Origin: an uncultured Arachnia sp.
GTDB lineage: Bacteria > Actinomycetota > Actinomycetes > Propionibacteriales > Propionibacteriaceae
Assembly (NCBI GenBank): GCA_947493995.1
Contig: CANLTJ010000002.1
Span: forward strand, 423,269 to 487,268
Length of the DNA stretch: 64,000 nt
Direction of reading: 5' to 3'
Below, in pieces: positions 1 to 64,000 of this stretch. The first letter of the stretch is position 1. Each line of letters begins with the position of its first letter. The notes under the pieces are model-generated. The model saw only the letters and a program-made list of their open reading frames with translations, did not search any database and was not told the DNA's origin. The position numbers were made by a program, and so were the translations under genes.

Positions 1-318
1 GACGCTACGTGCCCAGTAGCGGCGCCGGGAGTGATCGGAGGAGACGAACTCCTGATAGGTCATGGGGGCTCGGGGAATGGCACCTCGGCCGCGATAGTCG
101 GGCAGCCCCGACGCAGTCGAGGTCCCTGCCCCCGTGAGGACCATGGTCGGCAGATGCCCGATTGCAGCAGCAGCTGCGGCCACTTCGTCGGCCGAGGACA
201 CCAAACCGAAGGACGAGTCATCGGGCGGGCCCCACACCTTGCTGGGCAAAACACTCTCGCCGGCCTGTGCGGTACGGAACCAGCCCCCGACATCCGGGGG
301 GATTTGTTGCTGTGACAC
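1..318 (-). CDS. Sir2-family NAD-dependent protein deacetylase, N-terminal part, runs off left edge
   Basis: Manual minus-strand translation from GTG at 318: VSQQQIPPDVGGWFRTAQAGESVLP...LPTMVLTGAGTSTASGLPDYRGRGAIPRAPMTYQEF; GAGxSxxSGxPDYRG is the sirtuin NAD-binding signature. Absent from the supplied ORF track. Confidence 0.88.
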   Translation of the reverse strand, partial: MSQQQIPPDVGGWFRTAQAGESVLPSKVWGPPDDSSFGLVSSADEVAAAAAAIGHLPTMVLTGAGTSTASGLPDYRGRGAIPRAPMTYQEFVSSDHSRRRYWARSV

Positions 319-442
319 ACCCACAGGCTACCTGCGGCCATCCCACGCGCCGGGCGAGCTTCCAGCGTCGAACAATCCCGCTGTTACGCTTGAACGGCCG
401 TCACAGGCGATGTCCTCAGGTCTTCCACCCAAGAAAGCGACC

Positions 443-1267
443 ATGATCACATTCGAGAATGTGCGCAAGGAGTATCCGGACGGCACCGTCGCAGTGAATG
501 ACTTCTCTCTGGAGATTCCCTCGCATGAAGTGGTGGTCCTTCTGGGTTCCTCCGGCTGCGGCAAGACCACACTCATGCGCATGGTCAACCGCATGGTGGA
601 CCCGTCCGCAGGCGTCGTCGCCATCGACGGCGAGGACGTGGCTCACACTGACCCGGTGCGGCTGCGACGCAGCATCGGCTACGTCATGCAATCGGGAGGT
701 CTGCTGCCGCACCGCACGGTGGCAAGCAATATCTCCACTGTGCCGATGCTGCTGGGTGAGACGCGACGCGCCGCTAACGCCCGGGCCATGGAGCTGCTGG
801 AGACTGTCGGACTGCCGACCAGCGTCGCCAAGCGCTACCCCAGCCAACTTTCCGGTGGCCAGCGCCAACGCATCGGCGTGGCCCGGGCTCTCGCGTCGGA
901 TCCGAACATCCTGCTGATGGACGAACCGTTCGGGGCCGTGGACCCGGTGGTGCGCGCCGAACTGCAGACCGAGTTGCTGCGCCTGCAGAGTGAACTCGCC
1001 AAGACCATCCTGTTCGTGACGCACGACGTGGACGAGGCGTTCATTCTGGGCCAGAAGGTGTTGGTGTTGCGCACGGGCGCAGAGGTGGCGCAGAGCGGCA
1101 GTCCCGCCGACATCCTTCTGGACCCCGCGGATGACTTCGTTGCCGACTTCATTGGTGGCGATCGTCGACATCTCCGAACCGAGATGCGCGATGGCCGCCA
1201 TATCGTCGTGGACGCTGCCGGTCGCCTCACCGGAGTCATGCAGGACGATCCCAGGCTGGCCGGATGA
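443..1267 (+). CDS. Osmoprotectant/glycine betaine ABC transporter ATP-binding protein (OpuCA/ProV-like)
   Basis: Walker A GSSGCGKTT, signature LSGGQRQRIGVARAL, Walker B ILLMDEPFGAVD; start trimmed to ATG at 443 (MITFENVRKEYPDG). Confidence 0.92.
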   Translation: MITFENVRKEYPDGTVAVNDFSLEIPSHEVVVLLGSSGCGKTTLMRMVNRMVDPSAGVVAIDGEDVAHTDPVRLRRSIGYVMQSGGLLPHRTVASNISTVPMLLGETRRAANARAMELLETVGLPTSVAKRYPSQLSGGQRQRIGVARALASDPNILLMDEPFGAVDPVVRAELQTELLRLQSELAKTILFVTHDVDEAFILGQKVLVLRTGAEVAQSGSPADILLDPADDFVADFIGGDRRHLRTEMRDGRHIVVDAAGRLTGVMQDDPRLAG

Positions 1268-1920
1268 GATTCGACTGGATGGCGGACAACGCCGATCGCA
1301 TCCTGGCGCTGGCCCTGGCGCATGTGCAGGTTGCCGTGATCCCCATCGTGGCGAGCCTTCTCCTCTCGGTACCCATCGCGTGGTGGGCCCACCGCCAGCA
1401 GACGGCGCGACGCATTCTGGTGCCGCTCAGCAGCATCCTCTACGCCCTGCCGTCGCTGCCGCTGTTCATCATCCTTCCCGTGATCATCGGCACCCAGGTG
1501 CTGGATCCACTAAATCTCGTCATCGCGCTCACGCTGTTCGGGATTGCACTCATGGTGCGCACCGCCGTCGACGCCTTCGACTCGGTCGGACGGGTCACAC
1601 GCGACGACGCCCTGGCCGTGGGGCACTCACCCGGGCAGGTGTTCTGGCGCGTGGCGCTGCCGCTCGCCGGCCCACCACTCATGGCGGGAACCCGTGTTGT
1701 GAGTGCCTCGACGCTGTCGCTGGTGTCGGTGGGCGCACTCATCGGTGTGCCGTCGCTCGGGTACTTCTTCACCAATGGCTATCAGCGCGGATTCCCCACG
1801 GAGATCCTGACGGGCGTCCTGGGCACCGTCGTCCTCGCTGTGATCTTCGACGCCGTCATCGTGGTGGTGGGGCGCCTCCTGATGCCGTGGGTGCGGGCCA
1901 CCGACAGGAGGCGGGCGTGA
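1264..1920 (+). CDS. Osmoprotectant ABC transporter permease (OpuCB-like)
   Basis: Hydrophobic BPD-type permease, overlaps the upstream ATPase gene by 4 bp; conserved ALPSLPLFIILPVIIG region. Confidence 0.88.
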   Translation: MRFDWMADNADRILALALAHVQVAVIPIVASLLLSVPIAWWAHRQQTARRILVPLSSILYALPSLPLFIILPVIIGTQVLDPLNLVIALTLFGIALMVRTAVDAFDSVGRVTRDDALAVGHSPGQVFWRVALPLAGPPLMAGTRVVSASTLSLVSVGALIGVPSLGYFFTNGYQRGFPTEILTGVLGTVVLAVIFDAVIVVVGRLLMPWVRATDRRRA

Positions 1921-2711
1921 ACCAAGTCGTCGACGCCTTCGCTTGGCTGGCGGACCCCGTGAACTGGTCGGGCTCCGGCGGCATCGGGGTACGCATCCTC
2001 GAGCACCTCTGGTACACCCTGCTCGCCGTCGTGCTGGCGGCCGTCATTGCCGTCCCCGCCGGGCTGTTCATCGGCCACACCGGCAAGGGCCGGGGCATCG
2101 CCATCGGCCTCACCGGCGCCCTACGGGCCCTACCGTCACTCGGGCTGCTGACGTTTCTCGCGGTCATCATGGGGTTGGGCATCAACCTCGCGATCGTGCC
2201 CTCCACCATCGTCCTGGCCATCCTGGCCATCCCTCCCCTCCTGGCAGCCTCCTACTCCGGTGTGGAGGCCGTCGACGGTGACGTGGTGGACGGCGCCCGG
2301 GCCACCGGCCTGACGGAATGGCAGATCGTCTTCCGCGCTGAAGTGCCCCTGGCCGGCCCCCTGCTGATCGGTGGCCTGCGCTCAGCGATGCTGCAAGTCA
2401 TCGCCACGGCAACTCTCAGCGCCTACCTGGGATTGGGGGGACTGGGTCGCTTCATCTTCGACGGGCAGGCCATCCGCGATTACACCCAGATGCTGGGCGG
2501 GGCGATCGTCGTGATCGCCCTGGCGCTCGCCATCGACGGGATCATCCTGCTGGCCAAGAAGTTGCTGCTGCCTCCCGGCGTGGCGATCGCTCTGGGGACT
2601 GCCAGCACCGTCGAGAACGGCAACAAGAACGCTGACACGGCTGCACCCGGGAACACCGACGACAGGCCAGACGAAGGCGCTGCGCTCACCGCCGCCCCTT
2701 CGGCCGACTAG
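1917..2711 (+). CDS. Osmoprotectant ABC transporter permease (second subunit)
   Basis: GTG start at 1917 overlaps the upstream stop; ALRALPSLGLLTFLAVIMGLGINLAIVPSTIVLAILAIPPLL is typical of OpuC permeases. The ORF track over-extends it to 1131. Confidence 0.88.
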   Translation: MNQVVDAFAWLADPVNWSGSGGIGVRILEHLWYTLLAVVLAAVIAVPAGLFIGHTGKGRGIAIGLTGALRALPSLGLLTFLAVIMGLGINLAIVPSTIVLAILAIPPLLAASYSGVEAVDGDVVDGARATGLTEWQIVFRAEVPLAGPLLIGGLRSAMLQVIATATLSAYLGLGGLGRFIFDGQAIRDYTQMLGGAIVVIALALAIDGIILLAKKLLLPPGVAIALGTASTVENGNKNADTAAPGNTDDRPDEGAALTAAPSAD

Positions 2712-2750
2712 CATCGAAGACACGACAATCCTCTCGAAAAGGACCCAGAC

Positions 2751-3692
2751 ATGACTTCATTGTTCCCCCGACGTGCTTTCGTGGGCATCGCCGCCGCCGC
2801 GGCCCTGCTTGCCGGCTGCTCCGACGCCGACCCCATGGCCGCCGATCCAGCGACCACCGATGGCGGCGGTGAGCCTGCCTCCTCCACGGTGACGGTCGGC
2901 TCCGCCGGCTTCCCCGAGGCCGAAATCATCGCGGAGCTCTACGCCCAGGCGCTCGAGGCTGACGGCTTCACCGTTGAGCGCAACATGCAGATCGGTTCCC
3001 GCGAAACCTACATCCAAGCCCTCGAGGACGGCTCCGTCGACCTCCTGCCCGAATACACCGGCAACTTGCTCCAGTTCTACAACCCCGACGCCACGGCCCA
3101 GACGGCGGATGAGGTGCTCTCCGCCCTGCGGGAGGAGGCCCCGGAGGACGTCCGAATCCTGGAGCCCTCCTCGGCAGAGAACAAGGACTCCTATGTGGTG
3201 ACCTCGGAGTTTTCGACGGAGAACGACATCAACTCCTTGGCCGATCTCTCGGACTATGATGGGACCCTGCGGCTCGCCGCCAACCCCGAGCTCCCCAACC
3301 GTCCCTATGGCCCCATGGGCCTGACGGAGATCTACGGCGTCCCTGAGGAGAACATCGACTTCACCCCCATCGACGATGGCGGTGGCCCGCTGACCGTTGC
3401 CGCACTGGCCGACGGGGACGTCGACATGGTGGATCTCTACTCCACCACCCCCGCCATCACCGAGATGGATTTCGTGGTGCTCGAGGACCCGGAGGACATG
3501 ATCATCGCCCAGCAGGTGTTCCCGCTGGTCAGTGACAGCGTGGACGAGTCGGCCGACGAGACCCTCAACTCCGTCAGCGAAGCACTCACGACGGAGGACC
3601 TCATCGACATGAACGCCCGCAACCAGGGCGAGGAGAAAGCCGCACCCGCAGACATCGCGTCGGACTGGCTCGAGGAGAATGGCTTGGTGTGA
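2751..3692 (+). CDS. Glycine betaine/choline-type substrate-binding lipoprotein (OsmoF/OpuCC-like)
   Basis: Lipobox LLAGC; SAGFPEAEIIAELYAQALEADGFTVERNMQIGSRETYIQALEDGSVDLLPEYTG typical of OpuCC family; fourth gene of the operon. Confidence 0.9.
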   Translation: MTSLFPRRAFVGIAAAAALLAGCSDADPMAADPATTDGGGEPASSTVTVGSAGFPEAEIIAELYAQALEADGFTVERNMQIGSRETYIQALEDGSVDLLPEYTGNLLQFYNPDATAQTADEVLSALREEAPEDVRILEPSSAENKDSYVVTSEFSTENDINSLADLSDYDGTLRLAANPELPNRPYGPMGLTEIYGVPEENIDFTPIDDGGGPLTVAALADGDVDMVDLYSTTPAITEMDFVVLEDPEDMIIAQQVFPLVSDSVDESADETLNSVSEALTTEDLIDMNARNQGEEKAAPADIASDWLEENGLV

Positions 3693-3821
3693 GCCTCCCT
3701 CACTCAAGTTTGATGTGGGTGAACCCCTCGTCGCGCTAGGTTGGATGTCAATGGCCCGACGGATCATCCATCCGTCCGGGCCCACATCGCCCACTCGTCA
3801 CAACAGGAGGAGAAACACACG

Positions 3822-4415
3822 ATGGCAGCAAAGAAGACGTCCCGCAGCAATCTGATGGGGTCCTACACGGTTCCAGGCCTCGATGTTGAAAAGGGCCAGA
3901 AGCTGGCCCGCGAACTGCAGACTTGTTTGCACAATCTGAACGACCTGCATCTCACGCTCAAGCATGCCCACTGGAACGTTGTCGGACCCAAGTTCATCAG
4001 CGTTCACGAGATGTTCGATCCGCAGGTGGACAGCGTCCGTGAGATGACCGACACGGTCGCGGAGCGCATGGCCACCATGGGCGTTCCTCCCGTTGGCACG
4101 CCAGGGGCACTGGTGAAGGACCGCGACTGGGAGGACTACTCCATCGGTCTCGCGCAGGCCTCGGAGCACCTCGGCGCCCTGGACCTGACCTACTCCCGCG
4201 TGATCGAGAACCACCGCCGGGTGATGGAGATCGCCGGCGAGATCGACCCGATCACCGAGGACATCCTGATCGGCCAGGCCGGTGAGATGGAGCAGTACCA
4301 GTGGTTCGTCCGCGCACACCTGCAGGACGACGAGGGCCAGCTCTCCACCGAATCCGCCACCACGGAGAAGGAAGCGGCGGCGCAAGCGATGGAGGGCGAT
4401 CGCAAGATCGACTGA
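3822..4415 (+). CDS. dps: Dps-family DNA-binding ferritin-like protein
   Basis: LHDLHLTLKHAHWNVVGPKFISVHEMFDPQVD... matches the Dps ferroxidase pattern; start trimmed to ATG 3822. Confidence 0.9.
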   Translation: MAAKKTSRSNLMGSYTVPGLDVEKGQKLARELQTCLHNLNDLHLTLKHAHWNVVGPKFISVHEMFDPQVDSVREMTDTVAERMATMGVPPVGTPGALVKDRDWEDYSIGLAQASEHLGALDLTYSRVIENHRRVMEIAGEIDPITEDILIGQAGEMEQYQWFVRAHLQDDEGQLSTESATTEKEAAAQAMEGDRKID

Positions 4416-4433
4416 TCGCCGCACAAATAGAGC

Positions 4434-4469
4434 CGAAGGGGCCCCGGACATCCTCCGGGGCCCCTTCGC
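4434..4469 (+). terminator. Hairpin terminator after dps
   Basis: CGAAGGGGCCCCGGA-catc-CTCCGGGGCCCCTTCG stem just 3' of the dps stop; no long T tract. Confidence 0.7.
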
Positions 4470-4818
4470 TTCGCGTCCCTTGAACTGCGCTACTGCTCAC
4501 CGCCCATCTGAATCCGACGACGCTTGACCAGAAAGCGTGAGCACTCGCGTAAACCGGATCAACAGTATGACTTGATCGAATCGTTTTCACCGAGCTCATA
4601 CCTGGAGATGTTCGCCCGTCAGGCGATGCCCGGATGGACGGCGTGGGGCCATGAGTCCGGTATCGACTCCGCACCAAGAGACGCCGTGCTGCACGCCCGC
4701 CTCACCTCTCCATACCCGCCCTATAGCACGGGCGTGGAGACATAAGGCGGGCGCCGGAACATCAAGGCAGGCGTCGGGATGGTAGATAGCGGGCAGGCTT
4801 CGGGGTGTCGGCAGTACC

Positions 4819-6081
4819 TCACAGGTGGGGCAGTGATTGCGCCAGGGCTTCCCGTTCGGCCTGGAACTTCTGGTTGATCGCGAACGTGATGCCCAGCGTG
4901 ACGATTGGCATGAGTGCGACGCTGATGATCGGGACCTCCCAACCGCCCAGCTGTTCCGCGACGGCGCCCAGACCCACGGGCCAAATGGAGGCCAGCAAAA
5001 AGCCGACGCCGTTGGCCAGCGCCGACAGCCCCGCAACTTTCGTCAGGTCCGGATAGCCGGCAATGAGCGCGAGTGACATGGCCAGGTGGGCACCGGCGCA
5101 GACACCGGCGACCAGCGTCGCGGCCCATCCGAGGATCCCGTTCCCGAAGCCGAAGAACCCCATAGTCACCACCGCGGGAATGAAGACAATGCCGTATCCC
5201 ACCAGAACGGTGCGCCAGCGGGTGAACTCCAACAACTTCGGTCCGAACAGAGCGCCGGGGATCGCGGCCAGTGCATAGGCCCCGAGGATGGCGCCGGATT
5301 CCGCGTCGGAGGCGCCCGCCACCTGGAACCACGTGGGGCCCCACGTCATGATCGCGAAGAACATGGCCGACTGGACTCCCATGTGCGCCGCGATGGCGAG
5401 CAGCGTCGGCTCGCGGAACATCGCTCCCACGCCAGCCACGGACGCATTCTCCTGCCGACGAAACATCGCGCTGTCACGCTTCTTCGCCAGTCCCCAGCCG
5501 ATCAGCCACCACACGAGCACAGCCACGATGACGACCACCCACACGGAGATGGCTGCGTTCCAGCTGAGTCCCCACTGCTGCATGAGCGGTACGGTGGCAG
5601 CGGCACCCAAGGACGCGCCCACGTTCAGCCCGACGGAGAACCAGCCCATGTACGCGGTGGCCCGACGTGGATAGAAGGTGCGGATCGCCACGGGAACCAC
5701 CGCGTTGCCCATGCCCACCCCGATCGACAGCAGGATGGTTCCGCCCATCAACGCCAGCGTCGTGGGGATGAAACGCACGGCGGTGCCCGCGGCGACGATG
5801 ACCAGCAGGATGACGATGGTGAGCGGCGCACCGAAGCGTCGCACGACGGCGGGCGTGGCGAAGGCGAAGATGCCGAACACGAGCAGGGGGAGCGACCCCA
5901 GCCATCCCGCTTCAGCCTCGGAGAGGCCGAGTGATTCCCTGATCACCGGAATGACCGGCGCAACGTTGTTGACGGTCAGCCGGAGCGTGATCGACACGCC
6001 GACGAGGATGACGATGGCGTGCAGGAAGAAGGGCACCACATGGGTGGGCTCAGCGGCTCCCGTGGCGCGGCTGTGACTCAT
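4819..6081 (-). CDS. MFS transporter (CynX/NimT-like)
   Basis: 12-TM-like hydrophobic protein, FFLHAIVILVGVSITLRLTVNNVAPVIPVIRESLGLSEAEAGWLGSLPLLVFGIF. Confidence 0.85.
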   Translation of the reverse strand: MSHSRATGAAEPTHVVPFFLHAIVILVGVSITLRLTVNNVAPVIPVIRESLGLSEAEAGWLGSLPLLVFGIFAFATPAVVRRFGAPLTIVILLVIVAAGTAVRFIPTTLALMGGTILLSIGVGMGNAVVPVAIRTFYPRRATAYMGWFSVGLNVGASLGAAATVPLMQQWGLSWNAAISVWVVVIVAVLVWWLIGWGLAKKRDSAMFRRQENASVAGVGAMFREPTLLAIAAHMGVQSAMFFAIMTWGPTWFQVAGASDAESGAILGAYALAAIPGALFGPKLLEFTRWRTVLVGYGIVFIPAVVTMGFFGFGNGILGWAATLVAGVCAGAHLAMSLALIAGYPDLTKVAGLSALANGVGFLLASIWPVGLGAVAEQLGGWEVPIISVALMPIVTLGITFAINQKFQAEREALAQSLPHL

Positions 6082-6088
6082 CGGGCGA

Positions 6089-6796
6089 TCAGCTCAGCGC
6101 CGCGGCGACGGCAAGTTTCAGTGCACCCTGGAACTTGGTCTCCCGGTCCTCCGCGCTCATGTCGGAGCTGTGGTCGAGCAGGTGGTCCGAGACGGTCAGA
6201 ACGGTGAGCGCCTGGCGGCCGAACTCAGCCGCCGCCCCGTAGATGCCGGCCGCCTCCATCTCCACACCCAGCACGCCGTACTTGCTGAGCAGCTCGATGC
6301 TGCTGGCGCCCTCGAGGTAGAAGTGGTCCCTGGACAGGATGGGACCGACGTGGACGGTCATCGAGTCGTCGGCGGCAGCCACTGCCGCCGCGGCCAGGTT
6401 GAAGCTGGCGAGCGCAGCGAAGTTCAGCCCGGGCAGCCGCTGCTGGTTCATGTTGGAGTCCGTGTGTGCTCCCAGACCGACGATGACGTCGCCCACCTTC
6501 ACGTCGTGGGACATGCCACCGCAGGTGCCGACGCGGATGATGCGCTGCACGTCGTAGTGGTCGTACAGCTCGGTGACGTACAGGGTGGCTGAGGGCATGC
6601 CCATGCCGGAACCCATGACGGTCAGCGGTTTCCCGTCGACGGTGCCGGTGAAGCCGAGCATGCCGCGGACGTCGGTGACCAGTTCGGCGTCGTCCATGAG
6701 CAGGTGGGCGATCCGTTCGGCGCGCTTCGGGTCGCCTGGCATGATGACCGCCGGGGCGATCTGGTCCTTCTCGGCGCGGATGTGCGGTGTGGGCAT
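6089..6796 (-). CDS. deoD: Purine-nucleoside phosphorylase, DeoD-type
   Basis: MPTPHIRAEKDQIAPAVIMPGDPKRAERIAHLLMDDAELVTDVRGMLGFTG...VMGSGMGMPS; C-terminal VSDHLL. Confidence 0.94.
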   Translation of the reverse strand: MPTPHIRAEKDQIAPAVIMPGDPKRAERIAHLLMDDAELVTDVRGMLGFTGTVDGKPLTVMGSGMGMPSATLYVTELYDHYDVQRIIRVGTCGGMSHDVKVGDVIVGLGAHTDSNMNQQRLPGLNFAALASFNLAAAAVAAADDSMTVHVGPILSRDHFYLEGASSIELLSKYGVLGVEMEAAGIYGAAAEFGRQALTVLTVSDHLLDHSSDMSAEDRETKFQGALKLAVAAALS

Positions 6797-6934
6797 ATCG
6801 GGGTCCTTTCAAACACTCGCGGTGTTGTCACGTTGGCTGACTCCGAAAGCTTCTGGGTCAGCGGCTTGTCTCTCGACAGCATGGGATTCGCATGCCATCA
6901 CTTTGAAGTCTGGCAGATCGGGGCATGCGTAGCA

Positions 6935-7171
6935 TCAAACAGTGGTGTCCAGCACGTCGTCCAGGTCATTCCGGAGACTGGCTGTGTCCACCACCGGAAG
7001 GCTGCTCCGGCGAGAGATCAGCTGCTCGACAGGCACCGGCCGACGCGGCGGGGGCCCGATGGTCGCTACGGGCGCACCGTCGAGCGTGATCGTCAAGACA
7101 TCACCGCGGGCCGTATGAGCAAGGATGTCGTCGGTCCTGTGGAGCCAATCCATGACGGTGACGCTCTGCAT
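6935..7171 (-). CDS. Phd/YefM-like solitary antitoxin
   Basis: MQSVTVMDWLHRTDDILAHTARGDVLTITLDGAPVATIGPPPR resembles the prevent-host-death fold; no adjacent toxin ORF. Confidence 0.6.
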   Translation of the reverse strand: MQSVTVMDWLHRTDDILAHTARGDVLTITLDGAPVATIGPPPRRPVPVEQLISRRSSLPVVDTASLRNDLDDVLDTTV

Positions 7172-7348
7172 AGCCTTGAGCCTATTCCACCATGCGCCAC
7201 ACCCTGTCCGGGAGTGGTTGCACAGTCCCGCGCTGAAGGGCATGTAGCAGCAGATCGCACGGCACGGATCTCCTTGACCGCACCTCAGATGAAGCGCGCA
7301 CAGCACTCGGGACGACGCGACGTACCGCGATCGCCCCCTACAGACAGC

Positions 7349-7381
7349 AAGAACGTTCCTCCCGGTGGGAGGAACGTTCTT
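7349..7381 (-). terminator. Hairpin 3 nt downstream of tRNA-Ile
   Basis: Perfect 15-bp arms AAGAACGTTCCTCCC / GGGAGGAACGTTCTT with a 3-nt loop. Confidence 0.75.
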
Positions 7382-7384
7382 CGG

Positions 7385-7458
7385 TGGGCCTAACTGGACT
7401 TGAACCAGTGACCTCTGCCTTATCAGGGCAGCGCTCTAACCGTCTGAGCTATAGGCCC
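7385..7458 (-). tRNA. tRNA-Ile (GAT)
   Basis: Reverse complement GGGCCTATAGCTCAGACGGTTAGAGCGCTGCCCTGATAAGGCAGAGGTCACTGGTTCAAGTCCAGTTAGGCCCA folds as a cloverleaf with GAT anticodon. Confidence 0.96.
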
Positions 7459-7513
7459 GTGCACCGCTCGCTGACTCTATCGCAACGGCTGGCAGGCGAT
7501 CAAACCACGAACC

Positions 7514-8288
7514 TCAGTCCTCGGCCAGCGTGACCTCGAGACCGCCCATGACGGTGGCCGCAAGGTTGTAGAGGAAGGCGAAGAGCGTCGCCACTGCCGT
7601 GATGATGACCACGTCGATGGCTGCAAGCACCGCGGCGAAGCCCAGGATGCGGGACCCGCTGATGTAGTCCTGCACCCGGAACTCACCGCCCGGACTCTGG
7701 TCCCCCACCAGGGTGGTCAGGAAGGAGTCGACCGCCTCCAGCGCACCGGAACTGAGGATGATGGCCCACAACACATAGACAATCACGATCAGCATCACGC
7801 CGAAGCCGATGGCAAACAGGAACGTCGTCTTCATGACGGACCACGGGTCGATCCGCGCCAGTCGCAGCCGAGCCTTTCGGGTGCGACGCGTACCCGTCCT
7901 AGGCATCATCGGTGCAGCATTCGACGCGCCCCCCGCCGACGCACGCGATGACGGAGCCGAGGCAGCGGACCCCGCACTCACAGCGGTACCGGCGCTTCTC
8001 GACGTCGGTCGCACCGGCGCCGGGACCGCCGTGCCCAGCGGACGGCTTGCCCACTCGACGGCCGACTGGTTGCGATTCCCTGTCCCGGAAACGGCTGTCG
8101 TCTCCGCAGCTGACTCCTCGTCCCGTTCCTGCCGTGCAGCCGGAGAGGAGGGTGAGCTCACGCCCACAGAGGTGCTTGAGGATGCACTGTTCCCGTCTGC
8201 GTCGCGATAGAGTTCACCGCCCTCATTGTCACGGTCCATCGAGAAGTCCAGGCCCGGGGAGCCATCAGGACCGGGCCAGCGGGGGGCG

Positions 8289-8296
<8 letters not shown>
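7514..8296 (-). CDS. DUF3566-family membrane protein
   Basis: Low-complexity N-terminus then [38 protein letters not shown]...; immediately downstream of gyrA as commonly seen in Actinobacteria. Confidence 0.85.
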
Positions 8297-10967
<2,671 letters not shown>

Positions 10968-11005
10968 CTCTTACCTGTGTGCTTGGAACAGTGCTGTGTG
11001 GACCT

Positions 11006-11070
11006 GACCCCGGTCCGGGGGTCTAGAGGGGCAAAGCCCCCGTATGGAAGCCACGGGGGCTTCCCCCGTG
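11006..11070 (-). promoter_or_regulatory. Cluster of overlapping inverted repeats between gyrB and gyrA (attenuator-like)
   Basis: Minus strand: CACGGGGG-AAG-CCCCCGTG (11052-11070); AAGCCCCCGT/ACGGGGGCTT (11034-11043 with 11053-11062); GGGGC-TTT-GCCCC (11028-11040); GACCCC/GGGGTC (11006-11023). Confidence 0.6.
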
Positions 11071-11079
11071 TGCCGTAGG

Positions 11080-13116
11080 CTATATGTCGAGGAAGCGGAC
11101 GTCGCGGGCATTGTGCTGGATGAAGTTGCGGCGCTGCTCGACGTCCTCGCCCATCAGGATGGAGAACATCTGGTCCGCCATGGCGGCATCTTCCAAGGTG
11201 ACCTGCAGCAGGATGCGCTTCTCCGGGTCCATCGTGGTGTCCCACAGGTCGTCGGCGTTCATCTCACCGAGCCCCTTGTAGCGCTGGATGGGGTTGACGT
11301 TGGGAAGCTTCTTGCCCTCCGCCAGACCGCGGCTGCGCAGCGCATCGCGCTCCAGGTCGTTGTAGGCCAGTTCATGGGGTGAGTTGGTCCATCGCAACCG
11401 GAACAGCGGCGGCTGCGCCAGATACACGTGGCCAGCGTCGATCATGGGTTTCATGAACCGGAAGAGCAGCGTCAAAAGGAGTGTGCGAATGTGAGCGCCG
11501 TCGACATCGGCGTCGGCCATCAGGATGATCTTGTGGTATCTCAGCTTGTTGACGTCGAAGTCCTCCTGAATGCCGGCGCCCAGTGCGTTGATGATGGCCT
11601 CGACCTCCTTGTTGGCCAGGATCCGGTCGATACGGGCCTTCTCGACATTCAGGATCTTGCCGCGGATGGGCAGGATGGCCTGGGTGCGGGGATCACGACC
11701 ACCGCGGGCGGAGCCGCCGGCGGAGTCACCCTCGACGATGAAGACTTCACACTCTTCCGGATTGGTGGATTGACAGTCCACCAGCTTGCCCGGCAGTCCC
11801 CCGCCGCCGAGGAGGCCCTTGCGGCTGCGGGCCATGTCGCGGGCCTTGCGGGCAGCGACGCGCGCAGCAGCGGCAGCCTGGGATTTCCGGACGATGTCCT
11901 TGCCCTCGGAGGGGTTGCGTTCGAACCAGTCACCCAGCCGGTCGTTGAGAACGCGCTGCACGAAGGATCGTGCCTCCGTGTTGCCCAGCTTGGTCTTGGT
12001 CTGGCCCTCGAACTGGGGTGCAGACATCTTGATACTGAGGATGGCGGTGAGACCCTCGCGGATGTCGTCGCCGGAGACGCGATCCTCGGACTTCTTCATC
12101 AGCCCCCACGTCTGACCCCACCGGTTCACGGTGTTGGTGAGCGCGGATCGGAAGCCCTCCTCGTGCGTGCCGCCTTCGTGGGTGTTGATGGTGTTGGCGA
12201 AGGTGTGGACGCTGGAGGAGTACGACGAGTTCCACTGCATGGCGATCTCGACGCCCATGCCCTGGGATGCCGCATGGGCCTCGACGGCGATCACGGTGTT
12301 GTGGATCGGTTCCTTGGAGCCGGAGAGAAACTTCACGTAGTCGATGAGGCCGTCCTCGTAACAGAAGGAGTCGTGGCGGTGCTCGTCGTCCTCATCGTCG
12401 GCGGGATCGTCGCCCTCGCGTGTGCGCAGGTCCGTCAGCGTGATCTTCAGTCCCTTGTTGAGGAACGCCATTTCCCGGAACCGGGTGGCCAAGGTGTCGT
12501 AGTTGAAGCGGGTGGCTTCGAAGATGTCCGACGACGGGTAGAACGTGATGGTCGTGCCCGTCTCATCCGTCTCCTCCAGCTGCGCGAGGTCTGCCTTCGG
12601 TACGCCCATCTCGAAGGACTGGGCGTAGCGGTAGCCGTCGCGTTTGACCTCGACGATGAACTCGTGGCTGAGTGCGTTGACCACCGAGGACCCGACGCCG
12701 TGGAGCCCGCCGGAGACCTTGTAGCCACCGTCGCCGAACTTGCCGCCGGCGTGCAGCACCGTCAGAACGAGCGTGACCGTGGGGATCTTCTCGATGGGGT
12801 GTTCCTTGACGGGGATGCCCCGGCCATCGTCGGAGACTCGCACGCCGCCGTCGTCGAGGAGGGCGATATCGATCTGCGAGCAGTATCCCGCCAGCGCCTC
12901 GTCGACGGAGTTGTCGACGATCTCGTAGACCAAATGGTGCAGCCCCCGTTCACCGGTGGAGCCGATGTACATGCTGGGGCGCTTGCGAACAGCCTCCAGT
13001 CCCTCGAGGACCGAAATCTGTCCAGCGTCGTAGACACCAGAGGACGTGGTGTCGCCCGTATCGGTCAACTCCTCCAACCGCTCGGTGACCAATTCCTCTG
13101 CGAGCTCTTCCGACAC
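11080..13116 (-). CDS. gyrB: DNA gyrase subunit B
   Basis: [83 protein letters not shown]. Confidence 0.98.
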
Positions 13117-13139
13117 TGAATCTCCCGTTCACACAGATC

Positions 13140-13160
13140 AGCCGTCGGAATCCGACGGCT
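13140..13160. promoter_or_regulatory. 21-bp near-perfect palindrome 24 bp upstream of gyrB
   Basis: AGCCGTCGGA-A-TCCGACGGCT read directly. Confidence 0.45.
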
Positions 13161-13454
13161 TGGACAACCCCTCCAGTCTACCCTGTCCCACGCTAAATCG
13201 TTGTCTCCGTGATGTCTGGAACGGCCTTCAAACGTGCAAAAAGCATGATTGGAGCGAGTCCGGGGGGTCAGCTGGACTCCCGGTACGGCCTCCGTGCCTT
13301 ATGGGCGCCTACAGGGCCATTGCTCTTGCAGCGGGCCACTGCTTCTTACGTGCTGGGATTGTGGCCCACGGTGAGCTGGCGTCGGACACGTAGGCATCCG
13401 CAATCTGAGCCGGGTAGTCGCGGCTCAAGTTACGGCTGCCCGGAACACGGCTGG

Positions 13455-15929
13455 CTACTCGTTGTCGCCCCCGGTGGTTTCCATCTGGTCGGCCTGCCCC
13501 TGGACCGCGTCACCGGCGTCCGGCCAGACCCAGTCCTTGACCTCGGGAATGTCGTCGCCGTGGGTCCGCGCGTAGGCACGGGCATCGAGACGCGCGTCGG
13601 ACATGCTCTGACGCAGGCCGGCATAGCGGGCGCCGAGACCTGGCACCCGATCGATGACATCCATGACCAGGTGATAGCGGTCGATGTCGTTCATCATCGC
13701 CATGTCGAACGGCGTGGTGGTGGTGCCCTCCTCCTTGTACCCGCGGACATGGATGTTGGGGTGACCGGTGCGGCGGTACGTCAGGCGGTGGATGAGCCAC
13801 GGGTAGCCGTGGTAGTTGAAGATCACCGGCTTGTCGGGTGTGAAGATGGTGTCGAAGTCGCGGTTAGAGAGGCCGTGCGGGTGCTCCTTCTCGTCCTGCA
13901 GACGCATCAGGTCCACCACGTTGACCACACGTACCTTCAGGCCGGGGATGTGACGTCGCAGCAGGTCAGCAGCTGCCAACACTTCCACCGTCGGGACATC
14001 GCCCGCGCAGCCGAGAACGACGTCGGGTGATTCACCCATCTCCTCCGTGCCAGCCCACTCCCAGATGCCGACGCCGCGGGTGCAGTGCTTGATGGCCTCA
14101 TCCATGGTCAGCCACTGCGGGCTCGGCTGCTTTCCGGCGACCACGACGTTGATGTACTGCGTGGAGCGCAGGCAGTGGTCGAAGGTGGAGAGCAGTGTGT
14201 TGGCATCCGGCGGCAGGTAGACGCGAACGATGTCGGCCTTCTTGTTGACGATGTGATCGATGAAGCCAGGGTCCTGGTGCGAGAAGCCGTTGTGGTCCTG
14301 CCGCCAGACGTGCGAGCTGAGCAGGTAGTTCAGGCTGGCGATGGGGCGACGCCACTCCAGTTCGTCGGTCACTTTCAGCCACTTGGCGTGCTGGTTGACC
14401 ATGGAGTCGACGATGTGGATGAACGCCTCGTACGACGACATCATCCCGTGGCGACCCGTCAGCAGATAGCCCTCCAGCCAGCCCTGGCACTGGTGCTCGC
14501 TGAGCATCTCCATGACCTGACCGCTGCGGGCCATGTGCTGATCGACCTCGGGCGAGTGATAGTCCGCCACCCACTGTTTGTCGGTCTCGTCGTAGACGCC
14601 CTGCAGGCGATTGGAGGCGTTCTCGTCGGGCCCGAAGATGCGGAAGTTGTGGCGGTTGTTCGCCACCACCCCCGTCAGCCAGTTCCCCAGCTCGCGTGTG
14701 CCCTCGGCGATGGCGCCTCCCGGATGCGGCACCTCGACGGCGTGGTCGCGGAAGTCCGGCAACCTCAGATGCTCCCGCAGGACTCCCCCGTTGGCCGCGG
14801 GCAGCTCTCCCATCCTCAGTCCGACGGGAGGGGCCAGTCTGGCGATCCGCTCCCGCGGCGCGCCGCTGTCGTCGAACAACTCATCGGGCTTGTAGGAGCT
14901 GAGCCATGCATTGAGGTCGGATAGGTGCTCGTCGGTGTCGCGGGCGCTGGCCAGCGGCACCTGGTGGCTGCGCCAACTTCCCTCGGTCTTCTTGCCGTCG
15001 ATCTCCTCGGGACCGGTCCAGCCCTTGGGTGTGCGGAACACGATCATGGGCCAGCGCGGTCGCTCCGCCTTGTCCTCGCCCTGCTCGGCGGCCTTCGCGC
15101 GAATATCTGCGATGTCGTCCATCACGCCGTCGAGCATTTCTGCGTAGCGGCGGTGGTAGCTTTCCGGTTCCTCGTCGCCGAACCCGGCTGTGAAGATGTG
15201 CGGGGTGTGGCCGTAGCCCTGCATGAGGTCGACGAGTTCCTCCTCGCTGATCCGTGCCAGCACCGTCGGGTTGGCGATCTTGAAGCCGTTGAGGTGCAGG
15301 ACGGGCAGGACAACTCCGTCGCTGACGGGGTTGAGGAACTTGTTGGAGTGCCACGACGTGGCCAGCGGGCCGGTCTCGGCCTCGCCGTCACCTACGACGG
15401 CGAAGACCAGCAGTTCGGGATTGTCGAACGCTGCACCGTAGGCGTGGCTCAGGGCGTAGCCCAGCTCCCCGCCCTCGTGGATTGAGCCGGGGGTCTCCGG
15501 TGCGACATGGGACGGGATGCCGCCGGGGAAGGAGAACTGCTTGAACAGCTTCTGCATCCCAACCTCGTCGTGCGTGATCTCCGGGTAGACGTCGGTGTAG
15601 ACACCGTCGAGGTAGTTGCTGGCCACCAAACCTGGTCCACCGTGGCCGGGTCCCGTGATGTAGAGAGCCTTTTGGCGCCGTTCGGAGATGACGCGATTGA
15701 GGTGGGCGTAGAGGAAGTTGAGGCCCGGGGTGGTTCCCCAGTGGCCGAGCAGGCGCGGCTTGACGTCGTCGCGGTGCAGCGGTTGGCGCAGGAGTGGGTT
15801 TTTCAAGAGGTAGATCTGCCCGACGGAGAGGTAGTTGGCCGCTCGCCACCACGCATGGAGGTCGTCGAGTTGCTCGTCGGTGAGTTCGGGAGCGCTGCAC
15901 TCAGCTCGGGTACGCCAGGTGTTGGTCAT
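13455..15929 (-). CDS. xfp: Xylulose-5-phosphate/fructose-6-phosphate phosphoketolase
   Basis: [93 protein letters not shown]. Confidence 0.96.
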
Positions 15930-16132
15930 GGGTTCCTCTCCGCATCTAGTGTCTCGTGACCTCTATTCAAGCATCGGAGACGTCCATCACTCCGTGATCG
16001 GGCCTTGGCTCGAGGTGGGCATCGTCAGCCCTCCGGCTACCACCTCACACACCGGCGACATGAGTCCGAGGCAGGATCCAGGGAACCGCACTCTTCTCAG
16101 GTGAGCCGATGATGTCCCGCGGAGCTGCATCG

Positions 16133-16153
16133 CACTGTAACAATGTTGCAGTA
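16133..16153. repeat. Inverted repeat copy 1
   Basis: CACTGTAACA-A-TGTTGCAGTA, similar to the copy at 16313-16336. Confidence 0.55.
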
Positions 16154-16170
16154 GAGCGTGACCAGCGGTC

Positions 16171-16308
16171 GTGGACGCTGATCTCGCAGGTGTTACTGGC
16201 ATGAGTGCCACCCGGGCCCTCGCCGCGTTGGAGGATGAGGGAATCGTCTCGTGGCGTGGGACATCCAAGCGCGACCCGCGAGCGACATGGGCGCTGGGCC
16301 AGCTGTGA
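16171..16308 (+). pseudogene. Winged-helix-like gene remnant
   Basis: Short reading frame VDADLAGVTGMSATRALAALEDEGIVSWRGTSKRDPRATWALGQL*, HTH-like; frame is closed upstream by TGA at 16159. Confidence 0.4.
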
Positions 16309-16312
16309 CGTT

Positions 16313-16336
16313 CACTGCAACATAGGTGTTGCAGTG
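16313..16336. repeat. Perfect inverted repeat copy 2
   Basis: CACTGCAACA-TAGG-TGTTGCAGTG, 10-bp perfect arms. Confidence 0.65.
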
Positions 16337-16522
16337 GGGGAATCCCCCGTTCGGCCCACGGGTGTCCGCGGGCGAGACACGCTGTTTGGTTATCGCAAAA
16401 ACGTTGCCTCGATGCGCCCGGAAATCACATGAAACGTGGCAAGCAGCGGATAGTGTCGCGACGAACCGTCTTACCGCGTGTTCAAGCGAGCCCCAGTTCA
16501 ATCAGACCCTGAGGAGAAGCAC

Positions 16523-17935
16523 ATGACCGATTGGCTCAACGCCGTGGACGGTTTCATCTGGGGACCGTTCCTCCTCATCCCACTGCTGCTGGGGACCGGT
16601 ATCTACCTGACGATCCGCCTTGGTGGATTGCAGTTCCTCAAGCTGATCCCGGCTCTGCGTCTCGCATTCATCAAACGGACGGAGTTTGGAGCCGCTGGGG
16701 ACATCTCCCACTACCAGGCCCTGGCAACAGCTCTGGCCGCCACAGTGGGCGTCGGCAACATCGCGGGCGTCGCCACCGCCATCCATCTCGGCGGCCCCGG
16801 TGCCGTCTTCTGGATGTGGTTGACCGCCCTGTTCGGCATGGCGGCCAAGTACAGCGAAGCGTTCATGGGCGTACGGTTCCGCACGACCGACGCACGCGGC
16901 CAGATCTCAGGCGGTCCCCAGTGGTATCTCAAGCGCGCCATCCCGGGTGGGCTGGGACTGGTACTGAGCATCGCCTTCGCGGTTTTTGCAATCCTCGCGA
17001 GCTTCGGGATTGGCAACATGACCCAGTCGAACACCGTCGCGGCCGTCGTTGACGACCAGTTCGGCGTCACCCCCTGGATCTCTGGTCTGGTCCTCATGGT
17101 CTTCACCGGACTGGTCCTGATCGGCGGCATCAAGTCGATCGCCCGCGTGACCTCAGCAGTCGTGCCCAGCATGATCATCCTGTACGTGGTTGCCGCTCTG
17201 GTGGTCCTGGTGCTGAACATTGGTGCCATCCCTGACGCCTTCGCCATGATCTTCACCGACGCCTTCACCGGCACCGCGGCCGCCGGCGGCTTCCTGGGCG
17301 CCGCAATAGCGCAGGCTATCCAGTTCGGTGTTGCCCGCGGCATCTTCTCCAATGAATCCGGCCTGGGGTCGGCCGCCATCGCAGCGGCCGCCGCGAAGAC
17401 GCAGCATCCAGTTCGTCAGGGACTCGTGTCCATGACCCAGACCTTCATCGACACGATCATCGTCGTCACCATGACAGCACTCGTGATTGTCTCCACCGGT
17501 GCCTGGCAGAGCGACAACTCCGGTGCCACCATGACGTCGGAGGCCTTCAGCGAGGGTCTTCCCGGTGAGTGGGGAAGCCTGATCGTCACGCTCGCCGTTG
17601 TCTTCTTCGCCAGTTCCACTGTCCTGGGATGGGCCTACTACGGGGAACGCTGCGCGCAGCGTCTGTTCGGGACCAAGTCGATCATCGTCTACCGAGTGGT
17701 CTTCACGCTGATCGTCTTCGTGGGCGCAACGACGGAGCTGGCGACAGTGTGGACCTTCTCCGACATCATGAATGGCCTCATGGCACTCCCCAACCTGGTG
17801 GGTCTACTGATCTGCTCGGGTCTGATCGCCCGCGAGACGAAGGCGTACCTGCGGCGGGATCCAGACCTGCTCAACCCGCCTCCCGGCAGCACATTGGACG
17901 GGATCGGAGAATGGGAAAGCAGCGGTAGAGGTTGA
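16523..17935 (+). CDS. Sodium:alanine symporter family protein (AGCS)
   Basis: GTGIYLTIRLGGLQFLKLIPALRLAFI; ALATALAATVGVGNIAGVATAIHLGGPGAVFWMWLTALFGMAAKYSEAFMGV. Confidence 0.94.
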   Translation: MTDWLNAVDGFIWGPFLLIPLLLGTGIYLTIRLGGLQFLKLIPALRLAFIKRTEFGAAGDISHYQALATALAATVGVGNIAGVATAIHLGGPGAVFWMWLTALFGMAAKYSEAFMGVRFRTTDARGQISGGPQWYLKRAIPGGLGLVLSIAFAVFAILASFGIGNMTQSNTVAAVVDDQFGVTPWISGLVLMVFTGLVLIGGIKSIARVTSAVVPSMIILYVVAALVVLVLNIGAIPDAFAMIFTDAFTGTAAAGGFLGAAIAQAIQFGVARGIFSNESGLGSAAIAAAAAKTQHPVRQGLVSMTQTFIDTIIVVTMTALVIVSTGAWQSDNSGATMTSEAFSEGLPGEWGSLIVTLAVVFFASSTVLGWAYYGERCAQRLFGTKSIIVYRVVFTLIVFVGATTELATVWTFSDIMNGLMALPNLVGLLICSGLIARETKAYLRRDPDLLNPPPGSTLDGIGEWESSGRG

Positions 17936-17956
17936 ACTCCGGCCCGCAGTGATGCG

Positions 17957-18151
17957 TCATTGAGCGACGGGAATGTCCTTGATGGCGCGGGTGCCACGCA
18001 TTGCCAGAGCCTCGTCGGTGGTCATCGGCTGGCCCGCGAGATGCCGCAGGGCCATGTCTACCACCTCGGTCTCAGTGCGGACAGAGTAACGAGCCATGAT
18101 GCGGTGGACGTACTCATCTTCGATCTTGATGTTCACCCTGATCTTCGCCAT
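17957..18151 (-). CDS. VapB-like solitary antitoxin
   Basis: MAKIRVNIKIEDEYVHRIMARYSVRTETEVVDMALRHLAGQPMTTDEALAMRG; VapB-like beta-strand plus helix and C-terminal ALAMRG; no neighbouring PIN gene. Confidence 0.6.
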   Translation of the reverse strand: MAKIRVNIKIEDEYVHRIMARYSVRTETEVVDMALRHLAGQPMTTDEALAMRGTRAIKDIPVAQ

Positions 18152-18208
18152 ACATGTGACTATCACGTCACGCATACGTCCGTGTACTCAGTCCTTGCGA
18201 GGAGCCGC

Positions 18209-18799
18209 TCACCCGTAGGTGTCGCGGGGTCCCCGGCCGTCGCGGACAGAGCGTCGGCCCTTCTTCCAACTTGGCTGGTTGGGCGCGCGGATGTCGATGC
18301 GCTTGACCGTCTGCTCCCCCAGTTCCCTGTTCAGCCGCGCCACCAGCGCCGAGGCCGCGAACTTCATCCCGGTGGCCCACGCTGAGGAGTCGCACTGAAC
18401 GGTCAGGACGCCGTCGACGAAGTTCACCGGCTCGCTGTGTTTGGCATTGTCCTCGCCCACCAGATCGGCCCAGTTGCGCAGCACGGTGGACAGCGAGATG
18501 CGCTTCACCCAGCCACGCCTGTTGCTGACCTGGTTCAGGACTTTTCCCAGAGGTTGCGGATCGCGATCGTCGGGCCGCGCTCCCGATCGCTGCTCCTCGA
18601 ACCGCCCGAAGCGTCGCTGTTTCATGGACGACGTTGGCGGCGGCTCAGGAGGAGCTAGCGGTGTGGTGCGGGCAGTCTGATGGGCGATCCTCATCGCGAG
18701 ATCCAGGCCCGTCGGATCGTGCACCTCGTCGGCAGGCGGCTGAGCCTCCTTGCCTTCGCCATCGTCGTTGACCTCTGGTGGCGTCGCTTCGTCACTCAT
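18209..18799 (-). CDS. DciA family (DUF721) replicative helicase loader-like protein
   Basis: LGKVLNQVSNRRGWVKRISLSTVLRNWADLVGEDNAKHSEPVNFVDGVLTVQCDSSAWATGMKFAASALVARLNRELGEQTVKRIDIRAPNQPSWKKGRRSV; immediately downstream of recF. Confidence 0.9.
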   Translation of the reverse strand: MSDEATPPEVNDDGEGKEAQPPADEVHDPTGLDLAMRIAHQTARTTPLAPPEPPPTSSMKQRRFGRFEEQRSGARPDDRDPQPLGKVLNQVSNRRGWVKRISLSTVLRNWADLVGEDNAKHSEPVNFVDGVLTVQCDSSAWATGMKFAASALVARLNRELGEQTVKRIDIRAPNQPSWKKGRRSVRDGRGPRDTYG

Positions 18800-19949
18800 C
18801 GGCCGTCTCCCGCCATACGGTCCCGGCGTCAACGCCGAAGCGTCTCTCGGAAGGGAAGTCGGGAACATCGGAGCCGACGGCCGCTGTGATGAGGACCTGT
18901 TCGGCCTCGACGATGGCTGCTGCGAGGCGGTCTCGACGGGAGGTGTCGAGCTCGGCGAAGACGTCGTCGAGGACCAGGACGGGTTCGGTGCCGTCGGCCC
19001 GCACCAGGGCGAAACCTCCCAGCCGCAGGGCCAGTGCCAACGACCAGCACTCGCCGTGTGAGGCGTATCCCTTGGCGGGGAGCTGGCCCACGAACAGCTC
19101 GACGTCGTCGCGCTGCGGCCCGACGAGCGTTACCCCCCGTTTCAGTTCCTCGGTACGGCGAGCCTCCATGGACGTCAGCAGTCGTTCCTCGAGGGTCCCC
19201 CGGACGTTCTCAGTGTCGGCCACGCCGTCGAGATCGAGCCGTGTCTTGTAGATGGCCTGCACCTGGTTGTTGATGGGCGCGATGCTTTCGTAGGCCGATT
19301 GCACGTGTGGGAGCACGTCGGCGAGCGTGTCGAGCCGGGCGTGTAGTAGTTCGGCACCGACGGCGGCGAGTTGCTCGTTCCATGCGGCGAGCGTGGTTTC
19401 CGCGTCCCCGCCGGAGGGTCGCATCGAGCGTCCGGCCATGGATTTGAGCAGTGCGTTGCGTTGTTTCAGCACGCGATCCAGGTCCTGTCGGATGCCGGCC
19501 ATGCGGGGCCATCGCGTGATCACGAGGGAGTCGAGCCATCCTCGTCGATCGGCCGGATCCCCCCGCACGATCGCAAGGTCCATGGGAGAGAAGACGACGG
19601 TGCGCAGTGCTCCGATCATGTCGCGGGGGCGGGGTACCGGTGCGCGATTGAGGCGCGCGACGTTGCCGCGCCCGTGGGCCACTTCCATCTCGACGGAGAT
19701 GATGCGCGGGTCGTCGTGGGCGGCCTGCACCTTGGCGCGCATGATGGCGGAATCACAACCCGCCTTGATCAACGGTGCTGATGATGCGACGCGGTGGGAG
19801 GTCATGGTGGAGAGGTATTCCACGGCCTCTACGAGGTTGGTCTTGCCCTGGCCGTTGGAGCCGACGAACACGTTCACCCCAGCGGCGAGTTCGATGCTCG
19901 CGGTGGGGTAGTTGCGGAAGTCCGTCAGGGACAGCTCGGTCACGAACAT
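18792..19949 (-). CDS. recF: DNA replication/repair protein RecF
   Basis: LSLTDFRNYPTASIELAAGVNVFVGSNGQGKTNLVEAVEYLS; VLVLDDVFAELDTSRRDRLA. Confidence 0.97.
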   Translation of the reverse strand: MFVTELSLTDFRNYPTASIELAAGVNVFVGSNGQGKTNLVEAVEYLSTMTSHRVASSAPLIKAGCDSAIMRAKVQAAHDDPRIISVEMEVAHGRGNVARLNRAPVPRPRDMIGALRTVVFSPMDLAIVRGDPADRRGWLDSLVITRWPRMAGIRQDLDRVLKQRNALLKSMAGRSMRPSGGDAETTLAAWNEQLAAVGAELLHARLDTLADVLPHVQSAYESIAPINNQVQAIYKTRLDLDGVADTENVRGTLEERLLTSMEARRTEELKRGVTLVGPQRDDVELFVGQLPAKGYASHGECWSLALALRLGGFALVRADGTEPVLVLDDVFAELDTSRRDRLAAAIVEAEQVLITAAVGSDVPDFPSERRFGVDAGTVWRETADE

Positions 19950-20190
19950 GGTCCCCCGATCCTAGGCGGTCGGCGGTGGGGTTTCGATACGCTGCGGACT
20001 CGTTCCTCGTCGGCAGCTACTCAACCAGCGATGCCGTCGCATCACGGCCGCAAGCGCCCCACCCCTGCACCCGTAAAGGTAGTGAAGGCGCCGCCGGGGA
20101 AGCTGTGCCCGTTCGTGGTTGGACTACCAGCCACAGACGTACACAACCTCAGAATCACTCGCCGCGCTTCTCGAGTGTCTGTGCGGCCGG

Positions 20191-23100
20191 TCAACTGGCG
20201 GCCGGCGAACTGTCAGACTCCAGGAGACCGCGGATGTCGTCGGCCGAGAGCGGGGCAGCGACGTCGGAGTTCCGGCCGACGACGGCGTCGAAGAGATCCC
20301 GCTTGCGCTCCTGCAGTGCCACCACCTTCTCCTCGATGGTGTCCGCGCTGACGAGCCGGTACACGTTGACGTGCTTGTCCTGGCCGATGCGATGGGTCCG
20401 GTCGATGGCCTGGCTCTCCGCGGCAGGGTTCCACCACGGATCGAGGATGAAGACGTAGTCCGCCTCCGTCAGGTTCAGCCCGAAGCCGCCGGCCTTGAGG
20501 CTGATCAGGAACACCGGTGCTTCACCCTCACGGAAGGCCTCGATCCGTTCGGGGCGGTTGCGGGTTCGACCATCCAGGTACTCAAACGCAATGCCCTCGT
20601 CGACGAGCCGGTCCTTCACGAGCGCGAGGAATCCGGTGAACTGGCTGAACACCAAAGCCCGGTGACCGCCGCCCTGCACCTCACTCATCAGCTCCAGCAG
20701 GGCGTCGATCTTCGCGGAGGTGGCCGGGTACTCCGGGTCCACCAGCGACGGCGCAAGACTGAGTTGCCGGAGCAGCGTCAGGGACCGCAGGATCGTGATG
20801 CGGTTGCGGTTCATGTCCCCCACGAGGCCCAGCACCTTCTGCCGTTCGCGCGTGAGGTGCCGATCGTAGAGCTTGCGATGCGCCGAAGACAACGGCACGG
20901 GCACAATCTGCTCCTGCTTGTCCGGCAGTTCCGTGGCGACGGTGGACTTGGTGCGTCGCAGGATCAGAGGTCGCGTCCGACGGTGCAGCCGGGCCAGCAC
21001 ATCGGCGTCGCCGCCCTCGATGGGCTTGCGATACACGTCCGTGAAGCGCTTCGGATCCGGGAAGAGACCGGGCGCCGTGATCGACAGCAGCGACCACAGG
21101 TCCATCAAATTGTTCTCCAGCGGCGTGCCGGTCAGGGCAATCTTGACGCGTGCCCGCAACCGTCGCACTGCCTGGTACGCCTTGGACGCCGGATTCTTGA
21201 CGAACTGCGCCTCGTCGAGGAGCACGGCCGACCAGTCGTGCTCGAGGTAGGCATCGGCCTCCAGACGCAGCAGCGTGTAGGACGTCAACACGACGTGTGC
21301 ACCGTCGATGACCTCGGTGAGCGGTACGCCGCGCCGCTTCTGCGTGCCGTTGACGGCGACCACCTTCAGCTCAGGCGTGAAACGTGCAGCCTCCGACTCC
21401 CACGTTCCGATCACCGACGTGGGGGCCACCACGAGCAACGGCCGATCCAGCTCTCCCGCCTCCAGCGCACGCTGCGCCATGGCCAGCGACTGAAGTGTCT
21501 TGCCGAGCCCCATCTCATCGGCCAGAATCCCGCCCAACCGAGTGCGCCACAGGAAGCTGAGCCAGGCGAAACCCTCCCGTTGGTACGGCCTCAGCTGTGC
21601 GGCCAGTCCCGCTGGCGGTTCCAGCTCAGCCAGTTCCGTGTGATCGAGCAGCGCCCCCACAGCCGACTGCCATGCCAGGGATTGTTGCCGCACAACGCCC
21701 AGCTCAACCAGTTCCTGCCACAGCCCCGCATGCTCGGGGCGCAGACGAAACGTGCCTCCCTCATGATCGACGAGAGTCCGCGCCTCCTCGATCAGGGTGC
21801 GCAGCAGCTCCAGCTCCGGGGCATCCAGCATGAACCACGTACCGGAATCGAGGATGAGGTGGTCCTCACCGGCGGCCAGAGCCTGGAACAGGGGTGTCAG
21901 CGGCACCTTCTCTTCGGCGACGGTGATGTCGACGTCGAGGTCGAACCAGTCCCCCTGCCTGGAGTCATCCAGGTTGACGGAGATGACCGGCGCCTCGTCG
22001 GCACGCTGGAAGGTGGGGGCGTCATGCAAAGTCGTGACAATCACGTCGTCGCGCTGCTCCAACGTGGGGATCACCTCGTTGACGAACTCAATCAGCTGGC
22101 GCCCTGTGACTGTGCCCTCGCGGAGAACGGGGCTGCCCTTCTCATCGGTCCCCCTCCATGCGCCTGCGGGAACGCTGGCCGTCAGCTCCAGCTCCGCTGC
22201 GGGATTGCGCAGCGGGGGTTCGGACTGAGTGGGCTGCGCGGGAAGGTCTTGCACCAGGTTGTCCAGCGTGTAGCGAAACCCCCACCGCACGTGCGCCGAG
22301 TGTTTGTCGTAGCTCACCCTGCACAGAAGGACCGGCGGTTGCGGTTCGGGAAGGACCACGTCGTCGGGGACGGTGACCGTGAAGCGCTCCTTCAATCGAG
22401 GCAGATATCCGGTGGCAAAGATCCCGATGTCGCTGGGCGGGATGGTCATTCCGCCGGCGACGAACAGATTGTGCTCCGACTCCGACAAGGCATGGGCCAG
22501 CGGAGCCAGGAGGAAGCGCTCCGCAGTACGTATCGCAATGCCGTGGGCCGGTGAGCCGAGCAGGTCTCGGCGTTGGAATCGGAACTGCTCCGAACCCAGC
22601 TCCACCACGGGCGTGAGTTCCAGGGACTCCACAGTCTTCTCGAGCTTCAGTGTCAGCTCGGCCTTCTCGATCAGCTCTGGCGGCGGCAGGGGGGAACGGT
22701 TGGGTCCGTCTCCCGCCACGAGGACCACTCCGGCGGCGACGGCGCGGTGGAGCAGATCCCATACCACCGGCTGGGCAGCGCCGAGTCTCACGGCGGTGCT
22801 GGAACCGAAGTAGTAATCGTTGCGCGTGGCGTCCCGCAGCGCATTGATGATCTCCAGTTGCACCGGATCCAGTCCTGCCCGGCTGTATCGCAGATCGTTC
22901 CACGAGGCACCGGACTTGACCCAGCGCCCCTTGCCCATTCGCAGTGGCCGCATCGCTGGTCCGCCACCGTCGTCGTCGATCTGCAGCGCGAGGCCCGTGC
23001 CACGCGCCCCCGGCGACGAGATCTGCAGCATGGGATCCAGGGCACGACGCCACTCAGGCACGGTACGGCGCGTCTGGGTGGCGCGCGCGTGGGACAACAG

Positions 23101-23379
23101 TGCCGCCGCATGTTTGCACGCATACCCCACGGGGCACGCGCAGACTGACGTCATGAAGCGGACCTCGGAATCCCGCACCACCGACACCCGGTAGGACCTG
23201 TACCCGGAGCCACGCACCTGGGCGGATATCAGCTTCTCCGCGGTCAGGATGCTCCCCACGCGGTTCTCCGATGCGTACTCGACGCCCCGCTCGTAAGTCG
23301 AGGCGCCGAAGAATCGCACGAGATCGGCTTCAGTGGGTTCGAGCACCCACGCTGGGTAGTTCGTCATTCTCGTCTGCAT
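20191..23379 (-). CDS. SNF2/Swi2-family DEAD-box helicase with N-terminal SWIM-type zinc finger
   Basis: [19 protein letters not shown] (CxCxnCxH SWIM); [68 protein letters not shown]. Confidence 0.95.
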   Translation of the reverse strand: [1062 protein letters not shown]

Positions 23380-23544
23380 GCTAGTTCACGCTTGCAAAGC
23401 GCGCGTGATGGGCAACGTGACCGCTTCCGCTGGAGGAGCAGCTTGGTCCGTGACGAGAAGCGGCACCCGGAAACCCGAATCCGTCTCGTTGGGGGACGCA
23501 TCTGCCTTCCGGCGGCAATCCTTCGTTCCCGAGCCGGTCGTCCC

Positions 23545-24705
23545 TCAGCTGGGCAGGCGCATCAGCATGATGACGTGGCGATAATCCAGCAGCTGATCGC
23601 CGTCCATGCTGGCGAGACCAGTGATGAGACACGGCTTGCCGGGCGCGGTGAACGCGAAGTGAGCATACGGAGCGTCGATGGAGTTCAGAGCATCCAGCAG
23701 GTAGTGCGGGTTGAAACCGGCTGCGGTGATCGACTGCTCGTCGGTGGTGACGTCGACGTCGGCCGCGATCGCCTCGGAGGCCTGCGCCTGGTCACCGGTG
23801 GCGGCTTCCAGGGCGACGTGGTCCTCGTTGATGATCATGCGCAGGGGCGTATTGCGTTCCGCAACAAGCGAGACGCGCTTCACAGCCGCAAGGAGATCCG
23901 TCGTCGAAACGCGCACCGCCACAGTGGCCTGCACATCCATGAGATGGCGCACCTTGGGGAATGCCTGGTTCAGCAGGCGCGTGGTGGCCTCGCGGGACCC
24001 CTTCACTCCTTCGCCGATGAATCCGGCCAGACCTTCACCCTCGGACTGCGTGGTGGAGAGCGACACGGTCACCTTGTCGCCCGACGTCAGTGACTTGGCG
24101 GTGTCCGACAAGACCTTGCCGGGAATCAGCACCGCGCCTTCAACAGACGGCGACGACGGCTTCCAGTTGATCTCCTTCAGCGCCATCCGGTACCGGTCGG
24201 TGGCCAGCAACGACAGATGGTCGCCGTTCATCTCGACGCGGACACCGGTGAAGACATTGAGCAGCTCATCGCGGCCGGCAGCCACCACCACTTGGGAGAC
24301 GGCCTTCTCGAACACATCGGCGGCCACCTCACCCGTCTGCGACGGCATCTCCGGCAGGCTCGGGTAGTCCTCCACGGGCAGTGTCTGCAACGTGAATCGA
24401 GCTGAACCGCAGGTCAACTCCACTTTGGAGTGATCAGCATTGAGTTCGACGGCCTTGTTCGGCAAGGAGCGGGCGATGTCGGAGAGCAGGCGTCCCGAGA
24501 CCAGCACGGTGCCCTCGTCGCTGACGTCCGCGGGAATGCTGACTTTGGCCGATGTCGTGGAGTCGAAGCTGGACAGCGTGACGGCCTCACCTTCGGCCTC
24601 AATCAGGAGGCCGGCAAGAATCGGTGCGGTCGGACGGTTCGGCAAGCTGCGGGCCGCCCAGGCCACTGCATCGGCCAGTGCATCGCGCTCCACTCGAATC
24701 TTCAC
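23545..24705 (-). CDS. dnaN: DNA polymerase III beta sliding clamp
   Basis: MKIRVERDALADAVAWAARSLPNRPTAPILAGLLIEAEGEAVTLSSFD; C-terminal DYRHVIMLMRLPS. Confidence 0.97.
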   Translation of the reverse strand: MKIRVERDALADAVAWAARSLPNRPTAPILAGLLIEAEGEAVTLSSFDSTTSAKVSIPADVSDEGTVLVSGRLLSDIARSLPNKAVELNADHSKVELTCGSARFTLQTLPVEDYPSLPEMPSQTGEVAADVFEKAVSQVVVAAGRDELLNVFTGVRVEMNGDHLSLLATDRYRMALKEINWKPSSPSVEGAVLIPGKVLSDTAKSLTSGDKVTVSLSTTQSEGEGLAGFIGEGVKGSREATTRLLNQAFPKVRHLMDVQATVAVRVSTTDLLAAVKRVSLVAERNTPLRMIINEDHVALEAATGDQAQASEAIAADVDVTTDEQSITAAGFNPHYLLDALNSIDAPYAHFAFTAPGKPCLITGLASMDGDQLLDYRHVIMLMRLPS

Positions 24706-25304
24706 GTCGTCCGCTCCTCATTGTCTGTCCGCAATTGCCTTGGTGCGTCCCGTGCGGTCGGTGCGCAGGACGCGGTTCGCGCCACAGCATACCGGCTCGA
24801 GGTTGTTGTGGCGGCCCGCGGTACAACCATGCAGCGGAAGGTACACGGGATACCCCACCCCTGCCGGGATGGAACTCGAAGCTCCCGTCATTTGTCCACC
24901 ATTGTGTGCTTCCCACTTTGAAGTTCTCAGTCATAGTTGTAATTCAGCAGTAGTCATAGGTCTTGTGGATCCTGTGGGGAACCAGCGTCACACCTTGTCA
25001 GCGTCTCGTTGGCGGTGTGGAGTGGTGGTGGAACAACCCTGAACTACACGGGGAGGATTTGTGGGGAACCCAACGCGGCGCAGCGTGGGATGGATTCGTG
25101 CACAGCCGATCCACAGGTGGGCGGGTACAACATGTGCAGAGTGAGAGATGTGCAGGTGTGAGGGAGTCGAGGTTGCTGCAACAGTCCGCTCCCCTGGATG
25201 CGGCGAAGCTGGTTCGTCATATCGCCACTCGGGACCTGCAGTGGCATTGTCCGCTGCTACACGGACGGGTGGCGCTGCGTCGTCGGCATCGGCGCCCGAC
25301 AGGC
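24706..25304. other. Probable replication origin (oriC), dnaN-dnaA intergenic region
   Basis: About 600 bp non-coding gap with DnaA-box-like 9-mers: TTGTCCACC 24892-24900, TTGTGGATC 24963-24971, CTGTGGGGA 24972-24980, TTGTGGGGA 25059-25067, GATCCACAG 25108-25116. Confidence 0.7.
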
Positions 25305-26672
25305 TCAGGATTGCTTGATCCGGTTGGTGAGCTCGGTCACCTGGTTGAAGAGGTCGCGATCCACGCCCATCTTCTCGTTGATCTTGCGCACCGAGTGCAG
25401 CACAGTGGTGTGGTCTCGGCCGCCGAACTTGGCTCCGATCTTGGGAAGCGACATCTCCGTCAGTTCTCTGCATAGATACATGGCGATCTGACGAGCTGAT
25501 GCCACTGTGGCGACGCGACTGGCCCCCGTCAGCTCCTCCAACGACAAATTGAAGTAGACCGACGTGGCGTTCATGATCGAGTCCGCGTCCACACGCACCT
25601 CGCCACCGTCTCGGACGAGGTCCTTCAGGACATCCTCGGCGAGCTCGATGTCGATCTCCTGCTGATTGAGGCTGGCCAGGGCGGCGACGCGGGTGAGAGC
25701 ACCCTCAAGTTCTCGAATGTTGGTGGTGATGCGCGCCGCGATGAACTCAAGAACCTGCGTGCCGGCGGTCAGACGCTGCCAGGCGGCCTTCTTGCGGAGA
25801 ATGGCAATGCGGGTCTCGAGGTCGGGTGGCTGAATGTCGGTCATCAGGCCCCACTCGAAGCGGGAGCGAAGACGGGGTTCGAGTGCTTCCAGGAGCTTGG
25901 GCGGACGATCGGAGGTCATCACGATCTGCTTCTGCGCGTTGTGAAGTGTGTTGAACGTGTGGAAGAACTCCTCCTGCGTCTGGATCTTCGATTCCAGGAA
26001 CTGGATGTCATCCACCAGCAGGATGTCCACGTCGCGGTAGGAGCGACGAAATTCCGCCGTCCTGTTCTCCGAGATCGAGTTGATGAAGTCGTTGGTGAGT
26101 TCCTCGGTGGAGACGTACTTGACACGCAGGTTGTCGTAGTAGGAGTTCACGTAGTGGCCGATGGCATGGAGCAGATGCGTCTTGCCCAGCCCCGAGGGGC
26201 CGTACACCATCAGCGGGTTGTAGGACTTGCCCGGCTGCTCCGCCACGGCGGCTGCTGCTGCGTGTGCGAAACGGTTCGACGAACCAGCCACGAAGGACTC
26301 GAACGTGTAGCGGGGATTCAACTTGACCGGTTCGGCCCGGGGGCGGGAACGCGGTAACAGAGGTACATCCACATTGTCCGTCTCGATGACCTCGGCCACG
26401 GCCTCCGGGGTGTCAGGAACCAGAGCCGAGTCGATCATGACGGCAAGGTGGGTCGCCTGCCCCGCTTGATCGCTCAGCCGACGTTCGATCTCGCTCCTGA
26501 GCTTCGACTCGACACGCTCACGCGTCGTCTCGTCGGGGACTGCCAGCATCAGCGTCGTGCCGTGCATGGCGAGGGGCTTGGTGCGTCTGAGCCAGGCGCG
26601 GGTCGGAATATCAGCAGCATTGACGACTTCTTCCCACAGCTCAATCAGCTCAGGGGTGGGTACTTCGCTCAC
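25305..26672 (-). CDS. dnaA: Chromosomal replication initiator DnaA
   Basis: LNPRYTFESFVAGSSNRFAHAAAAAVAEQPGKSYNPLMVYGPSGLGKTHLLHAIGHYV; IGAKFGGRDHTTVLHSVRKI. Confidence 0.98.
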   Translation of the reverse strand: MSEVPTPELIELWEEVVNAADIPTRAWLRRTKPLAMHGTTLMLAVPDETTRERVESKLRSEIERRLSDQAGQATHLAVMIDSALVPDTPEAVAEVIETDNVDVPLLPRSRPRAEPVKLNPRYTFESFVAGSSNRFAHAAAAAVAEQPGKSYNPLMVYGPSGLGKTHLLHAIGHYVNSYYDNLRVKYVSTEELTNDFINSISENRTAEFRRSYRDVDILLVDDIQFLESKIQTQEEFFHTFNTLHNAQKQIVMTSDRPPKLLEALEPRLRSRFEWGLMTDIQPPDLETRIAILRKKAAWQRLTAGTQVLEFIAARITTNIRELEGALTRVAALASLNQQEIDIELAEDVLKDLVRDGGEVRVDADSIMNATSVYFNLSLEELTGASRVATVASARQIAMYLCRELTEMSLPKIGAKFGGRDHTTVLHSVRKINEKMGVDRDLFNQVTELTNRIKQS

Positions 26673-26720
26673 CTGACCCCTTCCCGCTCTTGACGCTACG
26701 AGGCCAGCCCCTCGACAGAT

Positions 26721-26794
26721 CGTTCCACATACTTTTCCACACCCGGGTACAACTTCGCACCCGGACGCTCATTCTGCACGACACCTGTGGATAA
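26721..26794. promoter_or_regulatory. DnaA-box-like sites upstream of dnaA
   Basis: CGTTCCACA 26721-26729, TTTTCCACA 26733-26741, TGTGGATAA 26786-26794 (perfect TTATCCACA consensus on the minus strand). Confidence 0.6.
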
Positions 26795-27039
26795 GCACCG
26801 CGCAGACCTCCGAAAGTAATGGCAGATGGCGGAGGACGCAACACCGATCACGGTTTTGACGGAGTGTCGACTGGACTACGTCGGTGTAATTTGCTCACCT
26901 CTCCGGTTGGGTTCTCATGGTTTGTCCCAACGCGTGCCGAGCGCGTATCGTTGTGAAGTCGCTGCCCTTCGGGACAGTGACCCTCACATGCTCACATCCC
27001 GGGCAAGTTCCGACCAGATTCCTCGAGGGAGTCAATCCG

Positions 27040-27177
27040 ATGACCAAGCGTACGTTCCAGCCGAGCAACCGTCGCCGTAGCCGCACACATGGCTTCCGCG
27101 CCCGCATGCGGACCCGTGCCGGCCGTGGCATTCTCTCCTCCCGCCGCCGCAAGGGCCGCGTCGAGCTGGCTGGCTGA
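27040..27177 (+). CDS. rpmH: 50S ribosomal protein L34
   Basis: [45 protein letters not shown], 45 aa. Confidence 0.98.
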
Positions 27178-27187
27178 GCCACCAGTT

Positions 27188-27538
27188 GTGCTGCCTCGCG
27201 AGCGTCGACTGAGGAATTCCGCGGAGTTCTCCGCGGTTTTCTCGTCGCGTGTGCGAGCAGCCAGCCCCAGCGTCGTCGTGCACGTGGCCCCGTCTGCAGC
27301 TGAATCACCACCCGGGTCCGTCCGGGTGGGTTTTGTTGTGTCCAGGAGTGTGGGCAATGCAGTACAGCGAAACAGGGTGAAGCGGCGCCTGCGGCACTTG
27401 GTCCCCCGGGACCGCGCGCCGTTCACGGCGGATGTCGTGGTGCGAGCTTTGCCGTCCGCGTCGCAGGAACCCGAGCGGCTGGCGCAGGACTTCTCGAGCG
27501 CATGGCGTCGAGCATTCACCAAGGCGGCCCAGTGCTGA
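27188..27538 (+). CDS. rnpA: Ribonuclease P protein component
   Basis: VLPRERRLRNSAEFSAVFSSRVRA...RVGFVVSRSVGNAVQRNRVKRRLRHLV; start reassigned to GTG 27188. Confidence 0.94.
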   Translation: MLPRERRLRNSAEFSAVFSSRVRAASPSVVVHVAPSAAESPPGSVRVGFVVSRSVGNAVQRNRVKRRLRHLVPRDRAPFTADVVVRALPSASQEPERLAQDFSSAWRRAFTKAAQC

Positions 27539-27840
27539 AGTATCCGCTGATCGCGTTCGTGAAACTGTGGCGTCGAGTGATGTCGCCCAGCTACGGTGAC
27601 GTGTGCAAGTTCCATCCCAGTTGTTCCAGCTACGGTCTGCGCGCACTTGAGGTGCACGGAGGTCTGCGTGGTTCGTGGCTGATGGTGCGCCGCATCTCGC
27701 GATGCCACCCCTGGTCCATGGGCGGCGTTGACTACGTCCCCGGTACGTCGGAGGCCCGCGCGTGGGCCGAACGTGAGATGTCCACTTCCCCGCCGGGACA
27801 CCACCGTCCCGAGAATTCTGCGTCTGAGGTTGCCCCGTGA
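27532..27840 (+). CDS. yidD: Membrane protein insertion efficiency factor YidD
   Basis: LIAFVKLWRRVMSPSYGDVCKFHPSCSSYGLRALEVHGGLRGSWLMVRRISRCHPWSMGGVDYVP. Confidence 0.95.
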   Translation: MLKYPLIAFVKLWRRVMSPSYGDVCKFHPSCSSYGLRALEVHGGLRGSWLMVRRISRCHPWSMGGVDYVPGTSEARAWAEREMSTSPPGHHRPENSASEVAP

Positions 27841-28958
27841 TCCACCTGATGATTCCCCTACTCGCGATCTGGGACAGCATTTACGGTGCGCTGTCGACAA
27901 TGATGCAGCCCATCTACTGGGCGGTATCCGGAATCCTGGTGCTGTTCCACTCCCTGTGGTCGAACGTGTTCGATCCGGAATCGGGCGCGGCGTGGACACT
28001 GTCCATCATCTCCATGACGGTTCTCATCCGGACCCTGCTGATTCCGCTGTTTGTGAAACAGATCAACTCCGCGCGCAACATGCAGCTCCTGCAGCCCAAA
28101 ATTCAGGCGCTGCAGAAGAAGTATGGTTCGGACCGGCAGAAGCTCGGCGAGGAACAGATGAAGCTGTACAAGGAGGAGGGCGTCAACCCCGCCGCTTCTT
28201 GCGTACCGCTCCTGATACAGATGCCCATCCTGCTGGCCCTGTTCCGGGTCCTCCAAGGGGTGGCGGACAACCAGATACGTGGCAAATTCTTCCGGGACAA
28301 CCCGGATCTCGTGAGCTCCCTGCAACGGGCCGAGTTCCTGGGCGCGGGCCTGTCGGATCGACTCCCCGACGGCTTCCCACCGCTCGGCGGTACGCAAATC
28401 CTCGGTGCTTTCCTGGTGATCGCGATGGTGACAACGCTGTTTATCACGCAGCTCCAGCTCATGCGCAAGAACATGCCGCCGGAAGCGCTGACGGGTCCGA
28501 TGGCTCAGCAGCAGAAGATGATGCTCTACATCTTCCCCGTCATGTACCTGTTCTCGGGATTCATCATCCCGATCGGCGTGCTCATGTACTGGTTCACCAC
28601 GAACCTGTGGACCATGGTCCAGCAGGCGCTGCTGATCCGCAACAACCCCGCCCCCAACACTCCTGCCTACATCGACTGGGAGGAGCGAATGCGCGCCAAG
28701 GGCAAGGACCCGAAGGAAGTCCTCGCGGCCAAGCTTGCCAAGCGCAAGCGCAAGAAGAACGGGAGCGGCACCGCATCCCGCACCGTCGGCGGTGCGACCG
28801 CCGTTGCCGCCGAGGACGGAGCGGCCGAGACCTCTGCCAAGCCCTCGGTGGCTCGGCAGGAGGTCACACGCAATACTGTGCGAAACGCCAACGGAAAGAC
28901 CGTGGTTGCACGGCAGCAGCCGCGATCCACCACGCGCTCCTCACGCAAGAAGAAGTGA
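27837..28958 (+). CDS. yidC: Membrane protein insertase YidC
   Basis: GAAWTLSIISMTVLIRTLLIPLFVKQINSARNMQLLQPKIQALQKKYGSDRQKLGEEQMKLYKEEGVNPAASCVPLLIQMPILLALFRVL. Confidence 0.97.
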   Translation: MIHLMIPLLAIWDSIYGALSTMMQPIYWAVSGILVLFHSLWSNVFDPESGAAWTLSIISMTVLIRTLLIPLFVKQINSARNMQLLQPKIQALQKKYGSDRQKLGEEQMKLYKEEGVNPAASCVPLLIQMPILLALFRVLQGVADNQIRGKFFRDNPDLVSSLQRAEFLGAGLSDRLPDGFPPLGGTQILGAFLVIAMVTTLFITQLQLMRKNMPPEALTGPMAQQQKMMLYIFPVMYLFSGFIIPIGVLMYWFTTNLWTMVQQALLIRNNPAPNTPAYIDWEERMRAKGKDPKEVLAAKLAKRKRKKNGSGTASRTVGGATAVAAEDGAAETSAKPSVARQEVTRNTVRNANGKTVVARQQPRSTTRSSRKKK

Positions 28959-28971
28959 CCAGGACAAGGAA

Positions 28972-29478
28972 ATGACCAACTCCATGACTGAGACCAATCC
29001 CCCGGCCCCCACCAAGCCGAGCACCGCCGACGAGACGCTTCTCTCCGACGGCGACCTTGTCGCCGACTACCTCGAAGAACTTCTGGACATCGCCGACCTT
29101 GACGGAGACATCGAGAACTCGGTTGTCAATGGCCGGGCACACATTGTCATCGACACCGACGACGAGCGCTTCGTCGGCAAGGACGGCGAGGTGCTGGAGG
29201 CTCTGCAGGAGCTGTGCCGGCTGGTCGTCATGACGGAAACGGGAAATCGCTCCCGACTCACGCTTGACGTCGCTGGCTACCGGGAACGTCGTCGGGTCGA
29301 GCTGGTGGCGTTGGCCAAGGATGCTATCGCGGAGGTGTCTGAGACCGGGGAAAGTGTCCGGATGGCGCCTTTGAATGCCTACGAGCGCAAGATTGTCCAC
29401 GATGAGGTGGCCGCGGCAGGTCTGGTCAGCGAGTCCGAGGGTGAGCCACCGAACCGCCGCGTGATCGTCACCAAGTGA
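28972..29478 (+). CDS. jag: Jag/KhpB family R3H single-stranded nucleic acid-binding protein
   Basis: LVADYLEELLDIADLDGDIE...GKDGEVLEALQELCRLVV...MAPLNAYERKIVHDEVAAAGLVSESEGEPPNRRVIV (KH plus R3H). Confidence 0.92.
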   Translation: MTNSMTETNPPAPTKPSTADETLLSDGDLVADYLEELLDIADLDGDIENSVVNGRAHIVIDTDDERFVGKDGEVLEALQELCRLVVMTETGNRSRLTLDVAGYRERRRVELVALAKDAIAEVSETGESVRMAPLNAYERKIVHDEVAAAGLVSESEGEPPNRRVIVTK

Positions 29479-30149
29479 GCCCCGAGCTGTTCGAGGAAGA
29501 GCCGGAATCGTCAGCGGACGAGCAGGCAGGCGTTGAGCTGGCTTCTCGGTCAGCCCTCCATGATCGCTTCCCCGACGGCGCCGAGCAGCTGGATCGCTAC
29601 GCTGCCATCCTCCGCAGCAAGGGCATCGAGTGGGGTCTGCTCGGGCCACGAGAGGGTGACAAGGTGTGGAGCCGGCACATCTCGAATTCACTCGCGTTGG
29701 TGGATGCGTTGGGCGAAGGCATTGACGTGGCTGACGTGGGCTCCGGGGCGGGCCTACCGGGTATCCCGTTGGCGATTGTTCGCCCCGATCTGTACGTGAG
29801 CCTGCTTGAGCCACTCCTCAGAAGATCCACGTTCCTGAATGAAACGGTGCAGGAGCTCGGCTTGGGCAATGTACGGGTCGAGCGACTGCGTGCCGAGGAC
29901 TGCGACGAGCAGTTCGACGCCGTCACATGCCGGGCGGTGGCGCCCCTGGAGAAGCTGCTGCGCTGGAGCACTCCCCTGTTCTACCCCGACGGGGAGCTGC
30001 TGGCATTCAAGGGTGCCAGCGCAGAGCGAGAGATCGCCGAGGCGTCCACACTGTTGTCCCACTCGGGTCTGCGCGTCGACGTCCTCGAGGTGCGAGCGGC
30101 TCCGGGGATCGAAGGGACCCGCGTCGTGCGAGTGAAGGCACAGCTGTAG
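29475..30149 (+). CDS. rsmG: 16S rRNA (guanine-N7)-methyltransferase RsmG
   Basis: LDRYAAILRSKGIEWGLLGPREGDKVWSRHISNSLALVDALGEGIDVADVGSGAGLPGIPLAIVRPDLYVSLLEPLLRRSTFL. Confidence 0.96.
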   Translation: MSPELFEEEPESSADEQAGVELASRSALHDRFPDGAEQLDRYAAILRSKGIEWGLLGPREGDKVWSRHISNSLALVDALGEGIDVADVGSGAGLPGIPLAIVRPDLYVSLLEPLLRRSTFLNETVQELGLGNVRVERLRAEDCDEQFDAVTCRAVAPLEKLLRWSTPLFYPDGELLAFKGASAEREIAEASTLLSHSGLRVDVLEVRAAPGIEGTRVVRVKAQL

Positions 30150-30249
30150 CCCAGGGAACCGCTGATCGATCGTTCCAGCTGGGCGCACCGGAGCCGGCGG
30201 ACGGGCGCCCTCCACGTGGACACCGACATTAAATCGCTATGTCGCTAAA

Positions 30250-30263
30250 GTGTCACGTGAAAC
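30250..30263. promoter_or_regulatory. Near-consensus parS
   Basis: GTGTCACGTGAAAC, one mismatch to GTTTCACGTGAAAC. Confidence 0.65.
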
Positions 30264-30918
30264 GTGGGCGACCGGACTGATCACGGCCGCCACACGAGGT
30301 GCAGCCCTACACGGGTCCTTCGCTACAAGGGTTCCGACGCCGGGTCGTGGGCCAGTCCAACCGAAATGTCGCGGGTACGGGTTGGCCATTGATTGATGGT
30401 CCCCGCCCACGCTCCGTGCATCCCTGCCTGGGTGCGCAGGCCGTCGATTTCTGTCACGGCCGAATGCCTAACTCAGTAGGGCAGTCACATCGCGGGATCC
30501 ACGCCGGTGTCCGGATCCATACGGTGGAACCCCCGACGGTAGACGTCGAGCTTCGCCACCACGTGGATGAGCCGCCCGCGCGGGATGGCAGATAGTGCGT
30601 GGCTGAGGAGCGGGTCGATGGTGGCGGTCGCCAGTGTGTGTGGGACGCTGAGGGGATTCAGCAGGGGGCTCCTTCTCCGTCGCGATACGAGGTGTGTGGA
30701 TTGCTCGGTCGCATGATCGGCGCAGCCATGCGGACACCGTAGCTGGCAAGAGCTATAAACGCGTATACCGACAAATTGTTCATCACGCGCTCATCAATGA
30801 AGTGTCATGGTGCTCGTCGGGAAATCTGATCCAGGTCGATGAGCCTCTGGCGTTGCATCGATAACATCGGCGCCGCCGCAGATAGAGTTCTGGCAGTTGC
30901 CGATAAGGAGTCACAAGT

Positions 30919-31950
30919 ATGGCGTTGTTCTTTCGCAAGTCGCGCGATGAGGCCGATGAACGGGCTGAGGTCGATCCCAGCTTCGCAGTTTCCCGCGTTT
31001 CACGTGAAACGCCCGCAGCTCATTCGGGGATCGTGCTACCCCATGGACCCCGACGGGCCGCCTACGACAGGAGGGAAGACGACCCGGGTGCGAACGTCAA
31101 CGACGAGGCCACGGACGACGCAGAAGCACGTGATCCCCGGCTCACACTCCCCCGCCCTTCGTCACCGCGCGTGTTCGTGGTGGCCAATCAGAAGGGTGGA
31201 GTGGGTAAGACCACAACTGCCGTCAACATCGCCGCAGCGCTGGCGTTTGGCGGCCTGAACGTGCTGGTCGTGGACGCCGACCCCCAGGGCAACGCCTCCA
31301 CCGCGCTCGGCGTCGAACACGACGCTGGCACGCCAGGGACGTATCAGGTGCTGCTTGAGGGTGCCCGCATTGCGGATCTGGTTCAGCGCTACCCCCATAC
31401 CCCCAATCTTCACGTGCTTCCAGCGACCATTGACCTCGCGACGGCGGAGCTGGAACTCGTCAACGAGCCGGGCAGGGAGACACGCATGAAGCGGGCTCTG
31501 ACGGACTACATCACAGCGTCGGACGTGGATTACATATTCGTCGACTGTCCCCCCTCGCTCGGGCTCCTCACGCTCAATGCTCTGGTCGCATCCACGGAGC
31601 TGATGGTCCCCATCCAGTGTGAGTACTACGCCCTCGAGGGTGTTTCACAGCTGATGAGGACCATCAACAAGGTCAAGGGCAATCTCAACGACTCCTTGGA
31701 ATTGTCGACCGTCGTCCTCACCATGTTCGACGCCCGCAACAACCTCTCGCGCGAGGTGGCCAGCGAGGTCAGAAACTACTTCCCTTCCCAGACCCTCGAC
31801 GTGGAGATTCCCAGATCGGTCAGGATTGCTGAAGCTCCCAGCTACGCTCAGACTGTCCTGACCTATCAACCGAGGTCGGCAGGGGCAGTTGCCTACGTGA
31901 AAGCGGCTGAGCAGATCGCCCAGGCCGCCGTGGTAGAGAAGGAGAAGTGA
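30919..31950 (+). CDS. parA: Chromosome partitioning ATPase ParA
   Basis: RVFVVANQKGGVGKTTTAVNIAAALAFGGLNVLVVDADPQGNASTALGV; FVDCPPSLGLLTLNALVAS. Confidence 0.96.
   Translation: MALFFRKSRDEADERAEVDPSFAVSRVSRETPAAHSGIVLPHGPRRAAYDRREDDPGANVNDEATDDAEARDPRLTLPRPSSPRVFVVANQKGGVGKTTTAVNIAAALAFGGLNVLVVDADPQGNASTALGVEHDAGTPGTYQVLLEGARIADLVQRYPHTPNLHVLPATIDLATAELELVNEPGRETRMKRALTDYITASDVDYIFVDCPPSLGLLTLNALVASTELMVPIQCEYYALEGVSQLMRTINKVKGNLNDSLELSTVVLTMFDARNNLSREVASEVRNYFPSQTLDVEIPRSVRIAEAPSYAQTVLTYQPRSAGAVAYVKAAEQIAQAAVVEKEK
30997..31010. promoter_or_regulatory. Perfect parS core inside parA
   Basis: GTTTCACGTGAAAC within the 18-bp palindrome GCGTTTCACGTGAAACGC (30995-31012). Confidence 0.92.
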
Positions 31951-32858
31951 TGGCGGCACCAAAGCAGCACAGTGGTCTTGGCCGAGGGTTGGGCGATTTG
32001 TTCGCGCGGACCGACGAGGATGACAACGGACTCGGGCAGTCCAAACCTCTCAAGGATGGTTCATTCTTCGCCGAAATTCCGCTGAACCATGTGAAACCCA
32101 ACGCACGGCAGCCCCGAACAAACTTCGATGAGGACGAGTTGGAGGAATTGACGGCGTCGATCGCCGAGTTCGGCGTGCTGCAGCCCGTAGTGGTGCGCGA
32201 GGTCGGCCGCCAGAACTACGAGCTGGTGATGGGGGAGCGACGCTTCCGCGCCAGTCAACGCGCTGGGCGAGAGACAATCCCCGCCATCGTCCGCGCCACG
32301 GACGACGACTCCCTGCTGCGCGACGCACTCCTGGAGAACTTGCATCGCGCCAACCTGAACCCTCTGGAGGAGGCTAGCGCCTATCAGCAGCTTCTGGATG
32401 ACTTCGGCTGCACCAAGGAGGAGTTGGGGCGTCGAATTCACCGTAGTCGTCCGCAGATCTCCAACACCTTGCGCCTGCTGAACCTCCCACCGGGAGTTCA
32501 GCAGAAGGTGGCAGCAGGAGTCCTGTCGGCAGGACACGCGCGGGCGCTGCTGGGCCTCGGGGACGCCCGATCTCAAGAGCTCCTGGCGGACCGGATCATT
32601 TCGGAGGGGCTGTCGGTGAGAACTGCGGAGGAGATCGTGGCAATGGGGGAGGGCCGCGGCACACCGCCGAGGACTCCACGTGGACCTCGTGTACCGAGTG
32701 AGAGGGAGGCGACCCTGTCCCGGTCCCTCAGCGACCACTTTGATACCCGAGTCAAAGTGGACATTGGACGAGACAAGGGAAGAATCACGATCGAGTTTGC
32801 ATCGGAGGAGGACCTCCGTCGAATCCTGGCGGTCGTAGACGACAAAGCGATGCAGTAA
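31950..32858 (+). CDS. parB: Chromosome partitioning protein ParB
   Basis: HSGLGRGLGDLFA; NARQPRTNFDEDELEELTASIAEFGVLQPVVVR; ELVMGERRFRASQRAGRETIPAIVR; EEASAYQQLLDDFGCTKEELGRRIHRSRPQISNTLRLL. Confidence 0.97.
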   Translation: MAAPKQHSGLGRGLGDLFARTDEDDNGLGQSKPLKDGSFFAEIPLNHVKPNARQPRTNFDEDELEELTASIAEFGVLQPVVVREVGRQNYELVMGERRFRASQRAGRETIPAIVRATDDDSLLRDALLENLHRANLNPLEEASAYQQLLDDFGCTKEELGRRIHRSRPQISNTLRLLNLPPGVQQKVAAGVLSAGHARALLGLGDARSQELLADRIISEGLSVRTAEEIVAMGEGRGTPPRTPRGPRVPSEREATLSRSLSDHFDTRVKVDIGRDKGRITIEFASEEDLRRILAVVDDKAMQ

Positions 32859-32947
32859 TCTACAGGTAGATAGGTATATCGACATAACTATTTGCTGTGG
32901 GGTGAGTAGGGGTCGGGGACCGCTCACCCGGCAGGTAGGCTGGGTTC

Positions 32948-33346
32948 GTGTCCGATACTCCCAGCACGCCACACATAGAGCCCGAAGATATTGCGAGTAC
33001 CAAGGCGGCGCTGACGAGGTATCGCGTGATGGCATGGCTGGTCGGCATCCTCTTGGCGATCCTCGTGCTGGTTGGCATGCCCCTGAAGTACCTCGGTCCC
33101 GAAGACGGCAGGATTGTGGAACTCGTGGGGAGCCCCCATGGTTGGCTGTACATGATTCTGCTCATCACGGCCTACGACCTCAGCCGCCGTGTGGGATGGT
33201 CAATCAAATGGGTACTGATGATCATGGCCGCAGGCACAGTGCCGCTGCTGTCGTTCGTCGCGGAGCATTACGCCACCAAGGACGTTCGCGCCCGCCTTGC
33301 AGCAGCGGAGACGTATGCCGCCACCGCTGCCGAACCGACGGGGTAG
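32948..33346 (+). CDS. DUF3817-family membrane protein
   Basis: RYRVMAWLVGILLAILVLVGMPLKYLGPEDGRIVELVGSPHGWLYMILLITAYDLSRR. Confidence 0.87.
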   Translation: MSDTPSTPHIEPEDIASTKAALTRYRVMAWLVGILLAILVLVGMPLKYLGPEDGRIVELVGSPHGWLYMILLITAYDLSRRVGWSIKWVLMIMAAGTVPLLSFVAEHYATKDVRARLAAAETYAATAAEPTG

Positions 33347-33359
33347 GCGCTTGCGGAGG

Positions 33360-34055
33360 CTATCTGGTCTCCTCGCGAGCGCTGGGCGTCAGCCCCCGCG
33401 CCACGACGATGCTGAAGGCGATGGCGGCTGCGGCAAACACCCACCACTGAAGTGCGTAGCCCTGGTGCATTGAGGTGCCCTGAGCCTCCGGAAGGGCAGC
33501 CTCAGCGGGTTCCAGACCAAAGCGCGCGGCGCCGTTCGCGTCGAGGGTGACGTAGCCCGCGACCATGGGTTGTGGCCACTCCTGCACGAGTTCCTGCAGT
33601 CTGAGGGTGGGCATGGAATCGGAAGGAGCGTCAGGCGGGGGAGTCAGATCCTCGTCGACGTCACCGGCTGTGAGGACGCCCTCGACGTCGAGGACATCGC
33701 CCCCCTCAATGTCGATGGGTGCATCTGTGCGCCCCAGCACGAGGGGCACGACCCGCCCGTCGTCCATCTCCAGGGGAACAGCCACGCGCAGCGGCCAGTT
33801 TGTCCCCACAAGAACCTGTCGATCCGGAACGATCTCGCCTGTCAGCTCGACGCGGCGCCCGTAGATGTCCTCAACGGTCCCGTCTGCGCGGATGTTGTTG
33901 GCCAGTGCGACCGGTGCCTGGGCGGCGCGCTCCTCGGCGATGTCGACGACGGATCGCTGGAAACTGGACATCTGCCAGATCCCGAGGACGACCATGACGA
34001 GCGCCACCACGACGCCGATGAGGATGGTGAGAGTGCGTCGGAAGCGAAGACTCAT
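33360..34055 (-). CDS. SURF1-family protein
   Basis: GVVVALVMVVLGIWQMSSFQRS...RVELTGEIVPDRQVLVGTNWPLRVAVPLEMDDGRVVPLVLGRTD; two terminal TM helices. Confidence 0.85.
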   Translation of the reverse strand: MSLRFRRTLTILIGVVVALVMVVLGIWQMSSFQRSVVDIAEERAAQAPVALANNIRADGTVEDIYGRRVELTGEIVPDRQVLVGTNWPLRVAVPLEMDDGRVVPLVLGRTDAPIDIEGGDVLDVEGVLTAGDVDEDLTPPPDAPSDSMPTLRLQELVQEWPQPMVAGYVTLDANGAARFGLEPAEAALPEAQGTSMHQGYALQWWVFAAAAIAFSIVVARGLTPSAREETR

Positions 34056-34990
34056 AGCCCACCGCGTGCCAGATCCACCAGCGAGGAGAAGACACTTCCG
34101 AGGCTGAGGTCCGCCGCTTCGAATGCCAGTGGCGAGAGCGATGTATCGGTCATGCCGGGAGCGACGTTCGCCTCCAGGAAGATGGGTTCACCAGCCGTAT
34201 TGACCACCATGTCCACGCGTGAGAGATGCCGCAGACCCAGCGCCTCGTGGGATGCCACCGCCAGCTCCTGCGCCGCCTCCAGCGCCTCGTCGGGCAGTTC
34301 CGCCGGCGTCACGAACCGCGTGGATCCCGCGGTGTAGCGCGCCTCGTAGTCGTAGACGCCGGAGGCGGGACGGATCTCGACCGGGGGGAGAGCCCGCACG
34401 TCCTTCCCGCTCTGGAGGACCGTGACAGCGACTTCGGTGCCCTCGATGAAGTGTTCCACGATGGCGACGGGACCGTAGGCGTAAGCACCCACGAGGGCCG
34501 TGGCGAGTGTCTCCTGATCGGACACCATCTGCGCCCCGAGGGCTGACCCGGACCGCGACGGTTTCACCATCAGGGGATAGCCCAGACGTTCGCCGAGTGC
34601 CTGCATGAGCGCCGGGGCACCGAGCTCCCTGAAGATGTCGTGGGGCAGCGCTACTTGGTTGGTGACCCCCAGCCCGGCGTGGGCCACCACCTTGGTGGCG
34701 ATGGCCTTGTCGAACGCCAAACGAGAAGCGGAGCCTCCGGCACCGACGAAAGGTATGCCCAGGAGCCCGAGGACTTCGCGGAGAGCTCCGTCCTCACCCA
34801 TGCCGCCATGGAGCATGGGCACCACCACCGGGTCAGGAGTCGACTGCAGCAGGGGCACGAGTTCCGTGCCCACGTCCGACTCCACCACCGTGTGCCCGGC
34901 TCGGCGCAGTGCTTGGGTGACGCGTCGTCCAGACAGGAGCGAGATGTCTCGCTCATGGCTCAGTCCACCCGAGATCACAATGACGGTCAT
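34052..34990 (-). CDS. ddl: D-alanine--D-alanine ligase
   Basis: MTVIVISGGLSHERDISLLSGRRV; PMLHGGMGEDGALREVLGLLGIPFVGAG; VKPSRSGSALGAQMV; FLEANVAPGMTDTSLSPLA. Confidence 0.92.
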   Translation of the reverse strand: MTVIVISGGLSHERDISLLSGRRVTQALRRAGHTVVESDVGTELVPLLQSTPDPVVVPMLHGGMGEDGALREVLGLLGIPFVGAGGSASRLAFDKAIATKVVAHAGLGVTNQVALPHDIFRELGAPALMQALGERLGYPLMVKPSRSGSALGAQMVSDQETLATALVGAYAYGPVAIVEHFIEGTEVAVTVLQSGKDVRALPPVEIRPASGVYDYEARYTAGSTRFVTPAELPDEALEAAQELAVASHEALGLRHLSRVDMVVNTAGEPIFLEANVAPGMTDTSLSPLAFEAADLSLGSVFSSLVDLARGGL

Positions 34991-35023
34991 CTATGTATCA
35001 GTCCTTGTCAGAGTACCATTGGG

Positions 35024-36337
35024 TCATGTCACATCGGCCCCAGGGCCGGGTGTGTGGGCATGGGGCGAGGGCGACTTCACCCCGAAGATGTCGAGCATGT
35101 CGATCTCGCTGCGCACGACGTCGGCGAAGCGTTCCACGCCCGTGACGATGCGCTCGGCCGTGGGAAAGCAGTACGACAACCGCACGTTCCGATTGCCCTG
35201 ACCGTCGGCGTAGAAAGCAGTTCCGGGTACGAAGGCGACGCGGTGGTCCACGCCGCGCGGCAGCATCGCCTGCGAGTCGATGCCTTCGGGAAGTGTCACC
35301 CAGACAAAGAATCCCCCTATCGGACGGGTCCACGACGTGCCAGCCGGCATGTGGTCGTGCAGTGCCGACAGCATGGCGTCGCGGCGCTCCCGGTACATGG
35401 AGCGGAAGCTGACGATCTGTTCCTGCCAGTTCGACGTTTCCAGATAGTTGGAGATGGCGAACTGGCTGAAGACCGGTGGACACAAAGTCGCGGATTCCTG
35501 CGCCAGAACCAGTTTCTCCCTGACCGCGTGCGGTGCCAGCACCCAGCCCACGCGGAATCCGGGCGCGAAAGTCTTGGAGAAGGAGCCGAGATAGATGACA
35601 TCGGTATCCACCGAGCGCATCGCCGGCACCGGCTCGGCATCAAGGGCAAGCAGTCCATAAGGGTTGTCCTCCACGACGAGGATGTCGAGCTCTGCACAGA
35701 CCTGGAGCACATCGAGGCGTCGCTGCCACGGCTGCGTGAGGCCTGACGGATTGCTGTAGTTCGGGATGGTGTAGAGAAATTTGATGCGTTTCCCCGCTGC
35801 CCGCACGTGGGCGACGGTTTCCCGGAGCGCCGTCGGGTCGAGGCCGGAGACGTCGCTGGGGACGTGCACCACTTCCACCTGATAGCTGGCGAACGTGCCG
35901 ATCGCACCCACGTAGGAGGGGGATTCGGCGAGCACGACGTCCTGGGGGTCGCAGAAGACACGTGTCACGAGATCCAGACCCTGTTGTGACCCGGCGCTGA
36001 TCATGACGTCGTCCGCGAGGGCGGTGATGCCCTCGAGTGCCATCACTCCGGTGATCTGTTCGCGGATACGGGGCTCCCCCTGACCGGATCCGTACTGCAT
36101 GACCTGCATGCCGTTGGCGCGGATCATCTCCGCCATGTGGTCCGCGATGTCGCCGAGCGGAAGGTCCTTGATGTTGGGCATGCCGCCAGCGAGGGAGACG
36201 ATCTCCGGCCGGTTGGCAACTGCGAACAGGGCGCGGACAGCCGATACCTTCATGCCCTGTGTGCGTTCGGCGTAGTTGTCGACGAAGCGGTCAAGACGTG
36301 TGTCCCGGCGGGGAGTGGGGGCAGTCACAGCGTCCAC
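35024..36337 (-). CDS. PLP-dependent aminotransferase (2-aminoadipate/LysN-like, class I/II)
   Basis: SLAGGMPNIKDLPLGDIADHM; QYGSGQGEPRIREQI; VVEDNPYGLLALD; YLGSFSKTFAPGFRVGWVLAP. Confidence 0.9.
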   Translation of the reverse strand: MDAVTAPTPRRDTRLDRFVDNYAERTQGMKVSAVRALFAVANRPEIVSLAGGMPNIKDLPLGDIADHMAEMIRANGMQVMQYGSGQGEPRIREQITGVMALEGITALADDVMISAGSQQGLDLVTRVFCDPQDVVLAESPSYVGAIGTFASYQVEVVHVPSDVSGLDPTALRETVAHVRAAGKRIKFLYTIPNYSNPSGLTQPWQRRLDVLQVCAELDILVVEDNPYGLLALDAEPVPAMRSVDTDVIYLGSFSKTFAPGFRVGWVLAPHAVREKLVLAQESATLCPPVFSQFAISNYLETSNWQEQIVSFRSMYRERRDAMLSALHDHMPAGTSWTRPIGGFFVWVTLPEGIDSQAMLPRGVDHRVAFVPGTAFYADGQGNRNVRLSYCFPTAERIVTGVERFADVVRSEIDMLDIFGVKSPSPHAHTPGPGADVT

Positions 36338-36392
36338 CCTGCCGTAAGGACGAGGGCAGTGAAACCACTTCGGGGTGCGACGCGTCGATCTG

Positions 36393-37046
36393 TCATTGCA
36401 GTTGCTCGTAGAATGAGTCCACCAAGGATGTCAGCTCGGCCGGGCTCTGTTCGCTCAGTCCCGCGACGGCGATGGCCGTCTCGTCCACGATGCGGGCGCA
36501 GAATGGAATGTCACTGTCGGTGGAGATGGTCGAGATTCCGCAGCGAGTGTTGTCGGCGTCCTCCACAGGTTCGACCTCTGACACGCCGGCCCCCTCGAAG
36601 TAGGTCGCGAAATCGTCTTCGGGTCGGGACAGCAGGAGGATCAGGCTGTCCGTGCCGTCGGTGTAGTCGGCGCGGACGATGTCACGGTCGCTGGTGTTGC
36701 CCTGCGGTGTACTGGTGACGTCGCCTCTGACGAAGTCACCGACGGTGGTGGGCGGTTCAAGCTCCCACAGCGGTTCCTCAACGGTGGGGGAGGGTGGTGG
36801 CGCGGGCGGGCCGGACCTGCCCAGGCTGAGGCCCAGCCAGACCGACAGCACCAACAGGACCACCACGATCACGACTCCGATCACCTTCACACCGCGTGGG
36901 ATGGCCGGGGGGTCCACTACTTGCGTCGACGGCGTGACCAGTTCCTCAGTGGTGGGTCGGGGCACGTTGCGCCACGGCCCCTCCGTCTCCAGTGGGGACG
37001 CGTCGGTGCCGGTGGGCCCTTCCTGGTCCTCTCGCGGCTCGCTCAT
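36393..37046 (-). CDS. Hypothetical single-TM protein
   Basis: Acidic/proline-rich N-terminus, TM VIGVVIVVVLLVLSVWLGLSLG, soluble C-terminal domain. Confidence 0.65.
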   Translation of the reverse strand: MSEPREDQEGPTGTDASPLETEGPWRNVPRPTTEELVTPSTQVVDPPAIPRGVKVIGVVIVVVLLVLSVWLGLSLGRSGPPAPPPSPTVEEPLWELEPPTTVGDFVRGDVTSTPQGNTSDRDIVRADYTDGTDSLILLLSRPEDDFATYFEGAGVSEVEPVEDADNTRCGISTISTDSDIPFCARIVDETAIAVAGLSEQSPAELTSLVDSFYEQLQ

Positions 37047-37047
37047 G

Positions 37048-37368
37048 TCAGAGCAGTTCGTCGATGACCTTCTTCAAGGCGTTCTTGGACTTGCCACCCG
37101 AGAGCGACTTGGCCACGCTGCCGGCCTTGAAGAACTGCAGTGTCGGGAGGCTGAGAATCCCCTGCTGCGCGGCCAGTCCCGGCTCCGCGCTGGTGTCCAC
37201 CTTCACGAACTTCACCTGGCCCTGATAGGTGCGAGCCAGTTCGTCGATGATGGGGGAGAGCTGCTTGCAGGGGGCACACCAGTCCGCCCAGTAGTCCACC
37301 ACCACGAGTTCGGATGCCTTGAGCACCTCGTCGGCGAAGGAGGATTCCTTCACATCTGTCACAGCCAT
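37048..37368 (-). CDS. trxA: Thioredoxin
   Basis: VVDYWADWCAPCKQLSPIIDELARTYQGQVKFVKVDT; GILSLPTLQFFKAG. Confidence 0.96.
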   Translation of the reverse strand: MAVTDVKESSFADEVLKASELVVVDYWADWCAPCKQLSPIIDELARTYQGQVKFVKVDTSAEPGLAAQQGILSLPTLQFFKAGSVAKSLSGGKSKNALKKVIDELL

Positions 37369-37441
37369 CCACTCACTCCTTCTTCAGGGGCACTTGACCC
37401 CTCTCGGCGGCTCTTCAACCTCGCCAGTGTAGTTCCTGCGT

Positions 37442-38407
37442 TCAGGATGTGGGCGCTGCCGTCAGGGCCACGTCGTCGAGTGCCGCAAGATATTTCTCGG
37501 CATCCAGCGCCGCCGCACAGCCGGAACCGGCCGCGGTGACGGCCTGCCGGTAGGTGTGATCCACGAGATCGCCGCACGCGTACACCCCCACGAGGTTGGT
37601 GCCGGTGCTGTCGGGCTGCGTGAGGACGTAGCCCTCGTCGTCGAGCTCCACTTGGCCCCGGACCAGCTCGGAGCGGGGATCGTGACCGACGGCGATGAAC
37701 AGTCCCTGCACGGGCATCTCGCGGGTGTCGCCCGTGACGGTGTCGGTGAGGGTGAGGCTTTCGACGGAGTTGTCACCGTGGATGCCGGTGACCGCGGAAT
37801 TCCACGCGAACTCGATCTTGGGGTCGCGCTCGGCGCGCCCGGCCATGATGGCGGAGGCGCGCAGTTCGTCGCGCCGGTGGATGACGGTCACCTTGCTGGC
37901 GAAGCGGCTCAAGAAGGTGGCCTCCTCCATGGCGGAGTCGCCCCCGCCCACGACGGCGATCTCGTTCTTCCGAAAGAATGCGCCGTCGCATGTTGCACAC
38001 CACGAGACGCCACGGCCGGAGAGCCGCTCTTCGTCGGGCAGCCCGAGCTTGCGGTAGCCGGAGCCCATGGCAAGAATGACGGCGCGCGCCCTCCAGATGG
38101 CTCCGTCGGAATCAACGACCTCTTTGACGGCGCCCTCCAGCCTGAGCTCGGTGGCGTCGTCGGTGACGATCTGCGTTCCGAAGCGTTCCGCCTGGGTGCG
38201 CATCTGGAACATCAGCTCGGGGCCCATGATGCCGTCGGCGAATCCGGGGTAGTTCTCCACCTCGGTGGTGTTCATGAGGGCGCCACCGGAGTCCAGGGCC
38301 CCTTCGAAGAGGACGGGCTCCAGCGCGGCGCGTGCCGCGTAGATGGCTGCCGTGTATCCGGCGGGTCCTGATCCGACGATGATGACGTCGTGGATCTTCT
38401 CGGACAT
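37442..38407 (-). CDS. trxB: Thioredoxin-disulfide reductase
   Basis: [94 protein letters not shown]. Confidence 0.97.
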
Positions 38408-38567
38408 GCGTGACTCCTGGAAACTGTTGCGATGGGTGTGGTGAACGTTCGCTCCATCTTAGGACGAGAGGCAAAGAGGACCGGCTGCCGATGGGGCGAA
38501 GTGATTCTGTGATGCCTTCGGTCTCGGCCAGGGTCGACCTTCGAACGTCGCCTTCCCACCACCTCTA

Positions 38568-39299
38568 TCAGCGTTTCAGCACAGCTTGGATCAGAAGAGC
38601 GATGACAAATGCCCATCCGCCCGTGAGCCTTCGATGCCGGTGTCGCGGCGCGGGAAGGGGCGGGGTGGGACCGGAGAGGATGAGGAACAATGGCGGACCG
38701 ATTCCGGTCGACATGATCCAGAACCATGCCCATCGTGTCGCGTGCCAGGGCTCAGGTCCGGCGACGAGCACCAGGAATGTGCCAGCAGCGCCGACCAGAG
38801 TGAACCAGGCCATCCACATGGGGAGCTGGAAGCCAAATGCCTCGGCATACGACAAAATCTCAGGTACTCGTGAGATCTGGACCCTGGGTTGTTGGTCAGC
38901 AATCTGCTCTGCAATGTCGTATCCGGACCGAATCGCCACGGTGTCGTCGAACGACGAGGCCGAGCTGTTACTGCCGGGAGTGATCATCACAACGTCAGCG
39001 CGGTGGTTCAGTAGACCGTCCCGCCAGAATACGGATTGCGTATTCGCCCCCTCGGCCCCCGATGGCATTCCCGGCGTGATCCTGACTGATGTGACGCTGC
39101 CGGTACTCAGCTCTGACTCGAGATCACTCAAGTGACTCGTTCGGCTGCCGATGGTGACGGCGACGGCCATGACGACGATCCACACCACGAGCATGGCCCA
39201 ACGAACGACGTCGAACACCGTAGTGCGACGTTGGATTCGACCGTCGGGAACGTACGGGTGAAGGCCCGACGTGCCGGAGACCGGATTGCCAACGTCCAT
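38568..39299 (-). CDS. Hypothetical multi-TM membrane protein
   Basis: MDVGNPVSGTSGLHPYVPDGRIQRRTTVFDVVRWAMLVVWIVVMAVAVTIG...; TM segments; start trimmed to ATG at 39299. Confidence 0.65.
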   Translation of the reverse strand: MDVGNPVSGTSGLHPYVPDGRIQRRTTVFDVVRWAMLVVWIVVMAVAVTIGSRTSHLSDLESELSTGSVTSVRITPGMPSGAEGANTQSVFWRDGLLNHRADVVMITPGSNSSASSFDDTVAIRSGYDIAEQIADQQPRVQISRVPEILSYAEAFGFQLPMWMAWFTLVGAAGTFLVLVAGPEPWHATRWAWFWIMSTGIGPPLFLILSGPTPPLPAPRHRHRRLTGGWAFVIALLIQAVLKR

Positions 39300-39580
39300 C
39301 TTCAGCCTCCGTCCTTGACGTCGGGGATCCTGCTGTCGAGCGTATCGGACGGAGGTGCTGGCCAGCGGAGATATCAACGCTCCTGAGTTGAGTGGAGCTG
39401 CCAAGAATGGCCGAATGATTCGGTCATTGCTGCCGCCGCAAACCGGCACCACGATCGGGCGATTACGAAGAATGCAGGCGGGTGCACAGAGGAATGAACA
39501 GTGTGAGTTGAGGACACTGTGTCGGCAAGCCGTCATGTGTTATAAGCTGAGTCGTCTGCTCACGAGGGAAGGAGCTGCGC

Positions 39581-40180
39581 GTGCCTCGGATTTCAGCGCC
39601 CACCGTTGCCGAGCACCGCACGATGGTGCAGCAACAGCTCGTCGACGCTGCCGAGAAGATTCTGCGCTCCGGGCAGCCCGAGGCGCTGACCGCATCGGCC
39701 GTCACCGCCGCGGTGGGGATCGCCCGCAACAGCATTTACCGCTACGTCGACAGCGTCGACGATCTGCGAGGGATGGTGCTCGCCCGTCATCTTCCAGCCT
39801 GGTTGGACGCCGTCGAGAGTGAGCTGGCCAGTATCGACGATCCGGCTGAGCGGATCGCGGTGTGGGTGCGCGCCAATGTTGAGCAGGCCGCCAGGAGCGG
39901 TCACGGGTGGCTCATGAGTCTGGGACAGACCACCGCCCCGTCCGAAGCCACCATCAAGGTGATGGAATCAGCGCACTCAATCATGCGAGATGTGCTGGCG
40001 GATGCCTGGAACGCTCTGGTCGACGACCGCGAGACCGCTCTCATCGGGGCCGGTCTGATACGCGGCATCCTCGATTCCACGTTCAAACAACTCGACGCCG
40101 GGCGCGACCCTGAACTGATCGCGACACTGGGTGAAGCCGCCGCCCGGTCCGTCACCGTGACGGTCGTCAACAGCCGGTGA
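39581..40180 (+). CDS. TetR-family transcriptional regulator
   Basis: QQQLVDAAEKILRSGQPEALTASAVTAAVGIARNSIYRYVDSVDDLRGMVLARHLPAW. Confidence 0.88.
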   Translation: MPRISAPTVAEHRTMVQQQLVDAAEKILRSGQPEALTASAVTAAVGIARNSIYRYVDSVDDLRGMVLARHLPAWLDAVESELASIDDPAERIAVWVRANVEQAARSGHGWLMSLGQTTAPSEATIKVMESAHSIMRDVLADAWNALVDDRETALIGAGLIRGILDSTFKQLDAGRDPELIATLGEAAARSVTVTVVNSR

Positions 40181-40412
40181 TGTCCTGCCAGCGCTGGGTG
40201 CGCCAGAACCTGTGACCGGACACGCCGCAATGACCGGCCACCGCGACAACATTCGGCTCTGCCCGCAGTGATTGCGTCATCTGGGGTTCGTTCTTGTGCG
40301 CACTCGGCCCGGAGAGGATCGACGATGAAGTGCTGTCAGATTCGGCGTGGAACCCTTCGAGACCGTGAATTCTGATCCAGAAGTAGTTACTCGTCGAAGA
40401 AGTCGCTGAGCG

Positions 40413-40904
40413 TCAGCGAGCAAGTGCTGGTCCGGGGGCGATGCGGACGGGGCCTCGTGCTGCGCGGACATCCACCGGCTCACCCTTCTGCTGCACCACC
40501 ACTTGGTGCTGCTCCACCAATTCGTGCGCGACTGACCGGGCCACGGGCACCACATCACGCCACTGCTGTCCACCCACGACGCGGGCCGCATCGCTCGGAC
40601 AGATGGTGGTGCCGTCCCGGTGGCGCAGAAGCGTGCGGATGGTGGCGGCCAAGCGGTCGTGCACTCCCTGCTCGCTGGCCTCCTCCCACCAGGGTTCCCC
40701 CCGTTCACCCAGGGCCACTTTGGCGTCGTGCACCAGCGGACGGGCGTCGTCGCCTCGAGTCTTCACCTCGCGGCGGGCACGCATGAGTTCGGCGACGAGC
40801 TCAGCTCGAAGCTTGTCGGGGATATCGACGTCGCTTGCGCGCCACCGCCGACCACCCACGACGATGTGGTGGCCATCGGCGGTGCGCTCCACGTCGTCGG
40901 TCAT
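40413..40904 (-). CDS. DUF3253-like protein
   Basis: MTDDVERTADGHHIVVGGRRWRASDVDIPDKLRAELVAELMRARREVK...TICPSDAARVVGGQQWRDVVPVARSVAHELVEQHQVVVQQKGEPVD; start trimmed to 40904. Confidence 0.75.
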   Translation of the reverse strand: MTDDVERTADGHHIVVGGRRWRASDVDIPDKLRAELVAELMRARREVKTRGDDARPLVHDAKVALGERGEPWWEEASEQGVHDRLAATIRTLLRHRDGTTICPSDAARVVGGQQWRDVVPVARSVAHELVEQHQVVVQQKGEPVDVRAARGPVRIAPGPALAR

Positions 40905-41017
40905 GGGGAGATCGTAGACGTGCAATCGGGCACTCGCGCCCATCGCGGGCGGCTGTGGCGACCGGACACACGGCATCGAGTCGCCGCCGAGGTCATATAT
41001 GGCGTCGCGCCCAATGA

Positions 41018-41200
41018 GTGCGGCGTGTCCGGTCGGGTGCGTGCGCGGTGTCCAGGGGTGCGGCGTGTCCGGTCGGGTGCGTGCGCGGTGTCCAGGGGTG
41101 CGGCGTGTCCGCTCGGGTGCGTGCGTCGCGCCCAGTGGGTGCGGCGTGTCGGGTCGGGTGCCTGCGCGGTGGGTTGTGGGTGCGGCGTGTCCGGTCGGGG
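41018..41200. repeat. Tandem repeat, 40-bp unit, about 4-5 copies
   Basis: GTGCGGCGTGTCCGGTCGGGTGCGTGCGCGGTGTCCAGGG at 41018-41057 and 41058-41097 identical, then degenerating copies from 41098. Confidence 0.9.
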
Positions 41201-41256
41201 CCCTGAAGGAAGTCAGCCAGATCGGCGTATCCGGTCAGTGGTGGGGCGCGGGGAGA

Positions 41257-42564
41257 TCACAGGCCGCCGGGGCCCGACGATCCGGCCGGGTACTCCTCAA
41301 GGGGCACTGTGTTGTCGTCGAAAGCGTCGAGGACTGGCTGCAGAATCTGCCAGGCCCGGACGGGGGACTCGGCGTGCAGCTCGGTGGCGCCGCTGCGCTG
41401 GACGAGGGCACGCACCACCCGTCCGTACGCCGAGAGCCTCGAGGGCACCAGGCTCGTGTGGAAGGTGGCGCGCTGCAGGGAGTCGGGGTTCCCGGGGTCG
41501 GTGACGTTGATCTCCATGAGGACGTTGTCGTCGGTGAAGTTGAGGCGCAACGTGGTGCCGACGGCGTCCCCGACGGGGTGGTAGTGCACGGTGATCTCCT
41601 TGCGTGGATCACCGATGGCCTTGCCGGACCGCAGCGTGATGGGCACCCCGCGCCACGCGTCGGTGTCCACTGCCAGGGTCACCTCCGCAAAGGTCTCGGT
41701 GCCGCGCCCGGCATCCACTCCGTCCTCGGAGGCGTAGTCAGGCATGTGATGGCCGCCGATTTCCCCGGCGGTGTAGCGCGCCCGTCGGACTGAATCCCTG
41801 ACGTCTCCGGCCAGTTGGGTTGCCGCGAGAATCTCCGCCGCTCCGTCACTGCCCTTGGCCGGATCTGCGAGGGACCGCGCCATCGTCTGCAGGAGATGGG
41901 ACTGCAGCATGTCGCGGGCGGCCCCCGTCGCGTCGTAGAACTGGGCGCGACCCTCCAGACCCAGGGTTTCGTCGAAGACGAACGTCACAGAGTCGACGGC
42001 CCCGTTGTGCCAGGTGGCCTTCAACGGCCTGTTGGTTTGCAGTAGCCCATCCAAATTGACCGTCCCGGACATGCCGAGGAAGTGATCGGAGCGCACGATG
42101 TGGTCCTCATCGGTGAATCGGTGCAGAGCCTCGGTGAGGGCGCGAGCAGAGGCAGCGTCGGTTCCGAAAGGCTTCTCCAGCGCGAATTCGAGCCCGTCGG
42201 GGAGGTCGACCTGCGCAAGAGCGTCCACGGCCCGCTTCGTGACGGCTGGGGACAGTGCGAAGTAGACGATGGTGCGCCCAGTCCTGCCCGTGAGGAGTTT
42301 GCCCAAATCCTCCGCAGATGTGGCATCAACCCTCATCCACGACGTCTGCGCCACCAACCGCTCCGTCGACTCCACGGGTGCCTCCGACGTGCGCAGCGCG
42401 TCGCGCACCGATTCCGCGTAGTTGTGCTGTTCGGAGCGTCCTGCACCGACCAGTGTCACGTCCAGGGACGGATCCAGGGCCATGTATTCAGTCAAACCCG
42501 GCAGGAGGAGACGTCGTGCCAGGTCCCCGGCTCCGCCGAGGACCACGAATGTCAGTGCGCTCAT
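41257..42564 (-). CDS. zwf: Glucose-6-phosphate dehydrogenase family protein
   Basis: MSALTFVVLGGAGDLARRLLLPGL; LEFALEKPFGTDAASARALTEALHRFTDEDHIVRSDHFLG; start trimmed to 42564. Confidence 0.88.
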   Translation of the reverse strand: MSALTFVVLGGAGDLARRLLLPGLTEYMALDPSLDVTLVGAGRSEQHNYAESVRDALRTSEAPVESTERLVAQTSWMRVDATSAEDLGKLLTGRTGRTIVYFALSPAVTKRAVDALAQVDLPDGLEFALEKPFGTDAASARALTEALHRFTDEDHIVRSDHFLGMSGTVNLDGLLQTNRPLKATWHNGAVDSVTFVFDETLGLEGRAQFYDATGAARDMLQSHLLQTMARSLADPAKGSDGAAEILAATQLAGDVRDSVRRARYTAGEIGGHHMPDYASEDGVDAGRGTETFAEVTLAVDTDAWRGVPITLRSGKAIGDPRKEITVHYHPVGDAVGTTLRLNFTDDNVLMEINVTDPGNPDSLQRATFHTSLVPSRLSAYGRVVRALVQRSGATELHAESPVRAWQILQPVLDAFDDNTVPLEEYPAGSSGPGGL

Positions 42565-42645
42565 GTGGCCCAGCGTAGAGAGACGGAGGGTCCAGGCGCA
42601 TATCCTGTTCCTGAGCACGCCGGGTGGCTGCCAGAGGAGGGACAC

Positions 42646-44451
42646 ATGGAGTTCGTGAGCACACCGCTGGAGGACTATGCGCTGCTGTCCGACCTGCACA
42701 CGGCCGCACTGGTATCGCGCGACGGCACCATCGACTGGCTGTGTTTCCCCCGATTCGACTCTCAGGCAGTGTTCGCAGCGCTCGTCGGTGAGAACAAGGA
42801 TGGACACTGGAGTCTCGACGTCGTCGACGGTGAGGTGGAGTCCCGCCGCTACATCGGCGAATCCTGCGTCCTCGAGACGACGTGGCGCGGCCCCACGGGG
42901 ACAGTGATCGTTACCGACTACATGCCCGTCCACGACGGCCAGGGCCGCGATGTCGCCGACCTCGTTCGTCGCGTGCGGTGCAGCCACGGCACAGCCACGG
43001 TGCGTCACATCGTGTGTCTGCGGTTCGACTACGGGGCGGCCACGCCGTACTACCGCAACACCGGTTCGGGGAACGGGCACGAGATCCACGCCGTCGCCGG
43101 ACCGGACCAGGTGACATTGCGGGGGCCCAAGCTTGAGTACCGCGACGAGAGTCACCAGGGCGAGTTCACCCTCAAGGAAGGGGAGGAACTCGAGTGGGTG
43201 CTGTCCTGGTGGCCGTCCTATCTGGAGCATCCGGAACTCCCAGAGAAGCGTTCAGCGCTGCACAACACCCTCAAGTTCTGGGACGACTGGGCTTCACGTA
43301 TCGACGCGACCGGCCCGTATGCGGGGGAGGTGCGTCGCTCCCTGGTCACGCTCCGGGCGCTGACCGAAAGCTCCACCGGAGGCATCGTGGCCGCGCCCAC
43401 CACCTCCCTGCCGGAAGACTTCGGCGGAGTCCGGAACTGGGACTACCGCTATGTCTGGCTGCGAGACTCAGCCCTGACCATCGAGGCGCTGGTCTCGCAC
43501 GGCTTCACCCATGACGCCAAGGCCTGGCGAATGTGGCTGCTGCGCGCCATCGCGGGCGATCCGTCGACGATGCGCATCATGTACGGGCTCGGCGGTGAGC
43601 GACACCTGCCCGAAACTGAACTCACCCACCTCAAGGGCTACGAGAACTCCCGGCCCATACGGATCGGCAATGGCGCGGTGGAGCAGTACCAGGCCGACGT
43701 GGTGGGCGCCGTCATGGTGGCGCTGGACATGGCACGTGACGCAGGGATGGAGGAGAACGAACTCTCCTGGAACCTGCAGAAGTCGATGCTGATGTTCCAG
43801 GAGGAGCAGCTCGACCGGCAGGACCACGGCATCTGGGAGATGCGCGGCGAGACCGCGTTCTTCACCCACGGCCGGGCCATGATGTGGGCAGCGTTCGACA
43901 GGGGAGTGCGCGCCGTCGAGAAGCATGGCCTGGAGGACGGGATGGTCGAGAGGTGGCGGGAATTGCGCGACCAGCTGCGGGACGAGGTACTGGAGAAGGG
44001 CTTCGACAAGGAACTGAACTCGTTCGTCCAGTACTACGGCGGGACGGAGGTGGATGCCTCCCTCCTGCAGATCGCGCAGGTGGGGCTGGTGGACTACGAC
44101 GACCCCCGCATGCTGGGAACGGTGGCGCGCATCGAGGACCATCTCCTCGACGAGCACGGTTTCCTGGTGCGGTATCTCACCACCTCCGGCATGGATGGCC
44201 TCACCGGTGAGGACTACCCGTTCCTGATCTGTTCATTCTGGCTGATCGAGCAGTACGCCCGCTCAGGAAGGATCGACGACGCCCGGACCATGATGGACAG
44301 CGTCCTCGCAGTGTCCACGGATCTGGGTCTGCTCTCCGAGGAGTACTCGCCCGCTCACGGCCGCCTTGCGGGCAACTTCCCGCAGGCCTTCAGCCACCTG
44401 GGGTTGATCCGGGCCGCGGATGCTCTCGACGAGGCTCTGACGGCGGACTGA
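42646..44451 (+). CDS. Glycoside hydrolase family 15 protein (glucoamylase/trehalase type)
   Basis: LEDYALLSDLHTAALVSRDGTIDWLCFPRFDSQAVFAALVG; GGVRNWDYRYVWLRDSALTIEAL; FLICSFWLIEQYARSGRIDDA. Confidence 0.93.
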   Translation: MEFVSTPLEDYALLSDLHTAALVSRDGTIDWLCFPRFDSQAVFAALVGENKDGHWSLDVVDGEVESRRYIGESCVLETTWRGPTGTVIVTDYMPVHDGQGRDVADLVRRVRCSHGTATVRHIVCLRFDYGAATPYYRNTGSGNGHEIHAVAGPDQVTLRGPKLEYRDESHQGEFTLKEGEELEWVLSWWPSYLEHPELPEKRSALHNTLKFWDDWASRIDATGPYAGEVRRSLVTLRALTESSTGGIVAAPTTSLPEDFGGVRNWDYRYVWLRDSALTIEALVSHGFTHDAKAWRMWLLRAIAGDPSTMRIMYGLGGERHLPETELTHLKGYENSRPIRIGNGAVEQYQADVVGAVMVALDMARDAGMEENELSWNLQKSMLMFQEEQLDRQDHGIWEMRGETAFFTHGRAMMWAAFDRGVRAVEKHGLEDGMVERWRELRDQLRDEVLEKGFDKELNSFVQYYGGTEVDASLLQIAQVGLVDYDDPRMLGTVARIEDHLLDEHGFLVRYLTTSGMDGLTGEDYPFLICSFWLIEQYARSGRIDDARTMMDSVLAVSTDLGLLSEEYSPAHGRLAGNFPQAFSHLGLIRAADALDEALTAD

Positions 44452-44489
44452 CTCCGCCCGGCACGAGCGGCGACGGCGAGACGGAGGGC

Positions 44490-45413
44490 TCAGGGGGCGA
44501 AAACCTCGTCCACCACCTCGCTGGGCACGTCCTCGATACGGGCGTGCCGCCACTCGGGCGTGTTGTCCTTGTCGATCAGCAGCGCGCGGACACCCTCGAC
44601 GAAGTCCACGGGCACCATCCGCTCCGCCAGCCGCAGGTCCTGTGCCAGCACGCCGTCGTGATCGAGCGTCGCGGCGTTGCGCAGGGCCCTCAAGGCGACG
44701 TGGACGGAGAACGGGCTACGGGCGCGCAGTTCGCGGGCGGCGGTCCGGGCGTCGGGATGCGGGTGTGACTCCAGAGCGCGCGCGATCTCCGCTGGATCGT
44801 CGCTCGCGTAGCACTCCTCGATCCAGTCCCCCGCTGCGTCGATGAGCGGTGCTGGCAGAGGCCCTTCCGAGGATTCGTCGGCCAATCCGATGACCAGTGC
44901 ATCGCCGCCACCGAAGGGTGCGGATGTGAGTGCGATGTGGGTGCCGACGGCTCCCGCCCGAGAGAGCTGGAACATCACTCCGGCGTCCGGGAAGAGACCA
45001 ATCTTGGTCTCCGGCATCGCCAGCTGGCTTGAGAGGTCGACAATGCGCCGCGATGCAGCCGCCGCGAGACCCAGACCGCCGCCCATGGTGATGCCGCGCA
45101 TGTGGACGGTGACAGGTTTCGGGTACTGGGCAATGAGCGCGTCCAGTTCGTACTCGGCGCCGAGGAACTCCAACCAGTCGTCGTCAGCTGTCACGAGTTC
45201 TGCCATCTCACGCACGTCTGCCCCGGCACAGAAGCCCCGTTCGCCAGCGCCGGTGAGCTCCACGGCATGCACGTCGGTGTCGTCCCGCCAGCCATGCAGC
45301 ACGCTGATGGCGGTGGAGATCATTTCGCGATTCAACGAGTTGATCACTCGTGGACGGTTGAGTTCCAGACGGCCGACACCAGCATCGACGTGGGCAACGA
45401 TCAGCTCCGACAT
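44490..45413 (-). CDS. Enoyl-CoA hydratase/3-hydroxyisobutyryl-CoA hydrolase family protein
   Basis: VGRLELNRPRVINSLNREMI; GAGERGFCAGADVREMAE; YPKPVTVHMRGITMGGGLGLAAAASRRIV. Confidence 0.9.
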   Translation of the reverse strand: MSELIVAHVDAGVGRLELNRPRVINSLNREMISTAISVLHGWRDDTDVHAVELTGAGERGFCAGADVREMAELVTADDDWLEFLGAEYELDALIAQYPKPVTVHMRGITMGGGLGLAAAASRRIVDLSSQLAMPETKIGLFPDAGVMFQLSRAGAVGTHIALTSAPFGGGDALVIGLADESSEGPLPAPLIDAAGDWIEECYASDDPAEIARALESHPHPDARTAARELRARSPFSVHVALRALRNAATLDHDGVLAQDLRLAERMVPVDFVEGVRALLIDKDNTPEWRHARIEDVPSEVVDEVFAP

Positions 45414-45593
45414 GGCGTTCACACTAGTTCGGATTCGGGCGGGCAGGGGTGATTCCGTCAATCGTGCCGGAGAGGGAGGTGCGCTCGAGGACCGTGACGT
45501 CAGTCAAGGTCTACGCGGGATCGCATCCTTGGGGACAAGCACGTCGAGCGCGTTGTGACGGCCGATTGGGTGGCAACCCGTACGATCAGCGGT

Positions 45594-46565
45594 GTGACGC
45601 TCACTCTATCCATCGTTCTGACCGTGGTGGGTCTGGCTGTCCTGTGGGTGTCCTCCGACCAGTTCGTGATCGGCGCCTCTGCCCTGGCCCGGAGGCTGGG
45701 CGTGTCACCCATCGCCGTGGGGGTGGTGGTGATGGGGTTCGGGACTTCGGCGCCGGAGCTGGTGGTCTCGGCCGTGGCTGCGCTGTCGGGATCACCGGAA
45801 GTGGGAATCGGCAATGTCGTCGGCTCCAATCTTGCCAACCTGACCTTGGTGCTGGGTGTCGCCGCCTTCATGGCTCCGTTGGCGGTTTCCTCGAAGACGC
45901 TCAGACGTGAGGTGGTGCTCGCAGTGGCTGCGACCATCGCCTTCGCCGTCGCCATTCAGGGTGACCTGCATCGCTGGGAAGGAGCACTCCTACTGGCCCT
46001 ACTCGTCGCCGCCCTGACTCTGCTGCTCCGTGGCGGCCAACGTGTCCCCGTCACGCACGGAGCGGATCCGGAGACACCTGCGTCGTCAGCTCCGTCAGCG
46101 ACGGGGGATGCTCCGACGATCTCGCTGGGCCGCGAGGTGGTGCGTGCCGTCGTGTCCCTGATCCTGATCGTGGTGGGTGCGGACCTGCTGGTGCGCGGCG
46201 CCCTCGGGATCGCGGACATTGCTGGGCTCAGCGGTGGTTTCGTGGGTGTGACGATCGTGGCGCTGGGAACGTCGTTGCCGGAACTGGCGACGGCGATCGC
46301 AGCCGGTCGCAGGGGGGAGACGAATCTCATCGTCGGGAACCTGCTCGGCTCCAACCTCTTCAACGGATTGGCAGTGGGCGGCGTCGTGCTCCTCCTGGCT
46401 CCCGGAGCGCTGGAAGCCCCCAGCCTCACGAGCATCGGTGCCGGCGCCATGGTTGTGGCCGCGCTGATAGCCCTGGTGTTCATGCGGACGGGATACAGGG
46501 TTGGTCGACGTGAGGGTGCACTGCTCGTGCTCGGCTACGTGGCGGTACTGCCGTTCCTGTGGTGA
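45594..46565 (+). CDS. Calcium/sodium antiporter (YrbG/CaCA family)
   Basis: Duplicated alpha-repeat motifs: GVVVMGFGTSAPELVVSAVAALSGSPEVGIGNVVGSNLANL and GVTIVALGTSLPELATAIAAGRRGETNLIVGNLLGSNLFN. Confidence 0.93.
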   Translation: MTLTLSIVLTVVGLAVLWVSSDQFVIGASALARRLGVSPIAVGVVVMGFGTSAPELVVSAVAALSGSPEVGIGNVVGSNLANLTLVLGVAAFMAPLAVSSKTLRREVVLAVAATIAFAVAIQGDLHRWEGALLLALLVAALTLLLRGGQRVPVTHGADPETPASSAPSATGDAPTISLGREVVRAVVSLILIVVGADLLVRGALGIADIAGLSGGFVGVTIVALGTSLPELATAIAAGRRGETNLIVGNLLGSNLFNGLAVGGVVLLLAPGALEAPSLTSIGAGAMVVAALIALVFMRTGYRVGRREGALLVLGYVAVLPFLW

Positions 46566-46589
46566 TGCCCGCCTCTGCGATGCGGGACG

Positions 46590-47561
46590 TCAGTCCAGGC
46601 GGAGATTCGGACGCATACGTCTCAGGACCGCACGGGCAGTCTCGTCGTCGATGACCAGATCTGTTGCCACACCGGCCCGCAGGGCGCCCAGCGCGGGCGT
46701 GGACTTGGACACACCGCTGACCACACAAATCCGCTTCGGAACGGCACGCAGCTCCGCAGGGGTCATTCCAGTGGCGCGCTCGTTGAACGCGACGTCACGC
46801 CAGGAGCCGTCCTCGCGCAACATCACAGTGCAGACGTCTCCCACAACGTTGCTGCGGCTCAGTTCCGCCAGGTCCTCTGCGTCCAGGTAGTTGGCAGCAT
46901 AGACATGACTCTGCAACTCCGCGCCCAGCCCACCGACACCGAAGACGGCCACACGGGTGCCTGCCCTGACCTGCAGCACGTGCTGGGTGCTGCGTTCCCG
47001 CCACATCGCAGCCTTCGTGGCCGGATCGTCGAAGAAGGCGGGCAGTGAGAACAACTGTTCCTGACCTCGAAAGGCAGTCGCGAACCGCTGCAGGATTGAG
47101 CCCACGTAGGGGAGGCCGGTGGTGCTGTGGTTGGCGCCCCCGTTCAGGCCCACGACTGTGACACCAGTCAGATCCCTGGGACGCAGCTGCACCGCGATGG
47201 CTGAAGTGGTGGTACCCCAGGCCACCCCGATGGTGTCCTCGTTCTGCACGGTCTCGTCGATGAGTTGGGCGGCAACCTTGGCCACTTGGTCCAGACGGAA
47301 AACCCCGTTGGCACCGGGCCGCACGTGGACAATGCGGGCATTGACGTGGAAGTACTTCTGGAACAGCTCGGTCAACCGGGACAGGGGTCGCTCGGGATCG
47401 ACGATGGTAACGCGGATCAGCCCGAGCTCCCGGGCGTCCTTGAGGAGCCGGGACACCGTCGAACGAGACACGCCGAGCTGGTGTGCAATGGCATCCATCG
47501 TCTCCGACTGCACGTGGTAAAGCCGCGCCACTCGCAGCAGCAGCTCATTGTCGCGATCCAT
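46590..47561 (-). CDS. SorC/DeoR-like sugar-binding transcriptional regulator
   Basis: LRVARLYHVQSETMDAIAHQLGVSRSTVSRLLKDARELGLIRVTI; GVAWGTTTSAIAVQLRP; SGVSKSTPALGALRAGVATDLVIDDETA. Confidence 0.92.
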   Translation of the reverse strand: MDRDNELLLRVARLYHVQSETMDAIAHQLGVSRSTVSRLLKDARELGLIRVTIVDPERPLSRLTELFQKYFHVNARIVHVRPGANGVFRLDQVAKVAAQLIDETVQNEDTIGVAWGTTTSAIAVQLRPRDLTGVTVVGLNGGANHSTTGLPYVGSILQRFATAFRGQEQLFSLPAFFDDPATKAAMWRERSTQHVLQVRAGTRVAVFGVGGLGAELQSHVYAANYLDAEDLAELSRSNVVGDVCTVMLREDGSWRDVAFNERATGMTPAELRAVPKRICVVSGVSKSTPALGALRAGVATDLVIDDETARAVLRRMRPNLRLD

Positions 47562-47718
47562 TCGTCCCCCTTGTCATGAGCGGAGCCCGCCGTAGAGTTG
47601 TGGCCACGGCTGGACCGTCTGCGCTTCATTGTAGCGCCGTGTGCACAAACGTGCACAGGAGTTGTGAATACGTGCAGGCCGCGGAACGCTGGAACCATCA
47701 AGGATCAAAGGAGAGTCC

Positions 47719-49449
47719 ATGTCTGAATCGCTCACCCCATCACAGAGGTCAGCTGCGCTCGACGCGCTGGGAGAAGAAGAGTTCGACGTCCTGGTCATTG
47801 GCGGCGGTGTAACAGGAGCGGGGATCGCACTCGATGCAGCGTCCCGCGGACTGCGCACGGCCGTCGTCGAGGCACAGGACTGGGCCTCCGGAACTTCGTC
47901 GCGCTCCTCTCGGCTGATACATGGCGGTCTCCGCTACCTCTACAACCTGGATTTCAAGCTCGTCTTTGAGGCATTGACGGAGCGAGCGCGGCTGTTGACG
48001 ACGATCGCACCGCACCTCGTCGAGGCGCAGCCCTTCCTGTGGCCGCTCAAGACGCGCGTCATCGAGCGCGCCTACTCAGCACTGGGCGTGGGACTCTACG
48101 ACGCGATGTCCATCGCGGGCGCGGGCGGCAAGAAGATCGTTCCCATCCAGCACCATCTCAGCAAGAAGGGTACGATGAAACGATTCCCCGACATCAGCCC
48201 CGACGCCCTGATCGGTGCCATCGAGTTTTACGACGCCCGCGTCGACGACGCCCGCCTGGTCATCCAACTCATTCGCACCGCACTGGAGTACAACGCGGTG
48301 GCAGTCAGCCGAGCCAAGGTCAGCGAGCTCGACAAGGACGCCAGCGGCCGCATCAGCGGTGGCACCGTCACGGACCTGGAAAGCGGAAGAGCAATCCAGG
48401 TGCGCGCCAAGCATGTCATCGCCGCCACCGGTGTCTGGACCGAGGACACCCAGGACATGGCGTCCGCCAGCGGTGGACTCAAGGTGTTGGCGAGCAAGGG
48501 ATCGCACATTCTGATCCCGCGCGAGCGCTTCAAGGGCGAGGCCGGGTTGTTCCTGCGCACGGAGAAGTCCGTGCTGTTCGTCATCCCCTGGCAGCACTAC
48601 TGGGTCATCGGCACCACTGACACGGCATGGCACGAGCAGCTCAAGCACCCGGTGCCCACGAGCGAGGACATCGATTACATCCTCCAGCAGGCCAATGAGG
48701 TGCTGGCGGTGCCGTTGACGCGCGATGACATCATCGGCACCTACGCCGGTCTGCGGCCGCTGCTGCAGCCGAAGGTCCTGGATGAGTCCAAGTCCACCAA
48801 GGTGTCGCGCGAGCACACAGTCACCGAGGTCGCGCCCGGGATGATTGCCATTGCCGGTGGCAAGTACACCACCTACCGCGTGATGGCCGAGGACGCCGTC
48901 GATTTCGCGCTGGGCGAGAAGCAGGCCAAGGCGAAGCCGTCGGTGACGGCCAACCTGCCGCTGCTCGGCGCTGCCGGGTTCAACGCGATGGTCAACCAGT
49001 CCGAGCGACTCGGGAACAAGTACGGCTTCGACGCCGACCGGATGCAACATCTCCTGCGCCGCTACGGTTCGGAACTTCCGGAGCTGCTGGCCAGCATCGA
49101 CGCGGATCCCTCGCTCGGTGAGCCGCTGAAGGGTGCTCCCCAGTTCCTGCGGGCCGAGGTGCACCGCGCATGTGCCGTCGAGGGGGCGCTGCACTTGGAG
49201 GACATCTACGTCACCCGAGTGCGTCTGAACTCCGAATCGCCAGATCGCGGCGGCTCCACCGTCGACGAGGTGGCAGGGATTGCGGCCGAGGTCCTCGGGT
49301 GGGACGAGGAGCAGACCAATACCGAGAAGGCCAACTACCGCGCACGGATCGCCGCCGAACTGGCCGCCCAGCAGGCCAGGACCGACGACGACGCGTCTGC
49401 TGCTCGCATGGAGGTGGACGACATCGTGGGCGACGGAGAACTCATCTGA
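47719..49449 (+). CDS. glpD: Glycerol-3-phosphate dehydrogenase
   Basis: FDVLVIGGGVTGAGIALDAASRGLRTAVVEAQDWASGTSSRSSRLIHGGLRYL; IAGGKYTTYRVMAEDAVDFAL. Confidence 0.96.
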   Translation: MSESLTPSQRSAALDALGEEEFDVLVIGGGVTGAGIALDAASRGLRTAVVEAQDWASGTSSRSSRLIHGGLRYLYNLDFKLVFEALTERARLLTTIAPHLVEAQPFLWPLKTRVIERAYSALGVGLYDAMSIAGAGGKKIVPIQHHLSKKGTMKRFPDISPDALIGAIEFYDARVDDARLVIQLIRTALEYNAVAVSRAKVSELDKDASGRISGGTVTDLESGRAIQVRAKHVIAATGVWTEDTQDMASASGGLKVLASKGSHILIPRERFKGEAGLFLRTEKSVLFVIPWQHYWVIGTTDTAWHEQLKHPVPTSEDIDYILQQANEVLAVPLTRDDIIGTYAGLRPLLQPKVLDESKSTKVSREHTVTEVAPGMIAIAGGKYTTYRVMAEDAVDFALGEKQAKAKPSVTANLPLLGAAGFNAMVNQSERLGNKYGFDADRMQHLLRRYGSELPELLASIDADPSLGEPLKGAPQFLRAEVHRACAVEGALHLEDIYVTRVRLNSESPDRGGSTVDEVAGIAAEVLGWDEEQTNTEKANYRARIAAELAAQQARTDDDASAARMEVDDIVGDGELI

Positions 49450-49505
49450 GACGAGCCATCACCCTCATCTGAGACGGAGCCATCACCGATCCGCGCAAAC
49501 GAGGC

Positions 49506-50435
49506 TCAGTGCCAGAACGGGGCTTTGGCGGGGATCAGTGGCAGCGTGGACTTCACGCGACCGAACCGGTCGTCCTGCTTCGCCCAGGAAGCGTAGGCAG
49601 CGTCGATCTCGTCCCGGTTGCGGGCCACGAAGTTCCACCACATCATGATGGGTTCCGGGAACGGTTCCCCACCGAGCAGGAGTGCCTTGGTGGGTTCGCG
49701 GGCGTCGATTCGCAGTTCGTCGCGGCCCTGGCCGAGGTATCCGAGCTTGCCGGGCGGCAGCGGCTGATCGGCAACACCGAGGGCGCCCTCGAGCACCACA
49801 AGGGCGTACTCCCAATCGGGTCGCAGCGGCACGGTGGTGGGTCCGTGCATGGTGAGGTCGACGCCCACGAGAGGAGTGTCGCGGCGGGCGGGGCTCGTCA
49901 GATTGCCGAAGTCTCCGATGAGCACTGTCGCGACGGCGCCGTCGAGTTCGTCCTGCGGTAGCTCGGTGTGGTGCTCAAACGCTCCCGCACCGTGACGGGT
50001 GTGTTCCGGGAGCGCCACCCAGAGCTGGATACCCTCGAGCGTGCCGCGGTAGTGGCCGGTCGCTTCCTCGGCGTGTGAGACCGCGCCGCCGGATGTCATC
50101 AGGTTCAGTTGGCCGGGCTTGATGACCTGCTCGGAGCCGAGGCTGTCGCGGTGCAGCACTTCACCGTCGATGAGCCATGTGACGGTCTGAAGCCCGATGT
50201 GGGGATGCGGGCCGACGTCGAGACCGCTGTTTTCTGTGACGTCGGCGGGACCCATGTGGTCCGCGAAACACCAGGCACCCACAGTGCGGCGGCCCTTGGT
50301 GGGCAACGCGCGACGCACCCGGATTTCGCCGACCTGGCTCTCTCTGCTCTCGGTGACCTTGACGCAGGCCGAGGAGGGGTGACTGGCATCGGCAACCTTC
50401 GGTCGTGACTCCAGCGTGGTAACGGGTCCACTCAT
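49506..50435 (-). CDS. Pirin family protein
   Basis: ADVTENSGLDVGPHPHIGLQTVTWLIDGEVLHRDSLGSEQVIKPGQLNLMTSGGAVSHAEEA; start trimmed to ATG 50435. Confidence 0.93.
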   Translation of the reverse strand: MSGPVTTLESRPKVADASHPSSACVKVTESRESQVGEIRVRRALPTKGRRTVGAWCFADHMGPADVTENSGLDVGPHPHIGLQTVTWLIDGEVLHRDSLGSEQVIKPGQLNLMTSGGAVSHAEEATGHYRGTLEGIQLWVALPEHTRHGAGAFEHHTELPQDELDGAVATVLIGDFGNLTSPARRDTPLVGVDLTMHGPTTVPLRPDWEYALVVLEGALGVADQPLPPGKLGYLGQGRDELRIDAREPTKALLLGGEPFPEPIMMWWNFVARNRDEIDAAYASWAKQDDRFGRVKSTLPLIPAKAPFWH

Positions 50436-50573
50436 CGGGCTCTCCTTCGTACTCCAGTGGTGGTGTTGGGTTCCATCATGGCCCAACACGGAGCCATCAT
50501 GCGGCTCAAGGAGCAGAATGGCAGAACCGCAGGAATACTGGGGATGACACCTACATTTCACGAAAGGATGCCC

Positions 50574-50879
50574 ATGACCGACACAGTGGTTGACGCGGCT
50601 GACAGGCAGAGGTTTGAAATCGTTCGCGACGGCGAGGTACTCGGCCACGCCGCGTACCAGAAGACTGATCAGATGGTCATCTTCACTCACACCGAGGTCG
50701 CCCCGTCCATGGAGGGCCAGGGGCTCGGTGGCCGCTTGGTCCGTAGTGCCCTCGACCAGGTCAGAGACAGCGGTCTCCAGGTGTTGCCCATCTGTCCATT
50801 CGTGCAGGCGTGGATGTCGCGGCATCCCGAGTACCAGGATCTGGACTACCGCCGTCCTGCCAGCAATGTCACGGACTGA
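50574..50879 (+). CDS. GNAT-fold N-acetyltransferase (YidJ-like)
   Basis: VIFTHTEVAPSMEGQGLGGRLVRSALDQVRDSGLQVLPICPFVQAWMSRHPEYQDL. Confidence 0.9.
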   Translation: MTDTVVDAADRQRFEIVRDGEVLGHAAYQKTDQMVIFTHTEVAPSMEGQGLGGRLVRSALDQVRDSGLQVLPICPFVQAWMSRHPEYQDLDYRRPASNVTD

Positions 50880-50986
50880 GGTGTCCAGAGCCCAGGATGG
50901 ACGTGCGCCTGCGGAGCTGCGTTCGGCGCAGCCTTTCACAGCGGTGATCAATCGACGCCGCCCACATCGATTGTGAGGAGAACACG

Positions 50987-51451
50987 ATGGTGAACAGGGA
51001 AGACCTACCGGCCCCGGAGCAGGGACTGCTGTTGACGCACTTCATCACCGTGAAGGATGTCGCGCGTTCGCGGAAGTTCTATGCGGACATCTTTGGTGGT
51101 GAGGTGGTGCTGGAGGAGAACCCCGGGATGGTGAAGGTCGCCAACAGTTGGATCATCATGAATCCCGGCGGCGGTCCCACCCCGGACAAACCCGGCATCG
51201 ATCTGTCGACGCCGTCCACGGACGGGCCGATCTCCAGTTTCCTCAACGTGCGGGTCGCCGACATCGCCACGTTCTACGAGCAAGCGACGGCGAAGGGCGC
51301 GGAGTTCCTGACCGAACCGCTGGATCGGAAGGCTGAGCTGCGCTGCTACCTGCGTGACCCCGACGGCTATCTCATCGAGATCGGTCAGGGGACGGGAATG
51401 CTCGAAGGCGTCTTCGCTGACAAGCAGGAGGACAGCTCCGACGGCGGCTAG
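50987..51451 (+). CDS. VOC-family (glyoxalase/bleomycin-resistance fold) protein
   Basis: LTHFITVKDVARSRKFYADIFGGEVVLEENPGMVKVANSWIIMN...CYLRDPDGYLIEIGQ. Confidence 0.9.
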   Translation: MVNREDLPAPEQGLLLTHFITVKDVARSRKFYADIFGGEVVLEENPGMVKVANSWIIMNPGGGPTPDKPGIDLSTPSTDGPISSFLNVRVADIATFYEQATAKGAEFLTEPLDRKAELRCYLRDPDGYLIEIGQGTGMLEGVFADKQEDSSDGG

Positions 51452-51606
51452 AAGGAAAGTCCGAGCCGTCGCCATTACGGTGTTCCCCGACGATCCTTGT
51501 CGCTTCGTAGGTCTCTGCGGGCGCTGCCTCAGAGGGAACCTCGCGCAGAGATCACTGCGCCACGCAGCGAGTACTCTCGTTCGGTAAGTCTGGTACCGAT
51601 GACCCA

Positions 51607-51939
51607 GTGACGACCGCCCCACGGCGTCGCGTGATGAAGAAGGACTGTGAAATGGCCTGTCAGCACCTGGAAGACCTCACCGCTGTGGAACCGAAGACTC
51701 CCGAAGGCTGTGAGGAATGCCTCCGAGACGGAAGCAGATGGGTGCATCTCCGTCTCTGCATGTCCTGCGGTCACGTCGGCTGCTGCGATTCCTCACCGAA
51801 CAAGCACGCCACTGCGCACAACAAGGAAACCGGTCACCCCGTCGTCCAGTCCTTTGAGCCCGGAGAAGCCTGGGCTTTCTGCTACGAGGACGAGGAGATG
51901 CTCCGCGATGTCGGGCAGGACCTCAACCGCAGCTACTGA
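51607..51939 (+). CDS. UBP-type zinc finger protein
   Basis: CQHL...CEECLRDGSRWVHLRLCMSCGHVGCCDSSPNKHATAHNKETGHPVVQSFEPGEAWAFCYEDE. Confidence 0.92.
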   Translation: MTTAPRRRVMKKDCEMACQHLEDLTAVEPKTPEGCEECLRDGSRWVHLRLCMSCGHVGCCDSSPNKHATAHNKETGHPVVQSFEPGEAWAFCYEDEEMLRDVGQDLNRSY

Positions 51940-51998
51940 ATGTCGCTCGGGAGAGATGTGGACAGGGGAGGGGGAGCCGCCTCTGTCCGCACCCCCAG

Positions 51999-53279
51999 CT
52001 ACGGGACGTCGCCCTCGATGGAGCTTTGCGTCGAGCCATCCCCGAGAGCTTCGATCGCCCCACCGAGGACGAGTTCGTGAATGGTCCCGCCTTTCTCCAC
52101 CTCGAAGGTCACAACATCGTCGCCGTGCGTCCGCAGCGAGCCGTCGATGGTCACCGAGTCGATGACACCACCCGACTTGATCGAGAGGGCAATTGCCCGC
52201 AGCGTCATCTGCACGCCTTTGACGAGGCTTGTCCCTTGCCCGCCGGTGGTCTCCACGTCATGAAGGACCCGGAGCTTTCCGAGCGGGCGTGAGACCTGTA
52301 TGCCGATGGAGCCATCTCCGGCGGTCTTGATCGAGTGGAATGATGCCTCCCTCAGGGACCCGTCGTACAGGTTAAATCCCCGGGCGCCCGGACCGGTCGT
52401 CAGGATCGGCGCCTGCACTTCCAGCTTGTCAAGGTCCCCGAAGTTGACGAATCCGATGCCGGACGGTCCGGTCGAGGTGATCTGCGCCCTGGCTGTCCAC
52501 TCCTTGACGTAGCCCCAGTTGTCCAACACCATGTCGTTCTGCCCGTGAGTGGTGACGGGCCCTGCGTTCTCCACCTTGTCCACGGTTGCACCGGACACCA
52601 CGAAAACTCCTCCGGTGATCTTGTCGGGGGTGTTGGGCGCAATCCCTCCGTCAGTGATGATTTGTCCGGTGTGGATCAGATCCGCGGTGAATGTGCCACC
52701 GGCGCCCTTGCCTTCGCGATCGCCGTATCCGGCCACGAACAGCCCGGAACCTCGTACCGGGGTTTCTTCAGTGCCGACGGACACATCCCGCATCGTCGCC
52801 GTGAACGTCGCGGAAGGGTCCTCCTGCCGGTTCCACAACGTCACTCCACCTTGCAGGACGTCCACCCCGTAGCCATGCGGTTGTTCCACTCGACCCCGGA
52901 CGTCGGCTTCTCGAACCGTGAGGCCGCGCGCCTCCACCCGCGCGTGCATCGTGTCTCCATCGGCCAGGATCAGCACCTGTCCCACAGTGGTGACGTTCTC
53001 GAACGTCAGGGTGCCGGCGTTGGGCACGGACGTGTCGTTGTAGACCGCGACTTCGTACGGGATGGTGGTGATCGTCACGTCCCGCAACGTGTTGTCCCGG
53101 GTCAGCCGAACGCCCTTGGCGGTGAACACGAGTTCACCTCCCCGCAACGAGACGCCCGGTGGCAGCGTGATGGAGGGCGATCCGCTGATCGTTCCCTCGA
53201 CCACGATTTCTGTGGCGCCTGAGTCGATCGCGTCAGCGAGCTCATGGGCATCCGTCACGGTCACGGGTGTCGTGTTCAT
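51999..53279 (-). CDS. Predicted parallel beta-helix (pectate-lyase-like) protein of unknown function
   Basis: ATEIVVEGTISGSPSITLPPGVSLRGGELVFTAKGVRLTRDNTLRDVTITT and many short strand-turn repeats; no signal peptide visible. Confidence 0.7.
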   Translation of the reverse strand: MNTTPVTVTDAHELADAIDSGATEIVVEGTISGSPSITLPPGVSLRGGELVFTAKGVRLTRDNTLRDVTITTIPYEVAVYNDTSVPNAGTLTFENVTTVGQVLILADGDTMHARVEARGLTVREADVRGRVEQPHGYGVDVLQGGVTLWNRQEDPSATFTATMRDVSVGTEETPVRGSGLFVAGYGDREGKGAGGTFTADLIHTGQIITDGGIAPNTPDKITGGVFVVSGATVDKVENAGPVTTHGQNDMVLDNWGYVKEWTARAQITSTGPSGIGFVNFGDLDKLEVQAPILTTGPGARGFNLYDGSLREASFHSIKTAGDGSIGIQVSRPLGKLRVLHDVETTGGQGTSLVKGVQMTLRAIALSIKSGGVIDSVTIDGSLRTHGDDVVTFEVEKGGTIHELVLGGAIEALGDGSTQSSIEGDVP

Positions 53280-53358
53280 GGCACTTGTATACACCCGCGG
53301 ACCCACACGTCGGCTTGCGTTCGGTCAGCCGGTCAGCACTGTATTCGCGCTCGAGAAG

Positions 53359-54306
53359 TCAGCGACGATGGTCCCATCGGTCCGGGTTGCCCTCAAGGTC
53401 GTCCCGGTCCCAGGCGCCCTTGTCAGCGGCGGCGTCGTAGGTGCTTTGCAGGAACTCCATGAGCGCTGCATCGGGATCCGGGGCGGTGCGTACCGCTTCG
53501 TAGGGCAGGAGGAACTGGCCGTTCTCCTGGCTGTAATACGCGCCGGCGGGCCCGACGGGATACTCGGCAAAGCCTTCGGGTTCGGGGTAGGCGTACGAAT
53601 AGAAGGCACCCTCATCCCCACCGCCGGGCCAGAACCCGCAACTGCTGAGTTCGTGGGAGTAGCCCTCCTCCATCACCCAGTCGCCACAGTTCGGGGCGCC
53701 ACCCGGATGTGTCGGTGCGGTGCGCCCGGAGAATCTGGTGCACGCCAGGTCCACTGCGCCCCAGAAGAAGTGCACCGGACTCACTTTGCCGTTGAAGTGC
53801 GAGCGGAACTCGTGCATCACACGGTCCGCATGCACCAGTTGGCGCCAGAAGAGGTGGACGGCGTCGGCGTCATACGAAGCGTGCTCGTAGTCCTCCGCGA
53901 AGGGGATCGCCGGGTCAACCTCGTTGGGTGTTGCCTGAATCTTCGTCTCGATCCCCAACTCGCGCATGGCCTGCATGACTTCGCTGTAGAACTGAGCCAC
54001 GGGCTTGGGTTCCAAGGCAACGAGCTGGGTCCTACCGTCGTCGCTGCGGATGCGCAGCTGGTGGTCCACGAAGTCGAACTCGATGTCGAACACCTGGGAG
54101 CGACCGTAGGGGATCGACGACGTCGTCAGCCCGCGTGGGCTGACATACAGCGTCACGTTCCACCAGTGATTGACGAGCGGTGCATTGACGAGGCGGATCT
54201 TCCCGACAATCTGGGTCCACAAGTGCAGGGTGTCGCGGGTGTCGATCCAGTCCTCCACTTTCAGGCTCGGCCACGCCTGTGGACTCTGATCGTTGGTGGC
54301 GGTCAT
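53359..54306 (-). CDS. DUF5996-family protein
   Basis: AWPSLKVEDWIDTRDTLHLWTQIVGKIRLVNAPLVNHWWNVTLYVSPRGLTTSSIPYG; SPVHFFWGAVDLACTRFSGR. Confidence 0.88.
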   Translation of the reverse strand: MTATNDQSPQAWPSLKVEDWIDTRDTLHLWTQIVGKIRLVNAPLVNHWWNVTLYVSPRGLTTSSIPYGRSQVFDIEFDFVDHQLRIRSDDGRTQLVALEPKPVAQFYSEVMQAMRELGIETKIQATPNEVDPAIPFAEDYEHASYDADAVHLFWRQLVHADRVMHEFRSHFNGKVSPVHFFWGAVDLACTRFSGRTAPTHPGGAPNCGDWVMEEGYSHELSSCGFWPGGGDEGAFYSYAYPEPEGFAEYPVGPAGAYYSQENGQFLLPYEAVRTAPDPDAALMEFLQSTYDAAADKGAWDRDDLEGNPDRWDHRR

Positions 54307-54453
54307 CGTGAATCTCCCATCGTTTGAGTGGCCCATTCGCTGAACGAGGTCCACCCTACTTGGGGGTGGTGGCGTGGAGGGTCGTCACCTCGACTTGGTA
54401 TCCATCCCCCGCAGGAGTCTCCACATGGCGAGCATGTCGTCGTTTCCGCAACG

Positions 54454-55182
54454 TCATCCGGGAGGGCCGGCCAGGATGCCCGGCAGCATCAGGGCGGTCC
54501 CGAACGCCAGTGCCCCCACAGTGAGGCCAAACCAGAGGGCGATCCACACCGTGCGAGGAAGACGGGTCAATCGGGCCAGTTGCGCGGCATCTGACCCGGC
54601 TGTGGCACGGCGTCGACTGAGCGCCAGCTCAAACACTGGGCGGGGGCCGGCGAGGAGCAGAAGCCACGTCAGCCCGTAGGCGAGCCACATGAGGACGTGG
54701 GTGGGTGCGTACCAGGTTGCGACACCCAGAGCTGCGCCTATGAGGAGGACCACCAGTGCCCCGTAGACGTTGCGGATCTTCAGCAACATCAGCCCCAGCA
54801 GAAATACCAGCAGCCAGAGCATGCCCACTGCATAGCCAGCGTCGGCGACGGCCGCAGCGATAAGACCGACGACAGATGCTGCGGGATAGCCGACGAACAG
54901 AGTGATCACCATGCCGGCACCCGTCGGCTTTCCCTTGGACAGGGTGACTCCGGAGGTGTCCGAGTGGAGCCGGATTCCCTGCAGGGAGCGTCCGGTCAGG
55001 GTGGCCGCGACGGCGTGACCGGCCTCGTGACACACCGTCACCGCCATACGGACCACTGGCCAGGCGAGGATCACACAGGCGAACGCGACGGACGCGATCA
55101 CGAGGAGTGCGGTCCTGTCGGGAACTGCGGTGGTGACCGAGGCGCGGCGCCACAGGTCCTCCAGGATGGACATGGTCATCAT
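54454..55182 (-). CDS. M50-type (site-2-protease-like) membrane metallopeptidase
   Basis: VTVCHEAGHAVAATLTGRSLQGIRLHSDTSGVTLSKG (HExxH variant HEAGH), 5-6 TM segments. Confidence 0.85.
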   Translation of the reverse strand: MMTMSILEDLWRRASVTTAVPDRTALLVIASVAFACVILAWPVVRMAVTVCHEAGHAVAATLTGRSLQGIRLHSDTSGVTLSKGKPTGAGMVITLFVGYPAASVVGLIAAAVADAGYAVGMLWLLVFLLGLMLLKIRNVYGALVVLLIGAALGVATWYAPTHVLMWLAYGLTWLLLLAGPRPVFELALSRRRATAGSDAAQLARLTRLPRTVWIALWFGLTVGALAFGTALMLPGILAGPPG

Positions 55183-55468
55183 TGTCCCAGTAGGGCCAAT
55201 GAACGGCTCCGGTGGCGATTGGCTAAGCCGCGTCGGTTGGATGCATCGCGCGTCGCGCAGCTGTAGTGCGCGCCAGATAGGTAGGGATGGTGGCGTGTTC
55301 GCCACCATCCCTACCAGACAGCAGTCTCACGGACTCCGACGCCCAAGCCGTTGTGACTCTCCGCCGCCGGACTTGAGTCTCTCCATCGCATCGAGGACGC
55401 GACGGGCGTTGGCTGGTGACCGCGACGGTAGGCAGTTTCGTGGGGTCTGCGGGCGAAGCCAGACTCTG

Positions 55469-55545
55469 GTCGGCGGTCGGCGGTCGGCGGTCGGCGGTCG
55501 GCGGTCGGCGGTCGGCGGTCGGCGGTCGGCGGTCGGCGGTCGGCG
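55469..55545. repeat. Heptanucleotide tandem repeat (GTCGGCG)11
   Basis: Eleven uninterrupted perfect copies read directly. Confidence 0.95.
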
Positions 55546-55635
55546 GGGCAACCAGACTTCCGAGTACCTGCACGGGGAACGTGAGTGCCATCCGTGCCTC
55601 GGTTTCGTGTCGTAGGGCGTCGATAGGCTCGTCCT

Positions 55636-56970
55636 ATGAGTCGTAGAAGTCAGGAGAAGCGAGCCGCCCGCGCCAAGCAGCGGGCCAAGCAGCGAGCCAG
55701 GGGCAAGGCTGGGGATGGCCACCGACCGGGAGCTCCCGACGCTGCGACAGATATCTTCGACTGGCCGGGATCGCAGCCGCCCCCGGCTCGGATGACTACC
55801 GAGGATGTCCTTGCACATGTTCGCGCAGGCACGGGTTTCGGGACATGGCGTACCTGGGCCGAGGAGATCGATTCCGCTGTGTTCCATGCCAACGCCGAAT
55901 CCGTGCTGCTGTCCTGGGTGCGCGATGCTTATGACAGGGGCGGCTGGCAGCCCACGGAACTGATCCGTTACATGGCCCGATCAGGGAAGTCGCCGCTGGC
56001 AGACCTGACTCGCGTCGTCGTGGCGGTGGAGCGCGACTCACGAACCGGGCCCACGGCCAAGGATCCCGCATGGCTTCAACAGTGGGAAGCAGCCGGGTTG
56101 CCCGCGAAGGTGGCCCAAAAGGGCTGGGTGGCGGAGTGGGCGTCCGCCCACGCCGACTGGCTCACGCAGGTCTACCGGTTCGCGATGTTCCTATCCGGTT
56201 TGCCGGCTCTGGAGCCACTCCTGCCGCTCACGTCTGGCGTTCGCGGTTCCCCCCGGCTTGCCCCCAAACAGGCGCCCGCCTCAGCGAATCCCATGCTGGA
56301 GCGAGTGCGGGCGCTGCTGGCCAAGGCGGAATCAACTCAGTACGAATCGGAAGCCATCGCCTTCACGGCCAAGGCACAGGAACTGATGACCAAGTACGCA
56401 CTCGATCAGGCAATGCTGGCCGGTGTCGGCCCTGGCCCCGCAACCCCGGGTGTGATCCGTATCCCCATCGACCCGCCATACCTGGACGCCAAAGCACTCC
56501 TCCTCCAGGTCATCGCGGAGCACTCTCGCTGCCGATCCGTCCTTCATCCGGACGTGGAGATGTCGAGCGTCATCGGCTTCTCGACGGATCTGGAAGCCGT
56601 CGAGCTACTGTTCACCTCGCTGCTGGTCCAGGCCCATCACGCCCTCACCGAAGCCAGCGCCACCGCGCCGCCGGGCAGCCGGACAAGATCCCAGTCCTTC
56701 AGGGCCGCCTTCCTCCAGGGTTTCGTCAGCCGCATCGACGCCCGACTCGAAACGGTGAACACCGCGGCTTTCGACGAGGTCAAGGAGCAGGCGGACACAT
56801 TTCTCCCGGTGCTTCGCTCCCGCGACGAGCAAATCAGCGAGTTCGTGGAGCAGCGCTTCTCCACAGTGCACTCGTCCAGGGTCAGAGGCGGTTTCGACGT
56901 GCTGGGTTACCATCAGGGTCAACGTGCGGGAGACGCTGCCGCCCTCGTCTCGGGCGCTATCGAGACCTGA
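55636..56970 (+). CDS. DUF2786 domain-containing protein
   Basis: Basic N-terminus (EKRAARAKQRAKQRARG) and MLERVRALLAKAESTQYESEAIAFTAKAQELMTKYALDQAML. Confidence 0.88.
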   Translation: MSRRSQEKRAARAKQRAKQRARGKAGDGHRPGAPDAATDIFDWPGSQPPPARMTTEDVLAHVRAGTGFGTWRTWAEEIDSAVFHANAESVLLSWVRDAYDRGGWQPTELIRYMARSGKSPLADLTRVVVAVERDSRTGPTAKDPAWLQQWEAAGLPAKVAQKGWVAEWASAHADWLTQVYRFAMFLSGLPALEPLLPLTSGVRGSPRLAPKQAPASANPMLERVRALLAKAESTQYESEAIAFTAKAQELMTKYALDQAMLAGVGPGPATPGVIRIPIDPPYLDAKALLLQVIAEHSRCRSVLHPDVEMSSVIGFSTDLEAVELLFTSLLVQAHHALTEASATAPPGSRTRSQSFRAAFLQGFVSRIDARLETVNTAAFDEVKEQADTFLPVLRSRDEQISEFVEQRFSTVHSSRVRGGFDVLGYHQGQRAGDAAALVSGAIET

Positions 56971-57380
56971 GAGCGACGCCTCCCCGGCGTAGCACCGACG
57001 CCATCCGAGACGGATGCACTGGGTGAAGCCGATACTGGTGAGCGACCTGCTCGCTGATGATGCCATCCAGGCTATGTAGTGCCACGCCGTGAACGCCCGA
57101 GGCGCAGTGAGTCACGAACCCTCCACGCACGCGCCACTGCCCGCCGCGTAGGACTGGGAACGTTTCGTGCAACTGTGACCTAGCACGTCTGTTACCTCGT
57201 GGCCGATGACAGCCGCGAATCTGGCCGAAGCTGTGGCGGCGACGGGGACTCCAATGGGTGTGCGTTGCGTGCTGTCTACCGCTGGCGACGGTTGAACGGG
57301 GCGCTGTTGCGGGCCGGGTTGTTTGATTAGGTTGCGGTGTCCCTTGCACCAGCGCACATCGCTGACGGCATGATGGAGAC

Positions 57381-58325
57381 ATGCCTCTCACCAGCTTGAT
57401 GATCGCCGCTGGGGCTGTCCATATTGTGTGGTCCCTGCGGGCCGACCCGGCTCGAGTTTGGTCACATTTGACCGATTCGGAAAACTTCCAGGCGTGGCTG
57501 GGGACGTTGCAGATCGCCGAGTTTGAAGAAGGTGGGCGTGTTGTTGTCGACCACGGCGACGGATACGTATGTGACAGCACAATCACTTTGTTCGAACCCG
57601 GCCAGCGCTTCACAATGACTTGGGAGTTTCCTGACGAGCCCGAGTCTGGCGTTTCGGTGCTCGTCGCCGCTACAGGCGACGACGAGACTCTTTTCGTGCT
57701 CAGCCACACTGACCTCGCTGATCTGACAGCGTCGTATGCGCCAGGGTGGCTGACGCACCTCACCTATTTCGAGGGCTCGTTGGAAGGAAACCCCCTACCT
57801 CCCGAGCAGTTTTGGCGAATTCACCAGTCCCTCACCAGTCTCTGTGTGCGTCATGACCCCGCCAGCGAACAAACTGTGTTCTCGGTGTTGCGAACGGTTC
57901 AGGCGCCGCGACGCGATGTGTGGGAGAGCGTCGCTGACCCTGCTCAGCACCACTGCTTCGATGCGACGGGCATGGTTGGCTCCCTCGCGTCGGCGAAGCC
58001 GAGAGCCGTGGGAGATGTGTTCACCATGAACATGACCTATTGGGATGGCCAGGGCCACGAGGACTATCAGTCCGACAATCACGTCCTGGTCTTCGATCCG
58101 GAGACCTGCATCGCGTGGGCCACCGCTTTACCTGGGGGTGCACCGCTGGGATGGACCTGGCGCTACGACCTCGAGGACGCGCCAAGCGGAACGAGCGTGA
58201 GATTGACCTATGACTGGACCGAAGCCTCCTCAGAGAACGTCGCCCGTTTCGACGTCCCACTCGCCGACCCAGCTGCGCTCATCCTCTCTCTTGAACGGCT
58301 CGCCCGTTTGGTTGAAACGCAATGA
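57381..58325 (+). CDS. Two-domain SRPBCC (AHSA1-like) protein
   Basis: Two halves each starting with a WSLRADPARVWSHLTDSENFQAWLG / RTVQAPRRDVWESVADPAQHHCFD pattern and ending in a C-terminal helix. Confidence 0.72.
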   Translation: MPLTSLMIAAGAVHIVWSLRADPARVWSHLTDSENFQAWLGTLQIAEFEEGGRVVVDHGDGYVCDSTITLFEPGQRFTMTWEFPDEPESGVSVLVAATGDDETLFVLSHTDLADLTASYAPGWLTHLTYFEGSLEGNPLPPEQFWRIHQSLTSLCVRHDPASEQTVFSVLRTVQAPRRDVWESVADPAQHHCFDATGMVGSLASAKPRAVGDVFTMNMTYWDGQGHEDYQSDNHVLVFDPETCIAWATALPGGAPLGWTWRYDLEDAPSGTSVRLTYDWTEASSENVARFDVPLADPAALILSLERLARLVETQ

Positions 58326-58452
58326 TCTCTCGGTTAAGTGCGCAGAGCGTCTGCTTCGGTACAGTCCCACGCGACAGTCCTGTGGGGCACCCCTCAACCA
58401 GGCAGGCGCCCGTGCATCGTGCGCCGGTCCGGAGCCAAATCAACGTCGGCTC

Positions 58453-58472
58453 TGATAACAGAGGCGTTATCA
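58453..58472. promoter_or_regulatory. Operator-like inverted repeat upstream of MNT/HEPN operon
   Basis: TGATAAC-agaggc-GTTATCA, ends 7 bp before the ATG at 58480. Confidence 0.65.
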
Positions 58473-58479
58473 TGAACGC

Positions 58480-58932
58480 ATGGAGTACGCGAGGCGAATC
58501 CGGGCGCGCCGAGAGGCGCTACAGCTGACGCAGCGTAATGTCGCGCAGCTCTCTGGGGTGAAGCAGCCGCTCATCTCGGCGATCGAGTCGGGCAAGAGGG
58601 AGCCCAGCGCTGCGACCAAGGCGGCGCTCGACCGGGTGCTGGCTGCTCGCCCTTCAGAAATGCTGCGGCTCTTCCGACCGGAGGCACTCATGGTGATCAA
58701 GCGGCATGGCGGAGCCGCACCCCTGCTGTTCGGCTCTGTTGCTCGCGGGAGCGACCGTCCTGAGTCCGATGTTGACCTCTTGATCACCTTCGCCGAGGAT
58801 GCCGGCATCACCGACCTGCTGGCAATGGAGGACGAGCTATCCGAGTTGTTGACCGTCCCGGTGGACGTGGTCTCGGCCGGCTCCTCCGGTCGCGTTGTTG
58901 ACCGTGCCCTGAGCGAGTCGGTTCCACTGTGA
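58480..58932 (+). CDS. MntA-type nucleotidyltransferase antitoxin with N-terminal XRE HTH
   Basis: RIRARREALQLTQRNVAQLSGVKQPLISAIESGKREPS (HTH) fused to LLFGSVARGSDRPESDVDLLITF (minimal NTase motif). Confidence 0.92.
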   Translation: MEYARRIRARREALQLTQRNVAQLSGVKQPLISAIESGKREPSAATKAALDRVLAARPSEMLRLFRPEALMVIKRHGGAAPLLFGSVARGSDRPESDVDLLITFAEDAGITDLLAMEDELSELLTVPVDVVSAGSSGRVVDRALSESVPL

Positions 58933-59288
58933 CTTCTGATCCGCCGGTACCCCAGGAGCGCCTTGCTGATTGGCTTGACGACCTGGCTGGCTTTGGCGCT
59001 GATGCCGATTACTTGGTCAGCTTGGGCAGGGAGGCCTATCTGGCTGATTCCGCTCAAGGTCGTCTTCTGCGGAATGCGGGGGAGCGGTTGCTGATCAAGG
59101 TGGCCACGATCGTGGAACGGCTTCCCGAGGAGTTCAAGGCTGGATACCCCGACATCGAATGGGTGAACATCAACCGGATGCGAAACCTCGTCGCGCATCA
59201 ATACGACAAGGTCAACCACGACCTCATGTTGGTGACTCTCCAACGAGACATCCCAGCACTCATCGAGCGTCTCGGCCTGAACGTCTGA
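58929..59288 (+). CDS. HepT-like HEPN domain toxin (DUF86)
   Basis: RNLVAHQY (RX4HXY) motif and MNT partner immediately upstream with a 4-bp overlap. Confidence 0.92.
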   Translation: MTSDPPVPQERLADWLDDLAGFGADADYLVSLGREAYLADSAQGRLLRNAGERLLIKVATIVERLPEEFKAGYPDIEWVNINRMRNLVAHQYDKVNHDLMLVTLQRDIPALIERLGLNV

Positions 59289-59429
59289 GTCGAGCCGCCA
59301 GCTTCAGCAACGTCCGCTCCTGGGTGGGGATCGGCTCCGATACCTTGGCCGATCTGTTGAACCTTGAGCCTCTATCCTTCAAAGGGGCACTCGGTCGTTA
59401 AAGGAAATTCTCACAATCGGTCGAGCCAA

Positions 59430-60255
59430 TTACCAGCGGGTGGCGCTCTCGTCGGCCTGTTGTGGGTCTCGAACGGCGGCGCCGAAGAATCGGTAGGCCC
59501 ACTCCTGGGCCAGTGCTCGGGTCTCGGCGAAGATGATGGGCACGCTGCGGTGGCGGACCTGGCATTCGGCGAGCATGTCAGCCACCACCGCAGGTCGGAC
59601 GTGCTCGAGTTTGAAGATCGCCGAGTACCTGTCCTCCACCAGCACCACGGCGCGGGGGACCTGCTCCAGGTCCGCGAGCCGGTAGCCCAGTTTGCCGCTG
59701 GTCAGGCTTCTGGCGAAGTCCGTCAGGGATTTGCGTTCCACCACAGCGATCAACTCGTCGTCGACCTTCACGCCGTAGTCGCCGGCCGGGAGTGCCCACT
59801 TGGTGGTCGTGGCCTGCCGGGTGCTGAACTTCCACGCATACCTCTCCCGGGTGTCGACGATGATCTCCATGTCGGTCAGCCCGAAGGCACGCGCCGTCGG
59901 TATGGATACGTTGGGGCGGGCGACCTTGAAGGTTCGGGCCGACTGCCAGAAGATCATTTTCCCGGCCGCGTGCCTGGGTGATGACGAACTGTGAGCGGGA
60001 CTCGCGTGTGCGGTCCACCTCGATGCCGATTGCCGCTCCGCGGCGAACACACGAGCGCAGCGGTAAATCCTCGACGATGTCCGCGTCCTCAGGCCAGCCC
60101 TCGGCTTGGGGGTGGCAGTAGATCTTGGAGCTGCGTGGCCATGTGTCCTTGACCCGCAGCACGATGCCCTCGCCCAGTGGGATCCGCACGATGTAGGGCA
60201 GCGACGAGTCCGCGTCCGGATTGCGTGCAATCAACAGTGTCTGCACATGTGGCAC
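59430..60255 (-). pseudogene. ERCC4-family nuclease gene split by a single-nucleotide frameshift
   Basis: N-terminal frame ...SRSQFVITQARGRE joins C-terminal frame MIFWQSARTFKVARPNVSIPTARAFGLTDMEIIVDTRERYAWKFSTRQ...AVVERKSLTDFARSLTSGKL if one A is removed from the AAAA run (plus-strand TTTT 59957-59960). Confidence 0.85.
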
Positions 60256-60345
60256 CTCCTGGATCGAGAATAGTCACCGACTGTGAAGCCGACTGGGTTG
60301 GCTGCACGCCTTGGTGACGCGGGTGCGTCACCAAGGCGCAGCTTG

Positions 60346-60774
60346 TCATGGAAGCGGATGATCAAATGGGTTGATGACAATCAGGTCAGCCACGCCTGCG
60401 AAGTCCTTGACGCTTTTGGTGGCAAGGGTGGCCGCGTTCGCGATACATATTCCCGCGATCTGCGCGCCTGCCAGCGACATCGTTCGTCCCGCGTTCATGC
60501 CGGCCACCACGAGGCGGGCGGTGGCTCTTGCGGCCGGAAGATCGTAGGTGACAATCCGGTCGGCGAAGACACCCAGTAATGTCGCCCAGCGACCCTGCAG
60601 GTCTTGGCGTCGGCGGCCGTGGGGGAGTCGTCCCAAACCACGGTCGATCTCCTCGACGGTGACCACGCTGATGGTCAGGTCTGCAGGCCCGAGACCCTGC
60701 GCCCACGTCGAGACACTCGCCTCGGGGGCGTCCTTCATGAACTCCGAGACGATATTCGTGTCGGCGATGATCAC
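60346..60774 (-). CDS. PIN-domain toxin (VapC/FitB-like)
   Basis: MIIADTNIVSEFMKDAPEASVSTWAQGLGPADLTISVVTVEEIDRGLGRLP...NAATLATKSVKDFAGVADLIVINPF. Confidence 0.93.
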   Translation of the reverse strand: MIIADTNIVSEFMKDAPEASVSTWAQGLGPADLTISVVTVEEIDRGLGRLPHGRRRQDLQGRWATLLGVFADRIVTYDLPAARATARLVVAGMNAGRTMSLAGAQIAGICIANAATLATKSVKDFAGVADLIVINPFDHPLP

Positions 60775-61007
60775 GACAGGTCGACCGGACGCGGTGGCTC
60801 GCTCCGATCTGGCAACTCGAGATCTACGCCCCCGGCCTCGGAGAATGCGGCGTGCAGGGCCAACAGGATGTTCTCTTCGGGAAGGTCAACTGTTGCGTCC
60901 AAAATCGCGCGGACCTCTGCCTCCACAGAGCGTCCGTGCTTGGCCGCACGGCTACGCAATCGAGCATGGGTGTGTTCGTTCAGCTGACGGATCGTCAAAG
61001 TGCTCAT
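60771..61007 (-). CDS. RHH antitoxin (FitA-like)
   Basis: MSTLTIRQLNEHTHARLRSRAAKHGRSVEAEVRAILDATV; overlaps the PIN gene by 4 bp. Confidence 0.93.
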   Translation of the reverse strand: MSTLTIRQLNEHTHARLRSRAAKHGRSVEAEVRAILDATVDLPEENILLALHAAFSEAGGVDLELPDRSEPPRPVDLS

Positions 61008-61020
61008 GGTTCACACCTCC

Positions 61021-61037
61021 TGCTAGCAGTGCTAGCA
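61021..61037. promoter_or_regulatory. Doubled palindrome upstream of the RHH/PIN operon
   Basis: TGCTAGCA-g-TGCTAGCA, 13 bp upstream of the antitoxin start. Confidence 0.65.
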
Positions 61038-61128
61038 CTGAGCTGCTTCGCACGAATACTAATGCAAAGCATGACCACACCGTGGTCCAGCGGGCAATGC
61101 TGCAAGAAAATCGAGGCTCCCAAGAACG

Positions 61129-61808
61129 TCAACGGCGTTCGCGTCGCAAGAGTGAGTCAATCTCGTTCAGGTCGACGAGGACGCGGAAGCCGTTCTTGAC
61201 GCGGTGAGCTTGCGCTCTGCCATTGGTGTCGGTAGATGCGCTTGTATTCGCTTCCTTGACTTGCTCTCGCCGGATGGCGCGGGCAACGCGGGTGCTGCCC
61301 TGCTCCATGTCGGGGTCACGTCGGCGGGGGCCTCGGATCTCTCCGGACCGGAGACCGCCGAGGACGGCAACCGCCGAAGCAGGCCGGCAGTAGTCCTCGA
61401 CGGCATCGAGGTAGGGTCCGATCTCCGCCACGCTGAATGCCTCTGCGGCTCCCTTGGCCCGGGGCTTCCCGGCTCCGACGATGCGGTACGGGTTGGTGGC
61501 GATCAGCCCGTCGTTGACGACGTCGTTCATCAGGTACTTGAGCAGATCGCAGGACTTCCCGTTGATCGTCGGCGTATCGTGCAGACCTTGGTGCCAACTG
61601 CGCTCCCTGGCCGGAGTGAAAAGCGCGGGGGAGTCCACTCGCCCTGGTCGATCAAACGTCGCTCGACAGCGTGCCAGGACTTGGCGTCCTCGAGATGCGT
61701 GAAAGTCTTCGAGTGGCGTTTCCCGTCAGGTCCGATGTAGCGAACCTGATAGGCGCCGCTGTTGAGGCGCACGCCGCTGGGGAGCCGGATCTGCCTGCCT
61801 GCTGCCAT
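61129..61808 (-). pseudogene. Decayed tyrosine-type site-specific integrase
   Basis: Arm-type binding domain (SGAYQVRYIGPDGKRHSKTFTHLEDAKSWHAVERRLIDQGEWTPP) and core fragment (LLKYLMNDVVNDGLIATNPYRIVGAGKPRAKGAAEAFSVAEIGPYLDAV...AVLGGLRSGEI) in different frames; catalytic C-terminus missing. Confidence 0.85.
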
Positions 61809-61856
61809 GATCGCCTCGCCAAGGGCTCAGAAGTTGAGCCCCACTGTGAGCCCATT

Positions 61857-61865
61857 ATGCGCCTT
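61857..61865. repeat. Left copy of target-site duplication
   Basis: ATGCGCCTT flanking the IS. Confidence 0.85.
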
Positions 61866-62993
61866 CTGGGCTATCCATCTGAGCCGACTAGACTGGAGCG
61901 GTGCAGATCGATCATCCACGCGGTGGGGTGCATTACCCGCGATCATTGGGTGAGTTCCAGTCGTGGTTCGCTACGGACGCGGACTGCTTGGACTTCCTGG
62001 AGTGGTTGCGCTGGCCGGACGGGTTCGTGTGTACGCGTTGTGGGAACGTCGGTGGCTGGCGTGTCGCGGACGGTAGCTTCAAGTGCACCGGATGCAAGGC
62101 CACAACCGCGGTCACGGCGGGCACGCTGTTCGACCGTCGTCGCACGCCGCTGACGGTGTGGTTCCAGGCGTGCTGGGAGTTCGCCACGGCCAAGGACGGC
62201 ATCTCGGCGCTTGCGCTGAAGCGGACACTGCAGATCGGTTCGTATCAGACGGCGTGGGCGATGCTGCACCGGTTGCGTGCAGTGCTGATCCGTCCCGGCC
62301 GGGAGTTGCTGTCGGGGCAGGTGGAGGTGGATGAGACCTACATCGGAGGTGAGGAGGCCGGACTGGCTGGCGGGCGTGCCAGGGGCAAGAAGGCGCTGGT
62401 CGTCGTTGCGGTTGAAGTGATGTCGCCGAAGGGGTTCGGACGCTGCCGGATGCGCATCATCCCCGACGGCTCCGCCAGCAGTCTGCATCCGTTCATCACC
62501 GACAATATCGCTGTCGGGTCCACGGTGATCACCGACGGATGGAACGGCTATCTGGGCATTGACAAGGCTGGCTACACCCATGACCGGCGCAGCCAGCGCG
62601 CAGCCAAGGCTCTGGGTGAGGACATCGACAAGCTGTTGCCCGGTGTGCACAGGATCGCGTCGCTGGCCAAGCGCTGGCTGCTGTCCACCCACCAGGGCGC
62701 CGTGAATACCGAGCACCTGACTGGTTACCTGGATGAGTTCTGCTTCCGGTTCAACCGCCGCCGCTCGCGCAGTCGCGGACTGGTGTTCCTGCGCGTGCTG
62801 CAGCTGGCCGTCGGCCACGACCCGGTGCGCTACCGAGAGCTCATCGCCAACCCCACACCGAAGAAGGCCCCACCGGCCCCTCCGGTCCGCAGAGGCCACC
62901 CACCAAGTCTGGATCGCCCTCGCGCCAGGCGGCCCTGGCGTCACGCCCCCTCCAAAACCGAGGCGGAGTAGTCAGCTCAGATGGATAGCCCGG
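61866..62993 (+). mobile_element. IS1595-family insertion sequence
   Basis: 25-bp terminal inverted repeats CTGGGCTATCCATCTGAGCCGACTA / (RC) CCGGGCTATCCATCTGAGCTGACTA, 23/25 identical, bounded by 9-bp direct repeat ATGCGCCTT. Confidence 0.92.
61901..62971 (+). CDS. IS1595-family transposase (ISXO2-like DDE domain)
   Basis: CTRCGNVGGWRVADGSFKCTGCKATTAVTAGTLFDRRRTPLTVWFQACW; GQVEVDETYIGGEEAG; VITDGWNGYLGIDKAGYTHDRR; VNTEHLTGYLDEFCFRFNRR. Confidence 0.95.
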   Translation: MQIDHPRGGVHYPRSLGEFQSWFATDADCLDFLEWLRWPDGFVCTRCGNVGGWRVADGSFKCTGCKATTAVTAGTLFDRRRTPLTVWFQACWEFATAKDGISALALKRTLQIGSYQTAWAMLHRLRAVLIRPGRELLSGQVEVDETYIGGEEAGLAGGRARGKKALVVVAVEVMSPKGFGRCRMRIIPDGSASSLHPFITDNIAVGSTVITDGWNGYLGIDKAGYTHDRRSQRAAKALGEDIDKLLPGVHRIASLAKRWLLSTHQGAVNTEHLTGYLDEFCFRFNRRRSRSRGLVFLRVLQLAVGHDPVRYRELIANPTPKKAPPAPPVRRGHPPSLDRPRARRPWRHAPSKTEAE

Positions 62994-63002
62994 ATGCGCC
63001 TT
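62994..63002. repeat. Right copy of target-site duplication
   Basis: ATGCGCCTT. Confidence 0.85.
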
Positions 63003-63120
63003 ATGAAGCCCGTTCTATGGCATGCGGTGGCGGCGTGTGACGCAGCCTGTCGCAAGCCCAGGCGCTGCTGACTAGGCGTTCTGCGGCTACTTTGCCTTGA
63101 AAAACGCGGGTCCCGGGTTG

Positions 63121-63146
63121 TGGAGCATAGGGGACTCGAACCCCTG
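63121..63146 (-). other. Orphan tRNA 3' end, probable att-site scar
   Basis: Reverse complement CAGGGGTTCGAGTCCCCTATGCTCCA = T-arm (GGGG-TTCGAGT-CCCC) plus 3' acceptor strand; no matching 5' tRNA body upstream on the minus strand. Confidence 0.75.
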
Positions 63147-63378
63147 TTCAAGTGGGTTTTGACAAGGCAAGGAACTGCGCCTCCGGGGTGTTGAGCCCAA
63201 CCAAAGCCCACAGGTGGGAGCCTTGTGTGACGCGAGCGAAGGGTAGCGTCAGCGCCCGTAGCGGTAGCGGCAGGTTGACCGACGGGGGACCATGGTTGCG
63301 AGACGCTGCGACGACAGCTGATCGGAGAGCAGCAAGCCGCTGCGTGGCGTCAATCTCTCTCAACTTTCCGCCGACCGC

Positions 63379-64000
63379 TCACTCCCAGACATGGAGGCGC
63401 GGATTCCATCGTCCTGTTGCCGTTGTGGTCATCGCTGGATCGGCAAAGCTCGCGACCGCCGAGAGGACGTCGGCAAAGACTGCGGGGAGTTCGCCTTGGC
63501 GGTGAGATCGGGTGCGCCATGCACCGTACTTCTGCTGCGCGCGTTCGTTCATCGGCGCAAGCGTAGGCAGCAATGGTGCGAGTGCGACCTTGCGGTACTC
63601 GGCGACGGTCGCGATCGACGTGCGGAGATCGTCAGCGTTGACCGAGTGGAGGCGGGCGAGGACATACACATCCGCGAAGTCGCGCCAGCGGGTATTGGCG
63701 ACGCCGCGGCCGACGGCAGTGACGATCTTCTCTGCGAGCACCATGGTCAGCGGGTACCCCAGCAGCGTCACCGGGGGGAGACCAAGATCCATAAGGCGAG
63801 GCAGTTCGACAAGCTGAGGTGCTGGCCAGATGGGGTCGCCGAAGTTCACGTCCATTCCAACGGTCAGGCGGGCAGTTCCGAGCGTGGCTATGAGCTTGAC
63901 CCTGACCCCGGCGTACTCGTCCTCATCACGAATCGTTGTTGCGGTGACGCTCGCCGGATCGAACACGAGCCCGTCGGCAAGCCCAAGCCCTGCGATGGCG
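63379..64000 (-). CDS. AbiEii/AbiGii-type nucleotidyltransferase toxin, C-terminal part, runs off right edge
   Basis: In-frame from the edge: AIAGLGLADGLVFDPASVTATTIRDEDEYAGVRVKLIATLGTARLTVGMDVNFGDPIWPAPQLVELPRLMDLGLPPVTLLGYPLTMVLAEKIVTAVGRGVANTRWRDFADVYVLA. Confidence 0.88.
   Translation of the reverse strand, partial: AIAGLGLADGLVFDPASVTATTIRDEDEYAGVRVKLIATLGTARLTVGMDVNFGDPIWPAPQLVELPRLMDLGLPPVTLLGYPLTMVLAEKIVTAVGRGVANTRWRDFADVYVLARLHSVNADDLRTSIATVAEYRKVALAPLLPTLAPMNERAQQKYGAWRTRSHRQGELPAVFADVLSAVASFADPAMTTTATGRWNPRLHVWE

Follow-up and report, generated by a model that had tools for sequence, protein, structure and literature searches.

HEPN/MNT modules have been called the most abundant predicted toxin–antitoxin system in prokaryotes (PMC7641770). 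In the best-described type VII pairs, MntA AMPylates the tyrosine of the RX4HXY motif in HepT, which silences the RNase (PMC7641770). The HEPN/MNT antitoxin has no DNA-binding domain of its own, and the control of expression of these modules is poorly understood. Self-repression by MNT antitoxins is already known in a weak form, since Shewanella oneidensis MntA is reported to bind its own promoter and to repress it 1.6-fold without a recognised DNA-binding domain (PMC4621449). Here we describe a two-gene module within a 64,000-nucleotide stretch of DNA from an uncultured Arachnia sp., referred to below as the window. We consider it probable that this module is a mobile type VII HepT/MntA-like cassette whose MntA carries an acquired XRE domain, so that a single protein would both repress its own operon and AMPylate the toxin.

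The first gene (58480..58932, plus strand) starts with ATG and encodes a 150-residue XRE–MNT fusion, the predicted antitoxin, adenylyltransferase and repressor. An earlier reading, made from the sequence only, had proposed an XRE helix-turn-helix fused to a minimal nucleotidyltransferase, and Pfam confirms both domains in the places assigned to them: HTH_31 (E = 8e-11, residues 2–63) and HTH_3 (E = 6e-10), followed C-terminally by NTP_transf_2 (E = 8e-11, residues 79–131). The two strings quoted in that reading, GSVARGSDRPESDVDLL in the antitoxin and RNLVAHQY in the toxin, are both present as given. The XRE domain (residues 2–63; 58483..58668, plus strand) has its recognition helix near QPLISAIE, while the MNT half contains the active-site motif GSX10DXD (residues 85–99; 58732..58776, plus strand) and a third aspartate, D129 (58864-58866, plus strand). 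G85, S86, D97, D99 and D129 are invariant across 39 aligned fusions. The AlphaFold2 model has a pLDDT of 94.4, and the nearest solved folds are Thermus MNT (1wot) and MntA (7bxo). Existing database records name such fusions merely as helix-turn-helix proteins.

The second gene (58929..59288, plus strand) encodes a 119-residue HepT-like HEPN toxin. Its GTG start lies within the sequence GTGA and overlaps the antitoxin TGA stop by 4 bp, an overlap found in all pairs with an identified HEPN start. A PF01934 match (E = 7e-12) and the RX4HXY motif RNLVAHQY (R85, H90 and Y92; 59181..59204, plus strand) bear out the HEPN toxin expected downstream of the antitoxin. All of 36 HEPN partners keep R85 and H90, and nearly all (at least 90%) keep Y92, in a family whose HEPN proteins diverge down to about 25% identity. 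The AlphaFold2 model (pLDDT 92.0) is closest among solved folds to the HEPN toxins 7ae8/7ae9, with weak E-values and high probability. Both proteins score below the curated cut-offs of the NCBIfam equivalog models (42 of 60 bits for MntA and 20 of 60 bits for HepT), and because these are strict naming cut-offs the pair should be called HepT/MntA-like.

The conservation of these residues bears on how the toxin would be neutralised. The system could be a toxin–antitoxin pair as proposed in which neutralisation depends mainly on complex formation, with nucleotidyltransferase activity secondary. Some loci fit such an arrangement: the HEPN proteins of L013 and L067 read RNLVAHHDD, with aspartate at the AMPylation-tyrosine position and an intact paired MNT, and in L095 and L097 the tyrosine is displaced by one residue. 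Either such toxins are silenced in some other way or they are inactive; L069, a near twin of L067, has the tyrosine in its motif. Direct MNT–HEPN interaction was also reported in earlier work (PMC4621449). Even so, we regard neutralisation chiefly by binding as unlikely, given that the GS pair, the three aspartates and nearly all tyrosines are kept although the HEPN partners are only ~25% identical, and that S. oneidensis DXD and tyrosine mutants neutralise less (PMC7641770). Modification of Y92 by the MNT domain is thus the mode of silencing that we favour.

Upstream of the antitoxin gene lies a perfect palindrome, TGATAAC-N6-GTTATCA (58453..58472, no strand; full sequence TGATAAC-AGAGGC-GTTATCA), which we predict to be the operator. 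The sequence-only reading had placed this palindrome directly before the ATG; it is indeed there, but not immediately adjacent: 7 nt separate its end from the start codon, and it overlaps the −10 hexamer. It is the sole match within the window, even with three mismatches allowed, and the 2.94-Mb genome contains a single instance of the pattern GATAACN{6,9}GTTATC. In 300 dinucleotide shuffles, the position-restricted palindrome score of the site was never reached (p~0.003).

The palindrome is conserved among relatives of the module. Within the 18-member clade that includes this locus (tree support 100/98), GATAAC-N6-GTTATC is the sole conserved block in the ~70 bp upstream of the gene. The right half-site would be kept in part simply by its role as a −10 box, so independent evidence comes from the left half alone; that half overlaps no −10 box, and in each of its columns 14 to 18 of the 18 bases are identical. 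Across 44 XRE-fused loci, a significant palindrome (p<0.05) ends 5–11 nt before the start in 57%, compared with 5% and 0% at control positions 60 and 120 nt further upstream of the same loci and with 5% of 22 unfused MNT loci in the same position-restricted test. A general, position-free palindrome score gave no clear separation (25% of fused and 9% of unfused loci). The result was also weaker among more distant fusions fetched later and used as a hold-out set, where 3/12 reached p<0.05 vs 1/15 unfused loci; a clear palindrome is therefore a feature of the nearer clades. The distant fusions of the QSVVSAYE clade, which carry a linker, often have a degenerate palindrome or none that was detected.

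The palindrome sequence changes together with the recognition helix between clades. The QPLIxAIE helix pairs with the GATAAC/GTTATC palindrome, while in two clades with a QPNIAAYE helix a different palindrome occupies the same place: GATAGC-N5-GCTATC in the clade of L002 and ATATCGCGCGATAT in the other. At the sequence level, the proposed self-repression is upheld by this pattern, with dyad symmetry kept in place, tracking the HTH by clade and missing at unfused loci.

XRE domains serve many regulators, and XRE-fused enzymes are common. The XRE domain could accordingly act chiefly on other genes, or compete with a prophage repressor, leaving the palindrome before the gene incidental. The distribution of the site makes this very improbable. 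The source genome has a single site, and it stands before the XRE–MNT gene; in the family the site follows the gene, at most one per genome. The exact sequence GATAACN6GTTATC is found in 15 of 198 family genomes, one in each, and 10 of these 15 sites lie directly before an XRE–MNT gene (16 carriers; Fisher p 1e-9), with an eleventh before a decayed copy of the module. Nor was a viral relative found that would suggest competition with a phage repressor: a phage origin was considered and set aside, neither phage records nor viral contigs giving a match. Plasmid carriage was likewise set aside: a single near-full-length relative was plasmid-borne, in Mycobacterium avium.

The position of the palindrome also suggests how autorepression might work. 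A −10 hexamer, TATCAT (TANNNT; 58468..58473, plus strand), ends 6 nt before the start codon and is overlapped by the right half-site. A TANNNT ending exactly 6 nt before the start occurs at 40/47 XRE–MNT loci; the choice of start codons favoured TANNNT spacings of 5–8 nt, which does not by itself produce the peak at exactly 6. A sigma-70 promoter scan gave no −35/−10 pair, which is unsurprising since TANNNT promoters in M. tuberculosis lack a conserved −35 (PMC3898074). In Propionibacterium acnes the −10 consensus is TANNNT and leaderless mRNAs are common (PMC3848588), and in M. tuberculosis 32/37 toxin–antitoxin pairs with a primary start site are leaderless (PMC3898074). Given the hexamer 6 nt before the start and these actinobacterial precedents, the operon mRNA is probably leaderless. 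Such expression would not set the fusion apart, as 5/11 unfused actinobacterial MNT genes show the same TANNNT-N6 spacing. With the right half-site on the −10 box, a protein bound to the palindrome would lie over that box, and the probable mode of repression is that polymerase is blocked.

Full-length fusions, defined as matches that span the HTH as well as the MNT domain, occur in roughly 36 of the 198 family genomes sampled and sporadically across Actinomycetota. The source genome carries a second copy (L002) that is 44% identical and has its own HEPN gene. It also contains two further MNT genes with a HEPN-like gene downstream: one (L003, G000:C1:368089) has another HTH-like N-terminal stretch, MTQSQIAKEIGRSQPEVSRLL, and the other (L006, G000:C4:253644) has the HTH-like N-terminal stretch MSQRQIADALGISQPAISQQL.

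The module moves as a unit. DNA homology with ~72% identical relatives (L009, L059) starts at the left edge of the palindrome, at −27/−26 from the start codon, and stops at the HEPN stop codon, with unrelated flanks on either side. These limits coincide with the ends of the span 58453-59288 that had been delineated from the sequence. In most other pairs tested, the left homology boundary likewise falls at or near the palindrome, indicating that the operator travels with the two genes. Another member of the genus has a 93% identical copy (L008), with only about 1.76 kb in common. An ERCC4-domain nuclease gene beside the module (59430-60230, minus strand) is mostly common to that copy and may have travelled with the module. 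A segment similar to a tRNA gene's 3' end (63103-63272) is repeated in L008 at 6140-6308 (95%) and at 100-305, and is a possible remnant of an integration site.

One locus retains a decayed module (L139, G355, about 1480-2010), in which the operator is kept while the XRE domain and most of the MNT domain are deleted. Its HEPN frame is open, yet the RX4HXY motif is replaced (MRLNRLTARLDD), with R, H and Y all lost. Such a loss is as expected if an active toxin is untenable without its antitoxin, in this single case from an 80% complete genome. This decay also speaks to whether the pair is a toxin–antitoxin system at all. HI0073 (1no5) and HI0074 (1jog) have related folds, and by analogy with them the module could consist of a domesticated nucleotidyltransferase whose substrate-binding subunit is the HEPN protein. 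A role of this kind seems most unlikely to us in view of the invariant toxin arginine and histidine, the patchy distribution and cassette-like transfer between different flanks, and the decay of the toxin catalytic residues in the copy with a deleted antitoxin.

The surrounding part of the window contains several other features. A FitA-like RHH antitoxin gene followed by a PIN-domain toxin gene of the VapBC/FitAB type, the PIN match being weak, lies at 60346-61007 (minus strand), and an IS1595-family transposase gene at 61901-62971 (plus strand). An AbiEii-type nucleotidyltransferase gene (63379-63966, minus strand) apparently lacks its N-terminal part (profile positions 75-219 of 238). At about 55430-55550, a short tandem repeat lies between two genes, one frame of which reads as SAVGGRR repeats.

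Taken together, these features suggest the following model. A leaderless bicistronic mRNA would start at the ATG from the TATCAT −10 box, so that XRE–MNT is made first and its translation is coupled, by way of the 4-bp overlap, to that of the HEPN RNase. The MNT domain would then move AMP from ATP to Tyr92 of the toxin RX4HXY motif, silencing the RNase. An XRE–MNT dimer would bind TGATAAC-N6-GTTATCA through its XRE domains and cover the −10 box, by which the antitoxin would limit its own operon. Loss of the antitoxin would leave newly made toxin no longer neutralised and at the same time open the promoter. More tentatively, unmodified HEPN might pull the antitoxin off the operator, or lock it onto it, allowing the operon to sense the level of unmodified toxin directly, and the clade-specific operators might insulate sibling modules within one genome from one another; we offer this extension as a speculation, less likely than the model itself. 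If the extension holds, a single polypeptide would couple post-translational AMPylation of a toxin to transcription. The XRE–MNT family would make feedback of the AMPylation state on transcription directly testable, and its clades with differing operators and recognition helices would provide a ready-made specificity code.

Compared with described systems, the module combines features of two toxin–antitoxin types. As in type VII, GSX10DXD and a third aspartate lie on a pol-beta nucleotidyltransferase fold, next to an RX4HXY HEPN protein in an antitoxin-first, two-gene operon; as in type II-style autorepression, the antitoxin has a DNA-binding domain and a palindromic operator lies on the promoter. 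The type VII pair HepT/MntA of Shewanella oneidensis (SO_3166/SO_3165) likewise has the antitoxin gene first, overlapping genes (PMC7641770, PMC4621449), GSX10DXD with a third aspartate, and RX4HXY. It differs in having two dissimilar palindromes and a transcript start 30 nt upstream, whereas here one conserved palindrome lies on the −10 box of a predicted leaderless operon, and its MntA has no recognised DNA-binding domain where ours has a dedicated XRE domain. HEPN–MNT of Legionella pneumophila (8xeh, 8xeo; PMC11586414) shares the MNT and HEPN folds, as do the AMPylated HEPN/MNT complexes 7ae2-7ae9, but their MNT chains lack an HTH and their HEPN sequences are very distant from the one described here. 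Thermus 1wot, which among solved structures comes nearest to the MNT half in sequence (E = 3e-28) and in fold (41% identity in a structural alignment), also has no HTH, unlike XRE–MNT. Xress-MNTss of Streptococcus suis similarly places XRE and MNT in one autorepressed operon; these are separate proteins, of which MNT is reported to be the toxin and Xre its antitoxin, with no HEPN partner described in the part of that work covered here (PMC8406773). We found no description of an XRE- or HTH-fused MntA in the open-licence literature, which is not proof of absence. The new element is a dedicated XRE domain with its own conserved operator, which it is predicted to bind; the family thereby brings a dedicated repressor domain and a defined 20-bp operator to HEPN/MNT.
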